From: Ramlibacter aurantiacus
GTDB lineage: Bacteria; Pseudomonadota; Gammaproteobacteria; Burkholderiales; Burkholderiaceae_C
Reading direction: 5' to 3'
Assembly: GCF_016722895.1 (NCBI RefSeq)
Contig: NZ_JAEQNA010000001.1
Location: 930,001 to 994,000 of the forward strand
Length of the DNA: 64,000 nucleotides
Positions 1-64,000 of the stretch are shown piece after piece. The notes under the pieces were generated by a model, which did not search any database, was not told where the DNA came from, and worked only from the letters and a program-made list of their open reading frames with translations. How positions within the stretch are numbered: position 1 is the stretch's first letter; the number at the start of each line of letters is the position of its first letter. Position numbers and translations under genes: made by a program.

Positions 1-1
1 C

Positions 2-1449
<1,448 letters not shown>

Positions 1450-1451
1450 CC

Positions 1452-2573
1452 ATGGAATTCATCGACCTCAAGGCCCAGTACCAACGGCTGAAAGAAGACG
1501 TGGAGGGTCGCATCCGGAAGGTTCTCGAGCACGGCAAATACGTCCTTGGTCCTGAGGTCGCGGAACTCGAAGACAAACTGTGTGAATACACGGGTGCGAG
1601 CCACTGCATCACCGTTGCCAACGGTACGGACGCCTTGCAGGTCGCTCAAATGGCGCTTGGCATCGGCCCTGGCGACGAGGTGATCACTCCCGGGTTCACC
1701 TACATCGCCGCGGCGGAAACCACGGCACTGCTGGGTGCGCGCCCCGTCTACGCAGACATCGACCCGCAGACGTACAACCTGGACCCTGCGCGGCTTGAGG
1801 CGGTGATCACCCCGCGCACCAAGGCGATCATTCCAGCGAGCCTGTTCGGGCAGTGCGCAGACTTCGACCCCATCAACGAAGTGGCTGCGAGGCACGGCCT
1901 GCCCGTCATCGAAGACGCTGCGCAGAGCCTCGGCGCGCTTTACAGAGGCAGGAAAAGCTGCAACCTGGCCACCGTATCGTGCACCAGCTTCTTCCCCAGC
2001 AAGCCTCTTGGCTGCTACGGAGATGGTGGAGCGATCTTCACCAACGACCCGGACCTGGCCCTGGTCATCCGACAGATCGCGCACCATGGCCAGGCTCGTC
2101 GATACCACCACGTTCGCGTGGGCGTGAACAGCCGGCTGGACACGCTACAAGCCGCCGTTCTGTTGTCCAAATTGACCGTATTCGACGAGGAACTAAGCGC
2201 GCGCGGTGACATTGCAGCGGCATACAGCCACTACCTGCGAGACGAAGGGGTGACGACCGTTCCCTACATTGCTCCCCACAACAAGAGTGCCTGGGCCCAG
2301 TACACCATCCGGGTCGAGAACCGGGCGGCCGTCGCAAACCGCCTTGCCGAAGCAGGCGTGCCGACGGCAGTGCACTACCCGTTGCCGCTGAACAGGCAGC
2401 CAGCGGTCCAGGACCCCGACTGTCGGCTGGAAGTTGGGGATCACCTGGCAGACGTCGTTCTGAGCTTGCCGATGCACCCTTACCTGTCGCATGAAACTTT
2501 GCGACGGATCGCGGCGACGGTTGGCATGGCACAGAGCAACTCTGCCGAACCTGAAAGTCGACGCTTCGCGTGA
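1452..2573 (+). CDS. wbpE: DegT/DnrJ/EryC1 aminotransferase, WbpE/WlbC-like
   Basis: This is a PLP-dependent sugar aminotransferase of 373 residues. WbpE converts the 3-keto uronic acid made by WbpB to the 3-amino sugar using glutamate. The fold shows MEFIDLKAQY at the N-terminus, NGTDALQVA, the EDAAQS segment that contacts PLP, and the Schiff-base lysine K184 in FFPSKPLGCYGDGG. I chose the ATG at 1452 because GAGGTGG (1438-1444) lies 7 bases upstream. The alternative ATG at 1446 overlaps the wbpD stop but would sit only one base from that ribosome site. It is the third gene of the same tightly packed operon. Confidence 0.9.
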   Translation: MEFIDLKAQYQRLKEDVEGRIRKVLEHGKYVLGPEVAELEDKLCEYTGASHCITVANGTDALQVAQMALGIGPGDEVITPGFTYIAAAETTALLGARPVYADIDPQTYNLDPARLEAVITPRTKAIIPASLFGQCADFDPINEVAARHGLPVIEDAAQSLGALYRGRKSCNLATVSCTSFFPSKPLGCYGDGGAIFTNDPDLALVIRQIAHHGQARRYHHVRVGVNSRLDTLQAAVLLSKLTVFDEELSARGDIAAAYSHYLRDEGVTTVPYIAPHNKSAWAQYTIRVENRAAVANRLAEAGVPTAVHYPLPLNRQPAVQDPDCRLEVGDHLADVVLSLPMHPYLSHETLRRIAATVGMAQSNSAEPESRRFA

Positions 2574-3826
2574 CCCACACCCGCATTCCGCTGTCGCTGA
2601 TCGCGCTGGCGATCGTCTGGCTGATCGCCGTTCAGATCGGCACGAACATCCGCATCGACGCAGGAGAGTCAGTCGGCACGCTCCTGGACCGCGCGCCGTT
2701 CTACGTGAGTATCGCGGTGGGCGTCCTCCTGCTGGCCCATCAGCCCGCCGCGATGATCCGATGGAAGGTGCTCATCGCTTCCACCCTGTTTTTCTTGCAC
2801 CTGTTCGCGGTGCTGATGCTCACGAGCGATGTCCCGTTGCGCTCTTTCCTGATTCCCAACTACGGAATCGTTTCCTGGATGTTGCTGGGCATGGCGAGCC
2901 ACGTTGCCGTACTGACTCTGGAGAGACGCATCGAGAGCGATGGTCCCCGGTCCATGTGGCCACTGGTCATCTGGCTTCCAACCCTGTCATTGGCATTTCT
3001 CATCTGGGGCCTTCGGGCCTTCACCGACAACCCGGGGCGCGTTGACAGCTACCAGTTTCCGGCCGCAAACCTCATCGTCCTACTGCTGTTAGGACTTCTC
3101 GCACTCGATCGCTGGAGCCGCGCTTGGGAAGCACGCCGTGGACGGCGTTCGTCCGCATTGCCGGCGCTCACTTTCCTGGCACTTGGCACGGCCTCCAGCT
3201 ACTTTGTCAGCCGCATGGACTCCACCGCGATCGTTGCCGTCTGGAGTGGTCTGGCGCTTGTGCTGATCTGGAGATTCGGCATTTCGCAAGGCTGGACGGC
3301 GACCTTTCTGTTCGCCGCCGTCGGGATCGCAACCGCGCTCATGTTTCCAGCCGCAGACCTCCTCCAGACCTTCTTCGCCGAAACACGTTTTGATCAACTG
3401 CGAAGCGGTTCCAGCATTCTTGAACTCAGTTCGCTGACATCGAGGCTCGATATCCTGCCCTCCTTCGCGGAGCAGTTCAGCGTGAGCCCGTGGTTCGGAC
3501 ACATGCAAGCGGAGCTCGTCTCGGGCGCAGGTGTCGGCAATTGGGTGCATAGCCTGCCTTTGGCGGCGCTGACGCATACGGGCCTTGTTGGCGCAACTCT
3601 CTTGTTTGCCGCCAGTTTCTTCGCCTGCGAACCCGGCCGGCGCTCCAAGGGCGAACTCTTTCCGGTCCTGATGTTCGGGCTTGTCCTGTTGATGGCGTCT
3701 GCAATAGCGTTTTTCACCTGGGTGCCCTTCTGGTTCATGCTCGGATATCTCGCGATCCGAGCGTCCCCGAGGCGGGGCACGGTGCCAGGCGCTCCAGGAC
3801 TTCTTGGAAATCACCATGGCCGCTAA
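2570..3826 (+). CDS. Polytopic membrane protein, probable Wzy-like O-antigen polymerase
   Basis: The protein has 418 residues and about ten to twelve hydrophobic stretches, including residues around 7-25, 45-65, 70-90 and 100-120, and a long periplasm-like loop before residue 330. This length, topology and position between sugar-nucleotide genes and a flippase match Wzy-type O-antigen polymerases, which join undecaprenyl-linked repeat units on the periplasmic side. Wzy proteins share little sequence, so the call rests on topology and context. The GTG start at 2570 overlaps the wbpE stop codon. An O-acetyltransferase or another membrane enzyme of the locus cannot be excluded. Confidence 0.6.
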   Translation: MTHTRIPLSLIALAIVWLIAVQIGTNIRIDAGESVGTLLDRAPFYVSIAVGVLLLAHQPAAMIRWKVLIASTLFFLHLFAVLMLTSDVPLRSFLIPNYGIVSWMLLGMASHVAVLTLERRIESDGPRSMWPLVIWLPTLSLAFLIWGLRAFTDNPGRVDSYQFPAANLIVLLLLGLLALDRWSRAWEARRGRRSSALPALTFLALGTASSYFVSRMDSTAIVAVWSGLALVLIWRFGISQGWTATFLFAAVGIATALMFPAADLLQTFFAETRFDQLRSGSSILELSSLTSRLDILPSFAEQFSVSPWFGHMQAELVSGAGVGNWVHSLPLAALTHTGLVGATLLFAASFFACEPGRRSKGELFPVLMFGLVLLMASAIAFFTWVPFWFMLGYLAIRASPRRGTVPGAPGLLGNHHGR

Positions 3827-4985
3827 CTTGCACCTGTTCCTGTCGAGAATCCAGCACGAGACCCGGTTGGTCAAGGAAGCCCGCGCAACCTTGGCGATGC
3901 GCGTGTTCAGCCGGGTACGTGTGCTGGGCTTGTGGGACCATGGGCTTCCCGTGCGTGACGTCGACCCGTGTGGCATGGAGGTCAGGAGGGTTCGCACGCT
4001 CCTGGGCTTCGTCAGGGCTCGCTTTCCATCGCTGCAGCCCGGGCCCCTTACCCAGGTTTATGCGGGTCTTTCTTTCCTGCAATATGCCTTCGCGGCGGCT
4101 TGGCAAGCGCTGGTCTTGCGACCGTCGCACATCAGCTGCCACAACGCGGTCTTGCTTCCGATCGCCTGGTTCGCCGCGAAGCTCGGCGGCAGCAAGCTGG
4201 TCTACGTTCCCCATGAGCTGGAGGTGGAGCGAACTGGTTTGTCCCTGAACGCCAAGCGATTCGAAGCGCCGCTCGAACGCGCTCTCATCAAGCGCTGCGC
4301 TTTGGTGGTGGTCGTCAGCGAACCGATTGCGGCCTGGTATCGCCAGCGGTACCAGTTGCGCGAAGTCGTGGTGGTGCGCGCGATTCCGGACAGTGGCTTT
4401 GCACCGGGTCATTCAGCCGACCGTGCACGCATCCGAGCCAGTCACGGCGTCCCGGCGGATGCGTTGCTGTTCATCTACCAGGGTGTACTGGCAGCCGAGC
4501 GCGGCGTCGACGATCTCGTGCAGATCTTCCGCCGCTCGAACAATCCAAGGCTTCATCTCATGCTCATGGGGTATGGCGAAGCCGAGGCCCGCATCCAGGA
4601 AGCCGCCGCGCAATGTCCCAACATCCACTTCCAGGCTGCGGTGCCCGTGGACCAGATTTGCCGGTATACCGCGGCAGCGGACGTCGGCATCTTCGTCCTG
4701 CGTGATCCGCTAAGTTTGAGTTATCGACTCTGCCTGCCCAACAAGTTCTTCGAGTACTTGTACGCCGAACTTCCGGTGATCGTCTCGGACAACCTCAGCC
4801 ATCTCGCGGAGTTGGTCCAGGAGCACAGGATTGGATGGGTCACGCGCCCGGAGGATCTGCCGCAACTGATCGACACGATCGAAGCCGGCGGCATTGTCTC
4901 GATCAAACCAGCCGTCAAGGATTTCGTTGCAAGGAACACCTGGGCGTCCGAACGGTCCCGTTACACCGTGGTCTACGGCGGCTGA
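3816..4985 (+). CDS. Glycosyltransferase family 4 (GT-B fold)
   Basis: The product is a 389-residue cytoplasmic glycosyltransferase that probably adds one sugar of the polysaccharide repeat to the lipid carrier. The N-terminal half has the acceptor-domain pattern with VYVPHELE around residue 130. The C-terminal half has the donor-domain features FIYQGVLAAERGVDDLV, LMGYGEAEARI and NKFFEYLYAELPVIVSD, the GT4-type nucleotide-sugar binding region with its conserved glutamate. The ATG at 3816 lies inside the end of the preceding gene (overlap 11 bases). It is the only recognisable repeat-unit glycosyltransferase in this part of the locus, so others must be encoded upstream or elsewhere. Donor and linkage cannot be read from the sequence. 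Confidence 0.82.
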   Translation: MAANLHLFLSRIQHETRLVKEARATLAMRVFSRVRVLGLWDHGLPVRDVDPCGMEVRRVRTLLGFVRARFPSLQPGPLTQVYAGLSFLQYAFAAAWQALVLRPSHISCHNAVLLPIAWFAAKLGGSKLVYVPHELEVERTGLSLNAKRFEAPLERALIKRCALVVVVSEPIAAWYRQRYQLREVVVVRAIPDSGFAPGHSADRARIRASHGVPADALLFIYQGVLAAERGVDDLVQIFRRSNNPRLHLMLMGYGEAEARIQEAAAQCPNIHFQAAVPVDQICRYTAAADVGIFVLRDPLSLSYRLCLPNKFFEYLYAELPVIVSDNLSHLAELVQEHRIGWVTRPEDLPQLIDTIEAGGIVSIKPAVKDFVARNTWASERSRYTVVYGG

Positions 4986-4996
4986 GGTCGTTCACC

Positions 4997-6319
4997 ATGC
5001 GGGCTGCCGCGACCTTTCTCAAGCTGGCGCCGACGTTAGGCTGGGGCCAACTGCGGAAGAGCCCGGTTGCGTTATTCACGATCGCGACCGCGGCCACCCA
5101 GGTTTTGCCGCTTGTCAGCACACCGATATTGACGAGGCTCTACACCCCGGCGGCGTTTGGCGCATACGCCATTTATTTCGCGCTGAGCACGATCTGCGTC
5201 ACGCTGGCTGTCCTGTCAATGGAGAACGCGATTTTCCTCGAGGACTCCGATGACGCTGCGGCCACGGCAATGGTGGCCTCGATTCTTCCGCCGGTCATAT
5301 TCTCGGCGCTGCTATCGACCGCCCTCCTGCTGCTTATTCTGGTATTCGATGTCCAGTTGAACGCCAACCTGGGCCACCTATTGCTGTTCATGCCGGCGAC
5401 GGTGCTGCTGTCAGCCTTGTACACGGTGGGCTATACGTGGCTGCTCCGGCTCGGGCGCTATCGAACGCTGGCAATGAACAAGCTGATCCTCGGAGCGAGC
5501 ACGATGATTCTCCAGATCGGCGTCGGGCTCCTACGCCTGGAAGCACTGGGATTCATCCTGGCCAATCTGCTGGGCTATGTGCTTGCCACGCTGCTGGTCT
5601 TCGCTCCCTTCGTCCTCAGACCACGGGACCGGGTCCGGATTCCCGGGTTGAGTGCCATCTGGGCGGTTTACCGGAAGCACAAGGCGCTGCTGTTCTACAC
5701 GACGCCTGGAAGCCTCCTGAACAGCTTTTGCAGCTATCTTCCAGACTTCTTCATCGCCCGGTTGTTCGGCACGACGGTACTCGGCCACTACTCATTGGGG
5801 ATGCGAATGGTCGACGCGCCGCTGACCTTCATCTCCGCCACCGTGCACGATGTCTTCCGGCGCGATTCGGCGCGCGAACAGATGGCCACCGGGCGCTGCC
5901 GCACGAGCTTCAGGAAATACTTCGTGGCCATGTCGGCCATTGCACTGGCGGTGCTCGTGCCACTGATCTTCTTGCAGCCCGCCCTGTTCAAGTTCATCTT
6001 CGGGCCGGCATGGGCACCCTCGGCCATCTACGTGCAGTGTCTAAGCCTTCTCCTCGTGGTGCGCTTCATCTCCTCGCCACTGAGCTACGTGTGGATCGTC
6101 GCGGGGAAGCAGCACTACGACATGGCCTGGCAGGTAGGCCTGCTGGTTCTTTCAGGTGCATCTTTCCTGCTTCCTCGGTTCATCCTCGGCAGCGTGACTC
6201 CGGAGGTCCAATTCACGATCTACAGCGTGGTCATTGGCTGCTGGTATGTGCTGGCCTTGTTCTTGTCCTACTACTGGTCGAACGCAAATGATGAACTTCG
6301 AAAACAACCCGCACACTAA
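4997..6319 (+). CDS. Polysaccharide flippase, Wzx/MATE-like
   Basis: This 440-residue protein has about twelve hydrophobic segments and begins with the typical flippase N-terminus, in which a first helix (residues about 18-40) is followed by PILTRLYTPAAFGAYA, a motif seen in many Wzx proteins. Wzx flips the undecaprenyl-diphosphate-linked repeat unit across the inner membrane. The best ATG is 4997, 11 bases after the glycosyltransferase stop. The end of the gene overlaps the next gene by 32 bases, showing a compact operon. The family is recognised with good confidence; substrate specificity is unknown. Confidence 0.85.
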   Translation: MRAAATFLKLAPTLGWGQLRKSPVALFTIATAATQVLPLVSTPILTRLYTPAAFGAYAIYFALSTICVTLAVLSMENAIFLEDSDDAAATAMVASILPPVIFSALLSTALLLLILVFDVQLNANLGHLLLFMPATVLLSALYTVGYTWLLRLGRYRTLAMNKLILGASTMILQIGVGLLRLEALGFILANLLGYVLATLLVFAPFVLRPRDRVRIPGLSAIWAVYRKHKALLFYTTPGSLLNSFCSYLPDFFIARLFGTTVLGHYSLGMRMVDAPLTFISATVHDVFRRDSAREQMATGRCRTSFRKYFVAMSAIALAVLVPLIFLQPALFKFIFGPAWAPSAIYVQCLSLLLVVRFISSPLSYVWIVAGKQHYDMAWQVGLLVLSGASFLLPRFILGSVTPEVQFTIYSVVIGCWYVLALFLSYYWSNANDELRKQPAH

Positions 6320-7502
6320 GTCGCTGCACAAGCATCCGTACCAGGCATGTACGCGATGCGTCATGGACACCTCCGATCCCGAAATTCAGTTCGATGAGCA
6401 GGGTGTCTGCAACCATTGCCGCCACTATGAGGCGTACGTCGCTTCGCTCGGCGACGCCCAGGCACGGGCGGCCAAGCTGAACCAGACAGTCCAGACGCTC
6501 AAAGCGGCGGGCCAGAACAGAGAGTACGACTGCATCATGGGGCTGAGCGGGGGCGTCGACAGTTCCTATCTCGCGCACTACGCCGTCAGGACGCTGGGGC
6601 TTCGCCCGCTGGTGGTGCATGTCGACTCGGGCTGGAATTCCGAACTGGCGGTGAGCAACATCGAGACGATGTGCAATCGCCTCGGCATCGACCTGCACAC
6701 CCTGGTGCTCGACTGGGACGAAATGCGCGACCTGCAGCGCGCCTACTTCCGTTCTGGCGTGCCGAACCTGGACGTTCCCCAGGACCACGCTTTCAATGCC
6801 GCCATGGTGGGCGAAGCGAAGAAGTACGGCATCCGCAACGTCCTCAACGGCGGCAACATGCAGACCGAGTCCATCCTGCCGACGGCGTGGGGCTACGATG
6901 CCAGCGATCCTGGCAGCCTCATGGCAATCCACAAGCGATTCGGCACGATGCCGCTGAAAACCTACCCCCTCCGTTCAGACTTCTCCCGGCTCCTGTTCGA
7001 CCCGTGCATTTTTGGCATGCGTGTTCACCGGCCCCTCGAATACATTGACTACAACAAGTTCGCCGCGAAGAAGCTCCTTCATGAAGAGTTGGGCTGGCGG
7101 GATTACGGCGGCAAACACTACGAGTCTCGGTTCACGAAGTTCTTCCAGGCGCATTACCTTCCCACCAAGTTCGGCTATGACAAGCGGAAGGCGCACCTGG
7201 CGAGCCTGATTGTTTCCGGCCAGCTCTCGCGGGACGCCGCCCTGCAGGAGTTGGCCGTGCCGCTCTACGACGCCGAGGAGCTCGAGTCGGACATCACGTA
7301 CTTCTGCAAGAAGCTCAGCATTCCACGCAAGGAGTACGAAGAGGTCATGGCTTCGCCGCCGAAAACCCACCGCGACTATCCAAATCGCGAGGCCGCGTAC
7401 GCTCGGATGCGCCGGGCAACCCAGTTCGCCTCCCGGGCAAGACATGCGCTCTTCGGTCGTGCGCCCACGGCACTGCAACACGTGGTGAACACACCCAGGT
7501 AG
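6288..7502 (+). CDS. wbpG: N-acetyl sugar amidotransferase, WbpG/PseA family
   Basis: The protein has 404 residues and the features of N-acetyl sugar amidotransferases, which convert an acetamido group to an acetamidino group in an ATP-dependent reaction. The N-terminus carries two CxxC pairs (C21/C24 and C41/C44), likely a zinc knuckle, in the family pattern CxRCVMDTSDP...GVCNHC. The PP-loop SGGVDSS lies at residues 87-93. In Pseudomonas the WbpG enzyme works with HisH- and HisF-like ammonia-supplying partners, and the order wbpB-wbpD-wbpE-wzy-wzx-wbpG is similar here. No hisH/hisF-like genes occur in the window. The start ATG (6288, or 6291) lies within the end of the flippase gene. Confidence 0.85.
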   Translation: MMNFENNPHTKSLHKHPYQACTRCVMDTSDPEIQFDEQGVCNHCRHYEAYVASLGDAQARAAKLNQTVQTLKAAGQNREYDCIMGLSGGVDSSYLAHYAVRTLGLRPLVVHVDSGWNSELAVSNIETMCNRLGIDLHTLVLDWDEMRDLQRAYFRSGVPNLDVPQDHAFNAAMVGEAKKYGIRNVLNGGNMQTESILPTAWGYDASDPGSLMAIHKRFGTMPLKTYPLRSDFSRLLFDPCIFGMRVHRPLEYIDYNKFAAKKLLHEELGWRDYGGKHYESRFTKFFQAHYLPTKFGYDKRKAHLASLIVSGQLSRDAALQELAVPLYDAEELESDITYFCKKLSIPRKEYEEVMASPPKTHRDYPNREAAYARMRRATQFASRARHALFGRAPTALQHVVNTPR

Positions 7503-7678
7503 ATCGAGCTGGTTCGGCCCGCCGACCTGGTTTTCGTAGGACAACCGCAGGACATTTTTCCCTTCCTTGTCCCTTCTGCTGGTCCGCGCAGGGGACCAGA
7601 ATGCCCCCGACGACGCGCATGGGAGTGCCCCGGTAAGGCGCGAGCGTTGCGATCCACCATACGTCCCGGTAATCACCT

Positions 7679-9250
7679 ATGAACGCTGATCTCACGTTTC
7701 TCGGGCATAACTGCTTCCTGGTCGAAACCGCTCACGAGGCGCTGCTGATCGATCCCTGGCTTAACGATACAGGCGCGTTCTTCGGGAGCTGGCACCAGTG
7801 GCCGCCGAATAGCCACTTGCGAGACGTCGTCCATCGACGTTGCGCCGAGAAGAAACTGCGCATTTTCCTGACCCACGAGCACCAAGACCATTTCGATCGA
7901 TCGACGTTGGCGGGGTTTTCCGCGCATCCGGACTGCACCGTCGTCATTCCTTCGTACAGAGACAAATTCTTGCTCGATGCGCTACAGGGTCTGCACCTGA
8001 ATGCGGTGGAACTGGAGGAGGCGCAGCCCTGCGGCGGCGACATCCAATTCCGCATTTTCATCGATGACAGCGGGATCAATCATGACGCGGCGATATTCGT
8101 TGCCGCGCCAGGCCTCACGTTTTTCAACCAGAACGACTGCAAGATTTTTGACCGCTTGCCGGCGCTGGTGAAAGAGTTGCCCGATCTCGACTATTACTCG
8201 GTGCAGTTTTCAGGTGCAAATTGGCACCCCTCCAGCTTCATCTTGCCCGAGGACCAGCGCCGCCGGGAGGCCAGAAAGAAGGTTCTCAGCAAATTGCGCA
8301 ACGTGGCTGGCGGTGTAAAAACACTCTCGCCACGCTTTTTCGTGCCGGCGGCCGGTCCTGCGTTCTTCCCCTTTCTCGACCCTGCATTGAACGCCGGGAC
8401 CGGCACGATTTTCATCCATCAGAATGAGCTCGCGGAATACCTGGCCCAGACCGGCATCCACAATGTGTTGTATCCGCGTCCGGGTGAGCGCGTCAATGAG
8501 GACGCCAGCCGCGTGCCGATTCCCGGTCCGACGCCGGCCGAGATCGAGCAATACGTGGCGACTCACAAGAACGTGTGGGAAGCAATCGAGGACAACTTTT
8601 CGCCGACGCGATTTGCTGCGATCCTTCAGCGCCGCCTGAGTCTGATTGCCGGGATTACCTTGCCCCCGGAAACGCCATTGATCACTTTCCGCTGGGGAAG
8701 CGGGTCGTCCGATTCACTGGTGGTCGACTTGGTCGGCAACACCTTGCGGGCGACCCAGGAGCCAGGGGCGCCATGCCTGTTGCTCAGTGCCAGCACCAGA
8801 TATTTCTCGCTGATGTGCGGCGAAGATCGCTGGCAAGACATTGCCTTGAGCCTGAACGCCACCATCGAGCGGCGGCCCGACGTGTATAACACCCTTGTCA
8901 ACATCTTCCTGTTTGCGGACGAATCAAACCTGGCCGAGTCGGTGATCCATAACCTCAACTTGTCCAAAGAGCGCATCGTGGTCGAGCATAAGGGCCAACA
9001 ATACGAAATCAATCGCTATTGCCCTCACCAAGGCGGTGACCTGGCCTACGCGAGCATCGACGACGACCTGCACGTGGTTTGCCCGCGCCATGGCTGGCGC
9101 TTCGACCTGTCATGCGAAGGCATGTGCAAAACCTCCGGCGTGAGCATTGACGCCATCAAAGTGCGCGCCAAGCCTTCAGAAACCAGCCACAGGGAGACGC
9201 TGAATCATCAGCGTCAACGCGCTCCGGCCAGGAGGGGCGTCGCCAGTTGA
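7679..9250 (+). CDS. MBL-fold and Rieske [2Fe-2S] protein resembling CMP-Neu5Ac hydroxylase (CMAH), domains swapped
   Basis: The product has 523 residues. Residues 1 to about 300 form a metallo-beta-lactamase fold with ITYLTHxC-like start (LTFLGHNC), DPWL at 25-28 and the metal motif H66-x-H68-x-D70-H71. The C-terminus carries a complete Rieske motif, C448-x-H450 and C468-x-x-H471. From memory of vertebrate CMAH, several segments correspond in order: DPWL, the HxHxDH strand, the NxxDC segment, a FAG/PAAG motif and an N-terminal-to-C-terminal YxxL helix. In CMAH the Rieske domain comes first; here it comes last. CMAH hydroxylates N-acetyl to N-glycolyl, so an analogous modification of an acetamido sugar is a reasonable inference. 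It sits 176 bases after wbpG and seems slightly less GC-rich than its neighbours. Confidence 0.75.
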   Translation: MNADLTFLGHNCFLVETAHEALLIDPWLNDTGAFFGSWHQWPPNSHLRDVVHRRCAEKKLRIFLTHEHQDHFDRSTLAGFSAHPDCTVVIPSYRDKFLLDALQGLHLNAVELEEAQPCGGDIQFRIFIDDSGINHDAAIFVAAPGLTFFNQNDCKIFDRLPALVKELPDLDYYSVQFSGANWHPSSFILPEDQRRREARKKVLSKLRNVAGGVKTLSPRFFVPAAGPAFFPFLDPALNAGTGTIFIHQNELAEYLAQTGIHNVLYPRPGERVNEDASRVPIPGPTPAEIEQYVATHKNVWEAIEDNFSPTRFAAILQRRLSLIAGITLPPETPLITFRWGSGSSDSLVVDLVGNTLRATQEPGAPCLLLSASTRYFSLMCGEDRWQDIALSLNATIERRPDVYNTLVNIFLFADESNLAESVIHNLNLSKERIVVEHKGQQYEINRYCPHQGGDLAYASIDDDLHVVCPRHGWRFDLSCEGMCKTSGVSIDAIKVRAKPSETSHRETLNHQRQRAPARRGVAS

Positions 9251-9341
9251 GCTGGGCGCGATCATCGAGCCGCTGCACCCCGAGGCGGTCGGGTGGGGCG
9301 GACACCGACCGCCTTCAGCAGTGGTACCTCGAGGCGGCGGC

Positions 9342-10193
9342 TCATGATGCGGCGGCCGCGGTCCTGAGCGGGGATCCGTCGGGCGAGAATTCGGGCAGGC
9401 GCCGCAGGCGTTCGTAGATCGGCGTGAAATCGGCCGCGGTCTTCTCGAACAACTCTTCGACGCTCTCGATCACGAAGTAGATCTGCTGGAAGCTGTCGAT
9501 CTTGTAGCGCGTTCGCATCACGCGCTCGATGTCAAATGGCAAGCGCCGCGGTTCGGAGCTCTCTACCGCATAGCGCAGCTCGCCCGGTGAACTGAGGATG
9601 CCCGCACCGTATGCCCGCATGCCATCGGGCTGGCGCATGAGCCCGAACTCGATCGTGTACCAGTAGAGGCGGCTCAGCATTTCACAGGCTCCACAGCGGT
9701 GCGCCTTGAGCCCGCCCAGGCCGTAGGCCTGCATGTGGTCCGCGTACACCGGGTTGAACAGCAACGGCACGTGGCCGAAGAGGTCGTGGAACACGTCGGG
9801 CTCGACGATGTAGTCGAACTCCTGCGGCGTACGAATCCAGTCCGTGACGGGGAATCGCCGCTGCGCGAGCAGGCTGAAGAACGGCACCTCCGGAATCAGC
9901 CCAGGCACGCCGACGATCTCCCAGCGCGTCGCGCGCCAGAGGCGATCGTTGATCTCCTCGAAGCGAGGAATCCGGTCACTCGCGCCGAGAGACGGCAGGG
10001 CGCGCAGGAATTCGTCGCTGGCGCGGCCAGGCAGAAGGGCCTGCTGGCGCGCGTACAAGCGCCTATAGCTCTGGTGATCCTCCTGCCCATAGCCGGCGTA
10101 GTCCTGCGCGCAGGTGTAGTCGGCGCCCGCGCGGCTGTAGTCGCCTCGAGGCGGCCGTTCGCTTGTTCCGTAGATCACCGGTTCCATCGCCAT
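9342..10193 (-). CDS. phhA: Phenylalanine 4-hydroxylase
   Basis: This is a 283-residue pterin-dependent aromatic amino acid hydroxylase that converts phenylalanine to tyrosine. The iron ligands are H136 and H141 in FHDLFGHVPLL and E182 in WYTIEFGL, and the conserved YGAGILSSPGE and PFDIERVMRT segments are present. Its length matches the bacterial single-domain enzymes. I chose the ATG at 10193 because AAGGAGA is 6-7 bases upstream on the - strand; an upstream extension to 10277 is open but has no ribosome site. It is a metabolic gene and probably unrelated to the polysaccharide genes on both sides. No hpd- or pterin-recycling gene (phhB) is adjacent. Confidence 0.95.
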   Translation of the reverse strand: MAMEPVIYGTSERPPRGDYSRAGADYTCAQDYAGYGQEDHQSYRRLYARQQALLPGRASDEFLRALPSLGASDRIPRFEEINDRLWRATRWEIVGVPGLIPEVPFFSLLAQRRFPVTDWIRTPQEFDYIVEPDVFHDLFGHVPLLFNPVYADHMQAYGLGGLKAHRCGACEMLSRLYWYTIEFGLMRQPDGMRAYGAGILSSPGELRYAVESSEPRRLPFDIERVMRTRYKIDSFQQIYFVIESVEELFEKTAADFTPIYERLRRLPEFSPDGSPLRTAAAAS

Positions 10194-10302
10194 GACGCTC
10201 TCCTTTACGGGTCGGCTGGTCGTCGGCCAGGCCGGGCACGACCTGGGCCTGACCTGCCGAAGCAAGCTACTCAGCACCTGGGCGTCGATCGATGAACGGC
10301 GT

Positions 10303-12300
<1,998 letters not shown>

Positions 12301-12532
12301 GGCCGTCTCCTCGTCCCTCCCTGGGACGTCAAGCACCAGTGACCGTTAGTTCCGACTGCGACGAGTTTGCGTCACGCGTCCAAGCGCTGCGCTGGCGCCC
12401 CCTTCATCCATCCAGTACCGGGGGCCCCGGTTCGCGTCGCATCGCGTCCGTCCAAACGAAGCGCGCACGCATTGGCGACGTGATGGGCGTGATGCACCGA
12501 CTGCCCGCCCTTTGCCGGCAAGATGGCGACCA

Positions 12533-13708
12533 TCATGTGCTCGCCTCCTGCAGGACTTGACTCGCCGCTGTGCAAGTCCTGTCCATCTGTGCGTTCGTCA
12601 GCGTCGGATGAACCAGGAACATCACGCTCGATTCACCCAACTCGCGCGCTCCGGCAAGACGCTGGGCGGGGCGCCAGCCCGTCTGGTCGAACGCTCGCTC
12701 GAGGTACACCTCCGAGCAGGATCCTTGATAGCACGGCACCCCTTGGCGGCCGATCGTCTCCACGATGCGATCGCGCGACCACCCGGGCGCCAGCGCCTCC
12801 CGACGCACGTACACATAGCACTTGTAGTGGGCGTGAACGACATGGGGCGGAACCTGCGGTACCCGCACTGCGGCGTATGGCTTGCACGCTTCCCATATGG
12901 CCTGCGCGTGACGTGTGCGTGCAGCAGTCCATTCAGGCATGCGGCGCAGCTGGATCCGGCCGATCGCGGCCTGGAGCTCCAGCATCCGCCCATTCGTGCC
13001 GAAGCTCTCGTGCAGCCAACGAAACCCCGGCGGGTGCTCTCGCTCGTAGACCGCCGCGTAGCTCTTGCCGTGCTCCTTGAATGCCCATACTCGGCGCCAA
13101 AGCGCTTCGTCGTTGGTGGTGACCATCCCACCCTCACCGCCGGTGGTCATGATCTTGTCCTGACAAAAGCTCCACGCAGCCACGTGGCCTATCGAGCCGA
13201 CCCGTCGGTTCCTGTCGCACGCGCCGTGCGCCTGGGCGCAGTCTTCGATCACCATCAAGCCGTGCCGCTGCGCGAGCGCCATGATCGGGTCCATGTCGCA
13301 GGGCCAGCCCGCGAGGTGGACGCAGATGACTGCGCGCGTACGCACGGTGATCGCTTTTTTAATGCTTGCGGCGAAGACGTTTCCGCTGTTGATGTCGACG
13401 TCGGCGAACACGGGTACCGCGCCCGCCCTCACGACGCACGAAGCGGTCGCCATGAAGGTGCGGGGCGGCACGATCACCTCGTCACCTTCACCGATGCCCA
13501 ACGCCGTGAGTGCGGCCTCCAAGGCGACGGTGCCATTTGCCAGGGCGACTGCGTACTTGGTGCCGCACCAGGCTGCGAACTCGGCTTCGAAGGCGCGGCA
13601 TTCCTCCCCCGTCCAATAGTTGACTTTGTTGGACAGCAGGACGTCGCTCACGGCGTCGGACTCTTCCTCGGAGAAGCTTGGCCATGCAGCAAACGGCGTG
13701 TTCAGCAT
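12533..13708 (-). CDS. DegT/DnrJ/EryC1/StrS aminotransferase, probable PglE role
   Basis: This PLP-dependent sugar aminotransferase has 391 residues. The Schiff-base lysine is K185 in SFCQDKIMTTGGEGGM, and the VALANGTVALEAAL and VIEDCAQAHGA segments that hold PLP are present. It lies upstream of the WbpM/PglF-like dehydratase in the same direction, separated by 232 bases, so the likely substrate is the 4-keto-6-deoxy sugar made by that enzyme, giving a UDP-4-amino-4,6-dideoxy sugar. The ATG at 13708 has GGAGG 7 bases upstream on the - strand. Family assignment is firm; the PglE-like role is inferred from neighbours. Sequence identity to WbpE at 1452 is low, so it is not a duplicate. Confidence 0.85.
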   Translation of the reverse strand: MLNTPFAAWPSFSEEESDAVSDVLLSNKVNYWTGEECRAFEAEFAAWCGTKYAVALANGTVALEAALTALGIGEGDEVIVPPRTFMATASCVVRAGAVPVFADVDINSGNVFAASIKKAITVRTRAVICVHLAGWPCDMDPIMALAQRHGLMVIEDCAQAHGACDRNRRVGSIGHVAAWSFCQDKIMTTGGEGGMVTTNDEALWRRVWAFKEHGKSYAAVYEREHPPGFRWLHESFGTNGRMLELQAAIGRIQLRRMPEWTAARTRHAQAIWEACKPYAAVRVPQVPPHVVHAHYKCYVYVRREALAPGWSRDRIVETIGRQGVPCYQGSCSEVYLERAFDQTGWRPAQRLAGARELGESSVMFLVHPTLTNAQMDRTCTAASQVLQEAST

Positions 13709-14343
13709 GGCACGACCTCCAATTGCCGGTTCGAGATGCGCGGGAGGGCCAATGAGCCCGCCTGTTCGCCCGGGCGGAAACTCCCTGCGCGCACGGGAGA
13801 GAACCCACTTGATCCGCCAGTGGGTCGGGACCATTCGGCACGGGCACGAAGCCTGGCAGCACTGCAACCGGCAAGCTCCTCGCCAGCCCCGATGACAGCA
13901 CGCCTGAACATCGCGCGATGCGTTCGCAGCGATCGATCATCCCGTGCAAGAGTTGTGGTTGGAATCAGCACAGGGGCATTTCAGTTCAGGCCCGTTGCGC
14001 GCGCCATGGGACAATGGTCCCGAGCTCCTACTAACCATGAGCGGGTGCCCCGCCTGCGAGCACCACGACACAGGTGGTTGTGGTCACGTCCCTCGAGCCT
14101 CAGCAAATGGCGGGACCCGACCGCACCCTTCGTCGCCACTCATGCAAGGCCAACGCCGCGGGCAGTCGAGGGGCGCCGTCAAGCAGCGCCAGGTTGAATC
14201 GTTCGGCCCGACGGGGCGATCTGCAAGGCCGTGCAGATCGGCTCGACGCCATGGGTTGCGCGGTGCTTGTCGGGGCGTGCGAACGCCCGGTGAACCGCGA
14301 CCCCTGCGAGGCGCAATGCCCACACGGCAATCGTCACCTCGGT
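13709..14343. other. 635-base stretch with no recognisable gene
   Basis: Short open frames on both strands here have no family signatures, no convincing ribosome sites and compositions typical of GC-rich noise. The region precedes the aminotransferase gene (- strand) and must hold its promoter unless it is read through from the sugar transferase gene. I could not identify a convincing -35/-10 pair by eye. A decayed gene of the polysaccharide locus is possible but not supported. Confidence 0.4.
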
Positions 14344-15054
14344 TCAGCCTTGTGCTTCTGGAGAGCCGGTGAACTTCGGCATCGTGGCATCGCCCGCCGC
14401 AGAGATATCCGAGCAGCGCAAGACGTTGCGTACGGTTCGCGCCAGGATGTTCAAGTCGAGCCAAGGACTGCAGTGATCAACGTACCAGACATCCAGTCTT
14501 AGCTTCTGCTCCCAACTGATAGCGTTACGTCCATTGATCTGGGCCCAACCGGTGATTCCGGGTCGCACACGGTGTCGACGGGATTGCTCCGGTGAATACA
14601 ACGGGAGGTATTCCATCAATAGCGGACGAGGCCCCACGAGGCTCATCTCGCCTCGGAGCACGTTCCATAATTCCGGCAACTCGTCCAGACTCGACGATCG
14701 CAGCGCACGGCCAAAACGCGTGAGGCGCTTCCCATCCGGCAGTAGCTCCCCGTCCTCTCCCCGCTCGTCCGTCATGGTCCGGAACTTGACCATCTGAAAT
14801 GGAATACCGTTCAGCCCGGGGCGCTGCTGCCAGAAAAGGACCGGGCTCCCGAGCTTCATTCGGATCAGAAAGGGCAGCAACAGCAAGCACGGTGAGAACA
14901 CCGCCGCCAGCAGTACGGCAATCGTCAGGTCGAACATCCGCTTGAGCACCGAGGTACCGAACGCTCTCCCGCGGCTTGCCGGGCGGGGGCCGTCTGCGCG
15001 AGCTGGCATGGCAGGCATCGTTGGCATATTCAGGCCTGGTACATCAGTCTTCAT
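14344..15054 (-). CDS. Phosphoglycosyl transferase (PglC/WbaP C-domain type), undecaprenyl-phosphate sugar transferase
   Basis: The product is 236 residues and belongs to the small monotopic phosphoglycosyl transferases. After a flexible N-terminal segment it has LKRMFDLTIAVLLAA, the re-entrant membrane helix region, then KFRTMTDERG, the catalytic Asp-Glu pair in SLDELPELWNVLRGEMS, LVGPRPLLMEY and RPGITGWAQINGR. These enzymes start glycan assembly by moving a phospho-sugar from UDP onto undecaprenyl phosphate. The size matches PglC, which uses UDP-di-N-acetylbacillosamine, and the adjacent PglF-, PglE- and PglD-like genes support the same substrate here. Start codons at residues 10, 13 or 16 are alternatives. 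Confidence 0.92.
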   Translation of the reverse strand: MKTDVPGLNMPTMPAMPARADGPRPASRGRAFGTSVLKRMFDLTIAVLLAAVFSPCLLLLPFLIRMKLGSPVLFWQQRPGLNGIPFQMVKFRTMTDERGEDGELLPDGKRLTRFGRALRSSSLDELPELWNVLRGEMSLVGPRPLLMEYLPLYSPEQSRRHRVRPGITGWAQINGRNAISWEQKLRLDVWYVDHCSPWLDLNILARTVRNVLRCSDISAAGDATMPKFTGSPEAQG

Positions 15055-15367
15055 GAGCTATCCTGAAAGGTCGGAACTCCATCCCCAGGCTCCGATGAAA
15101 ACGGACCCCATCGCAGCTGAGAAAGGAGGGCCGCAGGTGCGTCTCGCTATTGGAGTCCACTTCCTCGGGCGATGCGCGAGATGAATGTCTTACCGAGCCT
15201 AGGAGAGTCGACCCACCGTTTGTCCCATGCCGAAATGGAAGGAGTGGCGCTTTCCCAAGACTGAAGTGGGCACCTCCCCCATGGGCTCGCCCCCCTCGGC
15301 CGTTGATCGCTCCAGCGGTGGCGTTCAGCGATCGCGCGGTCGCAATCAAGTCGCTACGATCAGTGCC
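15055..15367. promoter_or_regulatory. Divergent intergenic region between PglC-like and PglD-like genes
   Basis: This 313-base stretch separates two divergently oriented genes and probably holds promoters for both. On the + strand a TACGAT -10-like box at 15355-15360 ends 7 bases before the ATG at 15368, which would give a nearly leaderless transcript. No gene is supported inside it. Confidence 0.45.
15355..15360 (+). promoter_or_regulatory. -10-like box TACGAT close to start codon
   Basis: TACGAT lies 7 bases before the ATG at 15368. Together with similar boxes before polA, the DUF2782-like gene and uvrD it suggests transcription starting at or next to the start codon. No clear -35 is seen. 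Confidence 0.35.
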
Positions 15368-16006
15368 ATGAGAATTGTTCTTCTTGGGGCGGGCGGCCAT
15401 GCGAGCGACCTGTTGGCTGCGCTGGATGCCATCCGGCTTGAGTCAAACGCTCCGCCGTCGCATCTGGACATCGCCGGGTACATGGCCGAAGGCGAGGTTC
15501 GTCACGATCGATTCAGCGGCAGGTCGGTCAAGTTCCTCGGGAGCTTTGACAACATCGCCACGGTGGGGGCCACGCATTTCGTTCCGTGCGTCGGATACCC
15601 GCGGGGTCGCCAGCAGGTGGCAGCGATCGGGCTTCGGGCAGCCCTCAAGCCCTACACCATAGTCCACCCTCGCGCGTACGTGCCTCCGACGGCGGTAGTT
15701 GGACCTGGATGCCAGATCCTGGCGAACGCATGCGTTTCGCCATTGGCAGCGCTCGGCGCCTTCGTACTGATCGGCCAGGGCGCCATCGTCGGGCACGACT
15801 GCAAGATCGGCGACTTCTCGGCCGTCATGCCCGCCGCTTGCCTGAGCGGCGACGTCGTGGTCGGCGCAGGTACGCTGATAGGCGCGAACAGCACGGTCAT
15901 CGAAGGGCTCTCGATAGGCCCAGAAGCGCGCGTCGGCGCAGGTGCGGTGGTGACCCGCGATGTCCCAGCCGGCGTGACCGCAGTGGGCGTTCCTGCCCGG
16001 TGGTGA
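15368..16006 (+). CDS. Sugar N/O-acyltransferase, PglD/NeuD family
   Basis: This 212-residue acyltransferase begins with a PglD-type Rossmann-like domain (MRIVLLGAGGHASDLL) that binds the UDP-amino sugar and continues as a left-handed beta-helix of hexapeptide repeats. The catalytic-base histidine is H143 in GAIVGHDCKIGDF. PglD acetylates the 4-amino group to give UDP-di-N-acetylbacillosamine, and the neighbouring PglC-, PglE- and PglF-like genes point to that role. The start at ATG 15368 fits the family N-terminus exactly. There is no Shine-Dalgarno sequence; a TACGAT box lies 7 bases upstream, so translation may be leaderless. Confidence 0.87.
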   Translation: MRIVLLGAGGHASDLLAALDAIRLESNAPPSHLDIAGYMAEGEVRHDRFSGRSVKFLGSFDNIATVGATHFVPCVGYPRGRQQVAAIGLRAALKPYTIVHPRAYVPPTAVVGPGCQILANACVSPLAALGAFVLIGQGAIVGHDCKIGDFSAVMPAACLSGDVVVGAGTLIGANSTVIEGLSIGPEARVGAGAVVTRDVPAGVTAVGVPARW

Positions 16007-16085
16007 GACAGCCACCAGGCCTCACCCCCGGAATCGGACGAAGTCCCCGCGGGCTCTTCTGTCGGTGCCTTCAGCTGCGCCAGCT

Positions 16086-16763
16086 TCAGTTGACCGGCTT
16101 GTCCAGGTGGTGCCGGGTGGCGTAGGCATACAAATCCAGGCGATTGGTCAGGTGCAGCTTGCTGTAGATCGACGTCAGGTGGTTGCGCAAGGTGTGCTCG
16201 CTGATGCACAGCCGACTGGCGATCACCTTTGCCGGCGCCGAGGTATCGGCTGCCAGAGCCGCGATGGCTTGGCGCTCGCGATGGGTGAGCAGCGACACCC
16301 GAACCCGCTCAGGATCGCTCTTTTCGTCGGTCTTCTGGCGGGCCAGTTGCATGAACATGCGGCTGGTCGTGCCGCGGTCGATCCATAGCTCGCCCTGGTG
16401 CACCTTTTCGATGGCAGTCAGCAAGACCTTGGGCGACTCGCTCTTGCGCACGATGCCCTGCAGCCCGCTGAGCACGGCGTGGTCGAGCGCCCCAGGATCC
16501 GTCGTGCCGGTGAAGGCGATCACGCGCATGTGCCGGGGTTCGAGGAAATCGATGAACTCTGCCGAATCGAGGTTGCCATCGTGATCCACCACGATGACAT
16601 CGGCCGTGCCCAGCGGGAATGTCTGTCGGGCGGTCGAGAGCTCTGGCGCGGTGCCCGCGAGTTCCAATGCAGGCGATGACTTGACCAATTGCTCCAAAGC
16701 CCAGCACATCAGTGGCAGTGCCACCAAGCCGACCCGGATCTGTCTGTGATCAGCTTCCTGCAT
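16086..16763 (-). CDS. LuxR/NarL-type response-regulator-like transcription factor, copy 1
   Basis: The protein has 225 residues: a receiver-like domain (about 1-125) and a C-terminal LuxR helix-turn-helix (about 158-215, with LTHRERQ and SEHTLRNHLTSIYSKL). D60 lies at the phosphoacceptor position and K107 at the conserved lysine position, but the acidic pair usually found after the first strand is replaced by non-acidic residues (VGLVALPLM), so it may be a pseudo-receiver. It is a close paralogue of the gene at 17349-18026: both are exactly 225 residues with D60 and K107 in register. A divergent PilZ gene starts 246 bases away. The ribosome site is weak (AGGA, 3 bases from the ATG). Confidence 0.85.
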   Translation of the reverse strand: MQEADHRQIRVGLVALPLMCWALEQLVKSSPALELAGTAPELSTARQTFPLGTADVIVVDHDGNLDSAEFIDFLEPRHMRVIAFTGTTDPGALDHAVLSGLQGIVRKSESPKVLLTAIEKVHQGELWIDRGTTSRMFMQLARQKTDEKSDPERVRVSLLTHRERQAIAALAADTSAPAKVIASRLCISEHTLRNHLTSIYSKLHLTNRLDLYAYATRHHLDKPVN

Positions 16764-16787
16764 ACGTCCTACCCGTTAGTTTTGTCA

Positions 16788-16796
16788 GGGGGGGGG
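16788..16796. repeat. Run of nine G in the LuxR-PilZ intergenic region
   Basis: A G9 homopolymer lies 25 bases upstream of the start of the first LuxR-type gene (- strand). Such runs can change length by slippage and alter promoter spacing. Nothing else here shows that it does so. Confidence 0.6.
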
Positions 16797-16950
16797 AGAG
16801 GCATGGTAGGGACAATCCATCGGGCCGGCAACAACTCACTGAAAGCGACGACTTTCCAATACAGGAAGTCGCCGCGATGTCGATTCGAACGACCGAACAA
16901 CCCCCGATCAAGTACCTAGGCGGTCACCCATCCCGGGGGATAGAACGCTC

Positions 16951-16962
16951 CCGACAAATCAC
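16951..16962 (+). promoter_or_regulatory. Conserved 12-mer upstream of PilZ copy 1
   Basis: CCGACAAATCAC lies 59 bases before the GTG of the PilZ gene. The second cassette has CCGGCAAATCAC 58 bases before its PilZ start. Preservation of 11 of 12 bases in an otherwise diverged spacer suggests a shared regulatory site or promoter element. Confidence 0.4.
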
Positions 16963-17009
16963 AGAAAACACCGGGTACTGATGCGCCTGCACAGCTCCAC
17001 ACTTGCCCC

Positions 17010-17294
17010 GTGCCAGCCCACGAACGTCGAGCATTTCCGCGCGAGTTCCTTCGCATCAACTTGCGTTGGGAAGACGGCAGCACGGCCTACACCCGTGACG
17101 TCAGTCCCGAAGGCATGTATGTGTGGGTCGATGCGGGTGCTTTCATCGCCGACTGGGTTGCCGTCGAGTTGACGGACCCTCGATCGGGATTGCGGTTTCG
17201 GGCCTATGCCGAGGTAATGCGGATTGAGCCGGGCCTGACCCGCACGGGCGTCGCCATGCGCCTGCACTGGCGACGGTTCCTGCGACGACATTGA
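17010..17294 (+). CDS. PilZ domain protein, copy 1
   Basis: This 94-residue protein is a stand-alone PilZ domain, a cyclic-di-GMP receptor module. Both binding motifs are intact: R7-x3-R11 (RRAFPR) and D30-x-S32-x2-G35 (DVSPEG). The start is GTG at 17010; the alignment with the second PilZ copy, where R7, R11 and G35 fall at identical positions, supports it. It is transcribed divergently from LuxR copy 1 and followed by LuxR copy 2 pointing toward it. The neighbouring tad pilus locus is a plausible target of cyclic-di-GMP control, but that link is inferred from position only. Confidence 0.85.
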   Translation: MPAHERRAFPREFLRINLRWEDGSTAYTRDVSPEGMYVWVDAGAFIADWVAVELTDPRSGLRFRAYAEVMRIEPGLTRTGVAMRLHWRRFLRRH

Positions 17295-17348
17295 AGAGTG
17301 GGGCCCGCCCCACACCACCCGGGCGGGCGAACGAACCGCAGGCGGTCT

Positions 17349-18026
17349 TCAGGCCGCCGGCTTGTCCAGCCGGTGCCGCGTGGCGAAGGCGTACAGGTCA
17401 AGCCGGTTGCACACATCCAGCTTGCTGTAGATGGAACTGAGATGGTTGCGCAGCGTGTGCTCGCTGATGCACAGGCGCCGCGCGATCACCTTGCCCGGCG
17501 CAGCGGCATCGGTCACCACCGCCAGGATGGTCTGGCGCTCGCGCGCGGTGAGCGTGGCGATGCGCGCCAGCTCGGGATCGTCCTCGCGCGCAGCCTTCTG
17601 CCTTGCCATCTCCATGAAGATGCGGCTGGTGGCACTGCGATCGATCCACAGCTCGCCGAGGTGAACCTTCTCGATGGCCTTGAGCAGCGTGGCCGGCGGA
17701 TCGCTCTTGCGCACCACGCCATGCAGGCCCATGAGCACGGCCTGGTCGAACAGGCCCAGGTCGGTCAATGCGGTGAGCACGATCACGCGGCACCGGCTCT
17801 CTTCGAGCCATTCGAGCAACAAGGGCACATCGTCCTTGTCGTCGACATCCACCAGGACGACGTCAGCCGCGCCGACAGTCGAAGAACCGATGCCCTGGCG
17901 CAAGCCGTGGACGGACGCGACGACGGAGCAATTTGGCGAGGAGTCGACCAATTGCTCCAAGCCCCAGGACATCATCTGCTGAGCGACGATCGAAACTCGA
18001 ATGGCGGTCTCGGTCAACTGCGTCAT
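17349..18026 (-). CDS. LuxR/NarL-type response-regulator-like transcription factor, copy 2
   Basis: The product has 225 residues and the same architecture as copy 1: receiver-like domain with D60 and K107, and a LuxR helix-turn-helix (LTARERQ, SEHTLRNHLSSIYSKL). The segment after the first strand (VSIVAQQMM) again lacks the usual acidic pair. I chose the ATG at 18026 because AAGGAG lies 7 bases upstream on the - strand and it makes the two paralogues the same length; an open extension to 18140 is unsupported. It is divergent from PilZ copy 2, separated by 246 bases, the same distance as in copy 1. Its targets are unknown; the tad operon immediately downstream of the PilZ gene is the obvious candidate. 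Confidence 0.86.
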   Translation of the reverse strand: MTQLTETAIRVSIVAQQMMSWGLEQLVDSSPNCSVVASVHGLRQGIGSSTVGAADVVLVDVDDKDDVPLLLEWLEESRCRVIVLTALTDLGLFDQAVLMGLHGVVRKSDPPATLLKAIEKVHLGELWIDRSATSRIFMEMARQKAAREDDPELARIATLTARERQTILAVVTDAAAPGKVIARRLCISEHTLRNHLSSIYSKLDVCNRLDLYAFATRHRLDKPAA

Positions 18027-18214
18027 CGTGCGACTCCTTGGTGCCTGTTGCGGGAGATCGTAGGCAGGTGCCTGCGAGCTGCGAGCCATATTACATCTGG
18101 TTGCGACCGCTTGTGTGAACTTGCAAACGGATGAGCGCAATCGGCGTCACGGTCGAGTTCGTTCCAGCATGCAGAGCAGTCGAATGAACTAGAAGCAGGC
18201 ATGACATAAGCCCC

Positions 18215-18226
18215 CCGGCAAATCAC
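18215..18226 (+). promoter_or_regulatory. Conserved 12-mer upstream of PilZ copy 2
   Basis: CCGGCAAATCAC lies 58 bases before the ATG at 18273 and matches 11 of 12 bases of the element before PilZ copy 1. It is a candidate binding site or promoter part shared by the duplicated cassettes. Confidence 0.4.
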
Positions 18227-18272
18227 TCATGAGACCCTGGCCGACGGGTGCGCGCGATTCGACATTGCACGC

Positions 18273-18569
18273 ATGCCGCTCACCGAACGTCGAAGCACCG
18301 ATCGAGAAAGCCTGGAACTTCCGATCCGCTTGACCGATGGGCGCATCGCGCGCGCAACGAACGTCTGCCCGAGCGGCCTCTACCTGTTGCTTCCTGATGG
18401 CGCCTTGATCCCGGACTGGATCCGCGTCGACATCACCCTGCCCACGACCCGCGTTCGCGTGCATGCCTATGGCGAAGTGGTGCGCGTTGAACAACTCGCC
18501 AACGCCACCGGTGTCGCCCTGCGGCTTCACCACCTTCAACTGAGCCGCAGGGAACGCCATGACGCGTAG
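18273..18569 (+). CDS. PilZ domain protein, copy 2 (variant binding motif)
   Basis: This 98-residue single-domain PilZ protein is a paralogue of the one at 17010. R7-x3-R11 is kept (RRSTDR), but the second motif reads N30-x-C32-x2-G35 (NVCPSG), with cysteine where PilZ proteins normally have serine. Cyclic-di-GMP binding may therefore be altered. It ends 104 bases before cpaA, the first gene of the tad locus, in the same direction, and may be co-transcribed with it. Family assignment is good; the effect of the substitution is an inference. Confidence 0.82.
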   Translation: MPLTERRSTDRESLELPIRLTDGRIARATNVCPSGLYLLLPDGALIPDWIRVDITLPTTRVRVHAYGEVVRVEQLANATGVALRLHHLQLSRRERHDA

Positions 18570-18673
18570 TCCCCTTGTCATGGGCCGAGTGGTCATTCGC
18601 GATGACACAGCTACCACGCAAATCGTGACAGCGCACTCATTCGCCGCACCGCCGCAATTTCTAGAGTGAAGCC

Positions 18674-19249
18674 ATGAACTTCGACAACGCCTTCCTCGAT
18701 GCGATCGGCGCCCTGGTGTGGAACCCGGCCACCGGCGTGCTGATGGCGCTGCTGGCGGTGGCGGCCTGGATCGACTGGCGCACCTATCGCATCCCGAACT
18801 GGCTCACGCTGGGTGGAATGGTCTGGGGCCTGGCGTCGAGTGCGGCCATGGGCTATTCCCTGGTCGACGGGCTGCTGTTCGGACTGGCCGGCCTGACCCT
18901 TGGCCTTGCGCTCTTCCTTCCCCTGTGGCTGCTGCGCGTGATGGGTGCGGGGGATGTGAAGTTGATGGCGATGGTGGGGGCGTACGTGGGGGCGTGGGGG
19001 GTGTTCAAGGCGGCGCTGATCGTGGGCGTCGTCGGGGGCATCGCGGTGATCGCCTTCGCCCTGGTCCACCGCGCGAGCGGCCGCCTGGCCACCAACATGA
19101 AGGACATCGCCGCATCGATGGTGATCCCCGGCATGCCGCTGTGGCGCCCCGAGCTGGCGGGATCGTCGATCGGAAAACTTCCCTATGGCGTGAGCATCGC
19201 GGTGGGCAGCGTGGCCTACCTGGTGCTGCGGCAAGTGGGGCTGGCTTGA
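18674..19249 (+). CDS. cpaA: Prepilin peptidase CpaA/TadV (A24 family)
   Basis: This 191-residue membrane aspartic peptidase cleaves and matures Flp-type prepilins. The two catalytic aspartates are D34 in AWIDWRTYRIPNW and D94 in the GxGD motif (MGAGDVKLM). About five hydrophobic segments are present and there is no N-methylation domain, as is normal for the short TadV type. It opens the tad operon and is followed 19 bases later by cpaB. Its substrates in this window are the two Flp pilins (22440 and 33390) and probably the TadE-like pseudopilins. Confidence 0.93.
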   Translation: MNFDNAFLDAIGALVWNPATGVLMALLAVAAWIDWRTYRIPNWLTLGGMVWGLASSAAMGYSLVDGLLFGLAGLTLGLALFLPLWLLRVMGAGDVKLMAMVGAYVGAWGVFKAALIVGVVGGIAVIAFALVHRASGRLATNMKDIAASMVIPGMPLWRPELAGSSIGKLPYGVSIAVGSVAYLVLRQVGLA

Positions 19250-19268
19250 TTCATTGAAGGAGCGACAC

Positions 19269-20129
19269 ATGAGGAATGCAAAGGCTCTGTTCCTGCTCGC
19301 ACTGGCCGTGATCTTCGGGCTGGCTGCGGCTTACTACGCGACCCTGTGGGTTGCGCAACGCGGCACCATTCAGTCGTCCAAGGTCGCGGTGGCGGCCTTG
19401 GACATCGAACTGGGCAGCCGCATCACGCCGCAGATGCTCACCCTGGTGGACTGGCCCGCCGGCTCCTTGCCGCCCGGTGCGTTCGATGAGGTCGCCAAGT
19501 TGCAGGACCGTGTCGTCAAGCAGGCTATTCCGCGTGGCGATGCCGTCCTGGAAAGAAAGCTGTCACCTCCTGGCACGCAGGGAGGACTTTCCGCGGTGAT
19601 CGCGGAAGGCAAACGTGCCATGACGGTGCGCGTGAACGACGTGGTCGGCGTGGCGGGCTTCGCCCTCCCCGGCAACTACGTCGACGTGATGGTCAACACG
19701 CAAAAGGACCAGAAGGCCGGCGCCGAAAGCCAGATCAGCGTCACCGTGCTCGAGCAGGTGCTGGTGCTGGCCGTGGCGCAGGAAGCAGGTCGCGACGACA
19801 CCAAGCCCAAGGTGGTGAGCGCCGTCACCCTGGAGCTTTCTCCCGACGAAGCCGAGAGGCTGGACCTGGCGCGCAACGTGGGCACGCTTTCACTGGTGCT
19901 GAGAAACCAGCTGGACAAGGAATCGGTTGCCACCAAGGGCATCACGCGGGACCAGCTGCTCGGCCTGCAAAAGCCCGTCGCCCCGGTCCCGGCACCGCAG
20001 CCTCGCACGGTGCGGGTGGTGATGAAGGCCGAACCGCCTCCCGTGGCCGTGATGGCCGCGCCACCCGCCCCCAGGCGTGACTGCGTCGAGATCATCTCGC
20101 ACGGCAACCGCAGCGTCTCCTGCTTCTGA
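19269..20129 (+). CDS. cpaB: Flp pilus assembly protein CpaB/RcpC
   Basis: The product has 286 residues, an N-terminal membrane anchor or signal segment (about residues 5-27) and a SAF/antifreeze-like domain (VAVAALDIELGSRITPQMLTLV and AIPRGDAVLERKLSP), the CpaB pattern. It acts in the periplasm near the secretin. The ATG at 19269 has GAAGGAG 6 bases upstream, deciding the start over an upstream TTG. The C-terminal 60 residues are Pro/Ala-rich and end with a Cys-containing segment (RRDCVEIISHGNRSVSCF). Confidence 0.9.
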   Translation: MRNAKALFLLALAVIFGLAAAYYATLWVAQRGTIQSSKVAVAALDIELGSRITPQMLTLVDWPAGSLPPGAFDEVAKLQDRVVKQAIPRGDAVLERKLSPPGTQGGLSAVIAEGKRAMTVRVNDVVGVAGFALPGNYVDVMVNTQKDQKAGAESQISVTVLEQVLVLAVAQEAGRDDTKPKVVSAVTLELSPDEAERLDLARNVGTLSLVLRNQLDKESVATKGITRDQLLGLQKPVAPVPAPQPRTVRVVMKAEPPPVAVMAAPPAPRRDCVEIISHGNRSVSCF

Positions 20130-20171
20130 CGCCAGTCAGTGCAGCCCGAAGAACAACAAGGGAGAACCGAC

Positions 20172-22046
20172 GTGAAAAAGAACCATCGTCGACACGCTGT
20201 CGCCCAGTCGGCCGCCCTGGCCCTGGGATTGGGCTCGGCCCTCTTCACGAGCCTCGCCTTGGCGCAGGCGGCGGAACGCGCGATCACCCGGCCCATGCAG
20301 CCCCGCGCGGTCCCCGCACAAGCGTCCAGCGGCCAAGCCGCCACGCCGTCCCCGTCCGGCGACCAGCTTCCGCGGCTGGCCTGCACGTCGGTCACGACCG
20401 GCGATCCGCTCAGCCTGACGCTTGGCAAGTCCCGCCTGGTGCAGCTGCAGCCGCCGGCCATCCGGGTGCTGAGCGGCGGCCGGCTGCCGGGCGCGGCCGG
20501 CTCTCCGATGCAGGCGCCGGCGCCGGTCACGCCGCCTATCCCGGGCATGCCGGCGCCCGGTGCGGCACAGGGCGCCGCTGGCGGCTCCGACGGCGTGGCC
20601 GACACCGAGATCACGCTCCTGAGCCCGACCGAACTGCTGGTCACCGGCCGCCGGCCCGGTTCCGGCAACGTCATCCTGCAGGACCGCGAAGGGCGCTGCG
20701 TCGTGCGCGACATCACGGTGAGCGTCGATCCGCAGACGCTCGAAGGCACGCTGCGCCAACTCATTCCAGGCGAGAGCGGGGTCCGCGTGGCCGCTGCCGA
20801 CAACGCCATCGTCCTGACCGGCACCGTGCGCGATGTCGCGACCCTCGACCAGGTCATGACCTTGGCCGACGTCTATGGCCAGGGCCGCCGCGTCGTGAAC
20901 CTGCTGCGCGTGAGCGCGCCGCAGCAGGTGATGCTGGAAGTGAAGATCGCGGAGGTCAGCAAGACCCTGCTCGATCGCTTCGGGCTGGACTTCTCGCGGA
21001 TGCTGCGCGACGGCCCCCGGTTCTCGGTCATCTCAGGCCTGATCGGCGGCCGGCCTGGCGGCCTCGGCACCGTCCGCCCCCGGCCTGACCGCAATGGCGA
21101 GTTCCGCATTCCCGACAGTTTTCCAGGCGCGGGCTTGATCAACTCGGCCAACAGTGCCGCGCAATACGGCCTGGACATCCAGGCGCAGGACGGGATTTTC
21201 CGCGTGCTGGCCGAGCCCAACATCATGGCCATCAGCGGCCAGTCGGCCAGCTTCCTCTCGGGCGGCAAGATCTTCATTCCCGTCGCGCAAACCGGCACGA
21301 CCGGTGGCGGCGTGACCATCACGCTCGAAGAGAAGGAATTCGGCGTCGGCCTGAAGTTCACGCCCACGGTGCTGGATGGCCGGATCAACCTCAAGGTCAT
21401 CTCCGAAGTGTCGGAGCTGTCGCAGACCGGCACGCCATTCACCACCGTCGGCGGCGTCACCGCGGTCCTGCCCTCCTTGTCGACCCGGCGCGTGGACACC
21501 ACCGTGCAGCTCGCCGACGGCCAGAGCTTCGCGGTCGCGGGCCTGATCCGCAACAACGTCACCGAGGCCCTGGAGAAGCTCCCCGGCCTGGGAGAGGCTC
21601 CGGTGGTCGGCGCGTTGTTCCGCTCCACCGAGTTCCAGAACGACAAGACCGAACTGCTGTTCGTGATCACGCCGCGCCTGGTGACGCCCCTCGCCGGGCC
21701 CGTGCCGCTGCCGACCGACAACCATGTGGTTCCGACCCGTGCCGACGTCATCCTGCGCGGCGCCGCAGAGGGCAGCATGCCCCCTGAGCCGCGGCCGCCC
21801 GCGCAGCCTGCGCCTCGGCCCGTGATGGCGCCTGCGCCGGCCTCACCCATCACACCCGTGCCGGCGATGCCGACCCCGCCGACGACGCCACCGGCCACCC
21901 GCCCCATCAGCCAAGCAGATGAACGGGCGCAGGTCGTCGCCTCGGCGGCCCCGCGGTCCGCCCTGCCCGCCTCACAGCCACTCGCGCCGATCGCTGCCGC
22001 CACGGGCCGCTCGACCGCCGCGGGCGACTGGCCCGACTTTGAATAG
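20172..22046 (+). CDS. cpaC: Tad pilus secretin CpaC/RcpA
   Basis: The 624-residue outer-membrane secretin forms the pore for the Flp pilus. A basic N-terminus and hydrophobic signal segment (about residues 10-35) precede a BON-like/N-domain region and the secretin domain, which includes EVKIAEVSKTLLDRFGLDFS, LAEPNIMAISGQSASFLSGG and the closing LPGLGEAPVVGALFRS...ELLFVITPRLV. The GTG at 20172 follows GGGAG and fits the signal peptide. The C-terminal roughly 100 residues are very rich in Pro and Ala, longer than in most CpaC proteins. The lipoprotein gene 10 bases downstream probably assists its assembly. Confidence 0.93.
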   Translation: MKKNHRRHAVAQSAALALGLGSALFTSLALAQAAERAITRPMQPRAVPAQASSGQAATPSPSGDQLPRLACTSVTTGDPLSLTLGKSRLVQLQPPAIRVLSGGRLPGAAGSPMQAPAPVTPPIPGMPAPGAAQGAAGGSDGVADTEITLLSPTELLVTGRRPGSGNVILQDREGRCVVRDITVSVDPQTLEGTLRQLIPGESGVRVAAADNAIVLTGTVRDVATLDQVMTLADVYGQGRRVVNLLRVSAPQQVMLEVKIAEVSKTLLDRFGLDFSRMLRDGPRFSVISGLIGGRPGGLGTVRPRPDRNGEFRIPDSFPGAGLINSANSAAQYGLDIQAQDGIFRVLAEPNIMAISGQSASFLSGGKIFIPVAQTGTTGGGVTITLEEKEFGVGLKFTPTVLDGRINLKVISEVSELSQTGTPFTTVGGVTAVLPSLSTRRVDTTVQLADGQSFAVAGLIRNNVTEALEKLPGLGEAPVVGALFRSTEFQNDKTELLFVITPRLVTPLAGPVPLPTDNHVVPTRADVILRGAAEGSMPPEPRPPAQPAPRPVMAPAPASPITPVPAMPTPPTTPPATRPISQADERAQVVASAAPRSALPASQPLAPIAAATGRSTAAGDWPDFE

Positions 22047-22056
22047 GGAGACCGCA

Positions 22057-22326
22057 ATGAAGAACGTGACCCTGGTCCTGGCGACGATCCTCCTGGCCGG
22101 CTGCGGATCGATCACGCCGCAGTACGACACCCGCTTCGGTGACGCCGTGCGCCAGGCGCGCATGGCACAGACCTTGAACCCCAACGCCGGAACCACGCCG
22201 GTGGCGGTCGGAACCCTCGACGGCAGGACCGCGCGCGAAGCGTCGGACCGCTACCAGGAAACGTACAAGGCGCCACCGCCGGTGGTGAACGTCATCAACA
22301 TCGGCGGCAGCCTTCGCGGGCAATGA
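22057..22326 (+). CDS. Small lipoprotein of the tad locus, CpaD-like C-terminus
   Basis: This 89-residue protein has a signal peptide ending in a lipobox, LLAGC with the lipidated C16. After it the sequence is short and polar and includes DGRTAREASDRYQETYK, which resembles the C-terminal segment seen in CpaD-type pilus lipoproteins (typically about 200 residues). It follows cpaC by 10 bases with AGGGAG before the ATG, and precedes the pilin gene. It may be a minimal CpaD or a pilotin for the secretin. That role is inferred from position, lipidation and one short motif. Confidence 0.6.
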   Translation: MKNVTLVLATILLAGCGSITPQYDTRFGDAVRQARMAQTLNPNAGTTPVAVGTLDGRTAREASDRYQETYKAPPPVVNVINIGGSLRGQ

Positions 22327-22439
22327 CTGCAATGCAGCCGCCCATCATGGACTTGATCCAGAAAGGAGAGGGGACGATGACCTGAACCATGACCATCTCC
22401 AATCCGCCTCTTTCTTTTTTTGTTCGAAAGGTGAATTCC

Positions 22440-22634
22440 ATGACCAAGCTCATCGACTACATGAAGTCTTTCATCAGCGAGGACGACGGCGCCCAGGTGA
22501 TCGAGTACGCGCTGATCATCGCGGTGGTGTCCATCACCCTGGTGATCGCGTTGCGCGGCCTGACCAGCGGCACCGGGTTCAACACCTTCATCGCCCGCGT
22601 CACCACGTGCCTGACGACGAGCAACTGCACCTGA
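22440..22634 (+). CDS. flp: Flp-type pilin (first copy)
   Basis: The product is a 64-residue Flp pilin. The leader ends at G17 and the mature protein starts AQVIEYALIIA, with glutamate at +5 and the following hydrophobic helix, the class IVb Flp pattern cut by CpaA. The ATG at 22440 has AAAGG upstream. The C-terminus carries two cysteines (TTCLTTSNC), which could form a disulphide. A strong inverted repeat follows the stop, separating this gene from the rest of the operon. Confidence 0.92.
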   Translation: MTKLIDYMKSFISEDDGAQVIEYALIIAVVSITLVIALRGLTSGTGFNTFIARVTTCLTTSNCT

Positions 22635-22644
22635 TGTTCCACCC

Positions 22645-22671
22645 GGCGGGCCTTCCCCGGGAAGGCCCGCC
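22645..22671. promoter_or_regulatory. 12-bp perfect hairpin after flp
   Basis: GGCGGGCCTTCC (22645-22656) and its complement GGAAGGCCCGCC (22660-22671) form a GC-rich hairpin with a 3-base loop just after the flp stop. There is no T tract, so it is more likely an mRNA stabiliser or attenuator that lets pilin be made in excess than a full terminator. Confidence 0.55.
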
Positions 22672-22689
22672 TTCTGCGGAGCTTTGACC

Positions 22690-23979
22690 ATGCACAACAT
22701 CGTCCAAAGGAAGGGCCAGCGCGGCGCGGTGATTGTCACCGTCTGCCTCATGCTGCTGTTCCTGCTCGGCTTCATGGGCATCGCCCTGGACCTGAGCCGA
22801 ATGTTCATCGTCAAGACGGAACTGCAGACCGCCATGGACAGTTGCGCCCTTGCGGCCGCACAGGAACTCGATGGCGAGAACACGGCCATCACGCGGGCAC
22901 GCAGCGCCGGCATGACCGCCGGCAACCTCAATCGGGTGAATCTGCAGTCCGGCACCTGGGATGCCCAGGGGCAGATCGTCGCTGGCGACATCACCTTCCG
23001 TGACCAGAACTTCAACCCCACCACGGATCCGGTGGTCGCCAACTACGCCGAGTGCGTCCATACACAGCCGGCGATCCGACGGTGGCTGTTGTCCGCCCTG
23101 GGGGCGTTCTCGGGTGACACGACGCTGTACCCCGCCACCGGCAACGTGTGGGCCCGCGCCGTGGCCACCCGCGGCAGTTCGCAAACCAACTGCCCCATCC
23201 CGCTGGCGCTGCGCCCGAAGACGCCGAATGCTCCCGCGCCAAACTTTGGCTACTCCCCCGGCGAGTGGGTCACCCTGCTCATGGGTCCTGGCCAGGCCAC
23301 CAGTGGGTATATCGGCTGGGCCAACCTGGATGGCTCAAACAGCGCGGCGGAAACCGAACGTGAACTCAGTGACGGCGCCTGCGGCACGGAGGTGGGCGAT
23401 TCCCTCGGCACGCCTGGTGTGCAGGCCTCCGTGGTGGACGTGTGGAACGCGCGCTTCGGCCTCTATCGCAATGTGGGCAACCCAGCCGACGAGCGCCCGG
23501 ATCGCACCGGCTACTCGTACACCACCACCAACTGGCCGAGCGGCGCCAGTGCCTACAACGGCCCGACGCCTGCCGGCGCCCATCCGACCGCCGCCAACTT
23601 CGTCACCAAGCGCGATGCCTATGCCTCCTGCGCTGACTCGGGCACGCAGATGAACGGCCCCAACGGCTGCGCCAGCATCATCGGCTACAGCATCGGCGGC
23701 GGTTTCAACCAGATCGTGCCGCCCGGTGCCAATGTGCAGGGCGGCCATTGGCAGTACGGCATCAACCGCCGCATTGCCCTGGTGCCGGTCACGAACACCT
23801 ACCCCGGCTCGGTCGAGGACTATGCCTGCATGTTGATGCTGCAGCCTCTGAGCATTCCGATGCAGCCCAGCATCCAGCTCGAATTCCTGGGACGCGCCGG
23901 CGAGCCCGGCAGCCCCTGCGTGACCAACGGCCTGCCCGGCGGCGCCGCCGGCCCGCTGGTCCCCATGCTCGTGAGGTGA
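22690..23979 (+). CDS. TadG-like pilus assembly protein (Tad domain)
   Basis: This 429-residue protein starts with a TadE/TadG-like N-terminus: RGAVIVTVCLMLLFLLGF membrane segment followed by IALDLSRMFIVKTELQTAMDSCALAAAQEL, the signature of Tad proteins. The long exported part is rich in Asn, Gly, Thr and Pro, contains several Cys residues, and lacks an obvious MIDAS von Willebrand motif. It probably sits in the inner membrane with a large periplasmic domain that assists pilus assembly. The ATG at 22690 was chosen over a TTG two codons earlier. Confidence 0.8.
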   Translation: MHNIVQRKGQRGAVIVTVCLMLLFLLGFMGIALDLSRMFIVKTELQTAMDSCALAAAQELDGENTAITRARSAGMTAGNLNRVNLQSGTWDAQGQIVAGDITFRDQNFNPTTDPVVANYAECVHTQPAIRRWLLSALGAFSGDTTLYPATGNVWARAVATRGSSQTNCPIPLALRPKTPNAPAPNFGYSPGEWVTLLMGPGQATSGYIGWANLDGSNSAAETERELSDGACGTEVGDSLGTPGVQASVVDVWNARFGLYRNVGNPADERPDRTGYSYTTTNWPSGASAYNGPTPAGAHPTAANFVTKRDAYASCADSGTQMNGPNGCASIIGYSIGGGFNQIVPPGANVQGGHWQYGINRRIALVPVTNTYPGSVEDYACMLMLQPLSIPMQPSIQLEFLGRAGEPGSPCVTNGLPGGAAGPLVPMLVR

Positions 23980-23983
23980 CGCG

Positions 23984-24430
23984 ATGAACGCGATGAAATC
24001 CATCAAGCAGCATCAGGCGGGCGTGGCCCTGGTGGAGTTCGCCCTTATCCTGCCGCTGCTCCTGATCCTGAGCTTCGCCACGGTGGAGTTCGGCCGCGCC
24101 CTGTACCAGTTCAACACGGTGGCGAAGTCGGTGCGCGATGCGGTGCGCTACCTCAGCGTGCAGCCGGCCGGCACCCACCTCACCGAGGCGGCCAACCTGG
24201 TGGTCTACGGCAACACCGCCGGCACCGGCACGCCCGTTGCGCCCGGCCTCACCACATCACATGTGCAGCCCCCGTCGTGGCAGACCGTCGGCACGGCGCC
24301 GGCCATGAGCGTCGTGACCGTCAGCGTCAGCGGCTACGGCTTCCAGTCCATGTTCACCAGCGTGTTCGGCCTGTCCTTCGGCCCGTTCACCTATTCCGAT
24401 ATCCGCGCGACCATGAGGAGCCACCTGTGA
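23984..24430 (+). CDS. TadE-like pseudopilin
   Basis: The product has 148 residues. An N-terminal helix with the TadE pattern (QAGVALVEFALILPLLLILSF) is followed by EFGRALYQFNTVAKSVRDAVRYL. TadE and TadF are pseudopilins processed by the same peptidase as Flp and needed for pilus assembly. A second in-frame ATG lies at 23993. It starts 5 bases after tadG and overlaps the next TadE-like gene by 4 bases. Confidence 0.88.
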   Translation: MNAMKSIKQHQAGVALVEFALILPLLLILSFATVEFGRALYQFNTVAKSVRDAVRYLSVQPAGTHLTEAANLVVYGNTAGTGTPVAPGLTTSHVQPPSWQTVGTAPAMSVVTVSVSGYGFQSMFTSVFGLSFGPFTYSDIRATMRSHL

Positions 24431-24861
24431 AACGCCATCAACGGGGCGCGACCGCCGTGGAATTCGCGCTGGCCTTCCTCCTCTTTCTCACCTTCACCCT
24501 GGCGGTGGTGGATTTCAGCCGGATGCTGTTCACCTGGAATGCGGTGAACGAAGCCACCCGGGCCGGTGCCCGCTATGCGGCCGTCTGCCACGACGGGGTC
24601 AGTGCCACCACGCCGGTGCTGGCCCGCATGCAAGGCATGGTGCCGGCGATCCAGGCGATCGACCTCCAATGGCAGCCGACCGGCTGCACGGTGTCTACCT
24701 GCGAAAGCCTCACCCTCAGCGTGTCGAACCTGCAGTACCGATGGATCTCACCGATCGCCGGCATCGCGTCGATCGCGCCGATTCCAATGCCGACCTTCTC
24801 GACGTCACTCGTCCGGGAGGCCATGCGGCGCGACCCGATCGCGGCCGCGGCCGCCTGCTGA
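24427..24861 (+). CDS. TadE/TadF-like pseudopilin, second
   Basis: This 144-residue protein has the same N-terminal layout as the preceding gene: RGATAVEFALAFLLFLTF, then DFSRMLFTWNAVNEATRAGARYA. The two are paralogues and may form the TadE/TadF pair. The GTG at 24427 overlaps the stop of the previous gene (GTGA), indicating translational coupling. Three cysteines occur in the exported part. Confidence 0.87.
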   Translation: MKRHQRGATAVEFALAFLLFLTFTLAVVDFSRMLFTWNAVNEATRAGARYAAVCHDGVSATTPVLARMQGMVPAIQAIDLQWQPTGCTVSTCESLTLSVSNLQYRWISPIAGIASIAPIPMPTFSTSLVREAMRRDPIAAAAAC

Positions 24862-24880
24862 TACCCGCCCAAGGCAAGCC

Positions 24881-26029
24881 ATGAAAATCGCCGTCATTTC
24901 CCCGAGCCCTGCGCACCTGCAGGAGATCGCCCGCATCGTGGGGGGCTCTTCCCATACGGTCCTGACCTTCGAAGGTGGCAAGACCCGCGTGCGCGAAGTC
25001 GCCGAGCGCGACCACCCGGACATGATGCTGGTCGACGGCATCTGCCGCGACTCGCAGGAATTGGCGCAGATCGAGTGGGCGACCGCCCACCAGCCGACCA
25101 TGGCCGTGGTCCTGATGTGCTCCAGCCATACGCCCGAGTTCCTGCTCGGGGCCATGCGCGCGGGCGTTCGCGAAGTGCTGCCCTCGCCCGCCAGCGCCGA
25201 CGCCATCCTGGGCGCCGTGGACCGCGTGTCCGCCAAGATCAAGCAGTCGCCGTCCCGGCGCGGCCGGGTGCTGGGCTTCATGAATTGCAAGGGTGGCGCC
25301 GGCGCCACCTTCTTGTCGGTCAACCTCGGCTGGCACCTGGCGCAGGCCGGCAAGGTGCTGCTGCTGGACCTCAACCTCCAGTTCGGGGATGCGGTGTCGC
25401 TGGTACACGATGGCAAGCCGCCCACCACCATCGCAGACGTGGCCCGCGACATCAGTCGCCTCGACATCGAGCTGCTCAACGCCAGCTGCCTGAAGATCTC
25501 CGAGGGCTTCAGCCTGCTGCCCGCGCCAGACGACCTGGCCCTGGCCTCGGAGGTTCGCCCGGACCATATCCAGGCCATCCTGGAGCTTGCGGGCACCCAC
25601 TACGACTTCGTGCTGCTCGACCTGCCGCGACACCTCGATCCCCTGAGCATCACCGCGCTCGACCGGGCCGATCGCGTCTTCTGCGTGCTGCAGTCGGCGC
25701 TGCCCGACCTGCGCAATGCCAACCGGCTGGTCAAGGCCTTCCATGCCCTGGGCTATCCGGACGAAAAGCTGGAAGTGATCGTGAACCGCTTCGAGAAGTC
25801 CGGCGAGATCGGCATCGAGCAGGTCCAGCGCGCCGTCCCCGGCCTGCGCGTGCACACCATCTCCAACGCCTGGCGCGACGTGAGCAACTCCATCAACCAG
25901 GGCGACCCGCTGGCGAAGTCGCAGCGCGGACCGGTGGTCCGCCAGCTGGCCGAGATGGCCCGGGCGCTCACTCCGAAATCCGACGATCCACAGCGCGGCC
26001 TGCTCGGCCGACTTTTCAGGAGGGCTTGA
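24881..26029 (+). CDS. cpaE: Pilus localisation ATPase CpaE/TadZ
   Basis: The product has 382 residues: an N-terminal receiver-like domain (about 1-120, without full phosphorylation motif) and a MinD/ParA-type ATPase with a deviant Walker A K137-GGAGAT (CKGGAGATFLS) and LLLDLNLQFGDAVSLV. CpaE/TadZ places the pilus machine at its cellular site. The ATG at 24881 is preceded by AAGG and fits the family N-terminus; a much longer frame upstream is a composition artefact overlapping the TadE gene. It is followed one base later by the cpaF start. Confidence 0.92.
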   Translation: MKIAVISPSPAHLQEIARIVGGSSHTVLTFEGGKTRVREVAERDHPDMMLVDGICRDSQELAQIEWATAHQPTMAVVLMCSSHTPEFLLGAMRAGVREVLPSPASADAILGAVDRVSAKIKQSPSRRGRVLGFMNCKGGAGATFLSVNLGWHLAQAGKVLLLDLNLQFGDAVSLVHDGKPPTTIADVARDISRLDIELLNASCLKISEGFSLLPAPDDLALASEVRPDHIQAILELAGTHYDFVLLDLPRHLDPLSITALDRADRVFCVLQSALPDLRNANRLVKAFHALGYPDEKLEVIVNRFEKSGEIGIEQVQRAVPGLRVHTISNAWRDVSNSINQGDPLAKSQRGPVVRQLAEMARALTPKSDDPQRGLLGRLFRRA

Positions 26030-26030
26030 C

Positions 26031-27428
26031 GTGATTCCCATTCAGACCAAGGAGCACCGCGACATCGAAGCCGCGATGGTCCTGCGTGCCCGGCTCAACG
26101 GCACGCCCGGAGAAGGTGCGCAGCGTTCCGCCCCCGCCACCGGGAATGCCGAAGCCTACAAATCACTCAAGGGCAGCATCCATTTGAAGCTGCTGGACAA
26201 GTTCGACCTTGCCGCCCTCGAATCGCTGTCGCCGGAAGCGCTGCGCCAGGAGATCGCGTCCATGGTCGAGCGCCTGCTCCAGGAGGAGACGGCCGTCATC
26301 AACGGCGCCGAGCGCAGCACCTTGATCCGCGACATCCAGCACGAAATGCTGGGCTTCGGCCCCTTGGAGCTGCTGATGGCCGACCCGGCGGTATCCGACA
26401 TCCTGGTCAACTCCTGGCGGCAGATCTACGTGGAACGGCGTGGGCGCCTGGAGCTGACCCCGGTCACCTTCAGCGACGAGAAGCACCTGCTGCGAATCAT
26501 CGACAAGATCGTCTCGCTGGTGGGCCGACGCATCGACGAATCCAGCCCCATGGTGGACGCCCGCCTGCCGGACGGCTCACGCGTCAACGCGGTGATTCCG
26601 CCGGTGGCCATCGACGGCCCGATGATGTCCATCCGGCGCTTCGCCAAGGTGCCGCTGAAGATGGAGAACCTGACGGGCGAACCGCTCAAGACCCTCACGC
26701 CCGAAATGGCCCTGCTGCTGCAGGGGCTGGTGAAAGCGAAGTTGAACGTGCTGATCTCCGGCGGCACCGGCGCCGGCAAGACCACGCTGCTGAACATCCT
26801 GTCCGGCTACATCCCGGAATACGAGCGGGTGGTGACCATCGAAGACGCCGCCGAACTGCAGATGCAGCAACCGCACGTGATCCGCATGGAAACCCGGCCC
26901 ATGAACATCGAGGGCAAGGGTGAGATCAACCAGCGGGCGCTGGTTCGCAATGCCCTGCGCATGCGGCCGGACCGCATCATCATCGGCGAGGTGCGCGGCG
27001 CGGAAGCCTTCGACATGCTGCAGGCGATGAACACCGGCCACGAAGGCTCGCTCACCACCATCCACGCCAACACCCCGCGTGACGCGTTGGCCAGGCTCGA
27101 GAACATGGTGGGCATGGCCAACATGAGCCTGCCGCACAAGGCGGCTCGGCAGCAGATCTCGTCGGCGCTGAGCGTGATCGTGCAGGTGCTGCGGCTGGTC
27201 GATGGGCGGCGCAAGGTCACCAGCATCCAGGAGATCACCGGCATGGAAGGTGACGTGGTGACCACGCAGGAGATCTTCACCTTCAAGCAGGTCGGCATCG
27301 GCGCCGATGGCATCGTGCAGGGCCACTTCCAGGCCACGGGGATCCGGCCCAAGTTCTCGGACCGGCTGCGGGCGTTCGGCGTTCAGCTGCCGGAAGGCCT
27401 GTTCGACCCGGCTCGCCAATACCAGTGA
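26031..27428 (+). CDS. cpaF: Pilus assembly ATPase CpaF/TadA
   Basis: This 465-residue type II/IV secretion ATPase powers Flp pilus extension, and in Tad systems also retraction. The Walker A motif GGTGAGKTT lies near residues 244-252, followed by the Asp box ([15 protein letters not shown]) and the Walker B/His-box region ([37 protein letters not shown]). The GTG at 26031 follows AGGAGGG in the end of cpaE. Length and motifs are complete. Confidence 0.95.
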
Positions 27429-27439
27429 GGGAGCCGGCC

Positions 27440-28420
27440 ATGCAGATCTTCGGTGTCAATCAGTTCCTGGTGTTCCTGGTCCTGGCCTTCGTGACGGTGC
27501 TGCTGCTGCTGGAGGGGCTGTACCTGCTGTGGCTCGGCTGGCGTGGCCCCGAAGCCATGCGCATGAAAAGGCGCCTGGGCACGTTCACCACCGCCGCCAC
27601 GCCCTTGTCGGTCCTGCGGCAACGGCTGGGGCGTGATGATTCGACGCTCGGCCGGGTGCTGGACAAGGTGCCGGGCCGCAACGGGCTTGAACACATGGTC
27701 ATGCAGTCCGGCCTCGAGTGGCCCGTTTCAGGCGTGATCGTGGGCTGCATCGCACTGGGCTTGTTCGCGTTCGCGGGGCTGCTGGACGTGCATTTCCTCA
27801 CCACCTGGATGGTCCTGCTGCTGGCGGTGGCCATCGGCCTGCTGCCCATCGGCTACGTCGCGATGCAGCGCAACCGGCGCATGGCCCGGCTGGGCCGCCA
27901 GCTACCCGATGCGCTGGACCTGATCACGCGGGCCTTGCGGGCCGGCCATGCGTTCACCGCGGGACTCAAGATGGCTGGCGACGAGATGCCACAACCCATC
28001 GCTGGCGAGTTGAAGGCCGTGCACGAGGAAATCAGCTTCGGCGTGTCGTTGCAGCAGGCGCTGACGCACCTGTGCGAGCGCGTCCCCCTGACCGACGTGC
28101 GCTACTTCACGGTGGCGGTCCTGATCCAGCGCGAATCGGGCGGCAACCTCACCGAGATCCTGACCGACCTGAGCGCCCTGATCCGGCAGCGCGCGAAGCT
28201 GATCGCGCGCGTGCGGGTGTTGTCCTCCGAAGGCCGGCTCTCCGCCTGGATCCTCGGCTTGATGCCCTTTGCGCTGGGCGGGGTGATGACCCTGCTGAAT
28301 TACGACTTCATGAGCTTGCTGTGGACCGACCCCATCGGCGTGACCCTGATCCGGGTCATGCTGGCGCTGATGGTCATGGGCGCGTTCCTGCTGGCCAAGA
28401 TTTCCAAGATCCGCGTCTGA
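27440..28420 (+). CDS. tadB: Pilus inner-membrane platform protein TadB
   Basis: The product has 326 residues, two N-terminal and two C-terminal membrane segments, and a T2SS-F domain between (PDALDLITRALRAGHAFTAGLKM, ERVPLTDVRYFTVAVLIQRESGGNL). TadB and TadC together form the platform on which CpaF acts. I chose the ATG at 27440 because GAGGGA lies 7 bases upstream; a GTG at 27425 overlapping the cpaF stop is less likely. Confidence 0.92.
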   Translation: MQIFGVNQFLVFLVLAFVTVLLLLEGLYLLWLGWRGPEAMRMKRRLGTFTTAATPLSVLRQRLGRDDSTLGRVLDKVPGRNGLEHMVMQSGLEWPVSGVIVGCIALGLFAFAGLLDVHFLTTWMVLLLAVAIGLLPIGYVAMQRNRRMARLGRQLPDALDLITRALRAGHAFTAGLKMAGDEMPQPIAGELKAVHEEISFGVSLQQALTHLCERVPLTDVRYFTVAVLIQRESGGNLTEILTDLSALIRQRAKLIARVRVLSSEGRLSAWILGLMPFALGGVMTLLNYDFMSLLWTDPIGVTLIRVMLALMVMGAFLLAKISKIRV

Positions 28421-28430
28421 GGAGACTGCC

Positions 28431-29333
28431 GTGCTGCTGCTTTCACTCCTGGTCTTCCTGTGCACCAGCCTGATTCTTGTTTCGGGGTACATGCTCTTCG
28501 CGCCCAACCGGTCCGATCAACGACTGCGTGAGCTCACCGGCGCTCAACGGGAGGCGGGATGGACCGAGGCCATGACGAAGGTCGCAGCCCCGCTGGCTCG
28601 CCTGTCGGTTCCAGAGGGATCGTGGGAGACCTCCCCGCTGCGCATCCGCTTCCTCAATGCCGGCATCCGGCGCGAGGACGCGCGCGTCATGTACTTTGCC
28701 GCCAAGACCGTGCTGCCCCTGGTGCTCGCGCTGCTGGTGTTCACGACCATGAGCGCCCTCGGCTTCGGCTACGACCTGCCGCTGCTGCTGAACGTGCTGC
28801 TGGCCGCGCTGGTCGGCTGCTACCTGCCAAACGGCATCCTGTCCGTCATGCGGCGCCGGCGCCAACGCGAGATCTTCGAGTCTTTTCCCGATGCCGCGGA
28901 CCTGCTCCTGGTCTGTGTAGAGGCCGGCCTGGGCCTGGACTCCGCCATGGCCAAGGTGGCCGACGAGATACGCCGCAAGAGCCCGGCCCTCGCCGACGAA
29001 CTGCACCTGACCAACCTCGAGTTGCGCGCCGGCGCCACGCGTGAACAGACCCTGCGCAACCTGGCGCTGCGAACCGGCGTCGAGGAAGTGGTGACCTTCG
29101 CCACCATGCTCACCCAGGCCGATAAGTTCGGCACCAGCATCGGCGACTCGCTGCGCGTGTTCTCGGACGACTTGCGCTACAAGCGCCAGGTCATGGCCGA
29201 GGAGCGCGCGGCCAAGATCCCCGTGAAGATGCTGTTTCCCCTGGTGCTGTTCATCTTCCCGTCGATCATCGCGGTGATCCTTGGACCGGCGGCGATCCAG
29301 ATCATCCGCACGCTGATGCCGATGCTTCAATAG
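28431..29333 (+). CDS. tadC: Pilus inner-membrane platform protein TadC
   Basis: This 300-residue partner of TadB has N-terminal membrane helices and a T2SS-F domain (FPDAADLLLVCVEAGLGLDSAM, GVEEVVTFATMLTQADKFGTSI). GAGGAG lies just upstream of the GTG at 28431. It is the last core tad gene before a block of sugar-related genes in the same direction, starting only 13 bases after its stop. Confidence 0.92.
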   Translation: MLLLSLLVFLCTSLILVSGYMLFAPNRSDQRLRELTGAQREAGWTEAMTKVAAPLARLSVPEGSWETSPLRIRFLNAGIRREDARVMYFAAKTVLPLVLALLVFTTMSALGFGYDLPLLLNVLLAALVGCYLPNGILSVMRRRRQREIFESFPDAADLLLVCVEAGLGLDSAMAKVADEIRRKSPALADELHLTNLELRAGATREQTLRNLALRTGVEEVVTFATMLTQADKFGTSIGDSLRVFSDDLRYKRQVMAEERAAKIPVKMLFPLVLFIFPSIIAVILGPAAIQIIRTLMPMLQ

Positions 29334-29346
29334 GAGAGCCCTTCCG

Positions 29347-30870
29347 ATGGCACATGTCCAAGACTTGCCAGGTATCGCCGTACCGGCTTCGCGCCAACAA
29401 ACGTGGCGGATGTCCGTGCCCTTCGTCGTGGGCATGTACGTCTACCTGGTCAGCCTGTACCAGGGGCTGGTGAGAAACCTCCTGCTGCGCGACGCCGACA
29501 CGCTCTCGCACATTGGCGCCGGGCGCTGGATCATCGCCAACCTCGGGGTTCCCGATGGCGATCCCTTCTCGCACAGCAAGCCAGGGGCGTTCTGGGCGGC
29601 ACACGAATGGCTTTCGCAGGTGTTGCTGGCTCTTGGACACGAGTTTGCTGGCTTCACCGGCGTGGTCGCGCTCACCGGCCTTGCCTTCGCCGTCGCGATC
29701 GCCATGCTCACGCGTGCGCTGATGGACCACTTCTCGCCCACCCGCAGCATCCTGTTCGCCGTCATCGCCGTGCTGATGACATCGGCGCACCTGCTTGCGC
29801 GGCCGCATATCCTGGCGATGCCCTTGCTGGTCCTGTGGACGATCAGCCTGGTTCGTGCGGGCGACAGCGGCCGGGCGCCATCGCTTTGGCTGCTGCCGGT
29901 GATGACCGTGTGGGCAAACATGCACGGCGGCTTTACCTTGGGGATCGTGCTGGCGTTCGCGTTCGCCGGCGAAGCCCTGTGGGCGGTTTGGCCGCAACGA
30001 CGGTGGGCTGAATGGCTCAAGGGCTGGGGAGTTTTCCTGGGGGCCATGCTCATCGCAGCCGTGGTCACGCCGCAAGGGCCAAGTGGCATCCAGTTCACGT
30101 GGCAAGTACTCGTCGAGGACCAATACGCCCTGTCGCGCATAGGTGAGTGGGCCTCGCCCAACTTCCACGAGTTCCAGCCGCTGCTGCTCTGGCTTCTTGG
30201 AGGGCTGGCACTTGTCCTGCACCGGGGACTTCGGCTGCCGCCCTTTCGCCTGCTCATGGTGCTGGGACTGCTCTATCTCAGCCTCAAGCACATCCGCAAT
30301 GTCGAGCTGCTCGGATTGCTGGTGCCGCTCATCGTGGCGAAATCCTTCGCAGCCCAGTGGCACAGGATGCCGACGGAAAACAGCCAGCCCGACGCTGTCC
30401 AACGCTGGTTGAACCGCCTCTCGGCCGACACGAGCAGGGTTGTCGTGGGCGCCTTTCTCGCGCTGGCGATGGCATCCGCCATCGTGATCGAACGCGTCCG
30501 CCCGATGTTGCCGCCGGCGGACCTGGCTCCCGTCAAGGCCTTCGAGGCAGCGAAGGCCGCGGGGCTGACCGGTCCGGTGCTCAACGCCTACTCCTGGGGC
30601 GGCTACCTGATCCTTCTTGGCGTTCCGGTGCATATCGATGGCCGTTCCGACATGTACCGCGATGACTTCATCCGCGAATACCTTGAAACGATCGAACTGC
30701 GACGGCTCGACACTGTCGAGCCTTATCTCGCGAAGTACCGCATCCAGTGGACGCTGTTGCCGCGTGACCTGCCCATCGTTTCAGCGCTCGATCAGATGCC
30801 CGGCTGGGAGCGCCTCTACAGCGACGACAGGACCGTGGTCCACCGGAGGAAGGTCGATCATGGTCGGTGA
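29347..30870 (+). CDS. Polytopic membrane protein, GT-C glycosyltransferase-like
   Basis: The product has 507 residues and roughly ten membrane segments. Near the N-terminus, in the first predicted extracytoplasmic loop, it has RDADTLSHIGAGRWI and DGDPFSHSKPG, an acidic pattern typical of GT-C fold membrane glycosyltransferases that use polyprenyl-phosphate sugars. AGGAGA precedes the ATG. It lies 13 bases after tadC and overlaps the following methyltransferase by 11 bases, so it appears to be part of the tad operon. A role in transferring a sugar to pilus or surface protein is inferred; the protein belongs to no family I can name. Confidence 0.6.
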   Translation: MAHVQDLPGIAVPASRQQTWRMSVPFVVGMYVYLVSLYQGLVRNLLLRDADTLSHIGAGRWIIANLGVPDGDPFSHSKPGAFWAAHEWLSQVLLALGHEFAGFTGVVALTGLAFAVAIAMLTRALMDHFSPTRSILFAVIAVLMTSAHLLARPHILAMPLLVLWTISLVRAGDSGRAPSLWLLPVMTVWANMHGGFTLGIVLAFAFAGEALWAVWPQRRWAEWLKGWGVFLGAMLIAAVVTPQGPSGIQFTWQVLVEDQYALSRIGEWASPNFHEFQPLLLWLLGGLALVLHRGLRLPPFRLLMVLGLLYLSLKHIRNVELLGLLVPLIVAKSFAAQWHRMPTENSQPDAVQRWLNRLSADTSRVVVGAFLALAMASAIVIERVRPMLPPADLAPVKAFEAAKAAGLTGPVLNAYSWGGYLILLGVPVHIDGRSDMYRDDFIREYLETIELRRLDTVEPYLAKYRIQWTLLPRDLPIVSALDQMPGWERLYSDDRTVVHRRKVDHGR

Positions 30871-31648
30871 GCGCCTGTCCCCTGGTCGCTTGTACGCCTA
30901 CAGCGACGACTTCTATGCTTACCAGCAGCGGGGTTCGCTGAGGTCCGCCAACGCCATCGTCCCGATGCTGGCCGTTCACCTGCGGCCTTCCAGCGTGCTC
31001 GACGTCGGCTGCGGCGCGGGCGCCTGGTGCCGCAGCTGGATCGACCACGGGGTCGCGGACACCGTGGGCGTCGACGGCAGCTATGTCGACCGCAGCAAGC
31101 TGCTGATGGACTGTCGCCGGTTCGTGGCCCGGGACGTCGGGGCGGATTTCCATCTGGGCCGGACCTTCGACCTGGCGCAATGCCTGGAGGTCGCCGAACA
31201 CCTGAAGCCCGCGGCGAGTGAAACGCTTGTCGGCAACCTCGTGGCCCATGCTCCGATCGTTCTCTTCTCGGCGGCTCGGCCAGGCCAGGGCGGCGAGAAC
31301 CACGTCAACGAGCGACCTTACGCCTACTGGCGCGACCGCTTCGGTGAACGCGGCTACCTGCTCTACGACTTTGTCCGACCGCAGCTGGCGGGTCGAAGGT
31401 TCGTGGAGCCGTGGTATCGCTTCAATACGCTGCTGTTCGTGCGGCAGGACCTGGCCAGCCGACTCCCGCCGTCGATCACCCGGACGCGGATCGACGACCG
31501 GTCGCCGGTGCCGGACCGCTCCCCTCTGCCCTACCGACTTCGCTGCGCCGCCATGTCCTTGCTTGCGCCGGATACCGTGACCCGGTTGGCAAAGGCCAAG
31601 CACCGCCTGCTCCTGCGTTCGCGCGCACTCTCGAGTCGCCAAGGCTGA
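30860..31648 (+). CDS. SAM-dependent methyltransferase (class I)
   Basis: This 262-residue protein has a class I methyltransferase fold: motif I SVLDVGCGAGAW (residues 45-56), an acidic residue ending the second strand (TVGVDGSYVD) and motif IV-like FDLAQCLEVAEHL. The ATG at 30860 overlaps the end of the preceding membrane-protein gene and has AGGAAGG upstream. Similar proteins occur in glycan gene clusters, where they methylate sugars. The substrate is unknown. Its place between two probable glycosylation genes favours a sugar target. Confidence 0.75.
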   Translation: MVGERLSPGRLYAYSDDFYAYQQRGSLRSANAIVPMLAVHLRPSSVLDVGCGAGAWCRSWIDHGVADTVGVDGSYVDRSKLLMDCRRFVARDVGADFHLGRTFDLAQCLEVAEHLKPAASETLVGNLVAHAPIVLFSAARPGQGGENHVNERPYAYWRDRFGERGYLLYDFVRPQLAGRRFVEPWYRFNTLLFVRQDLASRLPPSITRTRIDDRSPVPDRSPLPYRLRCAAMSLLAPDTVTRLAKAKHRLLLRSRALSSRQG

Positions 31649-31650
31649 TC

Positions 31651-31983
31651 ATGGAGCGCTCGACCCTCACCTTTGCCATCGCTGGCGCACTCCTGGCCGC
31701 ACTGGGGCAGGTGAGCTTCAAGTGGGGCGCAACGGACCGCACGGCGCTGGTGGAGTTCGTCAATCCCTGGATCCTGGGTGGACTGCTTCTGTATCTGGGC
31801 GGCACCGTCGCCTGGATCCTTGCACTGTCGAAGACACCGCTCACGGTGCTCTATCCCTTCACCGCCCTCACGTATGTGCTGGTCTACCTCCTGGCTGTCA
31901 CGCTGCTCGGAGAGGGGCTGTCGGTGCGGGGGTTGGGCGGTACCGTCCTGGTGTTGATGGGTCTGTTCCTGGTCGCCACGTAA
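31651..31983 (+). CDS. Small multidrug-resistance/EamA-like four-helix membrane protein
   Basis: The product has 110 residues and four membrane helices, with GQVSFKWGA in the first helix region and PLTVLYPFTALTYVLV in the third, the pattern of the SMR/ArnE-ArnF group. ArnE/ArnF-type proteins move undecaprenyl-phosphate-linked sugars across the inner membrane. With the GtrB-like transferase downstream it would form a flippase/transferase pair for a polyprenyl-phosphate sugar. It starts 2 bases after the methyltransferase stop. Confidence 0.75.
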   Translation: MERSTLTFAIAGALLAALGQVSFKWGATDRTALVEFVNPWILGGLLLYLGGTVAWILALSKTPLTVLYPFTALTYVLVYLLAVTLLGEGLSVRGLGGTVLVLMGLFLVAT

Positions 31984-32023
31984 GGCGGGGCACCAGGGCT
32001 GGCAGGTGGACTTGGGAGGTTTC

Positions 32024-33211
32024 ATGCAAGTTGCGGACATCCATCCGAGCAAGCCGACGACGCTTTCCATCGTCGTCCCCTGCTTCAACGAAGAGGCCGT
32101 GCTCCACGCCACCTGGGACCGCCTGGCGGATCTTCTTCGACGGCTGGTGGCGGCCCAGAAGATCTCGGCCGACAGCGAGATCGTCTTCGTGGACGACGGA
32201 AGCAGCGATGCAACCTGGCGGCTCATCCAGACGTTGATCAGCCAGGGGCACCCGGTTTCGGGCATCAAGCTCAGTCGCAACTGCGGTCATCAGAACGCAT
32301 TGCTCGCAGGCTTGTCCGAGGCGCGCGGTGACGCGGTGGTCACCATCGACGCGGACCTGCAGGACGACGAGTCATCGATCGAACAGATGGTGGACGCATT
32401 CCATGGAGGTTGCGAGGTGGTCTACGGCGTCCGCCGCCACCGGCATACCGACACCTGGTTCAAGCGCGGGACGGCGCGAGCCTTCTATCGCCTGATGGAG
32501 TGGCTCGGCGTGCGGACCGTGCCCGACCATGCCGACTACCGTCTCTTGAGCCGACGTGCGATTGAGCAACTGATGCAGTTCGACGAGGTGAACCTGTTCC
32601 TGCGCGGCGTCGTGCCGCTCCTGGGCTTGCGCAGCTCCATCGTGCGCTACGACAGGAAAGCGCGGACCGCCGGCGAATCGAAGTACCCCCTGCGCAAGAT
32701 GCTGGAATTCGCGATCGATGGCATCACGTCTTTCTCGACTTCACCGCTGCGGTCAATCACGGTGGCGGGGATGCTGCTGTCTGTCGGCTGCCTCCTGACG
32801 GCGGGTTGGGCGGTCTTCGTGCGGTTCACCTCACCAGACGCGGTACCAGGCTGGACCTCCACCATTCTTCCCATCTTCCTGCTTGGCGGTGTTCAACTCT
32901 TCTGCTTCGGCGTGATCGGTGAATACGTGGGCAAGATCTATATGGAGAGCAAGCGGCGTCCGCGGTTCTTCATCGAGCAGTCCGACAGCGCTCACGCGGG
33001 GGGATCAAGCGCAATCCGTGGCAATGCCACCCACGCCACTTCGGCCACCATGCCGCACCGCGCCTACCGGCAGGCCATATCTTCCGCGGCGGCGGTTTCG
33101 TATCGCGCCACATCACCGCTTGACCGCGCCGCGGCGGTGAGGAGGTCACGTTCGAGAGCGAGCGACCGCGCGGCGGGCGTGCGAACCCGACATGGGCGGA
33201 CCCCGTCTTGA
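32024..33211 (+). CDS. GtrB/dolichyl-phosphate-mannose-synthase-like GT2 glycosyltransferase
   Basis: This 395-residue protein transfers a sugar from a nucleotide to polyprenyl phosphate. The GT2 domain shows SIVVPCFNEEAVL, FVDDGSSDATW, TIDADLQDDE (the DxD-type metal site) and GESKYPLRKM; two membrane helices follow (about residues 240-300) and RRPRFFIEQ, where most GtrB proteins end. Here another 84 residues follow, rich in Arg, Ser and Ala and without recognisable motifs, perhaps from loss of the original stop. The ATG at 32024 has GGGAGG 4 bases upstream. With the SMR-like and GT-C-like genes it completes a lipid-linked sugar transfer set. Confidence 0.85.
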   Translation: MQVADIHPSKPTTLSIVVPCFNEEAVLHATWDRLADLLRRLVAAQKISADSEIVFVDDGSSDATWRLIQTLISQGHPVSGIKLSRNCGHQNALLAGLSEARGDAVVTIDADLQDDESSIEQMVDAFHGGCEVVYGVRRHRHTDTWFKRGTARAFYRLMEWLGVRTVPDHADYRLLSRRAIEQLMQFDEVNLFLRGVVPLLGLRSSIVRYDRKARTAGESKYPLRKMLEFAIDGITSFSTSPLRSITVAGMLLSVGCLLTAGWAVFVRFTSPDAVPGWTSTILPIFLLGGVQLFCFGVIGEYVGKIYMESKRRPRFFIEQSDSAHAGGSSAIRGNATHATSATMPHRAYRQAISSAAAVSYRATSPLDRAAAVRRSRSRASDRAAGVRTRHGRTPS

Positions 33212-33389
33212 ACCGACGGTCGTCCCGGGAAGGTCCGCGCGGCACGGGACTGGCCTGACGAAGCAAGGCGCATGTCGGACACGCCACCTGGATCGGTACG
33301 TTTGTCATGGCCACAAAGTGACATCTCTTCCTGGCCAGCACGAGCAGGGCCGCACATGATGGGTTACACGCTGTCACAGGGAGATGCAA

Positions 33390-33587
33390 ATGGAGCGATC
33401 GGTCCGACTAACTCGTCGCGCACAGCAAGGCGCCCAGATCATCGAATACTCCTTGTTGATCGCCCTGATATCGCTTGCCCTCGCGGCCGCGCTGGGCGAA
33501 GCGGTCAGCGGATTGCCGGACCAAATCTGCGGCGTGGCCGACCGGGTCTCGCTGCTGATGGGTGGTGACGGCGTGCCCTGCAATTAG
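33390..33587 (+). CDS. Flp-type pilin (second copy)
   Basis: The product is a 65-residue Flp pilin. The leader ends at G14 and the mature N-terminus is AQIIEYSLLIALI, with glutamate at +5. It differs from the first pilin in its leader and C-terminus but keeps two cysteines (QICGV, PCN). AGGGAG lies 6 bases before the ATG at 33390; the ATG at 33384 would touch the ribosome site. It is separated from the main flp gene by the whole tad operon and the sugar block, 178 bases after the GT2 gene, so it may have its own promoter. Confidence 0.88.
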   Translation: MERSVRLTRRAQQGAQIIEYSLLIALISLALAAALGEAVSGLPDQICGVADRVSLLMGGDGVPCN

Positions 33588-33633
33588 GGTCCCGTCCCGC
33601 ACGTTCGCTGCCACTCCGTTCACGAGCGAAGCA

Positions 33634-33948
33634 TCACCTGGACCGTGGCGGAGCGCCCATCATCCGCTCCGCCCTGGCCCTGGCCCGGTTGGCCTGGGTC
33701 CATTCGTGCAGCCGGCCGAAATCGCCGCCAAAGCTGCGGTCCTGCAGCTGCCGGCTCACCGCAGCGCAGAAGGCCAGGATGTTCTCGTCCATGCGCCGCC
33801 CGGCGGCGTTGCCGGCCTCGTCGTCGAACAGACAGCTCCAGTAATTCTGTTGCAGCGACGAATCGGACACGCGTTGGAGCTCGATCTCCTGCGCGAGGCA
33901 AGCGGCGGAGAGCGCGCCTAACGCAAGGCCGACGATGGGAATTCTCAT
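33634..33948 (-). CDS. Small exported protein of unknown function
   Basis: This 104-residue protein has a signal peptide (MRIPIVGLALGALSAACLA, likely cut before QEIELQ). The mature part contains YWSCLFDDEAGN and a second cysteine in ILAFCAAVSRQ, so a disulphide is possible. The ATG at 33948 has GGAGGG 5 bases upstream on the - strand. I do not recognise the family. The upstream region holds a perfect inverted repeat overlapping an 11-base-period direct repeat, which looks like a regulator binding site. Confidence 0.7.
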   Translation of the reverse strand: MRIPIVGLALGALSAACLAQEIELQRVSDSSLQQNYWSCLFDDEAGNAAGRRMDENILAFCAAVSRQLQDRSFGGDFGRLHEWTQANRARARAERMMGAPPRSR

Positions 33949-33984
33949 GGCGCCCTCCGGCACGGAATCGGAACGAGGACCCCA

Positions 33985-34016
33985 CGCTAAGAACCCATTC
34001 TTAGCGGCTTCTTAGC
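33985..34016 (-). promoter_or_regulatory. Inverted and direct repeats upstream of the small exported protein
   Basis: CGCTAAGAA (33985-33993) and TTCTTAGCG (33998-34006) form a perfect 9-base inverted repeat, and TTCTTAGC occurs twice (33998-34005 and 34009-34016) with an 11-base period. OmpR/PhoB-type regulators (for example PmrA/QseB) bind direct repeats with this period. It lies 37 to 68 bases before the start codon at 33948. There is no T tract, so it does not look like a polA terminator. Confidence 0.5.
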
Positions 34017-34094
34017 TGCACAACCCGATACGTTGAAAGGATGCGCGTCACGCGCCGGCCGCGCGCCTGCCTGGAACCGCCCTTTGCGGAGCCG

Positions 34095-36914
34095 CTAATG
34101 CGCCTGGTCCCAGTTCGGCCCCACGCCAATCTCCGCCAGCAGCGGCACCCGCAGTTGCGCGATGCCCGCCATGAGCCGCGGGATCTCGTCCCTGGCCCAG
34201 CCCACTTCATCCTCGGGCACTTCGAACACCAGTTCGTCATGCACCTGCAGGATCATCTTCGTGCGCCGGCCCTGCTCGTCCAATGTCTGCTGCACCTTCA
34301 CCATCGACAGCTTGATCAGGTCGGCCGCCGTGCCCTGCATGGGCGCGTTGATGGCGGCGCGCTCGGCGCCGCCGCGGCGCGGGCCATTGGGCGAGTTGAT
34401 CTCGGGCAGGTACAGGCGCCGTCCGAAAACCGTCTCGACGTAGCCCCGGCTCTTGGCCGACAGGCGCGTTTCGTCCATGTACTGCTTCACGCCCGGGTAT
34501 CGCTGGAAGTAGCGGTCGATGTAGCTCTTGGCCGCCGAGGTCTCGATGCCCAGGTTCCTGGCCAAGCCGAAGGCGCTCATGCCGTAGATGAGGCCGAAGT
34601 TGATGACCTTGGCGTAGCGGCGCTGCTCGTTGCTCACTTGCTCGGGCGCCAGGCCGAACACTTCGGCCGCCGTGGCGCGGTGCACGTCCATGCCTTCGGT
34701 GAAGGCGCGCAGCAGGGCCGGGTCTTCGCTGAGGTGGGCCATGATGCGCAGCTCGATCTGGCTGTAGTCCGCGCTGGCGATCAAGTGGCCCGGTGGCGCG
34801 ATGAAGGCCTCGCGCACGCGCCGGCCTTCGGCGGTGCGGATCGGGATGTTCTGCAGGTTGGGCTCGTTGCTGGACAGGCGGCCCGTCACCGCCACGGCTT
34901 GCGCATACCGGGTGTGCACGCGGCCGGTGCTGGGCTGCGCCATCTGGGCCAGCTTGTCGGTGTAGGTGCCCTTGAGCTTGGCCAGGCTGCGGTGCTCGAG
35001 CACCTTGGCCGGCAGCGGGTAGTCCTCGGCCAGCTTTTCCAGCACCTCTTCGTCGGTGCTGGGCGCGCCGCTGGCGGTCTTCTTGACCACCGGCAGGCCC
35101 AGCTTGTTGAAGAAAATCTCGCCGATCTGCTTGGGGCTGCCCAGGTTGAAGGGCTGGCCCGCCAGGTCGTAGGCCTCGCGTTCGAGCTGCAACATGCGCT
35201 CGCCCAGCTCGCGGCTCTGGCGCGCGAGCATGGGGCCGTCGATCAGCACGCCGTTGCGCTCGATGCGGTACAGCGTTTCGCTGGTCTGCATCTCCAGGCC
35301 GTAGATGAAGCGCAGCTTGTTGTCCTTGAGCAGCCGGGGCCAGAGCACGCCGTGCACGTCCAGCGTCTGGTCCGCGTCCTCGCAGGAGTATTCGGCAGCC
35401 TTCTCGATGGGCACCTGCGTGAAGGGGATCTGGTGCGCGCCCTTGCCGGTGATCTGCTCGTAGTCGACGCCGGCGCGCCCCAGGTGGCGTTCGGCCAAAC
35501 TGGCCAGGCCGTGCGGCTTGTGCACCTCGAGCACGTAGCTTTGCAGCATGGTGTCGTGCACGTGGCCGCGCACCTCGATGCCGTGGTTGGCGAACACGTG
35601 GCGGTCGAACTTGATGTGCTGGGCCAGCTTGCGACGCTCGGGGTTCTGCAGCCAGGGCTTGAGGCGTGCCAGCGCCTCGTCGCGCGGCAGCTGGGCCGGT
35701 GCGTCGGGGTAGCTGTGGGCCAGCGGCAGGTAGGCGGCCACGCCGGGTTCGGTGCTGAAGGACAGGCCGACCACCTGCGCCCGCATCTCGTCAAGCGAAT
35801 CGGCCTCCAGGTCGAGGGCCACCAGGTCGCTGACCTCCAGGCGCGCCAGCAGCTCATCGAACTGCTCCCAGGTGAGCACGACGTGGTAGCTGAGGTTGGT
35901 GACGCGGGTGGGCAGCTGCGGCGGCTCGGGCTCGTCGGCCGGCGAGAACAGGTCGGGCGGCGCCGCCTGGGCCGCGCGCGCCTTCAAGGTCTCCGGCGGC
36001 ACCTCGTGCTGCTCCAGCTGGCGCACCAGGCCCTTGAACCCATAGCGGTCGTAGAAGGTCTTGAGCTTCTCGGTGTCCTGCCCGTTGATGACGATGTCTT
36101 CCAGGTCCGGAAAGCCCGGCATGTGCTCGGCCAGTTCGCAGTTGGTGCGGATGGTGAGCAGCTCGCGACCGCGCGGCAGCCAGTCCAGCGCCTTGCGCAG
36201 GTGCTCGCCCACCACGCCCTTCACCTCGCCGGCGCGCGCAATCAGGGCATCGAGGGAGCCGTATTCCTTGAGCAGCTTGACCGCGGTCTTGGGCCCCACC
36301 TTCTCGACGCCGGGCACGTTGTCCACGGCATCGCCCACCAGCGTCTGGTAGTCGACCATCAGGCGCGGCGGCACGCCGAACTCGGCCTCGACCCCGGCGG
36401 CATCGCGGCGGCGGTCGGCCATGGTGTCGATCACGACGACGTGGTCGTTGACCAGCTGGCTCAGGTCCTTGTCGCCCGACGAGATGATGGTGCGCACGCC
36501 GTGCTCGGTGGCCACGCAGGCCAGCGTGCCGATGACGTCGTCGGCCTCGACGCCCGGCACGTAGAGCACCTTCCAGCCCAGCAGCCGCACCACTTCGTGG
36601 ATGGGCTCGATCTGCGCGCGCAGGTCGTCAGGCATGGGCGTGCGCGTGGCCTTGTAGTCGGGGTAGAGGTCATCGCGGAAGGTCTTGCCGGGGGCATCGA
36701 AGACGCAGGCCGCATAGTCGGCGCGCACGTCCTTGCGCAGCTTCTGCAGCATGTTGATCATGCCGCGGATGGCCCCGGTGGCCGGGCTGTCGGGGTCGCC
36801 CGGCACGGCCCGCAGGTCGGGCATGGCGAAGTAGGCCCGGTAGAGATAGCTGGAGCCGTCGACCAGCAGCAGGGTCTTGGGCTCTTGGGTGTCGGGGGTC
36901 GGCAGCGCGGACAT
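34095..36914 (-). CDS. polA: DNA polymerase I
   Basis: The 939-residue enzyme fills gaps and removes RNA primers. The N-terminal 5'-3' exonuclease (LLLVDGSSYLYRAYFA, DDVIGTLA, VGDAVDNVPGVEKVGPKTA) is followed by a 3'-5' exonuclease domain that keeps its DxE motif (VALDLEADS) and by the family A polymerase domain (SADYSQIELRIMAHLSED, RRYAKVINFGLIYGMSAFGLA, LQVHDELVFEV). Length matches intact three-domain PolA. A CACAAT box lies 6 bases upstream of the start and there is no ribosome site, suggesting a leaderless or near-leaderless message. The gene is divergent from the DUF2782-like gene. Confidence 0.98.
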   Translation of the reverse strand: MSALPTPDTQEPKTLLLVDGSSYLYRAYFAMPDLRAVPGDPDSPATGAIRGMINMLQKLRKDVRADYAACVFDAPGKTFRDDLYPDYKATRTPMPDDLRAQIEPIHEVVRLLGWKVLYVPGVEADDVIGTLACVATEHGVRTIISSGDKDLSQLVNDHVVVIDTMADRRRDAAGVEAEFGVPPRLMVDYQTLVGDAVDNVPGVEKVGPKTAVKLLKEYGSLDALIARAGEVKGVVGEHLRKALDWLPRGRELLTIRTNCELAEHMPGFPDLEDIVINGQDTEKLKTFYDRYGFKGLVRQLEQHEVPPETLKARAAQAAPPDLFSPADEPEPPQLPTRVTNLSYHVVLTWEQFDELLARLEVSDLVALDLEADSLDEMRAQVVGLSFSTEPGVAAYLPLAHSYPDAPAQLPRDEALARLKPWLQNPERRKLAQHIKFDRHVFANHGIEVRGHVHDTMLQSYVLEVHKPHGLASLAERHLGRAGVDYEQITGKGAHQIPFTQVPIEKAAEYSCEDADQTLDVHGVLWPRLLKDNKLRFIYGLEMQTSETLYRIERNGVLIDGPMLARQSRELGERMLQLEREAYDLAGQPFNLGSPKQIGEIFFNKLGLPVVKKTASGAPSTDEEVLEKLAEDYPLPAKVLEHRSLAKLKGTYTDKLAQMAQPSTGRVHTRYAQAVAVTGRLSSNEPNLQNIPIRTAEGRRVREAFIAPPGHLIASADYSQIELRIMAHLSEDPALLRAFTEGMDVHRATAAEVFGLAPEQVSNEQRRYAKVINFGLIYGMSAFGLARNLGIETSAAKSYIDRYFQRYPGVKQYMDETRLSAKSRGYVETVFGRRLYLPEINSPNGPRRGGAERAAINAPMQGTAADLIKLSMVKVQQTLDEQGRRTKMILQVHDELVFEVPEDEVGWARDEIPRLMAGIAQLRVPLLAEIGVGPNWDQAH

Positions 36915-36920
36915 CCGGCG

Positions 36921-36926
36921 ATTGTG
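36921..36926 (-). promoter_or_regulatory. -10-like box of polA
   Basis: On the - strand CACAAT ends 6 bases before the polA ATG. It mirrors the TACAAT before the divergent gene at 37002. Confidence 0.35.
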
Positions 36927-36988
36927 CCCGCCGCATCACCGCAGCCGCTGGAGCCCTGACGCGCCGCTACCGTGGCCAGGCGGCCTCC

Positions 36989-36994
36989 TACAAT
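36989..36994 (+). promoter_or_regulatory. -10 box TACAAT of the DUF2782-like gene
   Basis: TACAAT ends 7 bases before the ATG at 37002, with no ribosome binding site between them. Transcription probably begins at or near the start codon. Confidence 0.45.
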
Positions 36995-37001
36995 CGGCCC
37001 C

Positions 37002-37322
37002 ATGCGTTCCCCGCTTCTGTTCCTCGGCGCCGCCCTGTGCGCCACCTGCGTCACGGCCCAGGATGCCCAGGCGCCCCTCACGCGCGAACCGCTGGAAGGC
37101 CGCGCCAACCAGAAGATCGAGCGCATCCAGCACGAGGACGCCGGCAGCCGCATCGACGAGCTGCGTTACGGCGGCCGCACCGAGCGGGTGATCGTGCAGC
37201 CCAGCCGGGGCCCCGAGTACGAGGTGCGCTCCGAACCCGGCGCCGACACCCGGCCCAGCGACACCCGCGACGGCCCCTCCAGCCCGTCCGGTCGCCAGCG
37301 CTGGAACCTGTTTCGCTTCTGA
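37002..37322 (+). CDS. Small exported DUF2782-like protein
   Basis: The product has 106 residues with a signal peptide (residues 1-19, cut near VTA-QDA). The mature part has RIQHEDAGSRIDELRYGG and VIVQPSRGPEYEV, similar in layout to DUF2782 proteins. In Pseudomonas the order polA, DUF2782, thrB is conserved, and the same order is present here, which strengthens the call. Function is unknown. No ribosome site precedes the ATG; the promoter box sits 7 bases upstream. Confidence 0.75.
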   Translation: MRSPLLFLGAALCATCVTAQDAQAPLTREPLEGRANQKIERIQHEDAGSRIDELRYGGRTERVIVQPSRGPEYEVRSEPGADTRPSDTRDGPSSPSGRQRWNLFRF

Positions 37323-37341
37323 GATGAAGGCTCCACCCCGA

Positions 37342-37416
37342 TGCGCCTTCGGCGCCTCCCCCCCGAGGGGGCGCCACCAGCGGCCCGGCCAAGCCGGTTC
37401 CGCGGTGGCCCTGGCA
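37342..37416. repeat. GC-rich palindromic intergenic module
   Basis: Between the DUF2782-like gene and thrB lie GCGCC-TTC-GGCGC (37343-37355), an overlapping GGCGCC...GGCGCC hairpin (37351-37375), and a further palindromic part with GCCACC and GGTGGC arms up to about 37410. It resembles the interspersed palindromic repeats of Comamonadaceae genomes. It may fold into alternative hairpins in RNA. Confidence 0.45.
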
Positions 37417-37471
37417 TTCGATCACTTCATTCCTCCAGCACGGCCGATTCGCCGCACTTTGGAAAGCTGAG

Positions 37472-38470
37472 ATGGCGGTATTTACCGAAGTGTCCGCCGA
37501 CGAGGCGGGTCACCTGCTGCGCGAGCTGCGACTGGGTGAGCTGCGCGAGCTGCGCGGCATCCAGGGCGGCATCGAGAACACCAACTACTTCGTCACCTCC
37601 GAGCGTGACGGGCAGCGACGCGAATGGGTGCTCACCCTGTTCGAGCGCCTCACGCCCGAGCAGCTGCCGTTCTACCTGTACCTGATGAAGCACCTGGCCC
37701 GGCGCGGCTTGCCGGTGCCGGATCCGCAGGGCGATGCGCGCGGCGACGTCCTGCACACGGTCTGCGGCAAGCCGGCGGCCCTGGTCGACCGGCTGCCCGG
37801 CCACAGCGAGCTGGCGCCCACCGCCACCCATTGCGCCCAGCTCGGTGACATGCTGGCGCGGCTGCACCTGGCGGCCCAGGACTTCGAGCGCCAGCAGCCC
37901 AACCTGCGCGGGCTGGCCTGGTGGAACGAGACCGTGCCGGTGGTGCTGCCCTACCTGGAGCCGGCGCAGGCCGCGCTGCTGCGCAGTGAACTGGCCTACC
38001 AGAACCACGTGGCGGCGGGCTCGGCCTACGCCGCGCTGCCCAAAGGCCCGGTGCATGCCGACCTGTTCCGCGACAACGTGCTGTTCGATGCGTCGTCCGC
38101 CGGCCCGACCCTCACCGGCCTGTTCGACTTCTATTTCGCCGGGGTCGACACCTGGCTGTTCGACCTGGCGGTCTGCCTGAACGATTGGTGCATCGACCTG
38201 GACACGGGCCGGCATGACGAACCACGAGCCCAGGCCCTGCTGCACGCGTACCAGGCGCGCCGGCCTTTCACCGCCGCCGAGCGGGCACTGCTGCCGGCCA
38301 TGCTGCGTGCCGGCGCCCTGCGCTTCTGGATCTCTCGCCTGTGGGATTTCCACCTGCCGCGCGAGGCCAGCCTGCTCAAGCCGCACGATCCCGGCCACTT
38401 CGAACGCGTGCTGCGCGAACGCGTCGAGCATCCGTTGCGGGCCGACGCCCCGCCGACTCGGGTAAATTGA
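37472..38470 (+). CDS. thrB: Homoserine kinase (APH-fold, ThrB)
   Basis: This 332-residue kinase phosphorylates homoserine in threonine synthesis. It is of the aminoglycoside-phosphotransferase fold type found in proteobacteria. The N-lobe has LRGIQGGIENTNYFV, and the catalytic loop HADLFRDNVLF and the metal-binding FDFYFAG are intact. Its position after polA and the DUF2782-like gene matches other proteobacteria. The stop overlaps a TAAATT sequence that may serve the next gene. Confidence 0.95.
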   Translation: MAVFTEVSADEAGHLLRELRLGELRELRGIQGGIENTNYFVTSERDGQRREWVLTLFERLTPEQLPFYLYLMKHLARRGLPVPDPQGDARGDVLHTVCGKPAALVDRLPGHSELAPTATHCAQLGDMLARLHLAAQDFERQQPNLRGLAWWNETVPVVLPYLEPAQAALLRSELAYQNHVAAGSAYAALPKGPVHADLFRDNVLFDASSAGPTLTGLFDFYFAGVDTWLFDLAVCLNDWCIDLDTGRHDEPRAQALLHAYQARRPFTAAERALLPAMLRAGALRFWISRLWDFHLPREASLLKPHDPGHFERVLRERVEHPLRADAPPTRVN

Positions 38471-38477
38471 CGCGCAG

Positions 38478-39239
38478 ATGAAACTCAACATGGTGGCGCC
38501 GCGCACCGGCGTCGAATGGGTCAAGCTCGGCTTGCGGACCTTCTTCCGGCAACCCCTGGCGCTGGCCGGTCTGTTCTTCATGTACATGACCGCCGTGCTG
38601 GTGCTGTCGGCCATTCCCGTGATCGGCGCGATCATCGGAGGCATGCTGGTGCCCGCGGCCACGCTGGGCCTGATGGCCGCGTCGGCCGAGGCGAGCCGGG
38701 GCCGATTCCCCATGCCGTCGGTGCTGCTCAGCGCCTTCCGCGCCGGACGCCAGCGCGCGCGCGCCATGCTGGTGCTGGGGGCGATCTACACCACCGGCTC
38801 GATCATCGCCACCGGCCTGGCCACGCTGATCGCCGGTGCGCCGCAGGCCAGCCAGGCCGGCCAGTTCGACCCGGCGGTGCTGCTGGCCCTGCTGTTCCAC
38901 GCCCCGCTTTTCCTGATGTTCTGGCACGCGCCGGCCCTGGTGCATTGGCACGGGGTGTCGCCGGCCAAGAGCCTGTTCTTCAGCGCCGTGGCGGTGCTGC
39001 GTAATTTCGGCGCGCATTTCGTGTTCGGCCTGGGCTGGCTGCTGCTGTTCCTGGCCACCGGATCGGTGTTCGGGCTGCTGGGTGGGGTGCTGGGCGGCCC
39101 GGCGCTGGCCCAGGCGATGATGATGCCCATGGCGCTGCTGCTGGCGGCGATGTTCTCCTGCTCCATTTACTTCAGCTTCAGGGACAGCTTCACCGGAGAT
39201 GACGGATCGGTCCCCACGGAACCCGGGCCGGCCAATTGA
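38478..39239 (+). CDS. BPSS1780-family integral membrane protein
   Basis: The product has 253 residues and about five or six membrane helices. The N-terminal segment VEWVKLGLRTFFRQPLALAGLFFMY is typical of the BPSS1780 family, which is common in Burkholderiales next to thrB. Function is unknown. It starts 8 bases after thrB, so the two may be co-transcribed. Confidence 0.8.
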   Translation: MKLNMVAPRTGVEWVKLGLRTFFRQPLALAGLFFMYMTAVLVLSAIPVIGAIIGGMLVPAATLGLMAASAEASRGRFPMPSVLLSAFRAGRQRARAMLVLGAIYTTGSIIATGLATLIAGAPQASQAGQFDPAVLLALLFHAPLFLMFWHAPALVHWHGVSPAKSLFFSAVAVLRNFGAHFVFGLGWLLLFLATGSVFGLLGGVLGGPALAQAMMMPMALLLAAMFSCSIYFSFRDSFTGDDGSVPTEPGPAN

Positions 39240-39344
39240 CGCCGCCGCATGAGTGTGTCATCTTCGGCGCGCCGGCGGAGTTGCTCAGGCCACCGCTCGG
39301 GCAGAATCCCTCTCGATTCCACCGACGCCAACGCTTGGCTGCCC

Positions 39345-39875
39345 ATGGCCCACGATCCAGATAAGCCGACGACCGAATTCCTGTCCCTGCCCCGGTTCTC
39401 CGGGGATCGGGCGACGGTCCCCACGCCGATCGAGCTCGACTCGGCCACGGCCTGGGCCGAGTTCCAGCGCTTGAGTGGCCAGTCGGTCGACGACCCGGCG
39501 CCTGACTCCCCTGCGCCCGGGTTCGCCCCGACGGTCCCGGATACCTTGAGCAGCCCGACCGCGGCGGCCCCGCCGGCCGCCGCCCCGCCCCGGCTCACCG
39601 TGCAGGACGTCATGGTCGAGGCCCGCCGCTTCAATCGCGTGTGCCCCAAGCCGGCCGACTGGCAACGCCTTCACCAACTGCTTCCGGTCGACCGCTCCGG
39701 TCGACCGGCGCCGGCACCGGTATCCGGCGGCGCGTGGCAGGCCACGGGCGCCATGCCCAAGCGCATGCGGCTGCGCGACCAGGTGGAATGGGCCGAGGCG
39801 CACGGCGAGCTGAACGCGGTGATGGATTTCCTGAAGTCACTGTCCGAGGCGCAGTGGCACCACATGGACGAGTGA
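39345..39875 (+). CDS. Hypothetical protein, 176 residues
   Basis: This soluble protein has no signal peptide or membrane helix. The first 85 residues are rich in Pro, Ala and Thr and probably disordered; the C-terminal 90 residues are more ordered (VQDVMVEARRFNRVCPKPADWQRLHQLL and LRDQVEWAEAHGELNAVMDFLKSL). I recognise no family. The ATG at 39345 is chosen because the codons between 39249 and 39345 lie in the spacer after the previous gene and lack a ribosome site. Confidence 0.6.
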   Translation: MAHDPDKPTTEFLSLPRFSGDRATVPTPIELDSATAWAEFQRLSGQSVDDPAPDSPAPGFAPTVPDTLSSPTAAAPPAAAPPRLTVQDVMVEARRFNRVCPKPADWQRLHQLLPVDRSGRPAPAPVSGGAWQATGAMPKRMRLRDQVEWAEAHGELNAVMDFLKSLSEAQWHHMDE

Positions 39876-39931
39876 CAGGGCCACGGGCCGGCCGACACAC
39901 GGCGGACGGAATCCAGACCGTCCGCCGCAGC

Positions 39932-42325
39932 TCACTCCACCGGCACCAGCTTGGCCACGCTGAGCGCCAGCCACTTGACGCCGTGCCGCGGGAAATTCAC
40001 CTGCGCGCGCGTGTCCTCGCCCGACCCCTCCAGCGTCTGCACCTTGCCTTCACCGAACTTGGTGTGGAAGACCTTCATGCCGGCCCGCAGCCCGTGCTCG
40101 GGCTGGGTCTTGCGCGGCGGCACGGGGGCGTTCCAGGGCGCATCGGCTTCGCGCTGGAAAGCGGGTTGCCGGGTCGTGGGATAGCCGCTGCCGAAGCCGA
40201 AGGCCGACCGAGCGCCGGCCCGGCCCTGGGGCGTGAGCCACTTCAGCGTGTGCTCGGGCAACTCGTCGAAGAAGCGGCTGCGCACGTTGTAGCGGGTCTG
40301 GCCGTGCAGCATGCGTGCCTGCGAGTGGCTCAGGTACAGCCGCTTGCGCGCGCGCGTGATGGCCACGTACATCAGGCGCCGTTCTTCCTCGACCCCGTCG
40401 CGGTCGGACATGGAGCGTTCGCTGGGGAACAGCCCTTCCTCCAGCCCGGTGACGAACACGCAATCGAACTCCAGTCCCTTGGCCGCGTGCACCGTCATGA
40501 GCTGCACCGCGTCCTGCCCGGCCTGCGCCTGGTTGTCGCCGGCTTCGAGCGCGGCGTGGGTCAGGAAGGCGGCGAGCGGCGAAAGGGTCTCGCCGGTCTC
40601 GGCATCGGGCGCCACGAAGTCGGGGGCGGGCTCGTCCAGCACGGGCTGGCGCGGGTCCAGCCCCTGGCTGGCCGGTGACTGCGTGAGCGTTTGCGGTCCG
40701 AGTTCGTCCACCGGCAGGGCCACCGCGTCACGCCCGAAGCCTTCCTGGGTGACGAAGCTCTCGGCGGCGTTGACCAGTTCTTCCAGGTTCTCGACGCGGT
40801 CGGCGCCGTCGCGCTCGGCCCGGTAGTGCTCGAGCAGGCCCGACTGCTCCAGCATCAGCTGGATGATCTCGCGCAGGGTGAGCCCCTCGGTCTGCTCGCG
40901 CAGCACGTCGATCCTGGCGACGAAGCCGCCCAGGTTGGCACCGGCCTTGCCCGTGGTGGCGCTCACCGCGTCGTGCAGCGAGCAGCCGGCCGCGCGAGCC
41001 GCGTCCTGCAACTGCTCGAGGCTGCGCGCGCCGATCCCACGCGGCGGAAAGTTCACCACCCGCAGGAAGGAGGTGTCGTCGCGAGGGTTCTCCAAGAGCC
41101 GCAGGTAGGCCAGCGCGTGCTTGATCTCGGCCCGCTCGAAGAAGCGCAGGCCGCCATACACCCGGTACGGCACGCCCACGTTGAAGAGGGCCGTCTCCAG
41201 CACCCGGCTCTGCGCGTTGTTGCGATACAGGATGGCGATTTCGTGGCGCGGCACGCCACCGGCCGTGCCTTCGCCGCGCACCAGGTGGCGGATCTCCTCG
41301 ACCACCCACTGCGCCTCGGCCAGGTCGGTGGGTGCCTCGTACACCCGCACCGGCTCGCCCGGGCCCTGGTCGGTGCGCAGGTCCTTGCCCAGGCGGTGCT
41401 TGTTGTGGCTGATGAGGGTGTTGGCCGAATCGAGGATGTTGCTGAAGCTGCGGTAGTTCTGTTCGAGCTTGATCTGGCGGCGAACCGAGAACTCGCGCAC
41501 GAAATCGGCCATGTTGCCCACCCGCGCGCCGCGGAAGGCGTAGATGCTCTGGTCGTCGTCGCCCACCGCGAACACTGCGTTCTGTTCGCCCGCGAACATC
41601 TTGATCCAGGCGTACTGCAGCTTGTTGGTGTCCTGGAACTCGTCGATCAGGATGTGCCGGAAACGCCGGCGGTAGTGCTCCCGCACAGGCTCGTGGTCCC
41701 GCAGCAGTTCGTAGCTGCGCAGCATGAGTTCGCCGAAGTCGACCACGCCCTCGCGCTGGCACTGCTCCTCGTAAAGCTGGTAGAGCTCGACCTTGCGCCG
41801 GTCGTCCTCGCTGCGGGCCGGCACGTCCTTGGGCCGCATGCCCTCTTCCTTGCAGCCGGCGATGTACCACTGCAGTTCCTTGGGCGGAAAACGCTCCTCG
41901 TCCACGTTGTGCTGCTTCACCAAGCGCTTGATCGCCGACAGCTGGTCCTGCGTGTCCAGGATCTGGAAGGCCTGCGGCAGGTTGGCCAGGCGGAAATGCG
42001 CACGCAGGAAGCGGTTGCACAGGCCGTGGAAGGTGCCGATCCACATGCCCCGCACGTTCACCGGCAGCATGGCGCCCAGCCGGGTCATCATTTCCTTGGC
42101 GGCCTTGTTGGTGAAGGTCACGGCCAGCACGCCGCCGGGGGTCACCTGCCCGCTGGCGAGCAGCCAGGCGATGCGGGTGGTCAGCACGCGGGTCTTGCCC
42201 GAGCCGGCGCCGGCCAGGATCAAGGCGTGCTCGGGCGGCAGCGTCACCGCCGCGCGCTGTTCGTCGTTCAGTTGCTGCAGCAGCGGGGAGGCACCGGGCG
42301 CCGCCGGCGGGTTCTCTTCATGCAT
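39932..42325 (-). CDS. uvrD: ATP-dependent DNA helicase UvrD (superfamily 1A)
   Basis: The 797-residue helicase acts in nucleotide excision and mismatch repair. It contains the Q motif and LNDEQRAAV, Walker A LAGAGSGKTRVLTTRIAWLL, DEFQDT (Walker B), GDDDQSIYAFRGA, QNYRS, VHAAKGLEFDCVFV and VAITRARKRLYL, in family order. The C-terminus has the basic Tudor-like segment common in UvrD/PcrA. The start at 42325 fits the family N-terminus, with ATTGTA (TACAAT on the - strand) 6 bases upstream; a longer upstream extension is not supported. Confidence 0.95.
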   Translation of the reverse strand: MHEENPPAAPGASPLLQQLNDEQRAAVTLPPEHALILAGAGSGKTRVLTTRIAWLLASGQVTPGGVLAVTFTNKAAKEMMTRLGAMLPVNVRGMWIGTFHGLCNRFLRAHFRLANLPQAFQILDTQDQLSAIKRLVKQHNVDEERFPPKELQWYIAGCKEEGMRPKDVPARSEDDRRKVELYQLYEEQCQREGVVDFGELMLRSYELLRDHEPVREHYRRRFRHILIDEFQDTNKLQYAWIKMFAGEQNAVFAVGDDDQSIYAFRGARVGNMADFVREFSVRRQIKLEQNYRSFSNILDSANTLISHNKHRLGKDLRTDQGPGEPVRVYEAPTDLAEAQWVVEEIRHLVRGEGTAGGVPRHEIAILYRNNAQSRVLETALFNVGVPYRVYGGLRFFERAEIKHALAYLRLLENPRDDTSFLRVVNFPPRGIGARSLEQLQDAARAAGCSLHDAVSATTGKAGANLGGFVARIDVLREQTEGLTLREIIQLMLEQSGLLEHYRAERDGADRVENLEELVNAAESFVTQEGFGRDAVALPVDELGPQTLTQSPASQGLDPRQPVLDEPAPDFVAPDAETGETLSPLAAFLTHAALEAGDNQAQAGQDAVQLMTVHAAKGLEFDCVFVTGLEEGLFPSERSMSDRDGVEEERRLMYVAITRARKRLYLSHSQARMLHGQTRYNVRSRFFDELPEHTLKWLTPQGRAGARSAFGFGSGYPTTRQPAFQREADAPWNAPVPPRKTQPEHGLRAGMKVFHTKFGEGKVQTLEGSGEDTRAQVNFPRHGVKWLALSVAKLVPVE

Positions 42326-42331
42326 GCGCCG

Positions 42332-42337
42332 ATTGTA
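42332..42337 (-). promoter_or_regulatory. -10 box TACAAT of uvrD
   Basis: On the - strand TACAAT ends 6 bases before the uvrD start codon and no ribosome site lies between, suggesting leaderless translation. Confidence 0.4.
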
Positions 42338-42631
42338 GGAAGCGGCCTCGTCCGCTGAAACAATCGGGATGGGTGGTGAGGGGCGGTCGAGGCGCGCCCG
42401 CGTCGACAGAACAGCACCGCTCGATTTCAGTGTTTCAGTGGACTCGCATGCACGTGCACGGCCGAGGGCCATACCGCGGCCCCGCGGCGGACGGCGGGGC
42501 CGCCGAAAGTACAATCAGCCACCGGGCCCAAGCATTGAGGTCCGGTTTCTTTTGGGGCCGATCCAGCGCCCCGGCCGGGCCGACGTCCAAGCGCTCTTCC
42601 TGTTCTGCAAACAGTCTTCCGGAGCCTGGTC
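42338..42631. promoter_or_regulatory. Divergent uvrD-guaC intergenic region with hairpin and guaC -10 box
   Basis: A perfect 10-base inverted repeat (GCGGCCCCGC 42476-42485, GCGGGGCCGC 42494-42503) is followed by TACAAT at 42510-42515, a candidate -10 for guaC. This would give a 5' leader of about 110 bases. I see no recognisable purine-riboswitch core, and no gene. Confidence 0.4.
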
Positions 42632-43609
42632 ATGGAAATCTTCGACTACGACAACATCCTCCTGCTGCCGCGCAAGTGCCGCGTGGAAAGCCGTTCCGAG
42701 TGCGACACCAGCGTCGAACTGGGCGGGCGCAGCTTCCGCATCCCGGTGGTCCCCGCCAATATGAAGACGGTGGTGGACGAGAACATTTGCGCATGGATGG
42801 CGCGCAACGGCTACTTCTACGTGATGCACCGGTTCGACCTGGACAACGTCGCCTTCGTGCGCCGCATGCGCGAAGCGGGCGCATTCGCATCGATCTCGCT
42901 GGGCGTGAAGCAGCCCGACTACGACACCGTGGACCGGCTCGCCGCCGAAGGCCTGGCACCCGAGTACGTGACCATCGACATCGCGCACGGCCACGCCGAC
43001 ACGGTGCAGCGCATGATCGCCCACCTCAAGGGCAAGCTGCCCTCCACCTTCGTGATCGCCGGCAACGTGGGCACGCCCGAGGCCATCATCGACCTGGAGA
43101 ACTGGGGCGCCGACGCGACCAAGGTGGGCATCGGCCCGGGCAAGGTCTGCATCACGCGCATGAAGACCGGCTTCGGTACCGGCGGCTGGCAGCTGTCGGC
43201 GCTCAAGTGGTGCGCCCGCGTGGCCACCAAGCCCATCATCGCCGACGGCGGCATCCGCGAGCACGGGGACATCGCCAAGAGCATCCGCTTCGGCGCCACC
43301 ATGGTCATGATCGGCTCCATGCTGGCTGGCCACGAAGAGTCGCCGGGGCAGACGGTCGAAGTCGACGGGCGCCTGTACAAGGAGTACTACGGCAGCGCCT
43401 CGGACTTCAACAAGGGCGAGTACAAGCACGTCGAGGGCAAGCGCATCCTCGAACCGGTAAAGGGCAAGCTGGCCGACACCCTGCGCGAGATGCAGGAAGA
43501 CGTGCAAAGCTCGGTCAGCTATTCGGGCGGCCGCAAGCTCATGGACATCCGCAAGGTCAACTACGTGATCCTGGGCGGCGACAACGCCGGCGAACACCTG
43601 CTGATGTAG
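42632..43609 (+). CDS. guaC: GMP reductase
   Basis: This 325-residue enzyme converts GMP to IMP with NADPH. The IMPDH/GMPR barrel shows [11 protein letters not shown], the catalytic loop with C173 ([17 protein letters not shown]), and [14 protein letters not shown]. It lacks CBS domains, and its length and [11 protein letters not shown] flap fit the type 2 (guaC2) reductases more than IMP dehydrogenase. The next gene on the other strand ends 4 bases later, so the two are convergent. Confidence 0.93.
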
Positions 43610-43613
43610 GGCG

Positions 43614-44468
43614 CTACGTTTCCAGCAAGGACCGGGCGAGGCGGTGCAGCCGCTGGTCCGGCTGCACCAGGGCATCCAGCACGTCGAAATGGTTGAGTCG
43701 GGGCAGCACCTCGCACACGGGCACGCGCTCGCGCCCCCAGGCTTGGCGGATCAACTCGTTGTGCCGCAGGAATTCCATGCTCTCGCGCCCACCCACCAGG
43801 CTGAACAGGGTCCCGGCCGGCGGCGCCGGCAGGCGGGCCGGGCTGGCCTGCTCCACCTGCTCCGGCGTGAGGCGCAGCACCTTCTGAAAGGAAGGCGCAT
43901 GGCGGAACGGCTCGAGGTCGAACAGCCCCGAGATCGAGAGCGCCCTCGCCACCAGTGACGGCGGCAAGCCGGGATCGAAGGCAGGCCAGTTGCATGCCAG
44001 CAGCATCGCTGCCAGGTGTCCGCCCGCCGAGTGGCCGGCTACCACGATGCGCTCGGGGTCGCCTCCATGCTCGGCGATATGGCGCCAGGTCCAGGCCACG
44101 GCCCGCACCATCTGCATCACGATCTGCGCAATGGTGACGGCGGGGCACAACCCATAGTTGGGGACCACCACGCAGGCGCCGGCCTGGGTGAACGCGGGTG
44201 CGATGAACGAGTGGTCGGCCTTGTCCATGGATCGCCAGTAGCCGCCGTGGATGAACACCAGCACGGGCGCCAGCAGGCCATCGGCGGCGGGAAACACATC
44301 GAGCCGCTCCGCCGGCGAGTCGCCATAGGGGATGTCGAGCACCGCATCGAACTTCTTCCGAACCTGCGCCGATTCGGCGGCCCAGCGCGAGAAGTACTCG
44401 CCGTGATCGGGCACGCGAGCGCGGTTGTCGTACTGGCTGTCGAGCCACTGCGGATCGTTGAGCTTCAT
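43614..44468 (-). CDS. Alpha/beta hydrolase (carboxylesterase / arylformamidase-like)
   Basis: The product has 284 residues. The oxyanion motif HGGYW is at 74-78, the nucleophile S147 lies in GHSAGG, and a later Asp and a His (LNHFDVLD) complete the triad. HGGYW with this spacing is usual in kynurenine-formamidase-like hydrolases, but no tryptophan-degradation genes are nearby. It starts about 50 bases from the tRNA-Ala promoter on the opposite strand. Confidence 0.8.
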   Translation of the reverse strand: MKLNDPQWLDSQYDNRARVPDHGEYFSRWAAESAQVRKKFDAVLDIPYGDSPAERLDVFPAADGLLAPVLVFIHGGYWRSMDKADHSFIAPAFTQAGACVVVPNYGLCPAVTIAQIVMQMVRAVAWTWRHIAEHGGDPERIVVAGHSAGGHLAAMLLACNWPAFDPGLPPSLVARALSISGLFDLEPFRHAPSFQKVLRLTPEQVEQASPARLPAPPAGTLFSLVGGRESMEFLRHNELIRQAWGRERVPVCEVLPRLNHFDVLDALVQPDQRLHRLARSLLET

Positions 44469-44519
44469 GCGTGCACCCTATCAAGCGGCCGGACCGGCTG
44501 GAAGCCCCGATCTTCGCAG

Positions 44520-44525
44520 TACAAT
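44520..44525 (+). promoter_or_regulatory. -10 box TACAAT of tRNA-Ala
   Basis: TACAAT ends 13 bases before the 5' end of the tRNA gene, the usual position for a tRNA promoter. A -35 is weak by eye. Confidence 0.5.
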
Positions 44526-44538
44526 GGCGCTCGCTCGT

Positions 44539-44614
<76 letters not shown>

Positions 44615-44623
44615 CCGAGTTTC

Positions 44624-44654
44624 AAAGGCCTTGTTCCACAAGGCCTTTTTCTTT
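44624..44654 (+). terminator. Intrinsic terminator after tRNA-Ala
   Basis: AAAGGCCTTG (44624-44633) and CAAGGCCTTT (44639-44648) form a 10-base stem with a 5-base loop, followed by a T-rich tail. It ends the tRNA transcript. Confidence 0.9.
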
Positions 44655-45433
44655 GGCCGGCGGGCACTTCGATCGGAATCGAAGTGCGCATCCAACTTGC
44701 CGTCTCCTTGCGTCAAGCCCGACGCGAATCGATGGCTCCCATGACAAGGCAACCAGCCGGGCTGGCCCGAACGGTGGATGGCGGCCGCCTGCCGCTCCCG
44801 TACGGTTGGGGCGATGTCTGCGGATGACCGTCATTGCCTGGGAACGCCACGCACGCGCGGGCGCACGGTGCTTGCCATGCCTGGCTTCGCGAACGCCGCC
44901 TCCGGATGGACGCTGCCTCGCCTCGAGTCCGGCGGTCGCTACACCCGGAGCTATGGCACTGGCGCCCGGTTCTTGCACTGGCTCCAGGCGAGGCACGGCG
45001 GACGAGCACTGGATGAGCTGGCCCTGGACGCGCTCCGGGCCGGGCACGTGGGTGATACGGAGATCAACCCGCCATGAACGCCGCGCAAGCCACACCGGTC
45101 CACGCGCCCCGTCCGCCTGCGGCAACCGGCCACGCCAGGACATTCCGGCAAACGAACGGCTCAGTCACTCGCCGGCGTATTGATCTTGAATTCAGATCGA
45201 ACAGTTCTCTGGACAAGGCCTTTCGCAACGCAGTCTCAGCCGTGCGCGACCCCATTGCATGGCCGTCCTTCAAAGTGCTTGCTGGCGGTTTGCCGAATAC
45301 CTATCATGCCCCCGACCAAGAGGTTCAGGATGTACGCAGTCGATCCCTTGTTCCACAGGCGCTCCCCGGAGCGGGCACTCGATGGAGTGCCGTGCTTGTC
45401 GATCATCGTTCGTTGATCGGAAAGCAGGACCCG
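44655..45433. other. 779-base gene-poor region between tRNA-Ala and the T6SS cluster
   Basis: No complete gene is supported. One + strand frame (ending at 45077) encodes GRYTRSYGTGARFLHWLQARHG followed by LDELALDALRAGHV around 44932-45050, which is similar in feel to the N-terminal core-binding domain of tyrosine recombinases; it stops right after, so it could be an integrase remnant. The T6SS promoter must also lie here, but I could not place it. Confidence 0.4.
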
Positions 45434-46507
45434 ATGGACGAGGATCTCAAGCCGCTCGTCGATAGTCTTCTGCAACCCCTACCCGGCACCGGCGGTCCCT
45501 GCGGACCCGACCTGGAACTGGAGCCGGATTTCCAGCAGCTCGAACGCGCCGCCCAGGGCAAGCCCGAAACGCAGTTCTCGGAAGCGGTCCCACCCAATTG
45601 GAAAGACGTGCAGCAGCGCGCCGAATCCGTGCTGGCCCGCAGCCGCGACCTGCGTGCCGCCGTACTCTGGGTGCGCGCCGTCGTGAGCCAGCAGGGATTC
45701 CCGGCCCTCGAGCCCGGGCTCGCCCTGGTCGAGGGGCTGCTCGGTCGGTTCTGGGATCACCTGCACCCGCTTCCCGACGACGGCGATCCATACGCGCGCA
45801 TGAACGCGCTGGCACTCCTGGCCGAGCCGGGCGCGCTGCTGGGGGACCTCCGGCGCAGCACCTTCTTCAACCTGCCCGGCATCGGCGAGTTGCGCACGCG
45901 CGATATCGAGGTCGGCTTGCGGCTGATGCCGCCTCGCACCGGAGAAGCGCCGCTTGCGCGGGAGCAGCTGTCGGACATGCTGCGCGACGCCACCGGTGCC
46001 CAGCCGTCCCTGCGCGAGGCCTCGCGCGGTGCACTGGCCCGCCTGCAGGCCATCGCCGGCATGGCGGCTTCACACGCCACGGCCGATACGCCGCCACCGG
46101 ACTGGAAGGCGCTGCAGAAGCTGTTGGAAGGCACCGAAAGCCTGATGCCGCAGGAGCCCAGCTTGCCGGCCGGCACGCTGCCCGCCGACAGTGGCCAGGA
46201 ACAGGCTCAGGCACATGCAGCGGCATTCGATGGCGCCCCATCTGCCGGCGCGTCGCGCCTTGCGTCCGGCGTGCGGTCCCGCGAAGACGCGGTGCGCGCG
46301 ATCGACATGATCTGCGACTACCTGGAGCGCGCGGAACCCACGAACCCCGCCCCGCTCTTCCTGCGCCGCGCGCGCCGTCTGATCAGCCATTCCTTCCTGC
46401 AACTGGTCAAGGAGCTCGCGCCTGAGGCCTTGCCCGAGGTCGCGCGGGTGGTCGGCGTGAACCCGGATTCGGTGAGCATCGACGATGGGAGCGAGTCCCG
46501 TGCCTGA
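45434..46507 (+). CDS. tssA: Type VI secretion protein TssA (ImpA family)
   Basis: The product has 357 residues. The N-terminal ImpA domain (LLQPLPGTGGPCGPDLELEPDFQ, then WKDVQQRAESVLARSRDLRAAVLWVRA, FWDHLHPLPDDGDPYARMNALALL) is complete, and the C-terminal part is the variable TssA region. TssA coordinates baseplate assembly and sheath polymerisation. The start at ATG 45434 fits the family N-terminus; an open frame runs further upstream but has no ribosome site. It is the first gene of the cluster. Confidence 0.9.
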   Translation: MDEDLKPLVDSLLQPLPGTGGPCGPDLELEPDFQQLERAAQGKPETQFSEAVPPNWKDVQQRAESVLARSRDLRAAVLWVRAVVSQQGFPALEPGLALVEGLLGRFWDHLHPLPDDGDPYARMNALALLAEPGALLGDLRRSTFFNLPGIGELRTRDIEVGLRLMPPRTGEAPLAREQLSDMLRDATGAQPSLREASRGALARLQAIAGMAASHATADTPPPDWKALQKLLEGTESLMPQEPSLPAGTLPADSGQEQAQAHAAAFDGAPSAGASRLASGVRSREDAVRAIDMICDYLERAEPTNPAPLFLRRARRLISHSFLQLVKELAPEALPEVARVVGVNPDSVSIDDGSESRA

Positions 46508-46549
46508 GGCCACCCCCGCATCGATTTGTCTGACCCCCTGGAGCCCCTC

Positions 46550-47098
46550 ATGAGCAGCAGCCAGAAATTCATAGCCCGCAACCGGGCTCCCCGCGTGCAG
46601 ATCGAATACGAGGTCGAGGTCTACGGCGCGCAGAAGAAGATCCAGTTGCCCTTCGTGATGGGCGTCATGTCCGACCTGTCCGGCAAGCCCGCCGAGGCCT
46701 TGCCGCCCGTGTCGGATCGCAAGTTCCTCGAGATCGACGTCGACAACTTCGATTCGCGCATGAAGGCGATGAAGCCGCGGGTGGCCTTCCAGGTGCCCAA
46801 CTCGCTGACCGGCGAAGGCAACATTGCCGTGGACATCACCTTCGAGAGCATGGACGACTTCTCGCCGGCCGCCGTCGCCCGCAAGGTCGATTCCCTGAGC
46901 AAGCTGCTCGAAGCGCGGCAGCAACTCTCCAACCTCGTGACCTACATGGACGGGCGCACGGGTGCCGAGGAGCTGCTGGCCAAGCTGCTGGCCGACCCCA
47001 CCCTCCTCGGCAGCCTGGCTGCCTCGGCCAAGCCGGCGGAAGCCGGCAACCCCGGCGATGCGGGCGAGACGCCCCAGCAGCCGCCCGCCAAGACTTGA
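46550..47098 (+). CDS. tssB: T6SS contractile sheath small subunit TssB (VipA)
   Basis: This 182-residue protein forms the contractile sheath with TssC. It shows SQKFIARNRAPRVQIEYEVE, the LPFVMGVMSDLSG segment and KFLEIDVDNFDSRMKAMKPRV, typical of TssB. The ATG at 46550 follows tssA by 42 bases. Confidence 0.95.
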   Translation: MSSSQKFIARNRAPRVQIEYEVEVYGAQKKIQLPFVMGVMSDLSGKPAEALPPVSDRKFLEIDVDNFDSRMKAMKPRVAFQVPNSLTGEGNIAVDITFESMDDFSPAAVARKVDSLSKLLEARQQLSNLVTYMDGRTGAEELLAKLLADPTLLGSLAASAKPAEAGNPGDAGETPQQPPAKT

Positions 47099-47119
47099 TC
47101 GAGCGACCGGAGACGACAC

Positions 47120-48613
47120 ATGGCCGAAGCCCAGACCAGCTCTTCATCCCTGCCCGGCGTCAGCCTGGAGGGCAATGACCTGTCCGCCTTGCTGCAGCGC
47201 GAGTTCAAGCCCAAGACGGAGGAAGCCAGGAGCGCCGTCGAACAGGCCGTTCAGACGCTCGCGCAACAGGCGCTGTCGCAGACCCAGCTGATCAGCGGCG
47301 ACGTGACGCGAACCATCGAAGGCATGATCGCGGCCATCGATCGCAAGCTCTCCGAGCAGGTCAACGCGATCATCCACCACCCGGATTTCCAGAAGCTCGA
47401 AGGCGCGTGGCGGGGCCTGCACCACCTCGTCAACAACACCGAGACCGACGAGATGCTGCGCATCCGCGTGATGAACATCTCCAAGCAGGAACTGCAGAAG
47501 ACGCTCAAGCGGTTCAAGGGCGCCAACTGGGACCAGAGCCCGCTGTTCAAGCGCATCTACAACGAGGAATACAGCATGTTCGGCGGCCATCCGTACGGCT
47601 GCCTGGTGGGCGACTACCACTTCGACCACACCGCCCCCGACGTTGAACTGCTCGGCGAGATCGCCAAGATCGCAGCAGCCGCCCACGCACCCTTCATTGC
47701 CGCCGCCTCCCCCACGGCGATGCAGATGGAATCGTGGCAGGAGCTCGCCAACCCCAGGGACCTGACCAAGATCTTCGGCACCCCGGAGTACGCCGCATGG
47801 CGCAGCCTGCGCGAATCCGAGGACAGCAAGTACATCGGCCTGACCATGCCGCGTTTCCTGGCACGTGCGCCGTACGGCGCGCGCACCAACCCCGTGGAAG
47901 GCTTCAACTTCGAGGAAGAGACGGGTTCGGCCGATCACACCAAGTACGTGTGGGCCAACTCCGCGTATGCGATGGCGGTCAACATCAACCGGTCGTTCAA
48001 GCAGTACGGCTGGTGCACGCGCATCCGCGGCATCGAGTCGGGCGGCGCGGTGACCAACCTGCCCACGCACACCTTCCCCACCGACGACGGCGGCGTCGAC
48101 ATGAAGTGCCCCACCGAGATCGCCATCGACGACCGGCGCGAGGCCGAACTGGCGGGCAACGGGTTCATGCCGCTGCTGCACCGGAAGAACAGCGATTTCG
48201 CGGCCTTCATCGGCGCGCAGTCGCTGCACAAGCCGGCCGAGTACGAGGACCCCGACGCCACCGCCAATGCCAGGCTGTCCGCACGCCTGCACTACATGTT
48301 CCCGACGTGCCGGTTCGCGCACTACCTGAAGTGCATCGTGCGCGACAAGATCGGCTCGTTCAAGGAACGCGACGACATGCAGCGCTGGCTGCACGACTGG
48401 GTGCACCAGTACGTCCACGGCGATCCGGCGCATGCCGGCGACGAAGCCAAGGCGCAGCGCCCGCTGGCCGGGGCCGAGGTGGTAGTCGAGGAGGTGGAAG
48501 GCAATCCCGGCTACTACAACTCGAAGTTCTTCCTTCGACCCCATTACCAACTGGAAGGCCTCACGGTGTCACTCCGGCTCGTCTCCAAGCTGCCTTCGGT
48601 GAAGGCAGCCTGA
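47120..48613 (+). CDS. tssC: T6SS contractile sheath large subunit TssC (VipB)
   Basis: The 497-residue protein is the larger sheath subunit. Visible family segments are IDRKLSEQVNAIIHHPDFQKLEGAWRGL, EEYSMFGGHPYGCLVGDY, and FMPLLHRKNSDFAAFIGAQS. The gene follows tssB by 21 bases. The last segments (YYNSKFFLRPHYQLEGL) match the conserved TssC C-terminus. Confidence 0.96.
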   Translation: MAEAQTSSSSLPGVSLEGNDLSALLQREFKPKTEEARSAVEQAVQTLAQQALSQTQLISGDVTRTIEGMIAAIDRKLSEQVNAIIHHPDFQKLEGAWRGLHHLVNNTETDEMLRIRVMNISKQELQKTLKRFKGANWDQSPLFKRIYNEEYSMFGGHPYGCLVGDYHFDHTAPDVELLGEIAKIAAAAHAPFIAAASPTAMQMESWQELANPRDLTKIFGTPEYAAWRSLRESEDSKYIGLTMPRFLARAPYGARTNPVEGFNFEEETGSADHTKYVWANSAYAMAVNINRSFKQYGWCTRIRGIESGGAVTNLPTHTFPTDDGGVDMKCPTEIAIDDRREAELAGNGFMPLLHRKNSDFAAFIGAQSLHKPAEYEDPDATANARLSARLHYMFPTCRFAHYLKCIVRDKIGSFKERDDMQRWLHDWVHQYVHGDPAHAGDEAKAQRPLAGAEVVVEEVEGNPGYYNSKFFLRPHYQLEGLTVSLRLVSKLPSVKAA

Positions 48614-48636
48614 GCCTCCCCATGCGCGATCGATGT

Positions 48637-48661
48637 CCCCCTCCACCGACTGCTGAGGGGG
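48637..48661. promoter_or_regulatory. Hairpin between tssC and hcp
   Basis: CCCCCTC (48637-48643) pairs with GAGGGGG (48655-48661) around an 11-base loop in the 98-base gap before the first hcp gene. It is not followed by a T tract. It may stabilise or partly attenuate the message upstream of the abundantly made Hcp. Confidence 0.4.
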
Positions 48662-48711
48662 CCGCGGCCCTGCCGCGCTGACCAGCAGCCGAAACCACGA
48701 AGGAGTTGAAA

Positions 48712-49197
48712 GTGGCCGTTGACATGTTTCTGAAGATCGAAGGCATCGAGGGTGAGTCCGCCGACAAGGACCACTCCAAGAGCATCGACGTCCTGGCCTG
48801 GAGCTGGGGCCTGAGCAATAGCGGAAGCGCGCACGTGGGCGGCGGGTCGGGGGCGGGCAAGGTCAACGTGCAGGACCTCTCGTTCACCAAGTACATCGAC
48901 AAGGCCAGCACGGCGCTCATGCTGCACGCGAGCAATGGCAAGCACGTCGACAAGGCCACGCTGACGGTGCGCAAGGCCGGCGGGGACAAGCCCGTGGAGT
49001 ACCTGAAGATCATCATGGAGCAGGTGATGGTCACCTCCCTGAGCACCGGTGGCTCGGGCGGCGAAGACCGCCTGACCGAGAACGTCACGCTCAACTTCGC
49101 GAAGGTGAAGGTCGAATACAACCCGCAGAGCAAGGCTGGCGCGGGCTCGGGCGCCACGACCTACGGCTGGGACATCGCTGCCAACACCAAGGTCTGA
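48712..49197 (+). CDS. hcp: T6SS tube protein Hcp (TssD), first copy
   Basis: This 161-residue tube protein begins with the canonical AVDMFLKIEGIEGES and has IDVLAWSWGLSNSG and FTKYIDKASTALMLHASNGKHV. Hcp hexamers stack into the inner tube and can carry effectors. The GTG at 48712 is preceded by AAGGAG. It is the standard Hcp of the cluster. Confidence 0.95.
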   Translation: MAVDMFLKIEGIEGESADKDHSKSIDVLAWSWGLSNSGSAHVGGGSGAGKVNVQDLSFTKYIDKASTALMLHASNGKHVDKATLTVRKAGGDKPVEYLKIIMEQVMVTSLSTGGSGGEDRLTENVTLNFAKVKVEYNPQSKAGAGSGATTYGWDIAANTKV

Positions 49198-49236
49198 CCG
49201 CGCTCCGGCGAGGTGCTAGCAACCAGAGGAGAGGCC

Positions 49237-49725
49237 ATGGCCAGGGACATCGTGCACCTGAAGGTGGAGGGCACCCGCGGCGCCGTCAAGGGCGAGTCCG
49301 TGGCGGCCGGTCACGTGGGCGAGATCGATGTCCATTCGTTCGGCTGGAAGATGCGCTCGCCACGCGATGTGGTCACGAAGGCCGCCGCGGCCCGCGTCGA
49401 CTACGGCGACCTGGTGATCGAAAAGCACATCGATGCGGCCTCGACCGCGCTCATGTCCATGCTGGCCACCAACGAGCTGGTCCGCAAAGCCGTGCTGAGC
49501 GTGCGGCGCCAGGGCGTGGATGCCGAGGACTACCTCACGCTCACGCTCACCAAGGCCCATGTCACCGGCTACCAGCTGCAGCAATCGGACAGCGGCGAAG
49601 ACCGGATGGTCGAGCAGATCACCCTGGCCTACGAATCCGTCGAGGTGAGCTATGCCGGACAGGAGGTGGGCGGCGCGCGCAAGGGCGCGACGCACTTCCA
49701 CGGCATCGCTGCCGCCTCCTCCTGA
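49237..49725 (+). CDS. Hcp-family tube protein, divergent second copy
   Basis: The product has 162 residues and keeps the Hcp layout: IVHLKVEGTRGAVKGES, IDVHSFGWKMRSP, EKHIDAASTALMSMLATNELV and VEQITLAYESVEVSY. It differs strongly from the first copy in the loop after the third strand (basic SPRDVVTKAAAAR in place of Ser/Gly-rich SNSGSAHVGGGSG). The ATG at 49237 has GAGGAG upstream. It may form mixed tubes or carry a different effector. Confidence 0.85.
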   Translation: MARDIVHLKVEGTRGAVKGESVAAGHVGEIDVHSFGWKMRSPRDVVTKAAAARVDYGDLVIEKHIDAASTALMSMLATNELVRKAVLSVRRQGVDAEDYLTLTLTKAHVTGYQLQQSDSGEDRMVEQITLAYESVEVSYAGQEVGGARKGATHFHGIAAASS

Positions 49726-49739
49726 GCCCGGAGCACGCC

Positions 49740-50585
49740 ATGAGCACAGACACCGACATCGCTGCCGACGCCCTCCAGGCGATACGGGCGGGCGAGCTTC
49801 GCCGGGCCCTGGAGCTGCTGCAGGAGCACGTGCGGCGGCAGCCTTCGGACGCCCGCCTGCGCACTTTCCTGTTCCAGCTGCTCGCGGTGCGGGGCGAGTG
49901 GGACCGCGCCCTGCGTCAACTGGGCATGGCCGGCGAACTCGACCCCAGCGCGCAGCCGATGGTGCAGACCTACGAGGGTGCGATCCGGTGCGAGCCGCTG
50001 CGGGAACAGGTGTTCGCCGGCAAGAAGGTGCCCTTGCTGCTGGGTGAGCCGGAACCCTGGACCGCCCTGCTGCTCGAGGCCCTGCTGCAGGAGGGCCAGG
50101 GCGACAGCGCGGCCGGCGCCGGGCTGCGGGCGCGGGCCCTGGACGAGGCGCCCGTGAGCGCCGGAACCGCCAATGGCGAGGCCTTCGAGTGGCTGGCCGA
50201 CGCCGACACCCGCATCGGGCCGGTGCTCGAGGCCGTGATGCAGGGCCGCTACTACTGGGTGCCGTTCACGCGCATCGCACGCATCTCGCTCGACCCGCCG
50301 GTGGACCTGCGCGACGTGGTCTGGATGCCGGCGCACTTGCAGTTCAGCAATGGCGGCGAAAGCGTGGCCCTGCTGCCGACCCGTTATGCGGGCACGCCCC
50401 TCGACCAGGACGCGTTCGCGCTGTCCCGGCGCACGGACTGGGCCGAACCCGAACCCGGCCGCTTCGTCGGGCAGGGGCAGCGGATCCTTGCCACGCCGTC
50501 CACCGAGTACCCCCTGATGGACCTGCGGGAAGTCGTCTTCGACCTTCCTGCGGCCGGACCCGACGATGAACACGCCCAGGATTAG
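49740..50585 (+). CDS. tagJ: T6SS accessory protein TagJ (ImpE family)
   Basis: The 281-residue protein has an N-terminal tetratricopeptide-like region (ALQAIRAGELRRALELLQEHVRRQP) followed by the ImpE domain (VMQGRYYWVPFTRIARISLDPPVDLRDVVWMPA). In other systems TagJ binds the sheath protein TssB and is thought to help recruit ClpV. It overlaps tssE by 20 bases. Confidence 0.9.
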   Translation: MSTDTDIAADALQAIRAGELRRALELLQEHVRRQPSDARLRTFLFQLLAVRGEWDRALRQLGMAGELDPSAQPMVQTYEGAIRCEPLREQVFAGKKVPLLLGEPEPWTALLLEALLQEGQGDSAAGAGLRARALDEAPVSAGTANGEAFEWLADADTRIGPVLEAVMQGRYYWVPFTRIARISLDPPVDLRDVVWMPAHLQFSNGGESVALLPTRYAGTPLDQDAFALSRRTDWAEPEPGRFVGQGQRILATPSTEYPLMDLREVVFDLPAAGPDDEHAQD

Positions 50586-51066
50586 GGACCGGCTGCAGCC
50601 CGCCCTGCTCGATCGCCTGCGGGACGACGAACCCGGGCTGCGCGAAGAGCCGCTGGAGCGCCGCGTCCTGTCCCGGGCCCAGCTGCGCGAGGCGGTGCTG
50701 CGGGACCTGCGCTGGCTGCTCAACGCGACGCGCGCCACGGATGACACCGAAGGCCTGTCCCAGGCCAGGCGCTCGGTCCTGTTCTACGGGCTGCCGGCCT
50801 GGTCGGGCTTCACCGCGTCCTCGCTGGAGATCCCGCAGATGGAAGAGGCGATCCGGCAAGCGCTGCTGGAGCACGAACCACGCATGCTGCCTCATACCGT
50901 GCAGGTCGAGGCCCTGCTGTCCGACGAGCCCATGGACTGGCACAACCAGCTCAGCTTCCGCATCAGCGCGCAGATGTGGGCCCAGCCCGTGCCCCTCGAA
51001 TTGCTGCTGCAGACCGACCTCGACCTGGAGACCGGCGAGTTCGAGGTCCGCGACCTCGCCCGCTGA
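50566..51066 (+). CDS. tssE: T6SS baseplate protein TssE (GP25-like)
   Basis: This 166-residue baseplate protein is related to phage T4 gp25. It contains RDRLQPALLDRL, LRDLRWLLNATRATDD, SVLFYGLPAWSGFTAS and LSFRISAQMWAQPVPLELLLQTDLDLETGEF, the usual TssE order. The start overlaps tagJ by 20 bases. Confidence 0.93.
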   Translation: MNTPRIRDRLQPALLDRLRDDEPGLREEPLERRVLSRAQLREAVLRDLRWLLNATRATDDTEGLSQARRSVLFYGLPAWSGFTASSLEIPQMEEAIRQALLEHEPRMLPHTVQVEALLSDEPMDWHNQLSFRISAQMWAQPVPLELLLQTDLDLETGEFEVRDLAR

Positions 51067-51072
51067 CGCGCC

Positions 51073-52929
51073 ATGGACCCTCGCCTCCTCCGCTACTACA
51101 ACCAGGAACTGCAGCACGTGCGGGAGATGGGCGCCGAGTTCGCGGCCGAGTTCCCCAAGATCGCCGGGCGCCTCGGCATGGAGGGCATGGAGGTCGCCGA
51201 CCCGTATGTCGAACGGCTGCTGGAAGGCTTTGCCTTCCTCACGGCCCGCTTGCAGCTGCGGATGGACGCCGAGTTCCCGCTCTTCACGCAGCGGCTGCTG
51301 GACATCCTGTACCCACAGTTCCTCGCCCCGGTGCCCGCGATGCTGATCGCGCAGGTGCGTCCCAGGCTGGGAGACGATGCGCTGGCATCGGGTGTGACGC
51401 TGCCGCGCGGCACGCGGCTGCGGGCCAGGGCCGCCCATTCGCCGACGCCCTGCGAGTTCACCACCGGCTCCGCGCTCACCCTGTGGCCGGTGGCGGTAAC
51501 GGGGGTCGAGTACTTCACCCACGCCGGTGAGCTGCCGGTGCCCCCGGCATGGCGCCGCGCGGCGGGCGGCGTGCGGATCCGCCTGCGCTGCGCGCCGGGC
51601 ATGGACTTCGCCCGCGTGGGCTGGCACGACATCCGCCTGTCCTGCACGTCCAGCGACTCGGTCGGGTTCCGGCTCCACGAACTGATCACCGGCCATGCGA
51701 TGGGCGTGCTGGTGCGCCGGTCCGCCAAGGGGGCGGCCGAAGCCCTGCCGGCCCGAATCGAACCCCTGGGCTTCGAGGACGAGGAGGCCTTGCTGCCGGT
51801 GACGCAGCGCGGCTTCGCCGGGTACCGGCTCCTGCAGGAATACTTCGCGCTGCCACAGAAGTTCCTGTCGTTCGAACTGCGCGGGTGCGGGGCGGCCCTG
51901 CAGCGGCTCGGCGGCAACGAGGCCGACCTCATCGTGCTGCTCGATCGCGGCGATCCGTCGCTGGGCCAATCGGTAGCCGCCGACGCGCTGGCCCTGCACT
52001 GCGTGCCGGCCATCAACCTCTTCGAGCGGCGCTGCGACCGCATCCACGTGTCCCCGCGCAGCCACGACTTCCATGTGGTGGCGGATCGCACGCGTCCGCT
52101 GGACTACGAGATCCACCAGGTGCTCGACGTCACCGGCTTCGGCGCAGGCAGCACGAGCGAGCGGCACTTCAGGCCGCTCTATGGCGCGTTCCAGGGTGAA
52201 GAGCGGCTGCAGCCGGCCTACTACACGGTGCAGCGGGAACCGCGCATGCTGTCCTCGACCCAGAAGCGCGAAGGTCCCCGCAGCAGCTACGTGGGATCGG
52301 AGGTCTTCCTGTCCATCGTCGATGCGGCGCAGGCACCCTATTCCGACGACCTGCGCCAGCTTGCCGTGCGGGCCCTGTGCAGCAACCGCGACCTGCCCCT
52401 GCAGATCCCGACGGTGCAGGGCACGCGCGAGTTGCAGCTCGACGTCGCGGCGCCTGTGGCCTCGGTGCATGCGCTGCGCGAACCCTCCCGTCCGCAACCC
52501 GCCCTGCGCGATGGCCAGGCGGCCTGGCAGTTGATCAACCAGTTCGCGCTGCATCACCTGTCCCTGTCGGACACGAACGCGACCGAGGGCGCCGCCGCGC
52601 TCAGGGACATGCTGCGCCTGTACCTGCCGCCCGGCGATGCCGCGGCCACCCGGCAAGTCGAAGGGCTTCGATCGGTGCGCAGCACGCCCACCGTGCGCCG
52701 GCTTCCCATGGCCGGCCCGATCGCCTTCGGCCGCGGCGTGCAGATCGAGGTCGACGTCGACGAGCACGCCTTCGAAGGCGGCAGCGCCTACCTGCTGGGA
52801 ACCTTGCTGGAGCGATGGTTCGCGCGGCACGTGGCGCTGAACGCCTTCACCGTGACCCGCATACGCTCGCTGGCGCAGGGCGTGATCCTTGAAGGGAGGC
52901 CGCGGTGCGGCAATCGCCCGATCCTCTGA
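51073..52929 (+). CDS. tssF: T6SS baseplate protein TssF
   Basis: The product has 618 residues, the usual size for TssF (VasA/ImpG). It starts DPRLLRYYNQELQHVREMGAEFA and keeps YVERLLEGFAFLTARLQLRMDAEFP and LDILYPQFLAPVPAM. TssF forms the baseplate wedge with TssE, TssG and TssK. The gene overlaps tssG by 25 bases. Confidence 0.94.
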   Translation: MDPRLLRYYNQELQHVREMGAEFAAEFPKIAGRLGMEGMEVADPYVERLLEGFAFLTARLQLRMDAEFPLFTQRLLDILYPQFLAPVPAMLIAQVRPRLGDDALASGVTLPRGTRLRARAAHSPTPCEFTTGSALTLWPVAVTGVEYFTHAGELPVPPAWRRAAGGVRIRLRCAPGMDFARVGWHDIRLSCTSSDSVGFRLHELITGHAMGVLVRRSAKGAAEALPARIEPLGFEDEEALLPVTQRGFAGYRLLQEYFALPQKFLSFELRGCGAALQRLGGNEADLIVLLDRGDPSLGQSVAADALALHCVPAINLFERRCDRIHVSPRSHDFHVVADRTRPLDYEIHQVLDVTGFGAGSTSERHFRPLYGAFQGEERLQPAYYTVQREPRMLSSTQKREGPRSSYVGSEVFLSIVDAAQAPYSDDLRQLAVRALCSNRDLPLQIPTVQGTRELQLDVAAPVASVHALREPSRPQPALRDGQAAWQLINQFALHHLSLSDTNATEGAAALRDMLRLYLPPGDAAATRQVEGLRSVRSTPTVRRLPMAGPIAFGRGVQIEVDVDEHAFEGGSAYLLGTLLERWFARHVALNAFTVTRIRSLAQGVILEGRPRCGNRPIL

Positions 52930-53954
52930 TGCAAGGCCCCGAACAGATCCTGGCGGGCGCTGCGGCGCAGCCCTGGAGCTTTGATTTCTATGCCCTGCTG
53001 CGAAGCATCGAGGCCCGCAGCCCGGAGCGGCCCCGGCTGGGCACCGCCCTGCGTCCGGCGGAGGAGCCGCTGCGCCTGGGCCAGTCGCCGGAACTGAGCT
53101 TCGCCCCGGCCGCCCTGGCCGGTGTCGCACCGGCGGCCGGCGCGACACCGGCGCGCGTGGATGTCCGGTTCTTCGGGCTGTTCGGTCCCAACGGTCCGTT
53201 GCCGCTGCATCTGACGGGTTACGCGCGGGAGCGGCTCCTGAACCACGACGACCGGGCGCTGGCCCGCTTCGCCGACCTGTTCCATCACCGCCTGCTGCTG
53301 CTGTTCTACCGCGCCTGGGCCCAGGCCCAGCCGACGGCCAGCGCCGACCGGCCCGGGGACGACCGGTTCGCGAACCTGGTGGGCGCCCTGGTCGGGATCC
53401 GCGAGCGCTCGCAGCAGGGCCGGGACGAAGTGCCCGACGACGCGCGTCGGTTCTTCGCCGGGCACTTCTCGAACCCGGTCCGCAGCGCCGACGGCCTGTC
53501 GGCCGTGCTGAGCGGCTGGCTGCGGATGCCGGTGCAGGTGGTCCCGTTCGCGGGCACGTGGATGGACCTGCCGCCCACCGACCGCACGCGGATCGGCGGC
53601 CGTTCGGAGACGGCGCGCCTGGGCGCCGGCGCGGTGCTGGGGGCCTCGGTCTGGGACCGGCAGCATCACTTCGGCCTGCGGATCGGACCGCTGCGCCTGG
53701 GCGTCTACGAGTCCCTGCTGCCCGATGGCGCAGCGCTGCCGGCGGTGACCGCCCTCACGCGCTTCCATGTGGGGCACGAGCTCGGCTGGACCCTCGAGCT
53801 GGAGCTCCAGGCCGGGGATGTTCCCGTGTGCCGCCCCGGCCAGTATGGCCGGCTCGGATGGACCACCTGGATCGGCCGCGCCCCGCACCGGCGCAATGCC
53901 CGCGTGAAGCTGCATCCCCCTCTCAAGAGCCAGAAGGAAGGCACCCATGGCTGA
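52905..53954 (+). CDS. tssG: T6SS baseplate protein TssG
   Basis: This 349-residue TssG (VasB/ImpH) shows FDFYALLRSIEA, FGLFGPNGPLPLHLTGYARERL and the C-terminal GYxxWIG-like region (YGRLGWTTWIG). It partners TssF in the wedge. The GTG at 52905 has GGGAGG 5 bases upstream, deciding this start over a later ATG. It overlaps both tssF and clpV. Confidence 0.92.
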   Translation: MRQSPDPLMQGPEQILAGAAAQPWSFDFYALLRSIEARSPERPRLGTALRPAEEPLRLGQSPELSFAPAALAGVAPAAGATPARVDVRFFGLFGPNGPLPLHLTGYARERLLNHDDRALARFADLFHHRLLLLFYRAWAQAQPTASADRPGDDRFANLVGALVGIRERSQQGRDEVPDDARRFFAGHFSNPVRSADGLSAVLSGWLRMPVQVVPFAGTWMDLPPTDRTRIGGRSETARLGAGAVLGASVWDRQHHFGLRIGPLRLGVYESLLPDGAALPAVTALTRFHVGHELGWTLELELQAGDVPVCRPGQYGRLGWTTWIGRAPHRRNARVKLHPPLKSQKEGTHG

Positions 53955-56610
53955 ACTCTCGCGCGTGAAGGTTTTCGGCAAGCTCCATCCCGAAGCCTAC
54001 AAATCCGTGGAAGGCGCGACCGTCTTCTGCAAGCTGCGGGGCAACCCGTTCGTGGAGCTGGAGCACTGGGTCGCGCAGCTGGTGCAGGCCAGCGAGGGCG
54101 ACTGGACGCGCATCATCCGGCATTACGACCTCGACCAGTCCCGCCTGGCGACCGACATCACGACCGCCCTGGAGCGCCTGCCACGGGGGTCCACGCAGAT
54201 CCGAGACATTTCGGAGAACATCACCAACGCGGTGGAGCGCGGCTGGGTCTACGGATCGCTAATGTACGGGGATGCGGCCGTGCGCAGCGGCCACGTGATG
54301 GTCGGCATGCTGAAGACCAGCTACCTGCGCAACGCCCTGCTGGGCATCTCTCGGCAGTTCGAGAAGGTGAAGGCGGACGACCTCAGCGACAACCTGGCGC
54401 GGATCGTCGCCGGGTCGGCCGAGGACGCATCGCAGCCCTCCAGCGGTGCAGAAGCCGGCCCGGGCGAGACCAGCGAAGCCATTGCCCCCGCGCAGATGGG
54501 CAAGCAGGAGGCGCTCAAGCGCTTCACCACCGACCTGACCGGGCAGGCCCGCTCGGGAAAGATGGACCCCATCGTCGGGCGCGACGACGAGATCCGGCAG
54601 GTGATCGACATCCTGATGCGGCGGCGCCAGAACAACCCCATCCTGGTGGGCGAGGCGGGTGTGGGCAAAACCGCTGTGGTGGAGGGCTTCGCCCAGCGCG
54701 TCGCGCGCGGGGACGTGCCACCGGCGCTCAAGGACGTCGAGGTGCGCACGCTGGACGTGGGCTTGCTGCAGGCCGGTGCCAGCATGAAGGGCGAGTTCGA
54801 GCAACGGCTCCGGTCGGTCATCGACGAGGTGCAGGCCAGCACCAGGCCGATCATCCTGTTCGTCGACGAGACCCACACCCTGGTCGGTGCGGGCGGTGCG
54901 GCCGGCACCGGTGACGCGGCCAACCTGCTCAAGCCGGCGCTGGCGCGCGGCACGCTGCGCACGATAGGCGCGACCACCTTCGCCGAGTACAAGAAGTACA
55001 TCGAGAAGGATCCCGCGCTCACGCGCCGCTTCCAGAGCGTGCAGGTGGATGAGCCGGACGAAGCGAGGGGCGTGCGCATGATGCGCGGCATCGCCAGCGC
55101 CATGGAGCAGCACCACCGCGTGCAGATCCTGGACGAAGCGCTCGAAGCCGCCGTGCGGCTCAGCCATCGCTACATCCCGGCTCGCCAGTTGCCCGACAAG
55201 GCCGTGAGCCTGCTGGACACCGCGTCGGCGCGCGTGGCCGTGAGCCTGCATGCCACCCCCGCCGAAGTGGACGACTGCCTCAAGCGCATCGAGTCGCTGG
55301 AGACCGAGCGCGCCATCATCGAACGCGAGAAGGCCGTCGGCATCGAGGTGGGCGAGCGCCCGGCGCAGGTAGCCACCGGCCTCGCCACCGAACAGGAGCG
55401 CCTCGCGGGGCTGCAGCAGCGTTGGTCCGAGGAGAAGGAGCTGGTGAACGAGATCCTGCGCCTGCGCGAGCGGCTGCGCGCCACCGAGCCGCCCCTGCCC
55501 GAGAGCGAACGTGCCGATGCCCTGGACACCCTGCGCCGGCTGCAGCAGCGGCTGGCCGAGTCCCAGGGCGAGTCGCCGCTCATCCTGCCGACGGTCGACT
55601 ACCAGGCGGTCGCCTCGGTCGTCGCGGACTGGACCGGGATTCCGGTGGGGCGCATGGCGCGCAACGAAGTCGAGACCGTGCTGAAGCTGGACCGCTTGCT
55701 GGCCGAGCGCGTGATCGGCCAGGACCATGCGATGGACATGATCGCCAAGCGGGTGCAGACCTCGCGAGCCGGCCTCGACAACCCCGACAAGCCGGTCGGC
55801 GTGTTCCTGCTCGCCGGCCCGTCCGGGGTCGGCAAGACCGAGACGGCACTGGCACTGGCGGAAGCCCTGTACGGCGGCGAGCAGAACCTGATCACCATCA
55901 ACATGAGCGAGTTCCAGGAGCCGCACACGGTCTCGACGCTGAAGGGCGCCCCCCCGGGCTACGTGGGCTATGGCGAAGGCGGCGTGCTGACCGAGGCCGT
56001 GCGCCGACGCCCCTACAGCGTGGTGCTGCTCGACGAGGTGGAGAAGGCCCACCCCGACGTGCACGAGATCTTCTTCCAGGTCTTCGACAAGGGGGTGATG
56101 GAAGACGGCGAAGGCCGCCGCATCGACTTCCGCAACACGCTCATCCTGCTCACGACCAACGCAGGCACCGACCTGATCAGCGGGATGTGCGCCGACCCCG
56201 AGCTGCTGCCCACCACCGAGGCGCTGGCCAAGGCCTTGCGCGAGCCTCTGCTCAAGGTCTTCCCGCCGGCGCTGCTGGGCCGGCTGGTGGCGATTCCCTA
56301 CTACCCGCTGAGCCAGCAGATGATGGGGCGCATCGTGAAGCTGCAGCTCGGGCGCGTGAAGCGCCGGATCGAGGAACGCTACAAGGTGCCGTTCACCTAT
56401 GACGAGAACGTACCCGCGTTGGTGGTCAACCGTTGCACCGAGAGTGCATCTGGCGGCCGGATGATCGATGCGATCCTGACCAACACCATGCTGCCAGCCT
56501 TGAGCAGGGAGTTCCTGAACCGACTCGTGGCCAATCGCCCCGTCACCCAGGTGCACGTGTCGGCGACCGAAAGTGACTTCTCCTACTCGTTCTCGGGAGA
56601 TGCAACATGA
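53947..56610 (+). CDS. clpV: T6SS sheath-recycling AAA+ ATPase ClpV (TssH)
   Basis: This 887-residue ClpB-type ATPase disassembles contracted sheaths. An N-terminal Clp-N-like domain (about 1-160) is followed by two AAA+ domains with Walker A GEAGVGKT (near 235) and GPSGVGKT (near 625); the middle coiled coil is short, as in ClpV. The last 50 residues are the ClpV-type C-terminus (HVSATESDFSYSFSGDAT). It overlaps the next gene by 4 bases (ATGA). Confidence 0.95.
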   Translation: MAELSRVKVFGKLHPEAYKSVEGATVFCKLRGNPFVELEHWVAQLVQASEGDWTRIIRHYDLDQSRLATDITTALERLPRGSTQIRDISENITNAVERGWVYGSLMYGDAAVRSGHVMVGMLKTSYLRNALLGISRQFEKVKADDLSDNLARIVAGSAEDASQPSSGAEAGPGETSEAIAPAQMGKQEALKRFTTDLTGQARSGKMDPIVGRDDEIRQVIDILMRRRQNNPILVGEAGVGKTAVVEGFAQRVARGDVPPALKDVEVRTLDVGLLQAGASMKGEFEQRLRSVIDEVQASTRPIILFVDETHTLVGAGGAAGTGDAANLLKPALARGTLRTIGATTFAEYKKYIEKDPALTRRFQSVQVDEPDEARGVRMMRGIASAMEQHHRVQILDEALEAAVRLSHRYIPARQLPDKAVSLLDTASARVAVSLHATPAEVDDCLKRIESLETERAIIEREKAVGIEVGERPAQVATGLATEQERLAGLQQRWSEEKELVNEILRLRERLRATEPPLPESERADALDTLRRLQQRLAESQGESPLILPTVDYQAVASVVADWTGIPVGRMARNEVETVLKLDRLLAERVIGQDHAMDMIAKRVQTSRAGLDNPDKPVGVFLLAGPSGVGKTETALALAEALYGGEQNLITINMSEFQEPHTVSTLKGAPPGYVGYGEGGVLTEAVRRRPYSVVLLDEVEKAHPDVHEIFFQVFDKGVMEDGEGRRIDFRNTLILLTTNAGTDLISGMCADPELLPTTEALAKALREPLLKVFPPALLGRLVAIPYYPLSQQMMGRIVKLQLGRVKRRIEERYKVPFTYDENVPALVVNRCTESASGGRMIDAILTNTMLPALSREFLNRLVANRPVTQVHVSATESDFSYSFSGDAT

Positions 56611-57152
56611 GTGGACTCCTCACGGTTGCCAAGTACGTGGCCGGCCTGCTTGGCATCCCGGCCCTCACCACCGCCCTCAGCGTCGCCTCGGCGGGGGTCA
56701 CCGCCAAGAAGTCACTCGAGACCACAGTGAACTTCACCTCGCGGACCTCCGCCCGGCTGCAGATGCTGCCGGAGGAATCCCACTTGAAGTCGGTGCTGGA
56801 CACGGTTCTGGTTCTGAACGCGCGCGGCACTTATGGGGAGGATCGCGCCTACTTCACTGTGAGCGGTGCCGATGGAGCCATGAAGATGCTGGATGGCAGT
56901 GGCCCCGGCGACCTTTACATCGTGGAGATCACGGCCCCAGCACTGAACCTGAGCGGCCACAAATACCTGGTCTATGCAAAGTCGGGCATGGTGGAGCGAC
57001 CCGGGAGCGTCAGGCTTGTCAAGCACCTGGCCAAGCGTTCCGAGACCGTGGACACAGCGAACCTCACGGACTTTCTTGGGGCGCTCGGCCAGGCGATGGT
57101 GGAGCAGCACGATCGCGTGGAACAGATGAAGCGCAGCGGGATGAGACCCTGA
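56607..57152 (+). CDS. Unrecognised 181-residue protein coupled to clpV
   Basis: The product has a moderately hydrophobic N-terminal segment (LLTVAKYVAGLLGIPALTTALSVASAGV), then a mixed domain with LDTVLVLNARGTYGEDRAYFTVSG and a charged C-terminal helix (LGALGQAMVEQHDRVEQMKR). I recognise no family. Its ATG overlaps the clpV stop, so it is translated with the ATPase, and vgrG follows 52 bases later. Codon third positions look less GC-biased than in clpV or vgrG. It could be a chaperone, an immunity protein or a cluster-specific accessory protein; the sequence does not decide. Confidence 0.7.
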   Translation: MSGLLTVAKYVAGLLGIPALTTALSVASAGVTAKKSLETTVNFTSRTSARLQMLPEESHLKSVLDTVLVLNARGTYGEDRAYFTVSGADGAMKMLDGSGPGDLYIVEITAPALNLSGHKYLVYAKSGMVERPGSVRLVKHLAKRSETVDTANLTDFLGALGQAMVEQHDRVEQMKRSGMRP

Positions 57153-57204
57153 ACGGGTGCCAGACATGTGCACGAACATCAACCTCTTGGTGCGAGCCTG
57201 AACC

Positions 57205-59256
57205 ATGGCCAAGCCAGCGCTCGCCCTCGCCAGCCTGCGGGCACCGCAGCCGCTGCTGCTGTCCGCCGTGAGCATGTCGGAGGAGCTGTCCCGGCCCTTC
57301 GAGTTCGAGGTGGAGGCGCTGGCCGAGAACCTGCTCGAACACCCCGAGGAGCTGCTCGCGCAGCCTGTGGGGCTTTCGCTGACGCTGGGTGACGGCACCA
57401 GCCAGCGCCACTTCCACGGCATCGTCACCTCGATCGCGCTGCAAGGCACGGCGGGCCGGCGCTTCGCCTACCGCCTGCAGCTGCGGCCCTGGCTGTGGCT
57501 GCTGACCAAGCGCACCGACATCCGGATTTTCCAGAAGCTCACCGTGGAACAGATCACGCGGCAGGTGATGCAGCACTACGGCGGCGACCACCGCTTCGAG
57601 CTGGCCGGCACGAACGAGCCGCTGGACTACTGCGTGCAGTACCGGGAGACCGATTTCGATTTCGTCAGCCGCCTGTTCGAGCAGGAGGGCATCTACTACT
57701 TCTTCGAACACGAGGAGGACAAGCACATCCTGGTGCTGACCGACGACGCCAGCGCGCACCGGCCCTTCCCCGGCGCCGAGCAGATCACCTACCGGCACGG
57801 CCTCCTCGACCGCAGCGTCAACGACTGCATCAGCGACTGGCAGGTGGCGCAGGAACTGCGGCCCACCCGGTCGATGCTCCGCGACTACGACTTCACGCGG
57901 CCCAGCGTCGACCTCACGCAGTCGGACGAACTCGGCGATCGCCGGTCGCCCGCCGAACTGGACACCTACGACTACCCCGGCCTCTACACCAGCGCCGGGG
58001 AAGGCCGCCGGCGTGCATCGCTGCGGGCGCAGGAGCAGCAGAGCCTGCAGGAGCGCATCGCCGGCGCCGGCGACAGCCGGCTGATCGCCTGCGGGCACCG
58101 CTTCCGCCTCGATGGCGCCCCGGCCCATGGCCAGGGCGAGTACGTGTTCGCCTCCACCCGCATCACCGCCACCGTGGCGGGCAGCGAGTCCGGACAGGGC
58201 GACGCGCGCTTCCAGTGTGCCTTCACGGCCTTCGAGGCCAGCACCCCGTACCGGCCGGCGCGACGCACGCCCCGGCCGGTGGTGAGCGGGCCGCAGACGG
58301 CCACCGTGGTCGGCCCGGCGGGCGAGGAGATCTACACCGACGAGCACGGCCGCGTGAAGCTGCACTTCCACTGGGACCGCCTGGGCAAGCGCGACCAGGA
58401 CAGCTCCTGCTGGGTCCGTGTCGCGCAGCCGCTGGCGGGTGACGGCTTCGGCTTCATGGCCTTGCCGCGCATCGGCCAGGAGGTGGTGGTCGATTTCCTC
58501 GAAGGCGACCCGGACCGGCCGCTGGTCACCGGCCGCGTCTACAACGGCGCGCACTCGCCCCCGTACGCCCTGCCCGAGCACAAGACCGTGGCCACCATGA
58601 AGAGCCGCTCCACCCCCGGCGGCACAGCCCAGGCCTTCAACGAGCTGCGCTTCGAGGACAAGGCGGGCGAGGAGTACGTCTGGCTGCAGGCCCAGAAGGA
58701 CCTGTTCGTGGAGATCGAGGCCGACCGGCACGTGCACGTCGGGAACGACGAGTACCGGATCGTCGAGCGCCACCTGAAGGAAGAGATCAAGGGGCGCGTG
58801 GACCGCACCGTGGCACAGGACGTGAAGGAGCAGGTGCAGGGCCAGGTGGCCCTGGTCATCGACCAGGACAGCGCCATCGAGGTGAAGGGCCAGTACGGGC
58901 TCAAGGTGACGGGCGACCTGGCCATGCAGACGCAGGCGGGCGCGTCCCTCAAGGCCGGCGGCAACTGGGACGCCAAGGTCGGCGCCAACCTGGGCATCGA
59001 CGCCGCCGCCAACGTGCACATCAAGGCAGGCGCCAACATCGTCATCGAAGCCGGCGCGATGATCACGCTGAAGGCCGGCGGCGCCTCGGTGGTGGTGGGC
59101 CCGGCCGAGGTCGCGATCACCGGCGCCATGGTGCGGGTGAACTCCGGTGGCAGCCCCGGCGCGGGAGCCGGCTCCTCGCCCAAGGCACCGAAGCAGGCCG
59201 AGGCCCCGCAGAAGCCCGAGCAGCCCGCCGACAAGCTCACGCACATGAAGGGTTGA
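57205..59256 (+). CDS. vgrG: T6SS spike protein VgrG (TssI)
   Basis: The 683-residue spike has the gp27-like head (SMSEELSRPFEFEVEALAE, QYRETDFDFVSRLFEQEGIYYFFEH), the gp5 OB-fold (TATVVGPAGEEIYTDEHGRVKLHFHWDR) and the C-terminal beta-helix of repeated heptads (VKLKGAGANI-like, here KVGANLGIDAAANVHIKAGANIVIEAGA). The last 40 residues are Pro/Lys/Ala-rich without an effector domain, so it is not an evolved VgrG. Cargo is probably attached through the genes that follow. Confidence 0.95.
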   Translation: MAKPALALASLRAPQPLLLSAVSMSEELSRPFEFEVEALAENLLEHPEELLAQPVGLSLTLGDGTSQRHFHGIVTSIALQGTAGRRFAYRLQLRPWLWLLTKRTDIRIFQKLTVEQITRQVMQHYGGDHRFELAGTNEPLDYCVQYRETDFDFVSRLFEQEGIYYFFEHEEDKHILVLTDDASAHRPFPGAEQITYRHGLLDRSVNDCISDWQVAQELRPTRSMLRDYDFTRPSVDLTQSDELGDRRSPAELDTYDYPGLYTSAGEGRRRASLRAQEQQSLQERIAGAGDSRLIACGHRFRLDGAPAHGQGEYVFASTRITATVAGSESGQGDARFQCAFTAFEASTPYRPARRTPRPVVSGPQTATVVGPAGEEIYTDEHGRVKLHFHWDRLGKRDQDSSCWVRVAQPLAGDGFGFMALPRIGQEVVVDFLEGDPDRPLVTGRVYNGAHSPPYALPEHKTVATMKSRSTPGGTAQAFNELRFEDKAGEEYVWLQAQKDLFVEIEADRHVHVGNDEYRIVERHLKEEIKGRVDRTVAQDVKEQVQGQVALVIDQDSAIEVKGQYGLKVTGDLAMQTQAGASLKAGGNWDAKVGANLGIDAAANVHIKAGANIVIEAGAMITLKAGGASVVVGPAEVAITGAMVRVNSGGSPGAGAGSSPKAPKQAEAPQKPEQPADKLTHMKG

Positions 59257-59265
59257 CACCACGCG

Positions 59266-60927
59266 ATGACGGCCACGGACCAAGCCCTGCTGGAGATCGT
59301 CTTCACCCAGTGGCCCGAGCTGGCCACCCGGCTGGGGGAGCGACGGGCCGACTTCACCGAGTCGGCCGTGCGGCGGGCGCGGCAGTTCGGGCTGGACGAT
59401 GAGGGCAGCGCGGCCCGCTACCTGAACCTGTGCCTGGCGCTCGGTCCCGGCTTCGAGGCCAGGCCCGAGAACGAATGGGCCCTGGCCACCCTGTCGGATG
59501 CCCGCCTGTCGCCCGCCACCCGCATCCACCAGCTGGTGATCCAGGCCGTGACCCAGCTGAAGCGAAAGGGCGGCGAGGCCGACCGCTTCCGCGCCAGCGA
59601 CGAGGCGCTGCTCGATGGGACGGAAGACCTGCGCCGCCGGGAGGGCGCCGAGCCGCCCCTGGTGCCGCGGCGGGCCTGCGACCTGGAGGCGGTGCAGGTG
59701 GGCGTGACGGCGGCCAGCGACCGGACGGAATACGCGCGGACGCAGGGCGCGTGGCAGCGCAGGTCGCGCCAGGCTGCCAGCCGCGCGATCGTGGCCGACG
59801 CCGAGCATCCGCTGCCCGCGGTGATCCACGTGCTGGCCGATGCGGAGCCGGACCGCGTGACGCAGCTCCAGGTGCGCCAGCGGCCCCATGCCAGCTGCGG
59901 CGAGCACCACCCTGCCCTGTGCTGGATCGACGAGCGCGGCATCCAGCGCTGGTCCGGCCATGCCGCGCAGGTCGTCACCTGGCCGGTCCGCCCGCCGCCA
60001 CCGCCGCGGGCCGACGCCCTGGCGCTGCTGGCGGAAGCCCCGCCGTCGCACGGACTGCTGGAAGCCGGCGGCTGCGGGGTCCGCGACACCGGGATCCCGC
60101 TCGGCGCGCAGCGCACGCGCGTGTCCGTCTACCCCGCGCACCAGCACCTGTTCGCGCTGCAGCGAGCGGGCGGGGCCGCGTTCCGCCTGGGCGAAGCCGC
60201 CGAGGAGCCATCGGCACCGCCCGCGTCCCCCGCGGGCAAGTACCGCCTGGAGCGCGACGGCCAGGTGCTGCACGCCTCGCGGTGGTCGGCCGCGTTCGAC
60301 CTGGAACTGCCTCAGGCGGTGGGCCGCGGCCTCGCGCGCCTGTACGAGGCTTGGCGGGCCTGCGCGGCGCATGCCCGGGTCAGCGCCACGGAGCACCTGC
60401 TGGCGGGACGTGCGGCGCTCGCCTGGGGCTGGCGCGAGGGTGCGCGGGGACTGGCCGGCGAACCGGTGTCCGGCGCCGAGGTGGACCTGGACCTGCGCCT
60501 CGGTTTGGAACTCGAACTGAGTGGCACCGTCTCGCACGCAGGCGTGCCCGCCGTGCTGCGGCTGCGTGCCGGCGGGTCCACGCCCCTGCGCTTCGACGCC
60601 CGGCGCGACACGCCCGAGCAGCCACTGCTGCAAGCCTTCCTGTCCGCACGCGGCCAGGCCCGGTGGCCGTTCACGGTGAGCTGCGAGCCGGTTCCTTCGG
60701 ACGACTGCGCCCTGTGGCACGACCTGGGCCCCTGCCCCGCGGCCATCACCGCGGAGGCCGGACTGCGACCGCGACAGGCCGGCGGCGCGGGGTGGGAGTT
60801 CTTCCTGCGGCTGGACCTCGAACCCGTGGTGCTGCCGCTGCGGCTGCACGACCCGGTGCTCGGCATGACCTGGCGCCGCCTCGCCCTGCTGCCGGCGATG
60901 CGGCTGGTCGACTGGAGTGCCGGCTGA
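59266..60927 (+). CDS. Unrecognised 553-residue protein after vgrG
   Basis: The product is soluble, without signal peptide or membrane helix. The first 90 residues are predicted helical (LLEIVFTQWPELATRLGERRADFTESAVRRARQFGL); the rest is mostly beta-rich with long Ala/Pro linkers (around residues 310-325). No DUF4123, DUF2169 or PAAR pattern is apparent, nor a nuclease, lipase or ADP-ribosyl transferase motif. It lies 9 bases after vgrG and shares a stop/start overlap with the next gene. A VgrG-cargo adaptor or a core accessory protein is plausible. Confidence 0.65.
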   Translation: MTATDQALLEIVFTQWPELATRLGERRADFTESAVRRARQFGLDDEGSAARYLNLCLALGPGFEARPENEWALATLSDARLSPATRIHQLVIQAVTQLKRKGGEADRFRASDEALLDGTEDLRRREGAEPPLVPRRACDLEAVQVGVTAASDRTEYARTQGAWQRRSRQAASRAIVADAEHPLPAVIHVLADAEPDRVTQLQVRQRPHASCGEHHPALCWIDERGIQRWSGHAAQVVTWPVRPPPPPRADALALLAEAPPSHGLLEAGGCGVRDTGIPLGAQRTRVSVYPAHQHLFALQRAGGAAFRLGEAAEEPSAPPASPAGKYRLERDGQVLHASRWSAAFDLELPQAVGRGLARLYEAWRACAAHARVSATEHLLAGRAALAWGWREGARGLAGEPVSGAEVDLDLRLGLELELSGTVSHAGVPAVLRLRAGGSTPLRFDARRDTPEQPLLQAFLSARGQARWPFTVSCEPVPSDDCALWHDLGPCPAAITAEAGLRPRQAGGAGWEFFLRLDLEPVVLPLRLHDPVLGMTWRRLALLPAMRLVDWSAG

Positions 60928-61706
60928 TGGACCGCCTGCTCGTGCTCCGCCTCGAAGCCGTCGGTTGCAGGGTGCGCGCCTGGCTGAACGACCTGCCCGT
61001 GCTCCAGGCCTGCGAGGGCCTGGGAGCGTGCAGCGTGCCGGTGAACGAGTACGTGCTGGCAGGCGGCAACCAGCTCGCGCTGGAGGTCGAGCCGGGGCCG
61101 CGCCCCGAGGGCAAGGCCCCGCGCCTGGCCTTCAATGCCGCCAGTGCCCGGGTCCAGCTGCTGCTGGCGCGCACCGGACGCCCGGTGGACGACACCAGCC
61201 GCCGGGTGCATGAGTTCGCCTGGGAGGTGAAGGAAGGCGACCTGTACCCCGCATCCCGCGTGGAACACCGGTTCGAGCTGCCGGTGCGGTTTCCGCGCTG
61301 GCGCTGGCTGGACGCGCCGGTCATCGATCCGGGCGCGGCCTACGCGCAGGTCACGGGCTTCGTGCAGGAGCTCGCGACCGCCCTCTTCCGGGGCCAGCCG
61401 GAGCCCCTGGTGTCGGCCTCGCGGGTGCGGCTCGACGAGGTGGCCGTGGCCTACCAGCTGCGTCCGGCCGAGGTCGCGGACCGGTTGCGCGCGCGGGTCC
61501 AGCTGCTGCACGGCACCAAGGCCCTGCGGCCGGTGATGCCCGCGTTGGGCGAGATGCAGGTGCGTTCCTGCGGCGGAGGGCGCATGCTGGAGTGCCTGCT
61601 GGGCGATGAGCCGGCGCTGCGCACCGAAGCGTCGGAAGATGGCATGCGCCACGCCTGGCCCTTGCGGGTCGCGATCGTCGATGGTCGCTGCCACGTGTTT
61701 CGCTGA
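60927..61706 (+). CDS. Unrecognised 259-residue protein, partner of the preceding gene
   Basis: This soluble, beta-rich protein has the segments VLRLEAVGCRVRAWLNDLPVLQA, VNEYVLAGGNQLALEVEPG and WRWLDAPVIDP. The ATG at 60927 overlaps the stop of the preceding gene by one base (TGATG), a strong sign of coupled translation. The start of the open frame in fact reaches far upstream, but those codons lie inside the other gene. I recognise no family; the pair vgrG-553-259-fha probably forms one unit. Confidence 0.65.
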   Translation: MDRLLVLRLEAVGCRVRAWLNDLPVLQACEGLGACSVPVNEYVLAGGNQLALEVEPGPRPEGKAPRLAFNAASARVQLLLARTGRPVDDTSRRVHEFAWEVKEGDLYPASRVEHRFELPVRFPRWRWLDAPVIDPGAAYAQVTGFVQELATALFRGQPEPLVSASRVRLDEVAVAYQLRPAEVADRLRARVQLLHGTKALRPVMPALGEMQVRSCGGGRMLECLLGDEPALRTEASEDGMRHAWPLRVAIVDGRCHVFR

Positions 61707-61717
61707 GGAGACCGCCC

Positions 61718-63166
61718 GTGCCCCCGCCCGGAAAAGCCGAAACGATCGTCCTGCGGGTCGAGAGCTTCAATGGCTCGCCCGTCGAAGGCCGGTCTGCCAC
61801 CTTCGATGAGCTGGGGGGAACGATCGGCCGCGCCGACAACAACCAGCTCGTGCTGCCGGACCCCGAGCGGTCCGTCTCCCGCCTGCACGCGCGCATCGTC
61901 TTCCGGGGCACGGGGTTCGCCATCGTGGACCACGGAGCCAACGCGATCACGCACAACGGGAGGGCCGTCGGCCAGGGCCGCGAGGTGCTGCTGTACCAGG
62001 GCGACCGGGTCGAGATCGGTGGGTTCGTCCTGGCCGTCTCGACCGGTGCCGGCAGCGCCGCGCCCGCCGATCCGTTCCGCGACACCTTCGCCGACCTGTT
62101 CGGGAGCGAAGCCTCGGCGGCACCGGCGCGTCCGCCGGCCGGGCCTGGGCCACGCCCCCCTGCGGCGCCGGCCGGTCCGCTCATCCCCGACGACTGGGAC
62201 CCGTTCGCGTCCACGCAGTCTCCGGCACCCGCGCCACCCGGGTCGCTCCTGGACCCGGCGCCGGACGAGGAGTCACTCGACAAGCTGTTCCAGCTCGGCG
62301 GCGACGGCGCGGTCGACGCCGGCCGGCGGCCGCCACCGAACCGGTCGGGCACGCCGCCCGACCACGACTCGGACCTGAACGCGCCCTGGCCCACGCCAGG
62401 CAGGCCGCGCGCCCCCGCCGGACCTGTCCTGTCCTGGGACCAGGAGCGGCCACAGGCGCAGCGGGTCGCTCCCCTGGGTGGCGCGCGCACGGATCCGCGC
62501 GCGGGCCATCCGGCCCCCACGCCTGAAGTGGCGCCGGGGCCTGAACGACACCCGGCGCCCGCGGACGCGGCGGCCGAGGACGCCCGCCTGCAGGCCCTGC
62601 TCGATGGACTGGGCCTGGCCGACCTCCAGCCGTCACAGCTCGACGCGGCCCGGCTCAGGAACCTCGGACTGCTGCTGCGCGAAGCCACGCAGGGCACCGT
62701 GCAGCTGCTGCAGGCCCGGGCCGCCTTCAAGCGCGAACTGCGCGCGCGCGTGACGATGATCGCCCCGCGCGAGAACAACCCCCTGAAGTTCGCCGCCGAT
62801 GGAGACACGGCGCTGCACCACCTCCTGCGGGCGGGATCGCCCGCGTACATGCAGCCGGAGGCGGCCATGCGCGATGCCTACGACGACCTGCAGGCGCACC
62901 AGCTCGCCGTGATGGCGGGCATGCGGGCCGCGGTGCAGGGCCTGCTGGAGCAGTTCAGCCCGGCATCGCTGGAACAGCGGATCACGCAGCGCGGCGGACT
63001 CTCGTCGCTGCTGCCGTCCGGACGCAAGGCCCAGCTCTGGGAGCAGTTCGCGGCGCTTTACGGAAAACTCTCGCAGGAGGCCGAGGACGGCTTCTACGAC
63101 CTCTTCGGCTCCCGTTTCCTCGAAGCGTACGAGGCCGAGATCCAGCAGTTGCGGCAGCGGCGTTAG
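61718..63166 (+). CDS. tagH: FHA-domain T6SS regulator (TagH/Fha)
   Basis: The product has 482 residues. The N-terminal FHA domain, which binds phosphothreonine, shows GGTIGRADNNQLVLPD and RSVSRLHARIVFRG; residues 110-290 are a long Pro/Ala-rich linker; the C-terminus is the T6SS-type domain (LGLLLREATQGTVQLLQARAAFKREL, NNPLKFAADGDTALHHLL). In P. aeruginosa the Fha1 protein is phosphorylated by PpkA and dephosphorylated by PppA to control T6SS assembly. A phosphatase gene follows 9 bases later. GAGGAG precedes the GTG. Confidence 0.92.
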   Translation: MPPPGKAETIVLRVESFNGSPVEGRSATFDELGGTIGRADNNQLVLPDPERSVSRLHARIVFRGTGFAIVDHGANAITHNGRAVGQGREVLLYQGDRVEIGGFVLAVSTGAGSAAPADPFRDTFADLFGSEASAAPARPPAGPGPRPPAAPAGPLIPDDWDPFASTQSPAPAPPGSLLDPAPDEESLDKLFQLGGDGAVDAGRRPPPNRSGTPPDHDSDLNAPWPTPGRPRAPAGPVLSWDQERPQAQRVAPLGGARTDPRAGHPAPTPEVAPGPERHPAPADAAAEDARLQALLDGLGLADLQPSQLDAARLRNLGLLLREATQGTVQLLQARAAFKRELRARVTMIAPRENNPLKFAADGDTALHHLLRAGSPAYMQPEAAMRDAYDDLQAHQLAVMAGMRAAVQGLLEQFSPASLEQRITQRGGLSSLLPSGRKAQLWEQFAALYGKLSQEAEDGFYDLFGSRFLEAYEAEIQQLRQRR

Positions 63167-63175
63167 GAGAGACCC

Positions 63176-63952
63176 ATGCTGAATGTCGACATCGCGATGA
63201 TCAACGAGACCGGCGGGCGGGACGAGAACCAGGACGCCTGCGGCTGGTGGCAATCGGATGACAAGCTGTGCTGCGTGGTGGCCGATGGCGCGGGGGGCCA
63301 TGGCGGCGGCAGGCATGCCGCTCAGTTTGCGGTGAAGCACCTGTTGCAGTCCTTCATGGACCGCCCCAGCCAGGACAGCCAGCAGCTCGCATCCCTGGTC
63401 CGACAGACCAACGGCGAGCTGCGCAAGGCGCGCGTGGAAGGCACTCCCCTGGTCGACATGTACAGCACCATCGCCTGCCTGGTGATCGACCTGCTCGAGC
63501 ACCGCGCCTACTGGGTGCACGCCGGCGACACCCGCATCTACTGGTTCCGGCATGGGCGGCTGTCCTCGCGCACCCGGGACCACAGCGTCGTGCAGGCGAT
63601 GGCCGACCAGGGCCTGCTCGAAGCGGCCGACCTGCGCGGCCACCCGCGCCGCAGCGAGCTGCTCTGCGCCCTGGGCAGCGAGCCCGACGACCTGCAGGTC
63701 GGGGAAGGCGAGGCGGCCGATCTCCAGGCCGGCCAGGACGCCTTCCTGCTCTGCACCGACGGGGTGTGGGAACTCGCGAACGATGCCGCGCTGGAGTCTG
63801 CGCTGGCCGCGGGTGACGGCGCCGGCGAGTGGGTGGCCACGGTGGAGGACATGGTCCGCAAGGCCGCGGACGGCTCGCCGCGCCACGACAACTTCAGCGC
63901 GCTGGCCGCACGGCTGATGGACCACGACGAACCGGCCGACCGGCCGCAATGA
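63176..63952 (+). CDS. pppA: PP2C-family serine/threonine phosphatase (PppA-like)
   Basis: This 258-residue phosphatase has the PP2C metal-binding residues in RDENQDACGWW, VVADGAGGHGGG, HAGDTRIYWFRHG, LLCTDGVWE and DNFSALAARL. Beside an FHA gene it probably resets the phosphorylation state of the T6SS regulator, as PppA does. A PpkA-type kinase gene should lie close by, and the next gene is the best candidate. Confidence 0.92.
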   Translation: MLNVDIAMINETGGRDENQDACGWWQSDDKLCCVVADGAGGHGGGRHAAQFAVKHLLQSFMDRPSQDSQQLASLVRQTNGELRKARVEGTPLVDMYSTIACLVIDLLEHRAYWVHAGDTRIYWFRHGRLSSRTRDHSVVQAMADQGLLEAADLRGHPRRSELLCALGSEPDDLQVGEGEAADLQAGQDAFLLCTDGVWELANDAALESALAAGDGAGEWVATVEDMVRKAADGSPRHDNFSALAARLMDHDEPADRPQ

Positions 63953-63968
63953 ACCCCAAGGAGCCGCC

Positions 63969-64000
63969 ATGCCGATGCAGACCTGTACCGCCGGAACGCT
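63969..64000 (+). CDS. Start of a further gene, truncated by the window end
   Basis: AAGGAG lies 5 bases upstream of the ATG at 63969 and ten codons (MPMQTCTAGT) follow to the end of the window. The gene probably continues the T6SS cluster; a PpkA-type kinase or a TssJ/TssK gene would be expected here, but the sequence is too short to tell. Confidence 0.55.
   Translation, partial: MPMQTCTAGT

Follow-up and report, generated by a model that had tools for sequence, protein, structure and literature searches.

The stretch of DNA analysed here (64,000 nucleotides, hereafter the window) carries, next to a polysaccharide locus, a gene whose product joins an MBL-fold domain to a Rieske domain. This raises the question of what reaction such a protein would catalyze and, if it acts on a sugar, whether that sugar is the one made by its neighbours.

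Domains and metal residues of the window protein

The gene (7679–9250, plus strand) is an open frame with an ATG start that encodes a protein of 523 residues, P0001, with 13 uninterrupted orthologues at 33–78% identity. The MBL-fold domain occupies approximately residues 1–298 (7679–8572, plus strand), its end being placed by eye from the model and the alignment; it was recognized by Pfam (Lactamase_B_3, PF13483, residues 5–90, E = 9.4e-7, 29.4 bits versus a cut-off of 24), in alignment A3, in the structural model and by PDB profile matches to FrsH (8a90) and CmlA. It is followed by a middle region (approximately residues 300–405; 8576–8893, plus strand), which in an hhalign comparison of alignments A4 and A5 is collinear with the SCP2_Rv3818 (PF25451) part of NamH-type proteins, and by a Rieske [2Fe-2S] domain (PF00355, residues 413–485; 8915–9133, plus strand; E = 1.2e-10, 41.6 bits versus a cut-off of 20.3).

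The initial annotation had recognized a complete MBL site (H66, H68, D70 and H71) and a complete Rieske site (C448, H450, C468 and H471) in this one protein, and both were borne out by the Pfam domains and by alignment A3, in which all eight residues were invariant in 15 of 15 rows, i.e., P0001 itself, 13 orthologues from Pseudomonadota, Cyanobacteriota and Bacillota, and one actinobacterial NamH-type protein. A chance motif match is ruled out by the orthologues and by this invariance, which extended to D136, N150, N152 and D153. Homology with the orthologues spans P0001 from its start to approximately residue 497, the final 26 residues being unconserved; the predicted structure had a pLDDT of 87.4 and a pTM of 0.88, with pLDDT values below 50 for residues 498–523.

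NamH, CMAH and other relatives

The initial annotation regarded a bacterial N-acyl hydroxylase with the MBL domain first and the Rieske domain last as new, but NamH, the UDP-N-acetylmuramate hydroxylase of mycobacteria and their relatives, already has that order. NamH, i.e., Rv3818 (PMC6194230), is described as having an N-terminal UlaG-type domain and a C-terminal Rieske domain (PMC10050696), and as acting on the UDP precursor pool (PMC6127315; PMC11555704). Neither this domain order nor a bacterial N-acyl hydroxylase as such is therefore new.

For comparison with P0001, NamH was represented by four actinobacterial stand-ins, from Tsukamurella (L011), Nocardia (L031 and L032) and Rhodococcus (L033), the characterised mycobacterial NamH not being among them. 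The first three were 77–84% identical to L033, the only one of the four that was scanned, in which the SCP2_Rv3818 family (PF25451) scored 163.9 bits. By BLASTP, P0001 aligned over residues 5–486 with L033 (E = 1e-28) and L011 (E = 8e-30), at 24% and 25% identity. A comparison of the P0001 family with the NamH-type profile gave a probability of 100 and an E value of 1.5e-49 over 459 columns (residues 4–487, 26% identity), with the domains in the same order. NamH thus resembles P0001 in having the MBL domain first, the Rieske domain last and an alignable region between them, collinear over the whole length, and the NamH-type row of alignment A3 had the same eight metal residues. It differs in that identity is only about 25%, that P0001 falls below detection by PF25451, and that the two occur in different phyla. 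With Pfam, PF25451 gave no match at E ≤ 0.01 in P0001 or in the orthologues L020 and L027, although it was found in L033 and L035. Because the PF25451 signature was not found, we class the P0001 group as a sister clade of NamH rather than as NamH itself, and because identity is only 24–26%, the substrate of NamH cannot be transferred to P0001.

A maximum likelihood tree of the cores (25 rows, midpoint root only) agreed with this classification. The window clade of 14 rows (support 96/96) adjoined a pair formed by the NamH-type proteins and L035 (92/84), and the joint group of all three (98/96) stood apart from CMAH and from MBL relatives that lack a Rieske domain. As judged from sequence, the P0001 clade is a sister clade of NamH outside the Actinobacteria, in which we found no characterised member. 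The tree carried a long-branch warning for CMAH, L009, L030, L027 and L035, and the position of CMAH is unsure because of these long branches, the midpoint rooting and a CMAH row consisting of a provisional sequence not taken from a database record.

Three of the NamH-like loci come from plasmids or a viral sequence collection. L035 (1491–3029) is an IMG/VR contig, candidate viral, encoding a full NamH-like protein with PF25451 (E = 2e-11), Rieske and MBL domains. On a Microbacterium plasmid (L034:2995–4752), a NamH-like protein seems to be split into MBL, hypothetical and Rieske ORFs, and this division kept it out of the tree. The NamH-type gene of L033 (1745–4545), on a Rhodococcus ruber plasmid typed as conjugative, adjoins a gene annotated as UDP-N-acetylmuramate dehydrogenase and a CHAP-domain gene.

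The initial annotation also linked the protein to CMAH and to the hydroxylation of N-acyl groups, and homology supports this. CMAH is described in a review as a distant homologue of prokaryotic genes for UDP-N-glycolylmuramic acid (PMC6481270); it has been reported in algae and bacteria, with its Rieske domain N-terminal to the MBL domain (PMC8227644). When the provisional CMAH sequence was compared with P0001, only the MBL part aligned (25% of 232 columns, E = 1e-11), and the Rieske piece matched separately (67 columns, E = 0.001) at the opposite end. CMAH and P0001 share the MBL core, a Rieske domain, an R-x-P-D motif that closes the core (again in the provisional CMAH sequence) and an expected N-acetyl to N-glycolyl chemistry. 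They differ in that the match is in pieces and the Rieske domain is at the other end, the Rieske-before-MBL order of CMAH being absent from P0001 by Pfam and by alignment. Because a similar MBL core carries a Rieske domain at either end, these comparisons suggest separate Rieske fusions to that core, which bears on the origin of animal CMAH.

When the family profile was compared with the PDB, the first matches were diiron monooxygenases, i.e., 8a90 (FrsH, E = 2.2e-8) and CmlA (E = 5.7e-6), after which the C-terminal part matched Rieske oxygenases and the MBL part matched NAPE-PLD. FrsH and CmlA act on different substrates. Being the solved structures closest in sequence to the MBL half, with an HxHxDH motif in an MBL fold, they raise the alternative that P0001 is a FrsH/CmlA- or Rieske-type oxygenase acting on something other than an N-acetyl sugar, such as a peptide, a lipid or an amino-acid side chain. 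The wide variation in the gene's contexts would fit this, but several of those contexts are glycan-related. The homology, which includes the HxHxDH region, was moreover confined to the N-terminal MBL segment (approximately 120–170 residues), with the Rieske part of P0001 matching other entries, whereas NamH-type proteins align from end to end. We therefore regard such a substrate as improbable.

A closer relationship of the MBL half to UlaG would have spoken against the hydroxylase idea of the initial annotation. No UlaG-named match was obtained for P0001 at E ≤ 1 or for the family profile at E ≤ 0.01, in contrast to the full-length NamH-type alignment, and a UlaG-type hydrolase was accordingly rejected as the closest relative by sequence. 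By fold, the Foldseek matches of the P0001 model to NAPE-PLD (5.8e-10), FrsH 8a90 (1.0e-9) and two entries that we take to be UlaG, 3bv6 (1.2e-9) and 2wyl (4.8e-9), scored about alike; no NamH structure was retrieved with a NamH-type query from the PDB set searched. Five matches to the P0001 model were found in BFVD at E ≤ 0.001, the named ones being MBL-type proteins or hydrolases. The presence of 3bv6 and 2wyl among the top fold matches would favour a UlaG-like metallo-hydrolase in which the Rieske domain has another role, as would the best NCBIfam match, PRK00685 'metal-dependent hydrolase' (E = 1.2e-7), although the latter scored 31.5 bits versus a cut-off of 144, covered residues 5–74 only, and was equally weak against the NamH-type protein L033. 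The metal pattern of MBL hydrolases includes a third His, and the invariant D136 lies, by eye, at about that position. The relatives of known function with this architecture, i.e., NamH and CMAH, are hydroxylases, and we consider a hydrolase highly unlikely.

Five further MBL relatives (L007, L008, L009, L012 and L030), in whose ORFs no Rieske domain was found, share the MBL core of P0001, and L007 and L008 match as far as residue 411, where the middle region stops. The latter two (L007:1474–2778 and L008:1486–2775) are MBL proteins of 430–435 residues, each encoded just after what, on visual inspection, resembles a methyltransferase gene.

Distribution and genomic surroundings

Other bacterial genes with the MBL-first, Rieske-last order, which the initial annotation had proposed to seek, were found at 15 loci in a contig scan (94 stretches matched, 15 confirmed), and their neighbours were compared over up to 10 kb per side (less in L015, L018, L021, L025 and L026). 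The scan used two peptide patterns derived from an alignment of just two rows, and the taxa listed are therefore a minimum. Five copies from Massilia, including M. polaris (L013), M. soli and M. agrisoli, were 62–78% identical to P0001; those at 33–44% identity came from two Prochlorococcus, SAR116 and another alphaproteobacterium, three gammaproteobacteria, two betaproteobacteria and Cohnella. Among 60 genomes of the window's genus (at 1e-20) and 274 of a class sample (at 1e-10), the only positive genome was that of the window itself. The second of two positives among 398 genomes of the phylum sample (1e-20) was the Rieske-less MBL protein L030, and the five in the order sample (of 300, at 1e-8) were the window genome, one true orthologue (G502) and three Rieske-less MBL proteins. 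A plasmid search yielded 12 records, none of which reached 80% query coverage; six of them were inspected. We conclude that the gene is sporadic and probably moving horizontally.

Two copies, L022 and L025, have interrupted reading frames. In these betaproteobacteria (SCN2, L022:10001–11474; Thiobacillus UBA2186, L025:5682–7147), the frames are broken at different points, through either decay or assembly error, and both copies adjoin what, on visual inspection, seem to be pdxA and rsmA. Because of the interruptions, neither L022/L006 nor L025 was included in alignments A3 and A4 or in the tree, a piece of L006 of 419 residues being used in alignments A1 and A2 only.

The genes directly upstream of the P0001 gene in the window, all on the plus strand, encode a WbpB/WlbA-type sugar dehydrogenase (1–838, starting 113 bp before the window; L028:17888–18838; phmmer to WbpB 3oa2, E = 9.8e-155), a WlbB-type N-acetyltransferase (835–1449; phmmer to 3mqg, a lipopolysaccharides biosynthesis acetyltransferase that we take to be WlbB, E = 2.4e-91), a WbpE-type aminotransferase (1404–2573; phmmer to WbpE 3nyu, E = 8e-163), a Wzx-type flippase (4835–6319; PF13440, E = 1.7e-20) and, as the immediate neighbour, a WbuX-type N-acetyl sugar amidotransferase (6234–7502; TIGR03573, 298.2 bits versus a cut-off of 203.2). 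The locus also encodes a TviB/WbpA-like dehydrogenase (556.2 bits, below the equivalog cut-off of 592 but above the subfamily cut-off of TIGR03026). Together, TviB/WbpA-like, WbpB, WlbB, WbpE and WbuX proteins match the pathway to a diacetamido uronic acid, and the earlier description of the neighbours as rich in diacetamido-sugar genes is confirmed. The stop of the WbuX gene and the start of the P0001 gene are 176 bp apart; a consensus scan of this gap found no promoter, a result that is uninformative. A second WbuX-type amidotransferase lies approximately 17 kb before the window start (G000:C1:912070–913077).

With this pathway next door, the initial annotation took an acetamido sugar of the adjacent locus as substrate. 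The enzyme would then convert N-acetyl to N-glycolyl on a UDP-GlcNAc(3NAc)A-type sugar, and the N-glycolyl group would appear in the surface polysaccharide. Besides the upstream genes themselves, the distant carrier L020 favours this independently, with WlbA (56%), WlbB (63%) and WlbE (56%) 4–7 kb upstream of the hydroxylase gene, as does L016, with homologues of WlbB (68%) and WbpM (43%) approximately 9 kb and 5 kb from the gene; the L021 and L023 copies are also near polysaccharide-type genes. However, WlbA/WbpB was found at E ≤ 1e-40 in only 3 of the 16 carrier genomes (window, L020 and L024), the five Massilia all lacking a match, none of the 15 other loci has a WbuX homologue at E ≤ 1e-6, and the sister of the window gene, the L015 copy (98/91), is not accompanied by any of the window's polysaccharide genes; the 176-bp gap to the WbuX gene also counts against the proposal. 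The pathway beside the gene thus stands, but its product is a rather doubtful candidate for the substrate.

The carrier genomes comprise that of the window (99.78% complete) and 15 others, for none of which completeness was given. The five Massilia genomes are of 4.5–7.4 Mb, and eight others of only 1.0–2.5 Mb, several of them MAG or single-cell-type assemblies. Because of these sizes, absences in the small genomes are weak, and the argument rests mainly on the window genome and the five Massilia. WbuX was found at E ≤ 1e-30 in 7 of 16 carriers and NeuB (PF03102, E ≤ 1e-15) in 8 of 16 (L018, L019, L020, L021, L023, L024, L026 and L027), so that, with WlbA/WbpB in 3 of 16, none of the three was shown to be common to all carriers; at these thresholds, the five Massilia had none of them. 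The same search found no NeuB in the window genome (the control matched in 6 of 14 genomes), and sialic-type substrates are therefore unlikely; a CMP-sialate was rejected as substrate in the window organism. The combination of an MBL core with a Rieske domain, and NeuB in half of the carriers, might still suggest a true CMAH acting on a CMP-nonulosonate (sialic, legionaminic or pseudaminic acid). Against this stand the missing NeuB in the window genome and all five Massilia, and the alignment with CMAH of the MBL part only, with the Rieske piece at the other end (provisional CMAH sequence); we consider this reading extremely improbable.

Several carriers have other glycan-related genes nearby. 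In L021 (SAR116; L021:3525–5400), 84 bp separate the start of the hydroxylase gene from the MurQ-type gene that precedes it (PRK05441, 268 bits versus a cut-off of 168; TIGR00274 below cut-off), and a divergent AnmK gene adjoins, forming a peptidoglycan-recycling pair; such a link to MurNAc through neighbours was seen at 1 of the 15 loci. Polysaccharide-deacetylase genes adjoin the L018 and L026 copies (the latter identified by 76% identity to L018), and L020 has a WbmS-like polysaccharide-deacetylase 1.3 kb downstream. In four of the five Massilia (L013, L014, L015 and L017), a conserved gene of 260–266 codons lies directly upstream (e.g., L013:9180–9980). Its product has an invariant VVVHRHDIDTD motif, an HDxD-type motif that we take to be deacetylase-like in appearance. 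Nothing exceeded the Pfam cut-offs in the three of four copies scanned, nothing was found in NCBIfam with one copy, and the predicted structure had a pLDDT of 40; because of this pLDDT and the lack of a family match, the deacetylase-like reading is unproven. The protein had no match in the window genome in a search run without a positive control. An enzyme specific for the sugar of the window's polysaccharide would not easily explain the Massilia contexts and the surroundings of the sister copy in L015.

Proposed reaction and its implications

Because P0001 aligns end to end with NamH-type proteins and matches CMAH only in pieces, N-acetyl to N-glycolyl hydroxylation is the best-supported chemistry, and on these grounds of homology P0001 probably hydroxylates the N-acetyl group of some sugar. 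In the reaction that we propose, a NamH-type, O2-dependent enzyme would act on an amino sugar activated as a nucleotide and turn its N-acetyl group into N-glycolyl. An iron site in the MBL domain, possibly a diiron site like that of FrsH and CmlA, the nearest sequence matches among solved structures, would activate O2, and the fused C-terminal Rieske cluster, as such domains suggest, would pass electrons to it. The position hydroxylated would be the methyl of the N-acetyl group. The substrate would be a sugar nucleotide that every carrier makes, UDP-MurNAc being the first candidate and other UDP-HexNAc the second, and the N-glycolyl groups would enter peptidoglycan or another envelope glycan. 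A substrate common to all carriers, with UDP-MurNAc first, is parsimonious and the most likely, although the position of the gene among diacetamido-uronic-acid genes in the window and in L020 speaks against it. That P0001 is a NamH-type hydroxylase acting on a common UDP-sugar, for instance UDP-MurNAc, has in our view an even chance of being correct.

N-glycolyl groups are uncommon. Bacterial N-glycolylation is portrayed as chiefly a trait of Actinomycetales (PMC11555704), which speaks against the proposed reaction; there it occurs mainly as N-glycolylmuramic acid (PMC11555704; PMC6127315), and, according to the same sources, loss of NamH causes greater sensitivity to lysozyme and β-lactams, and the N-glycolyl sugar is better recognised by NOD2. 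More generally, the NamH/CMAH-type clade may provide Gram-negative bacteria and Prochlorococcus with envelope sugars that carry N-glycolyl groups, whether these sit in peptidoglycan precursors or in polysaccharides containing diacetamido uronic acids, a proposal that we hold to be evenly balanced between true and false. If true, it would add a third branch to actinobacterial MurNGlyc and animal Neu5Gc. The occurrence of the clade in Massilia, SAR116, gammaproteobacteria, Prochlorococcus and Cohnella would predict N-glycolylation in groups for which a limited literature search found no report, Massilia and marine bacteria included; that search covered open-licence literature, among it PMC11555704 and PMC3658417.

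Two features of the surrounding sequence lie outside this scheme. Ahead of the polysaccharide locus, L028:12182–13978 resembles the radical copper oxidase GlxA, with 226 bits, below the cut-off of 800. Beyond the P0001 gene, on the minus strand of the window, two similar ORFs (16086–16763 and 17349–18140) look by eye like LuxR-type regulators.
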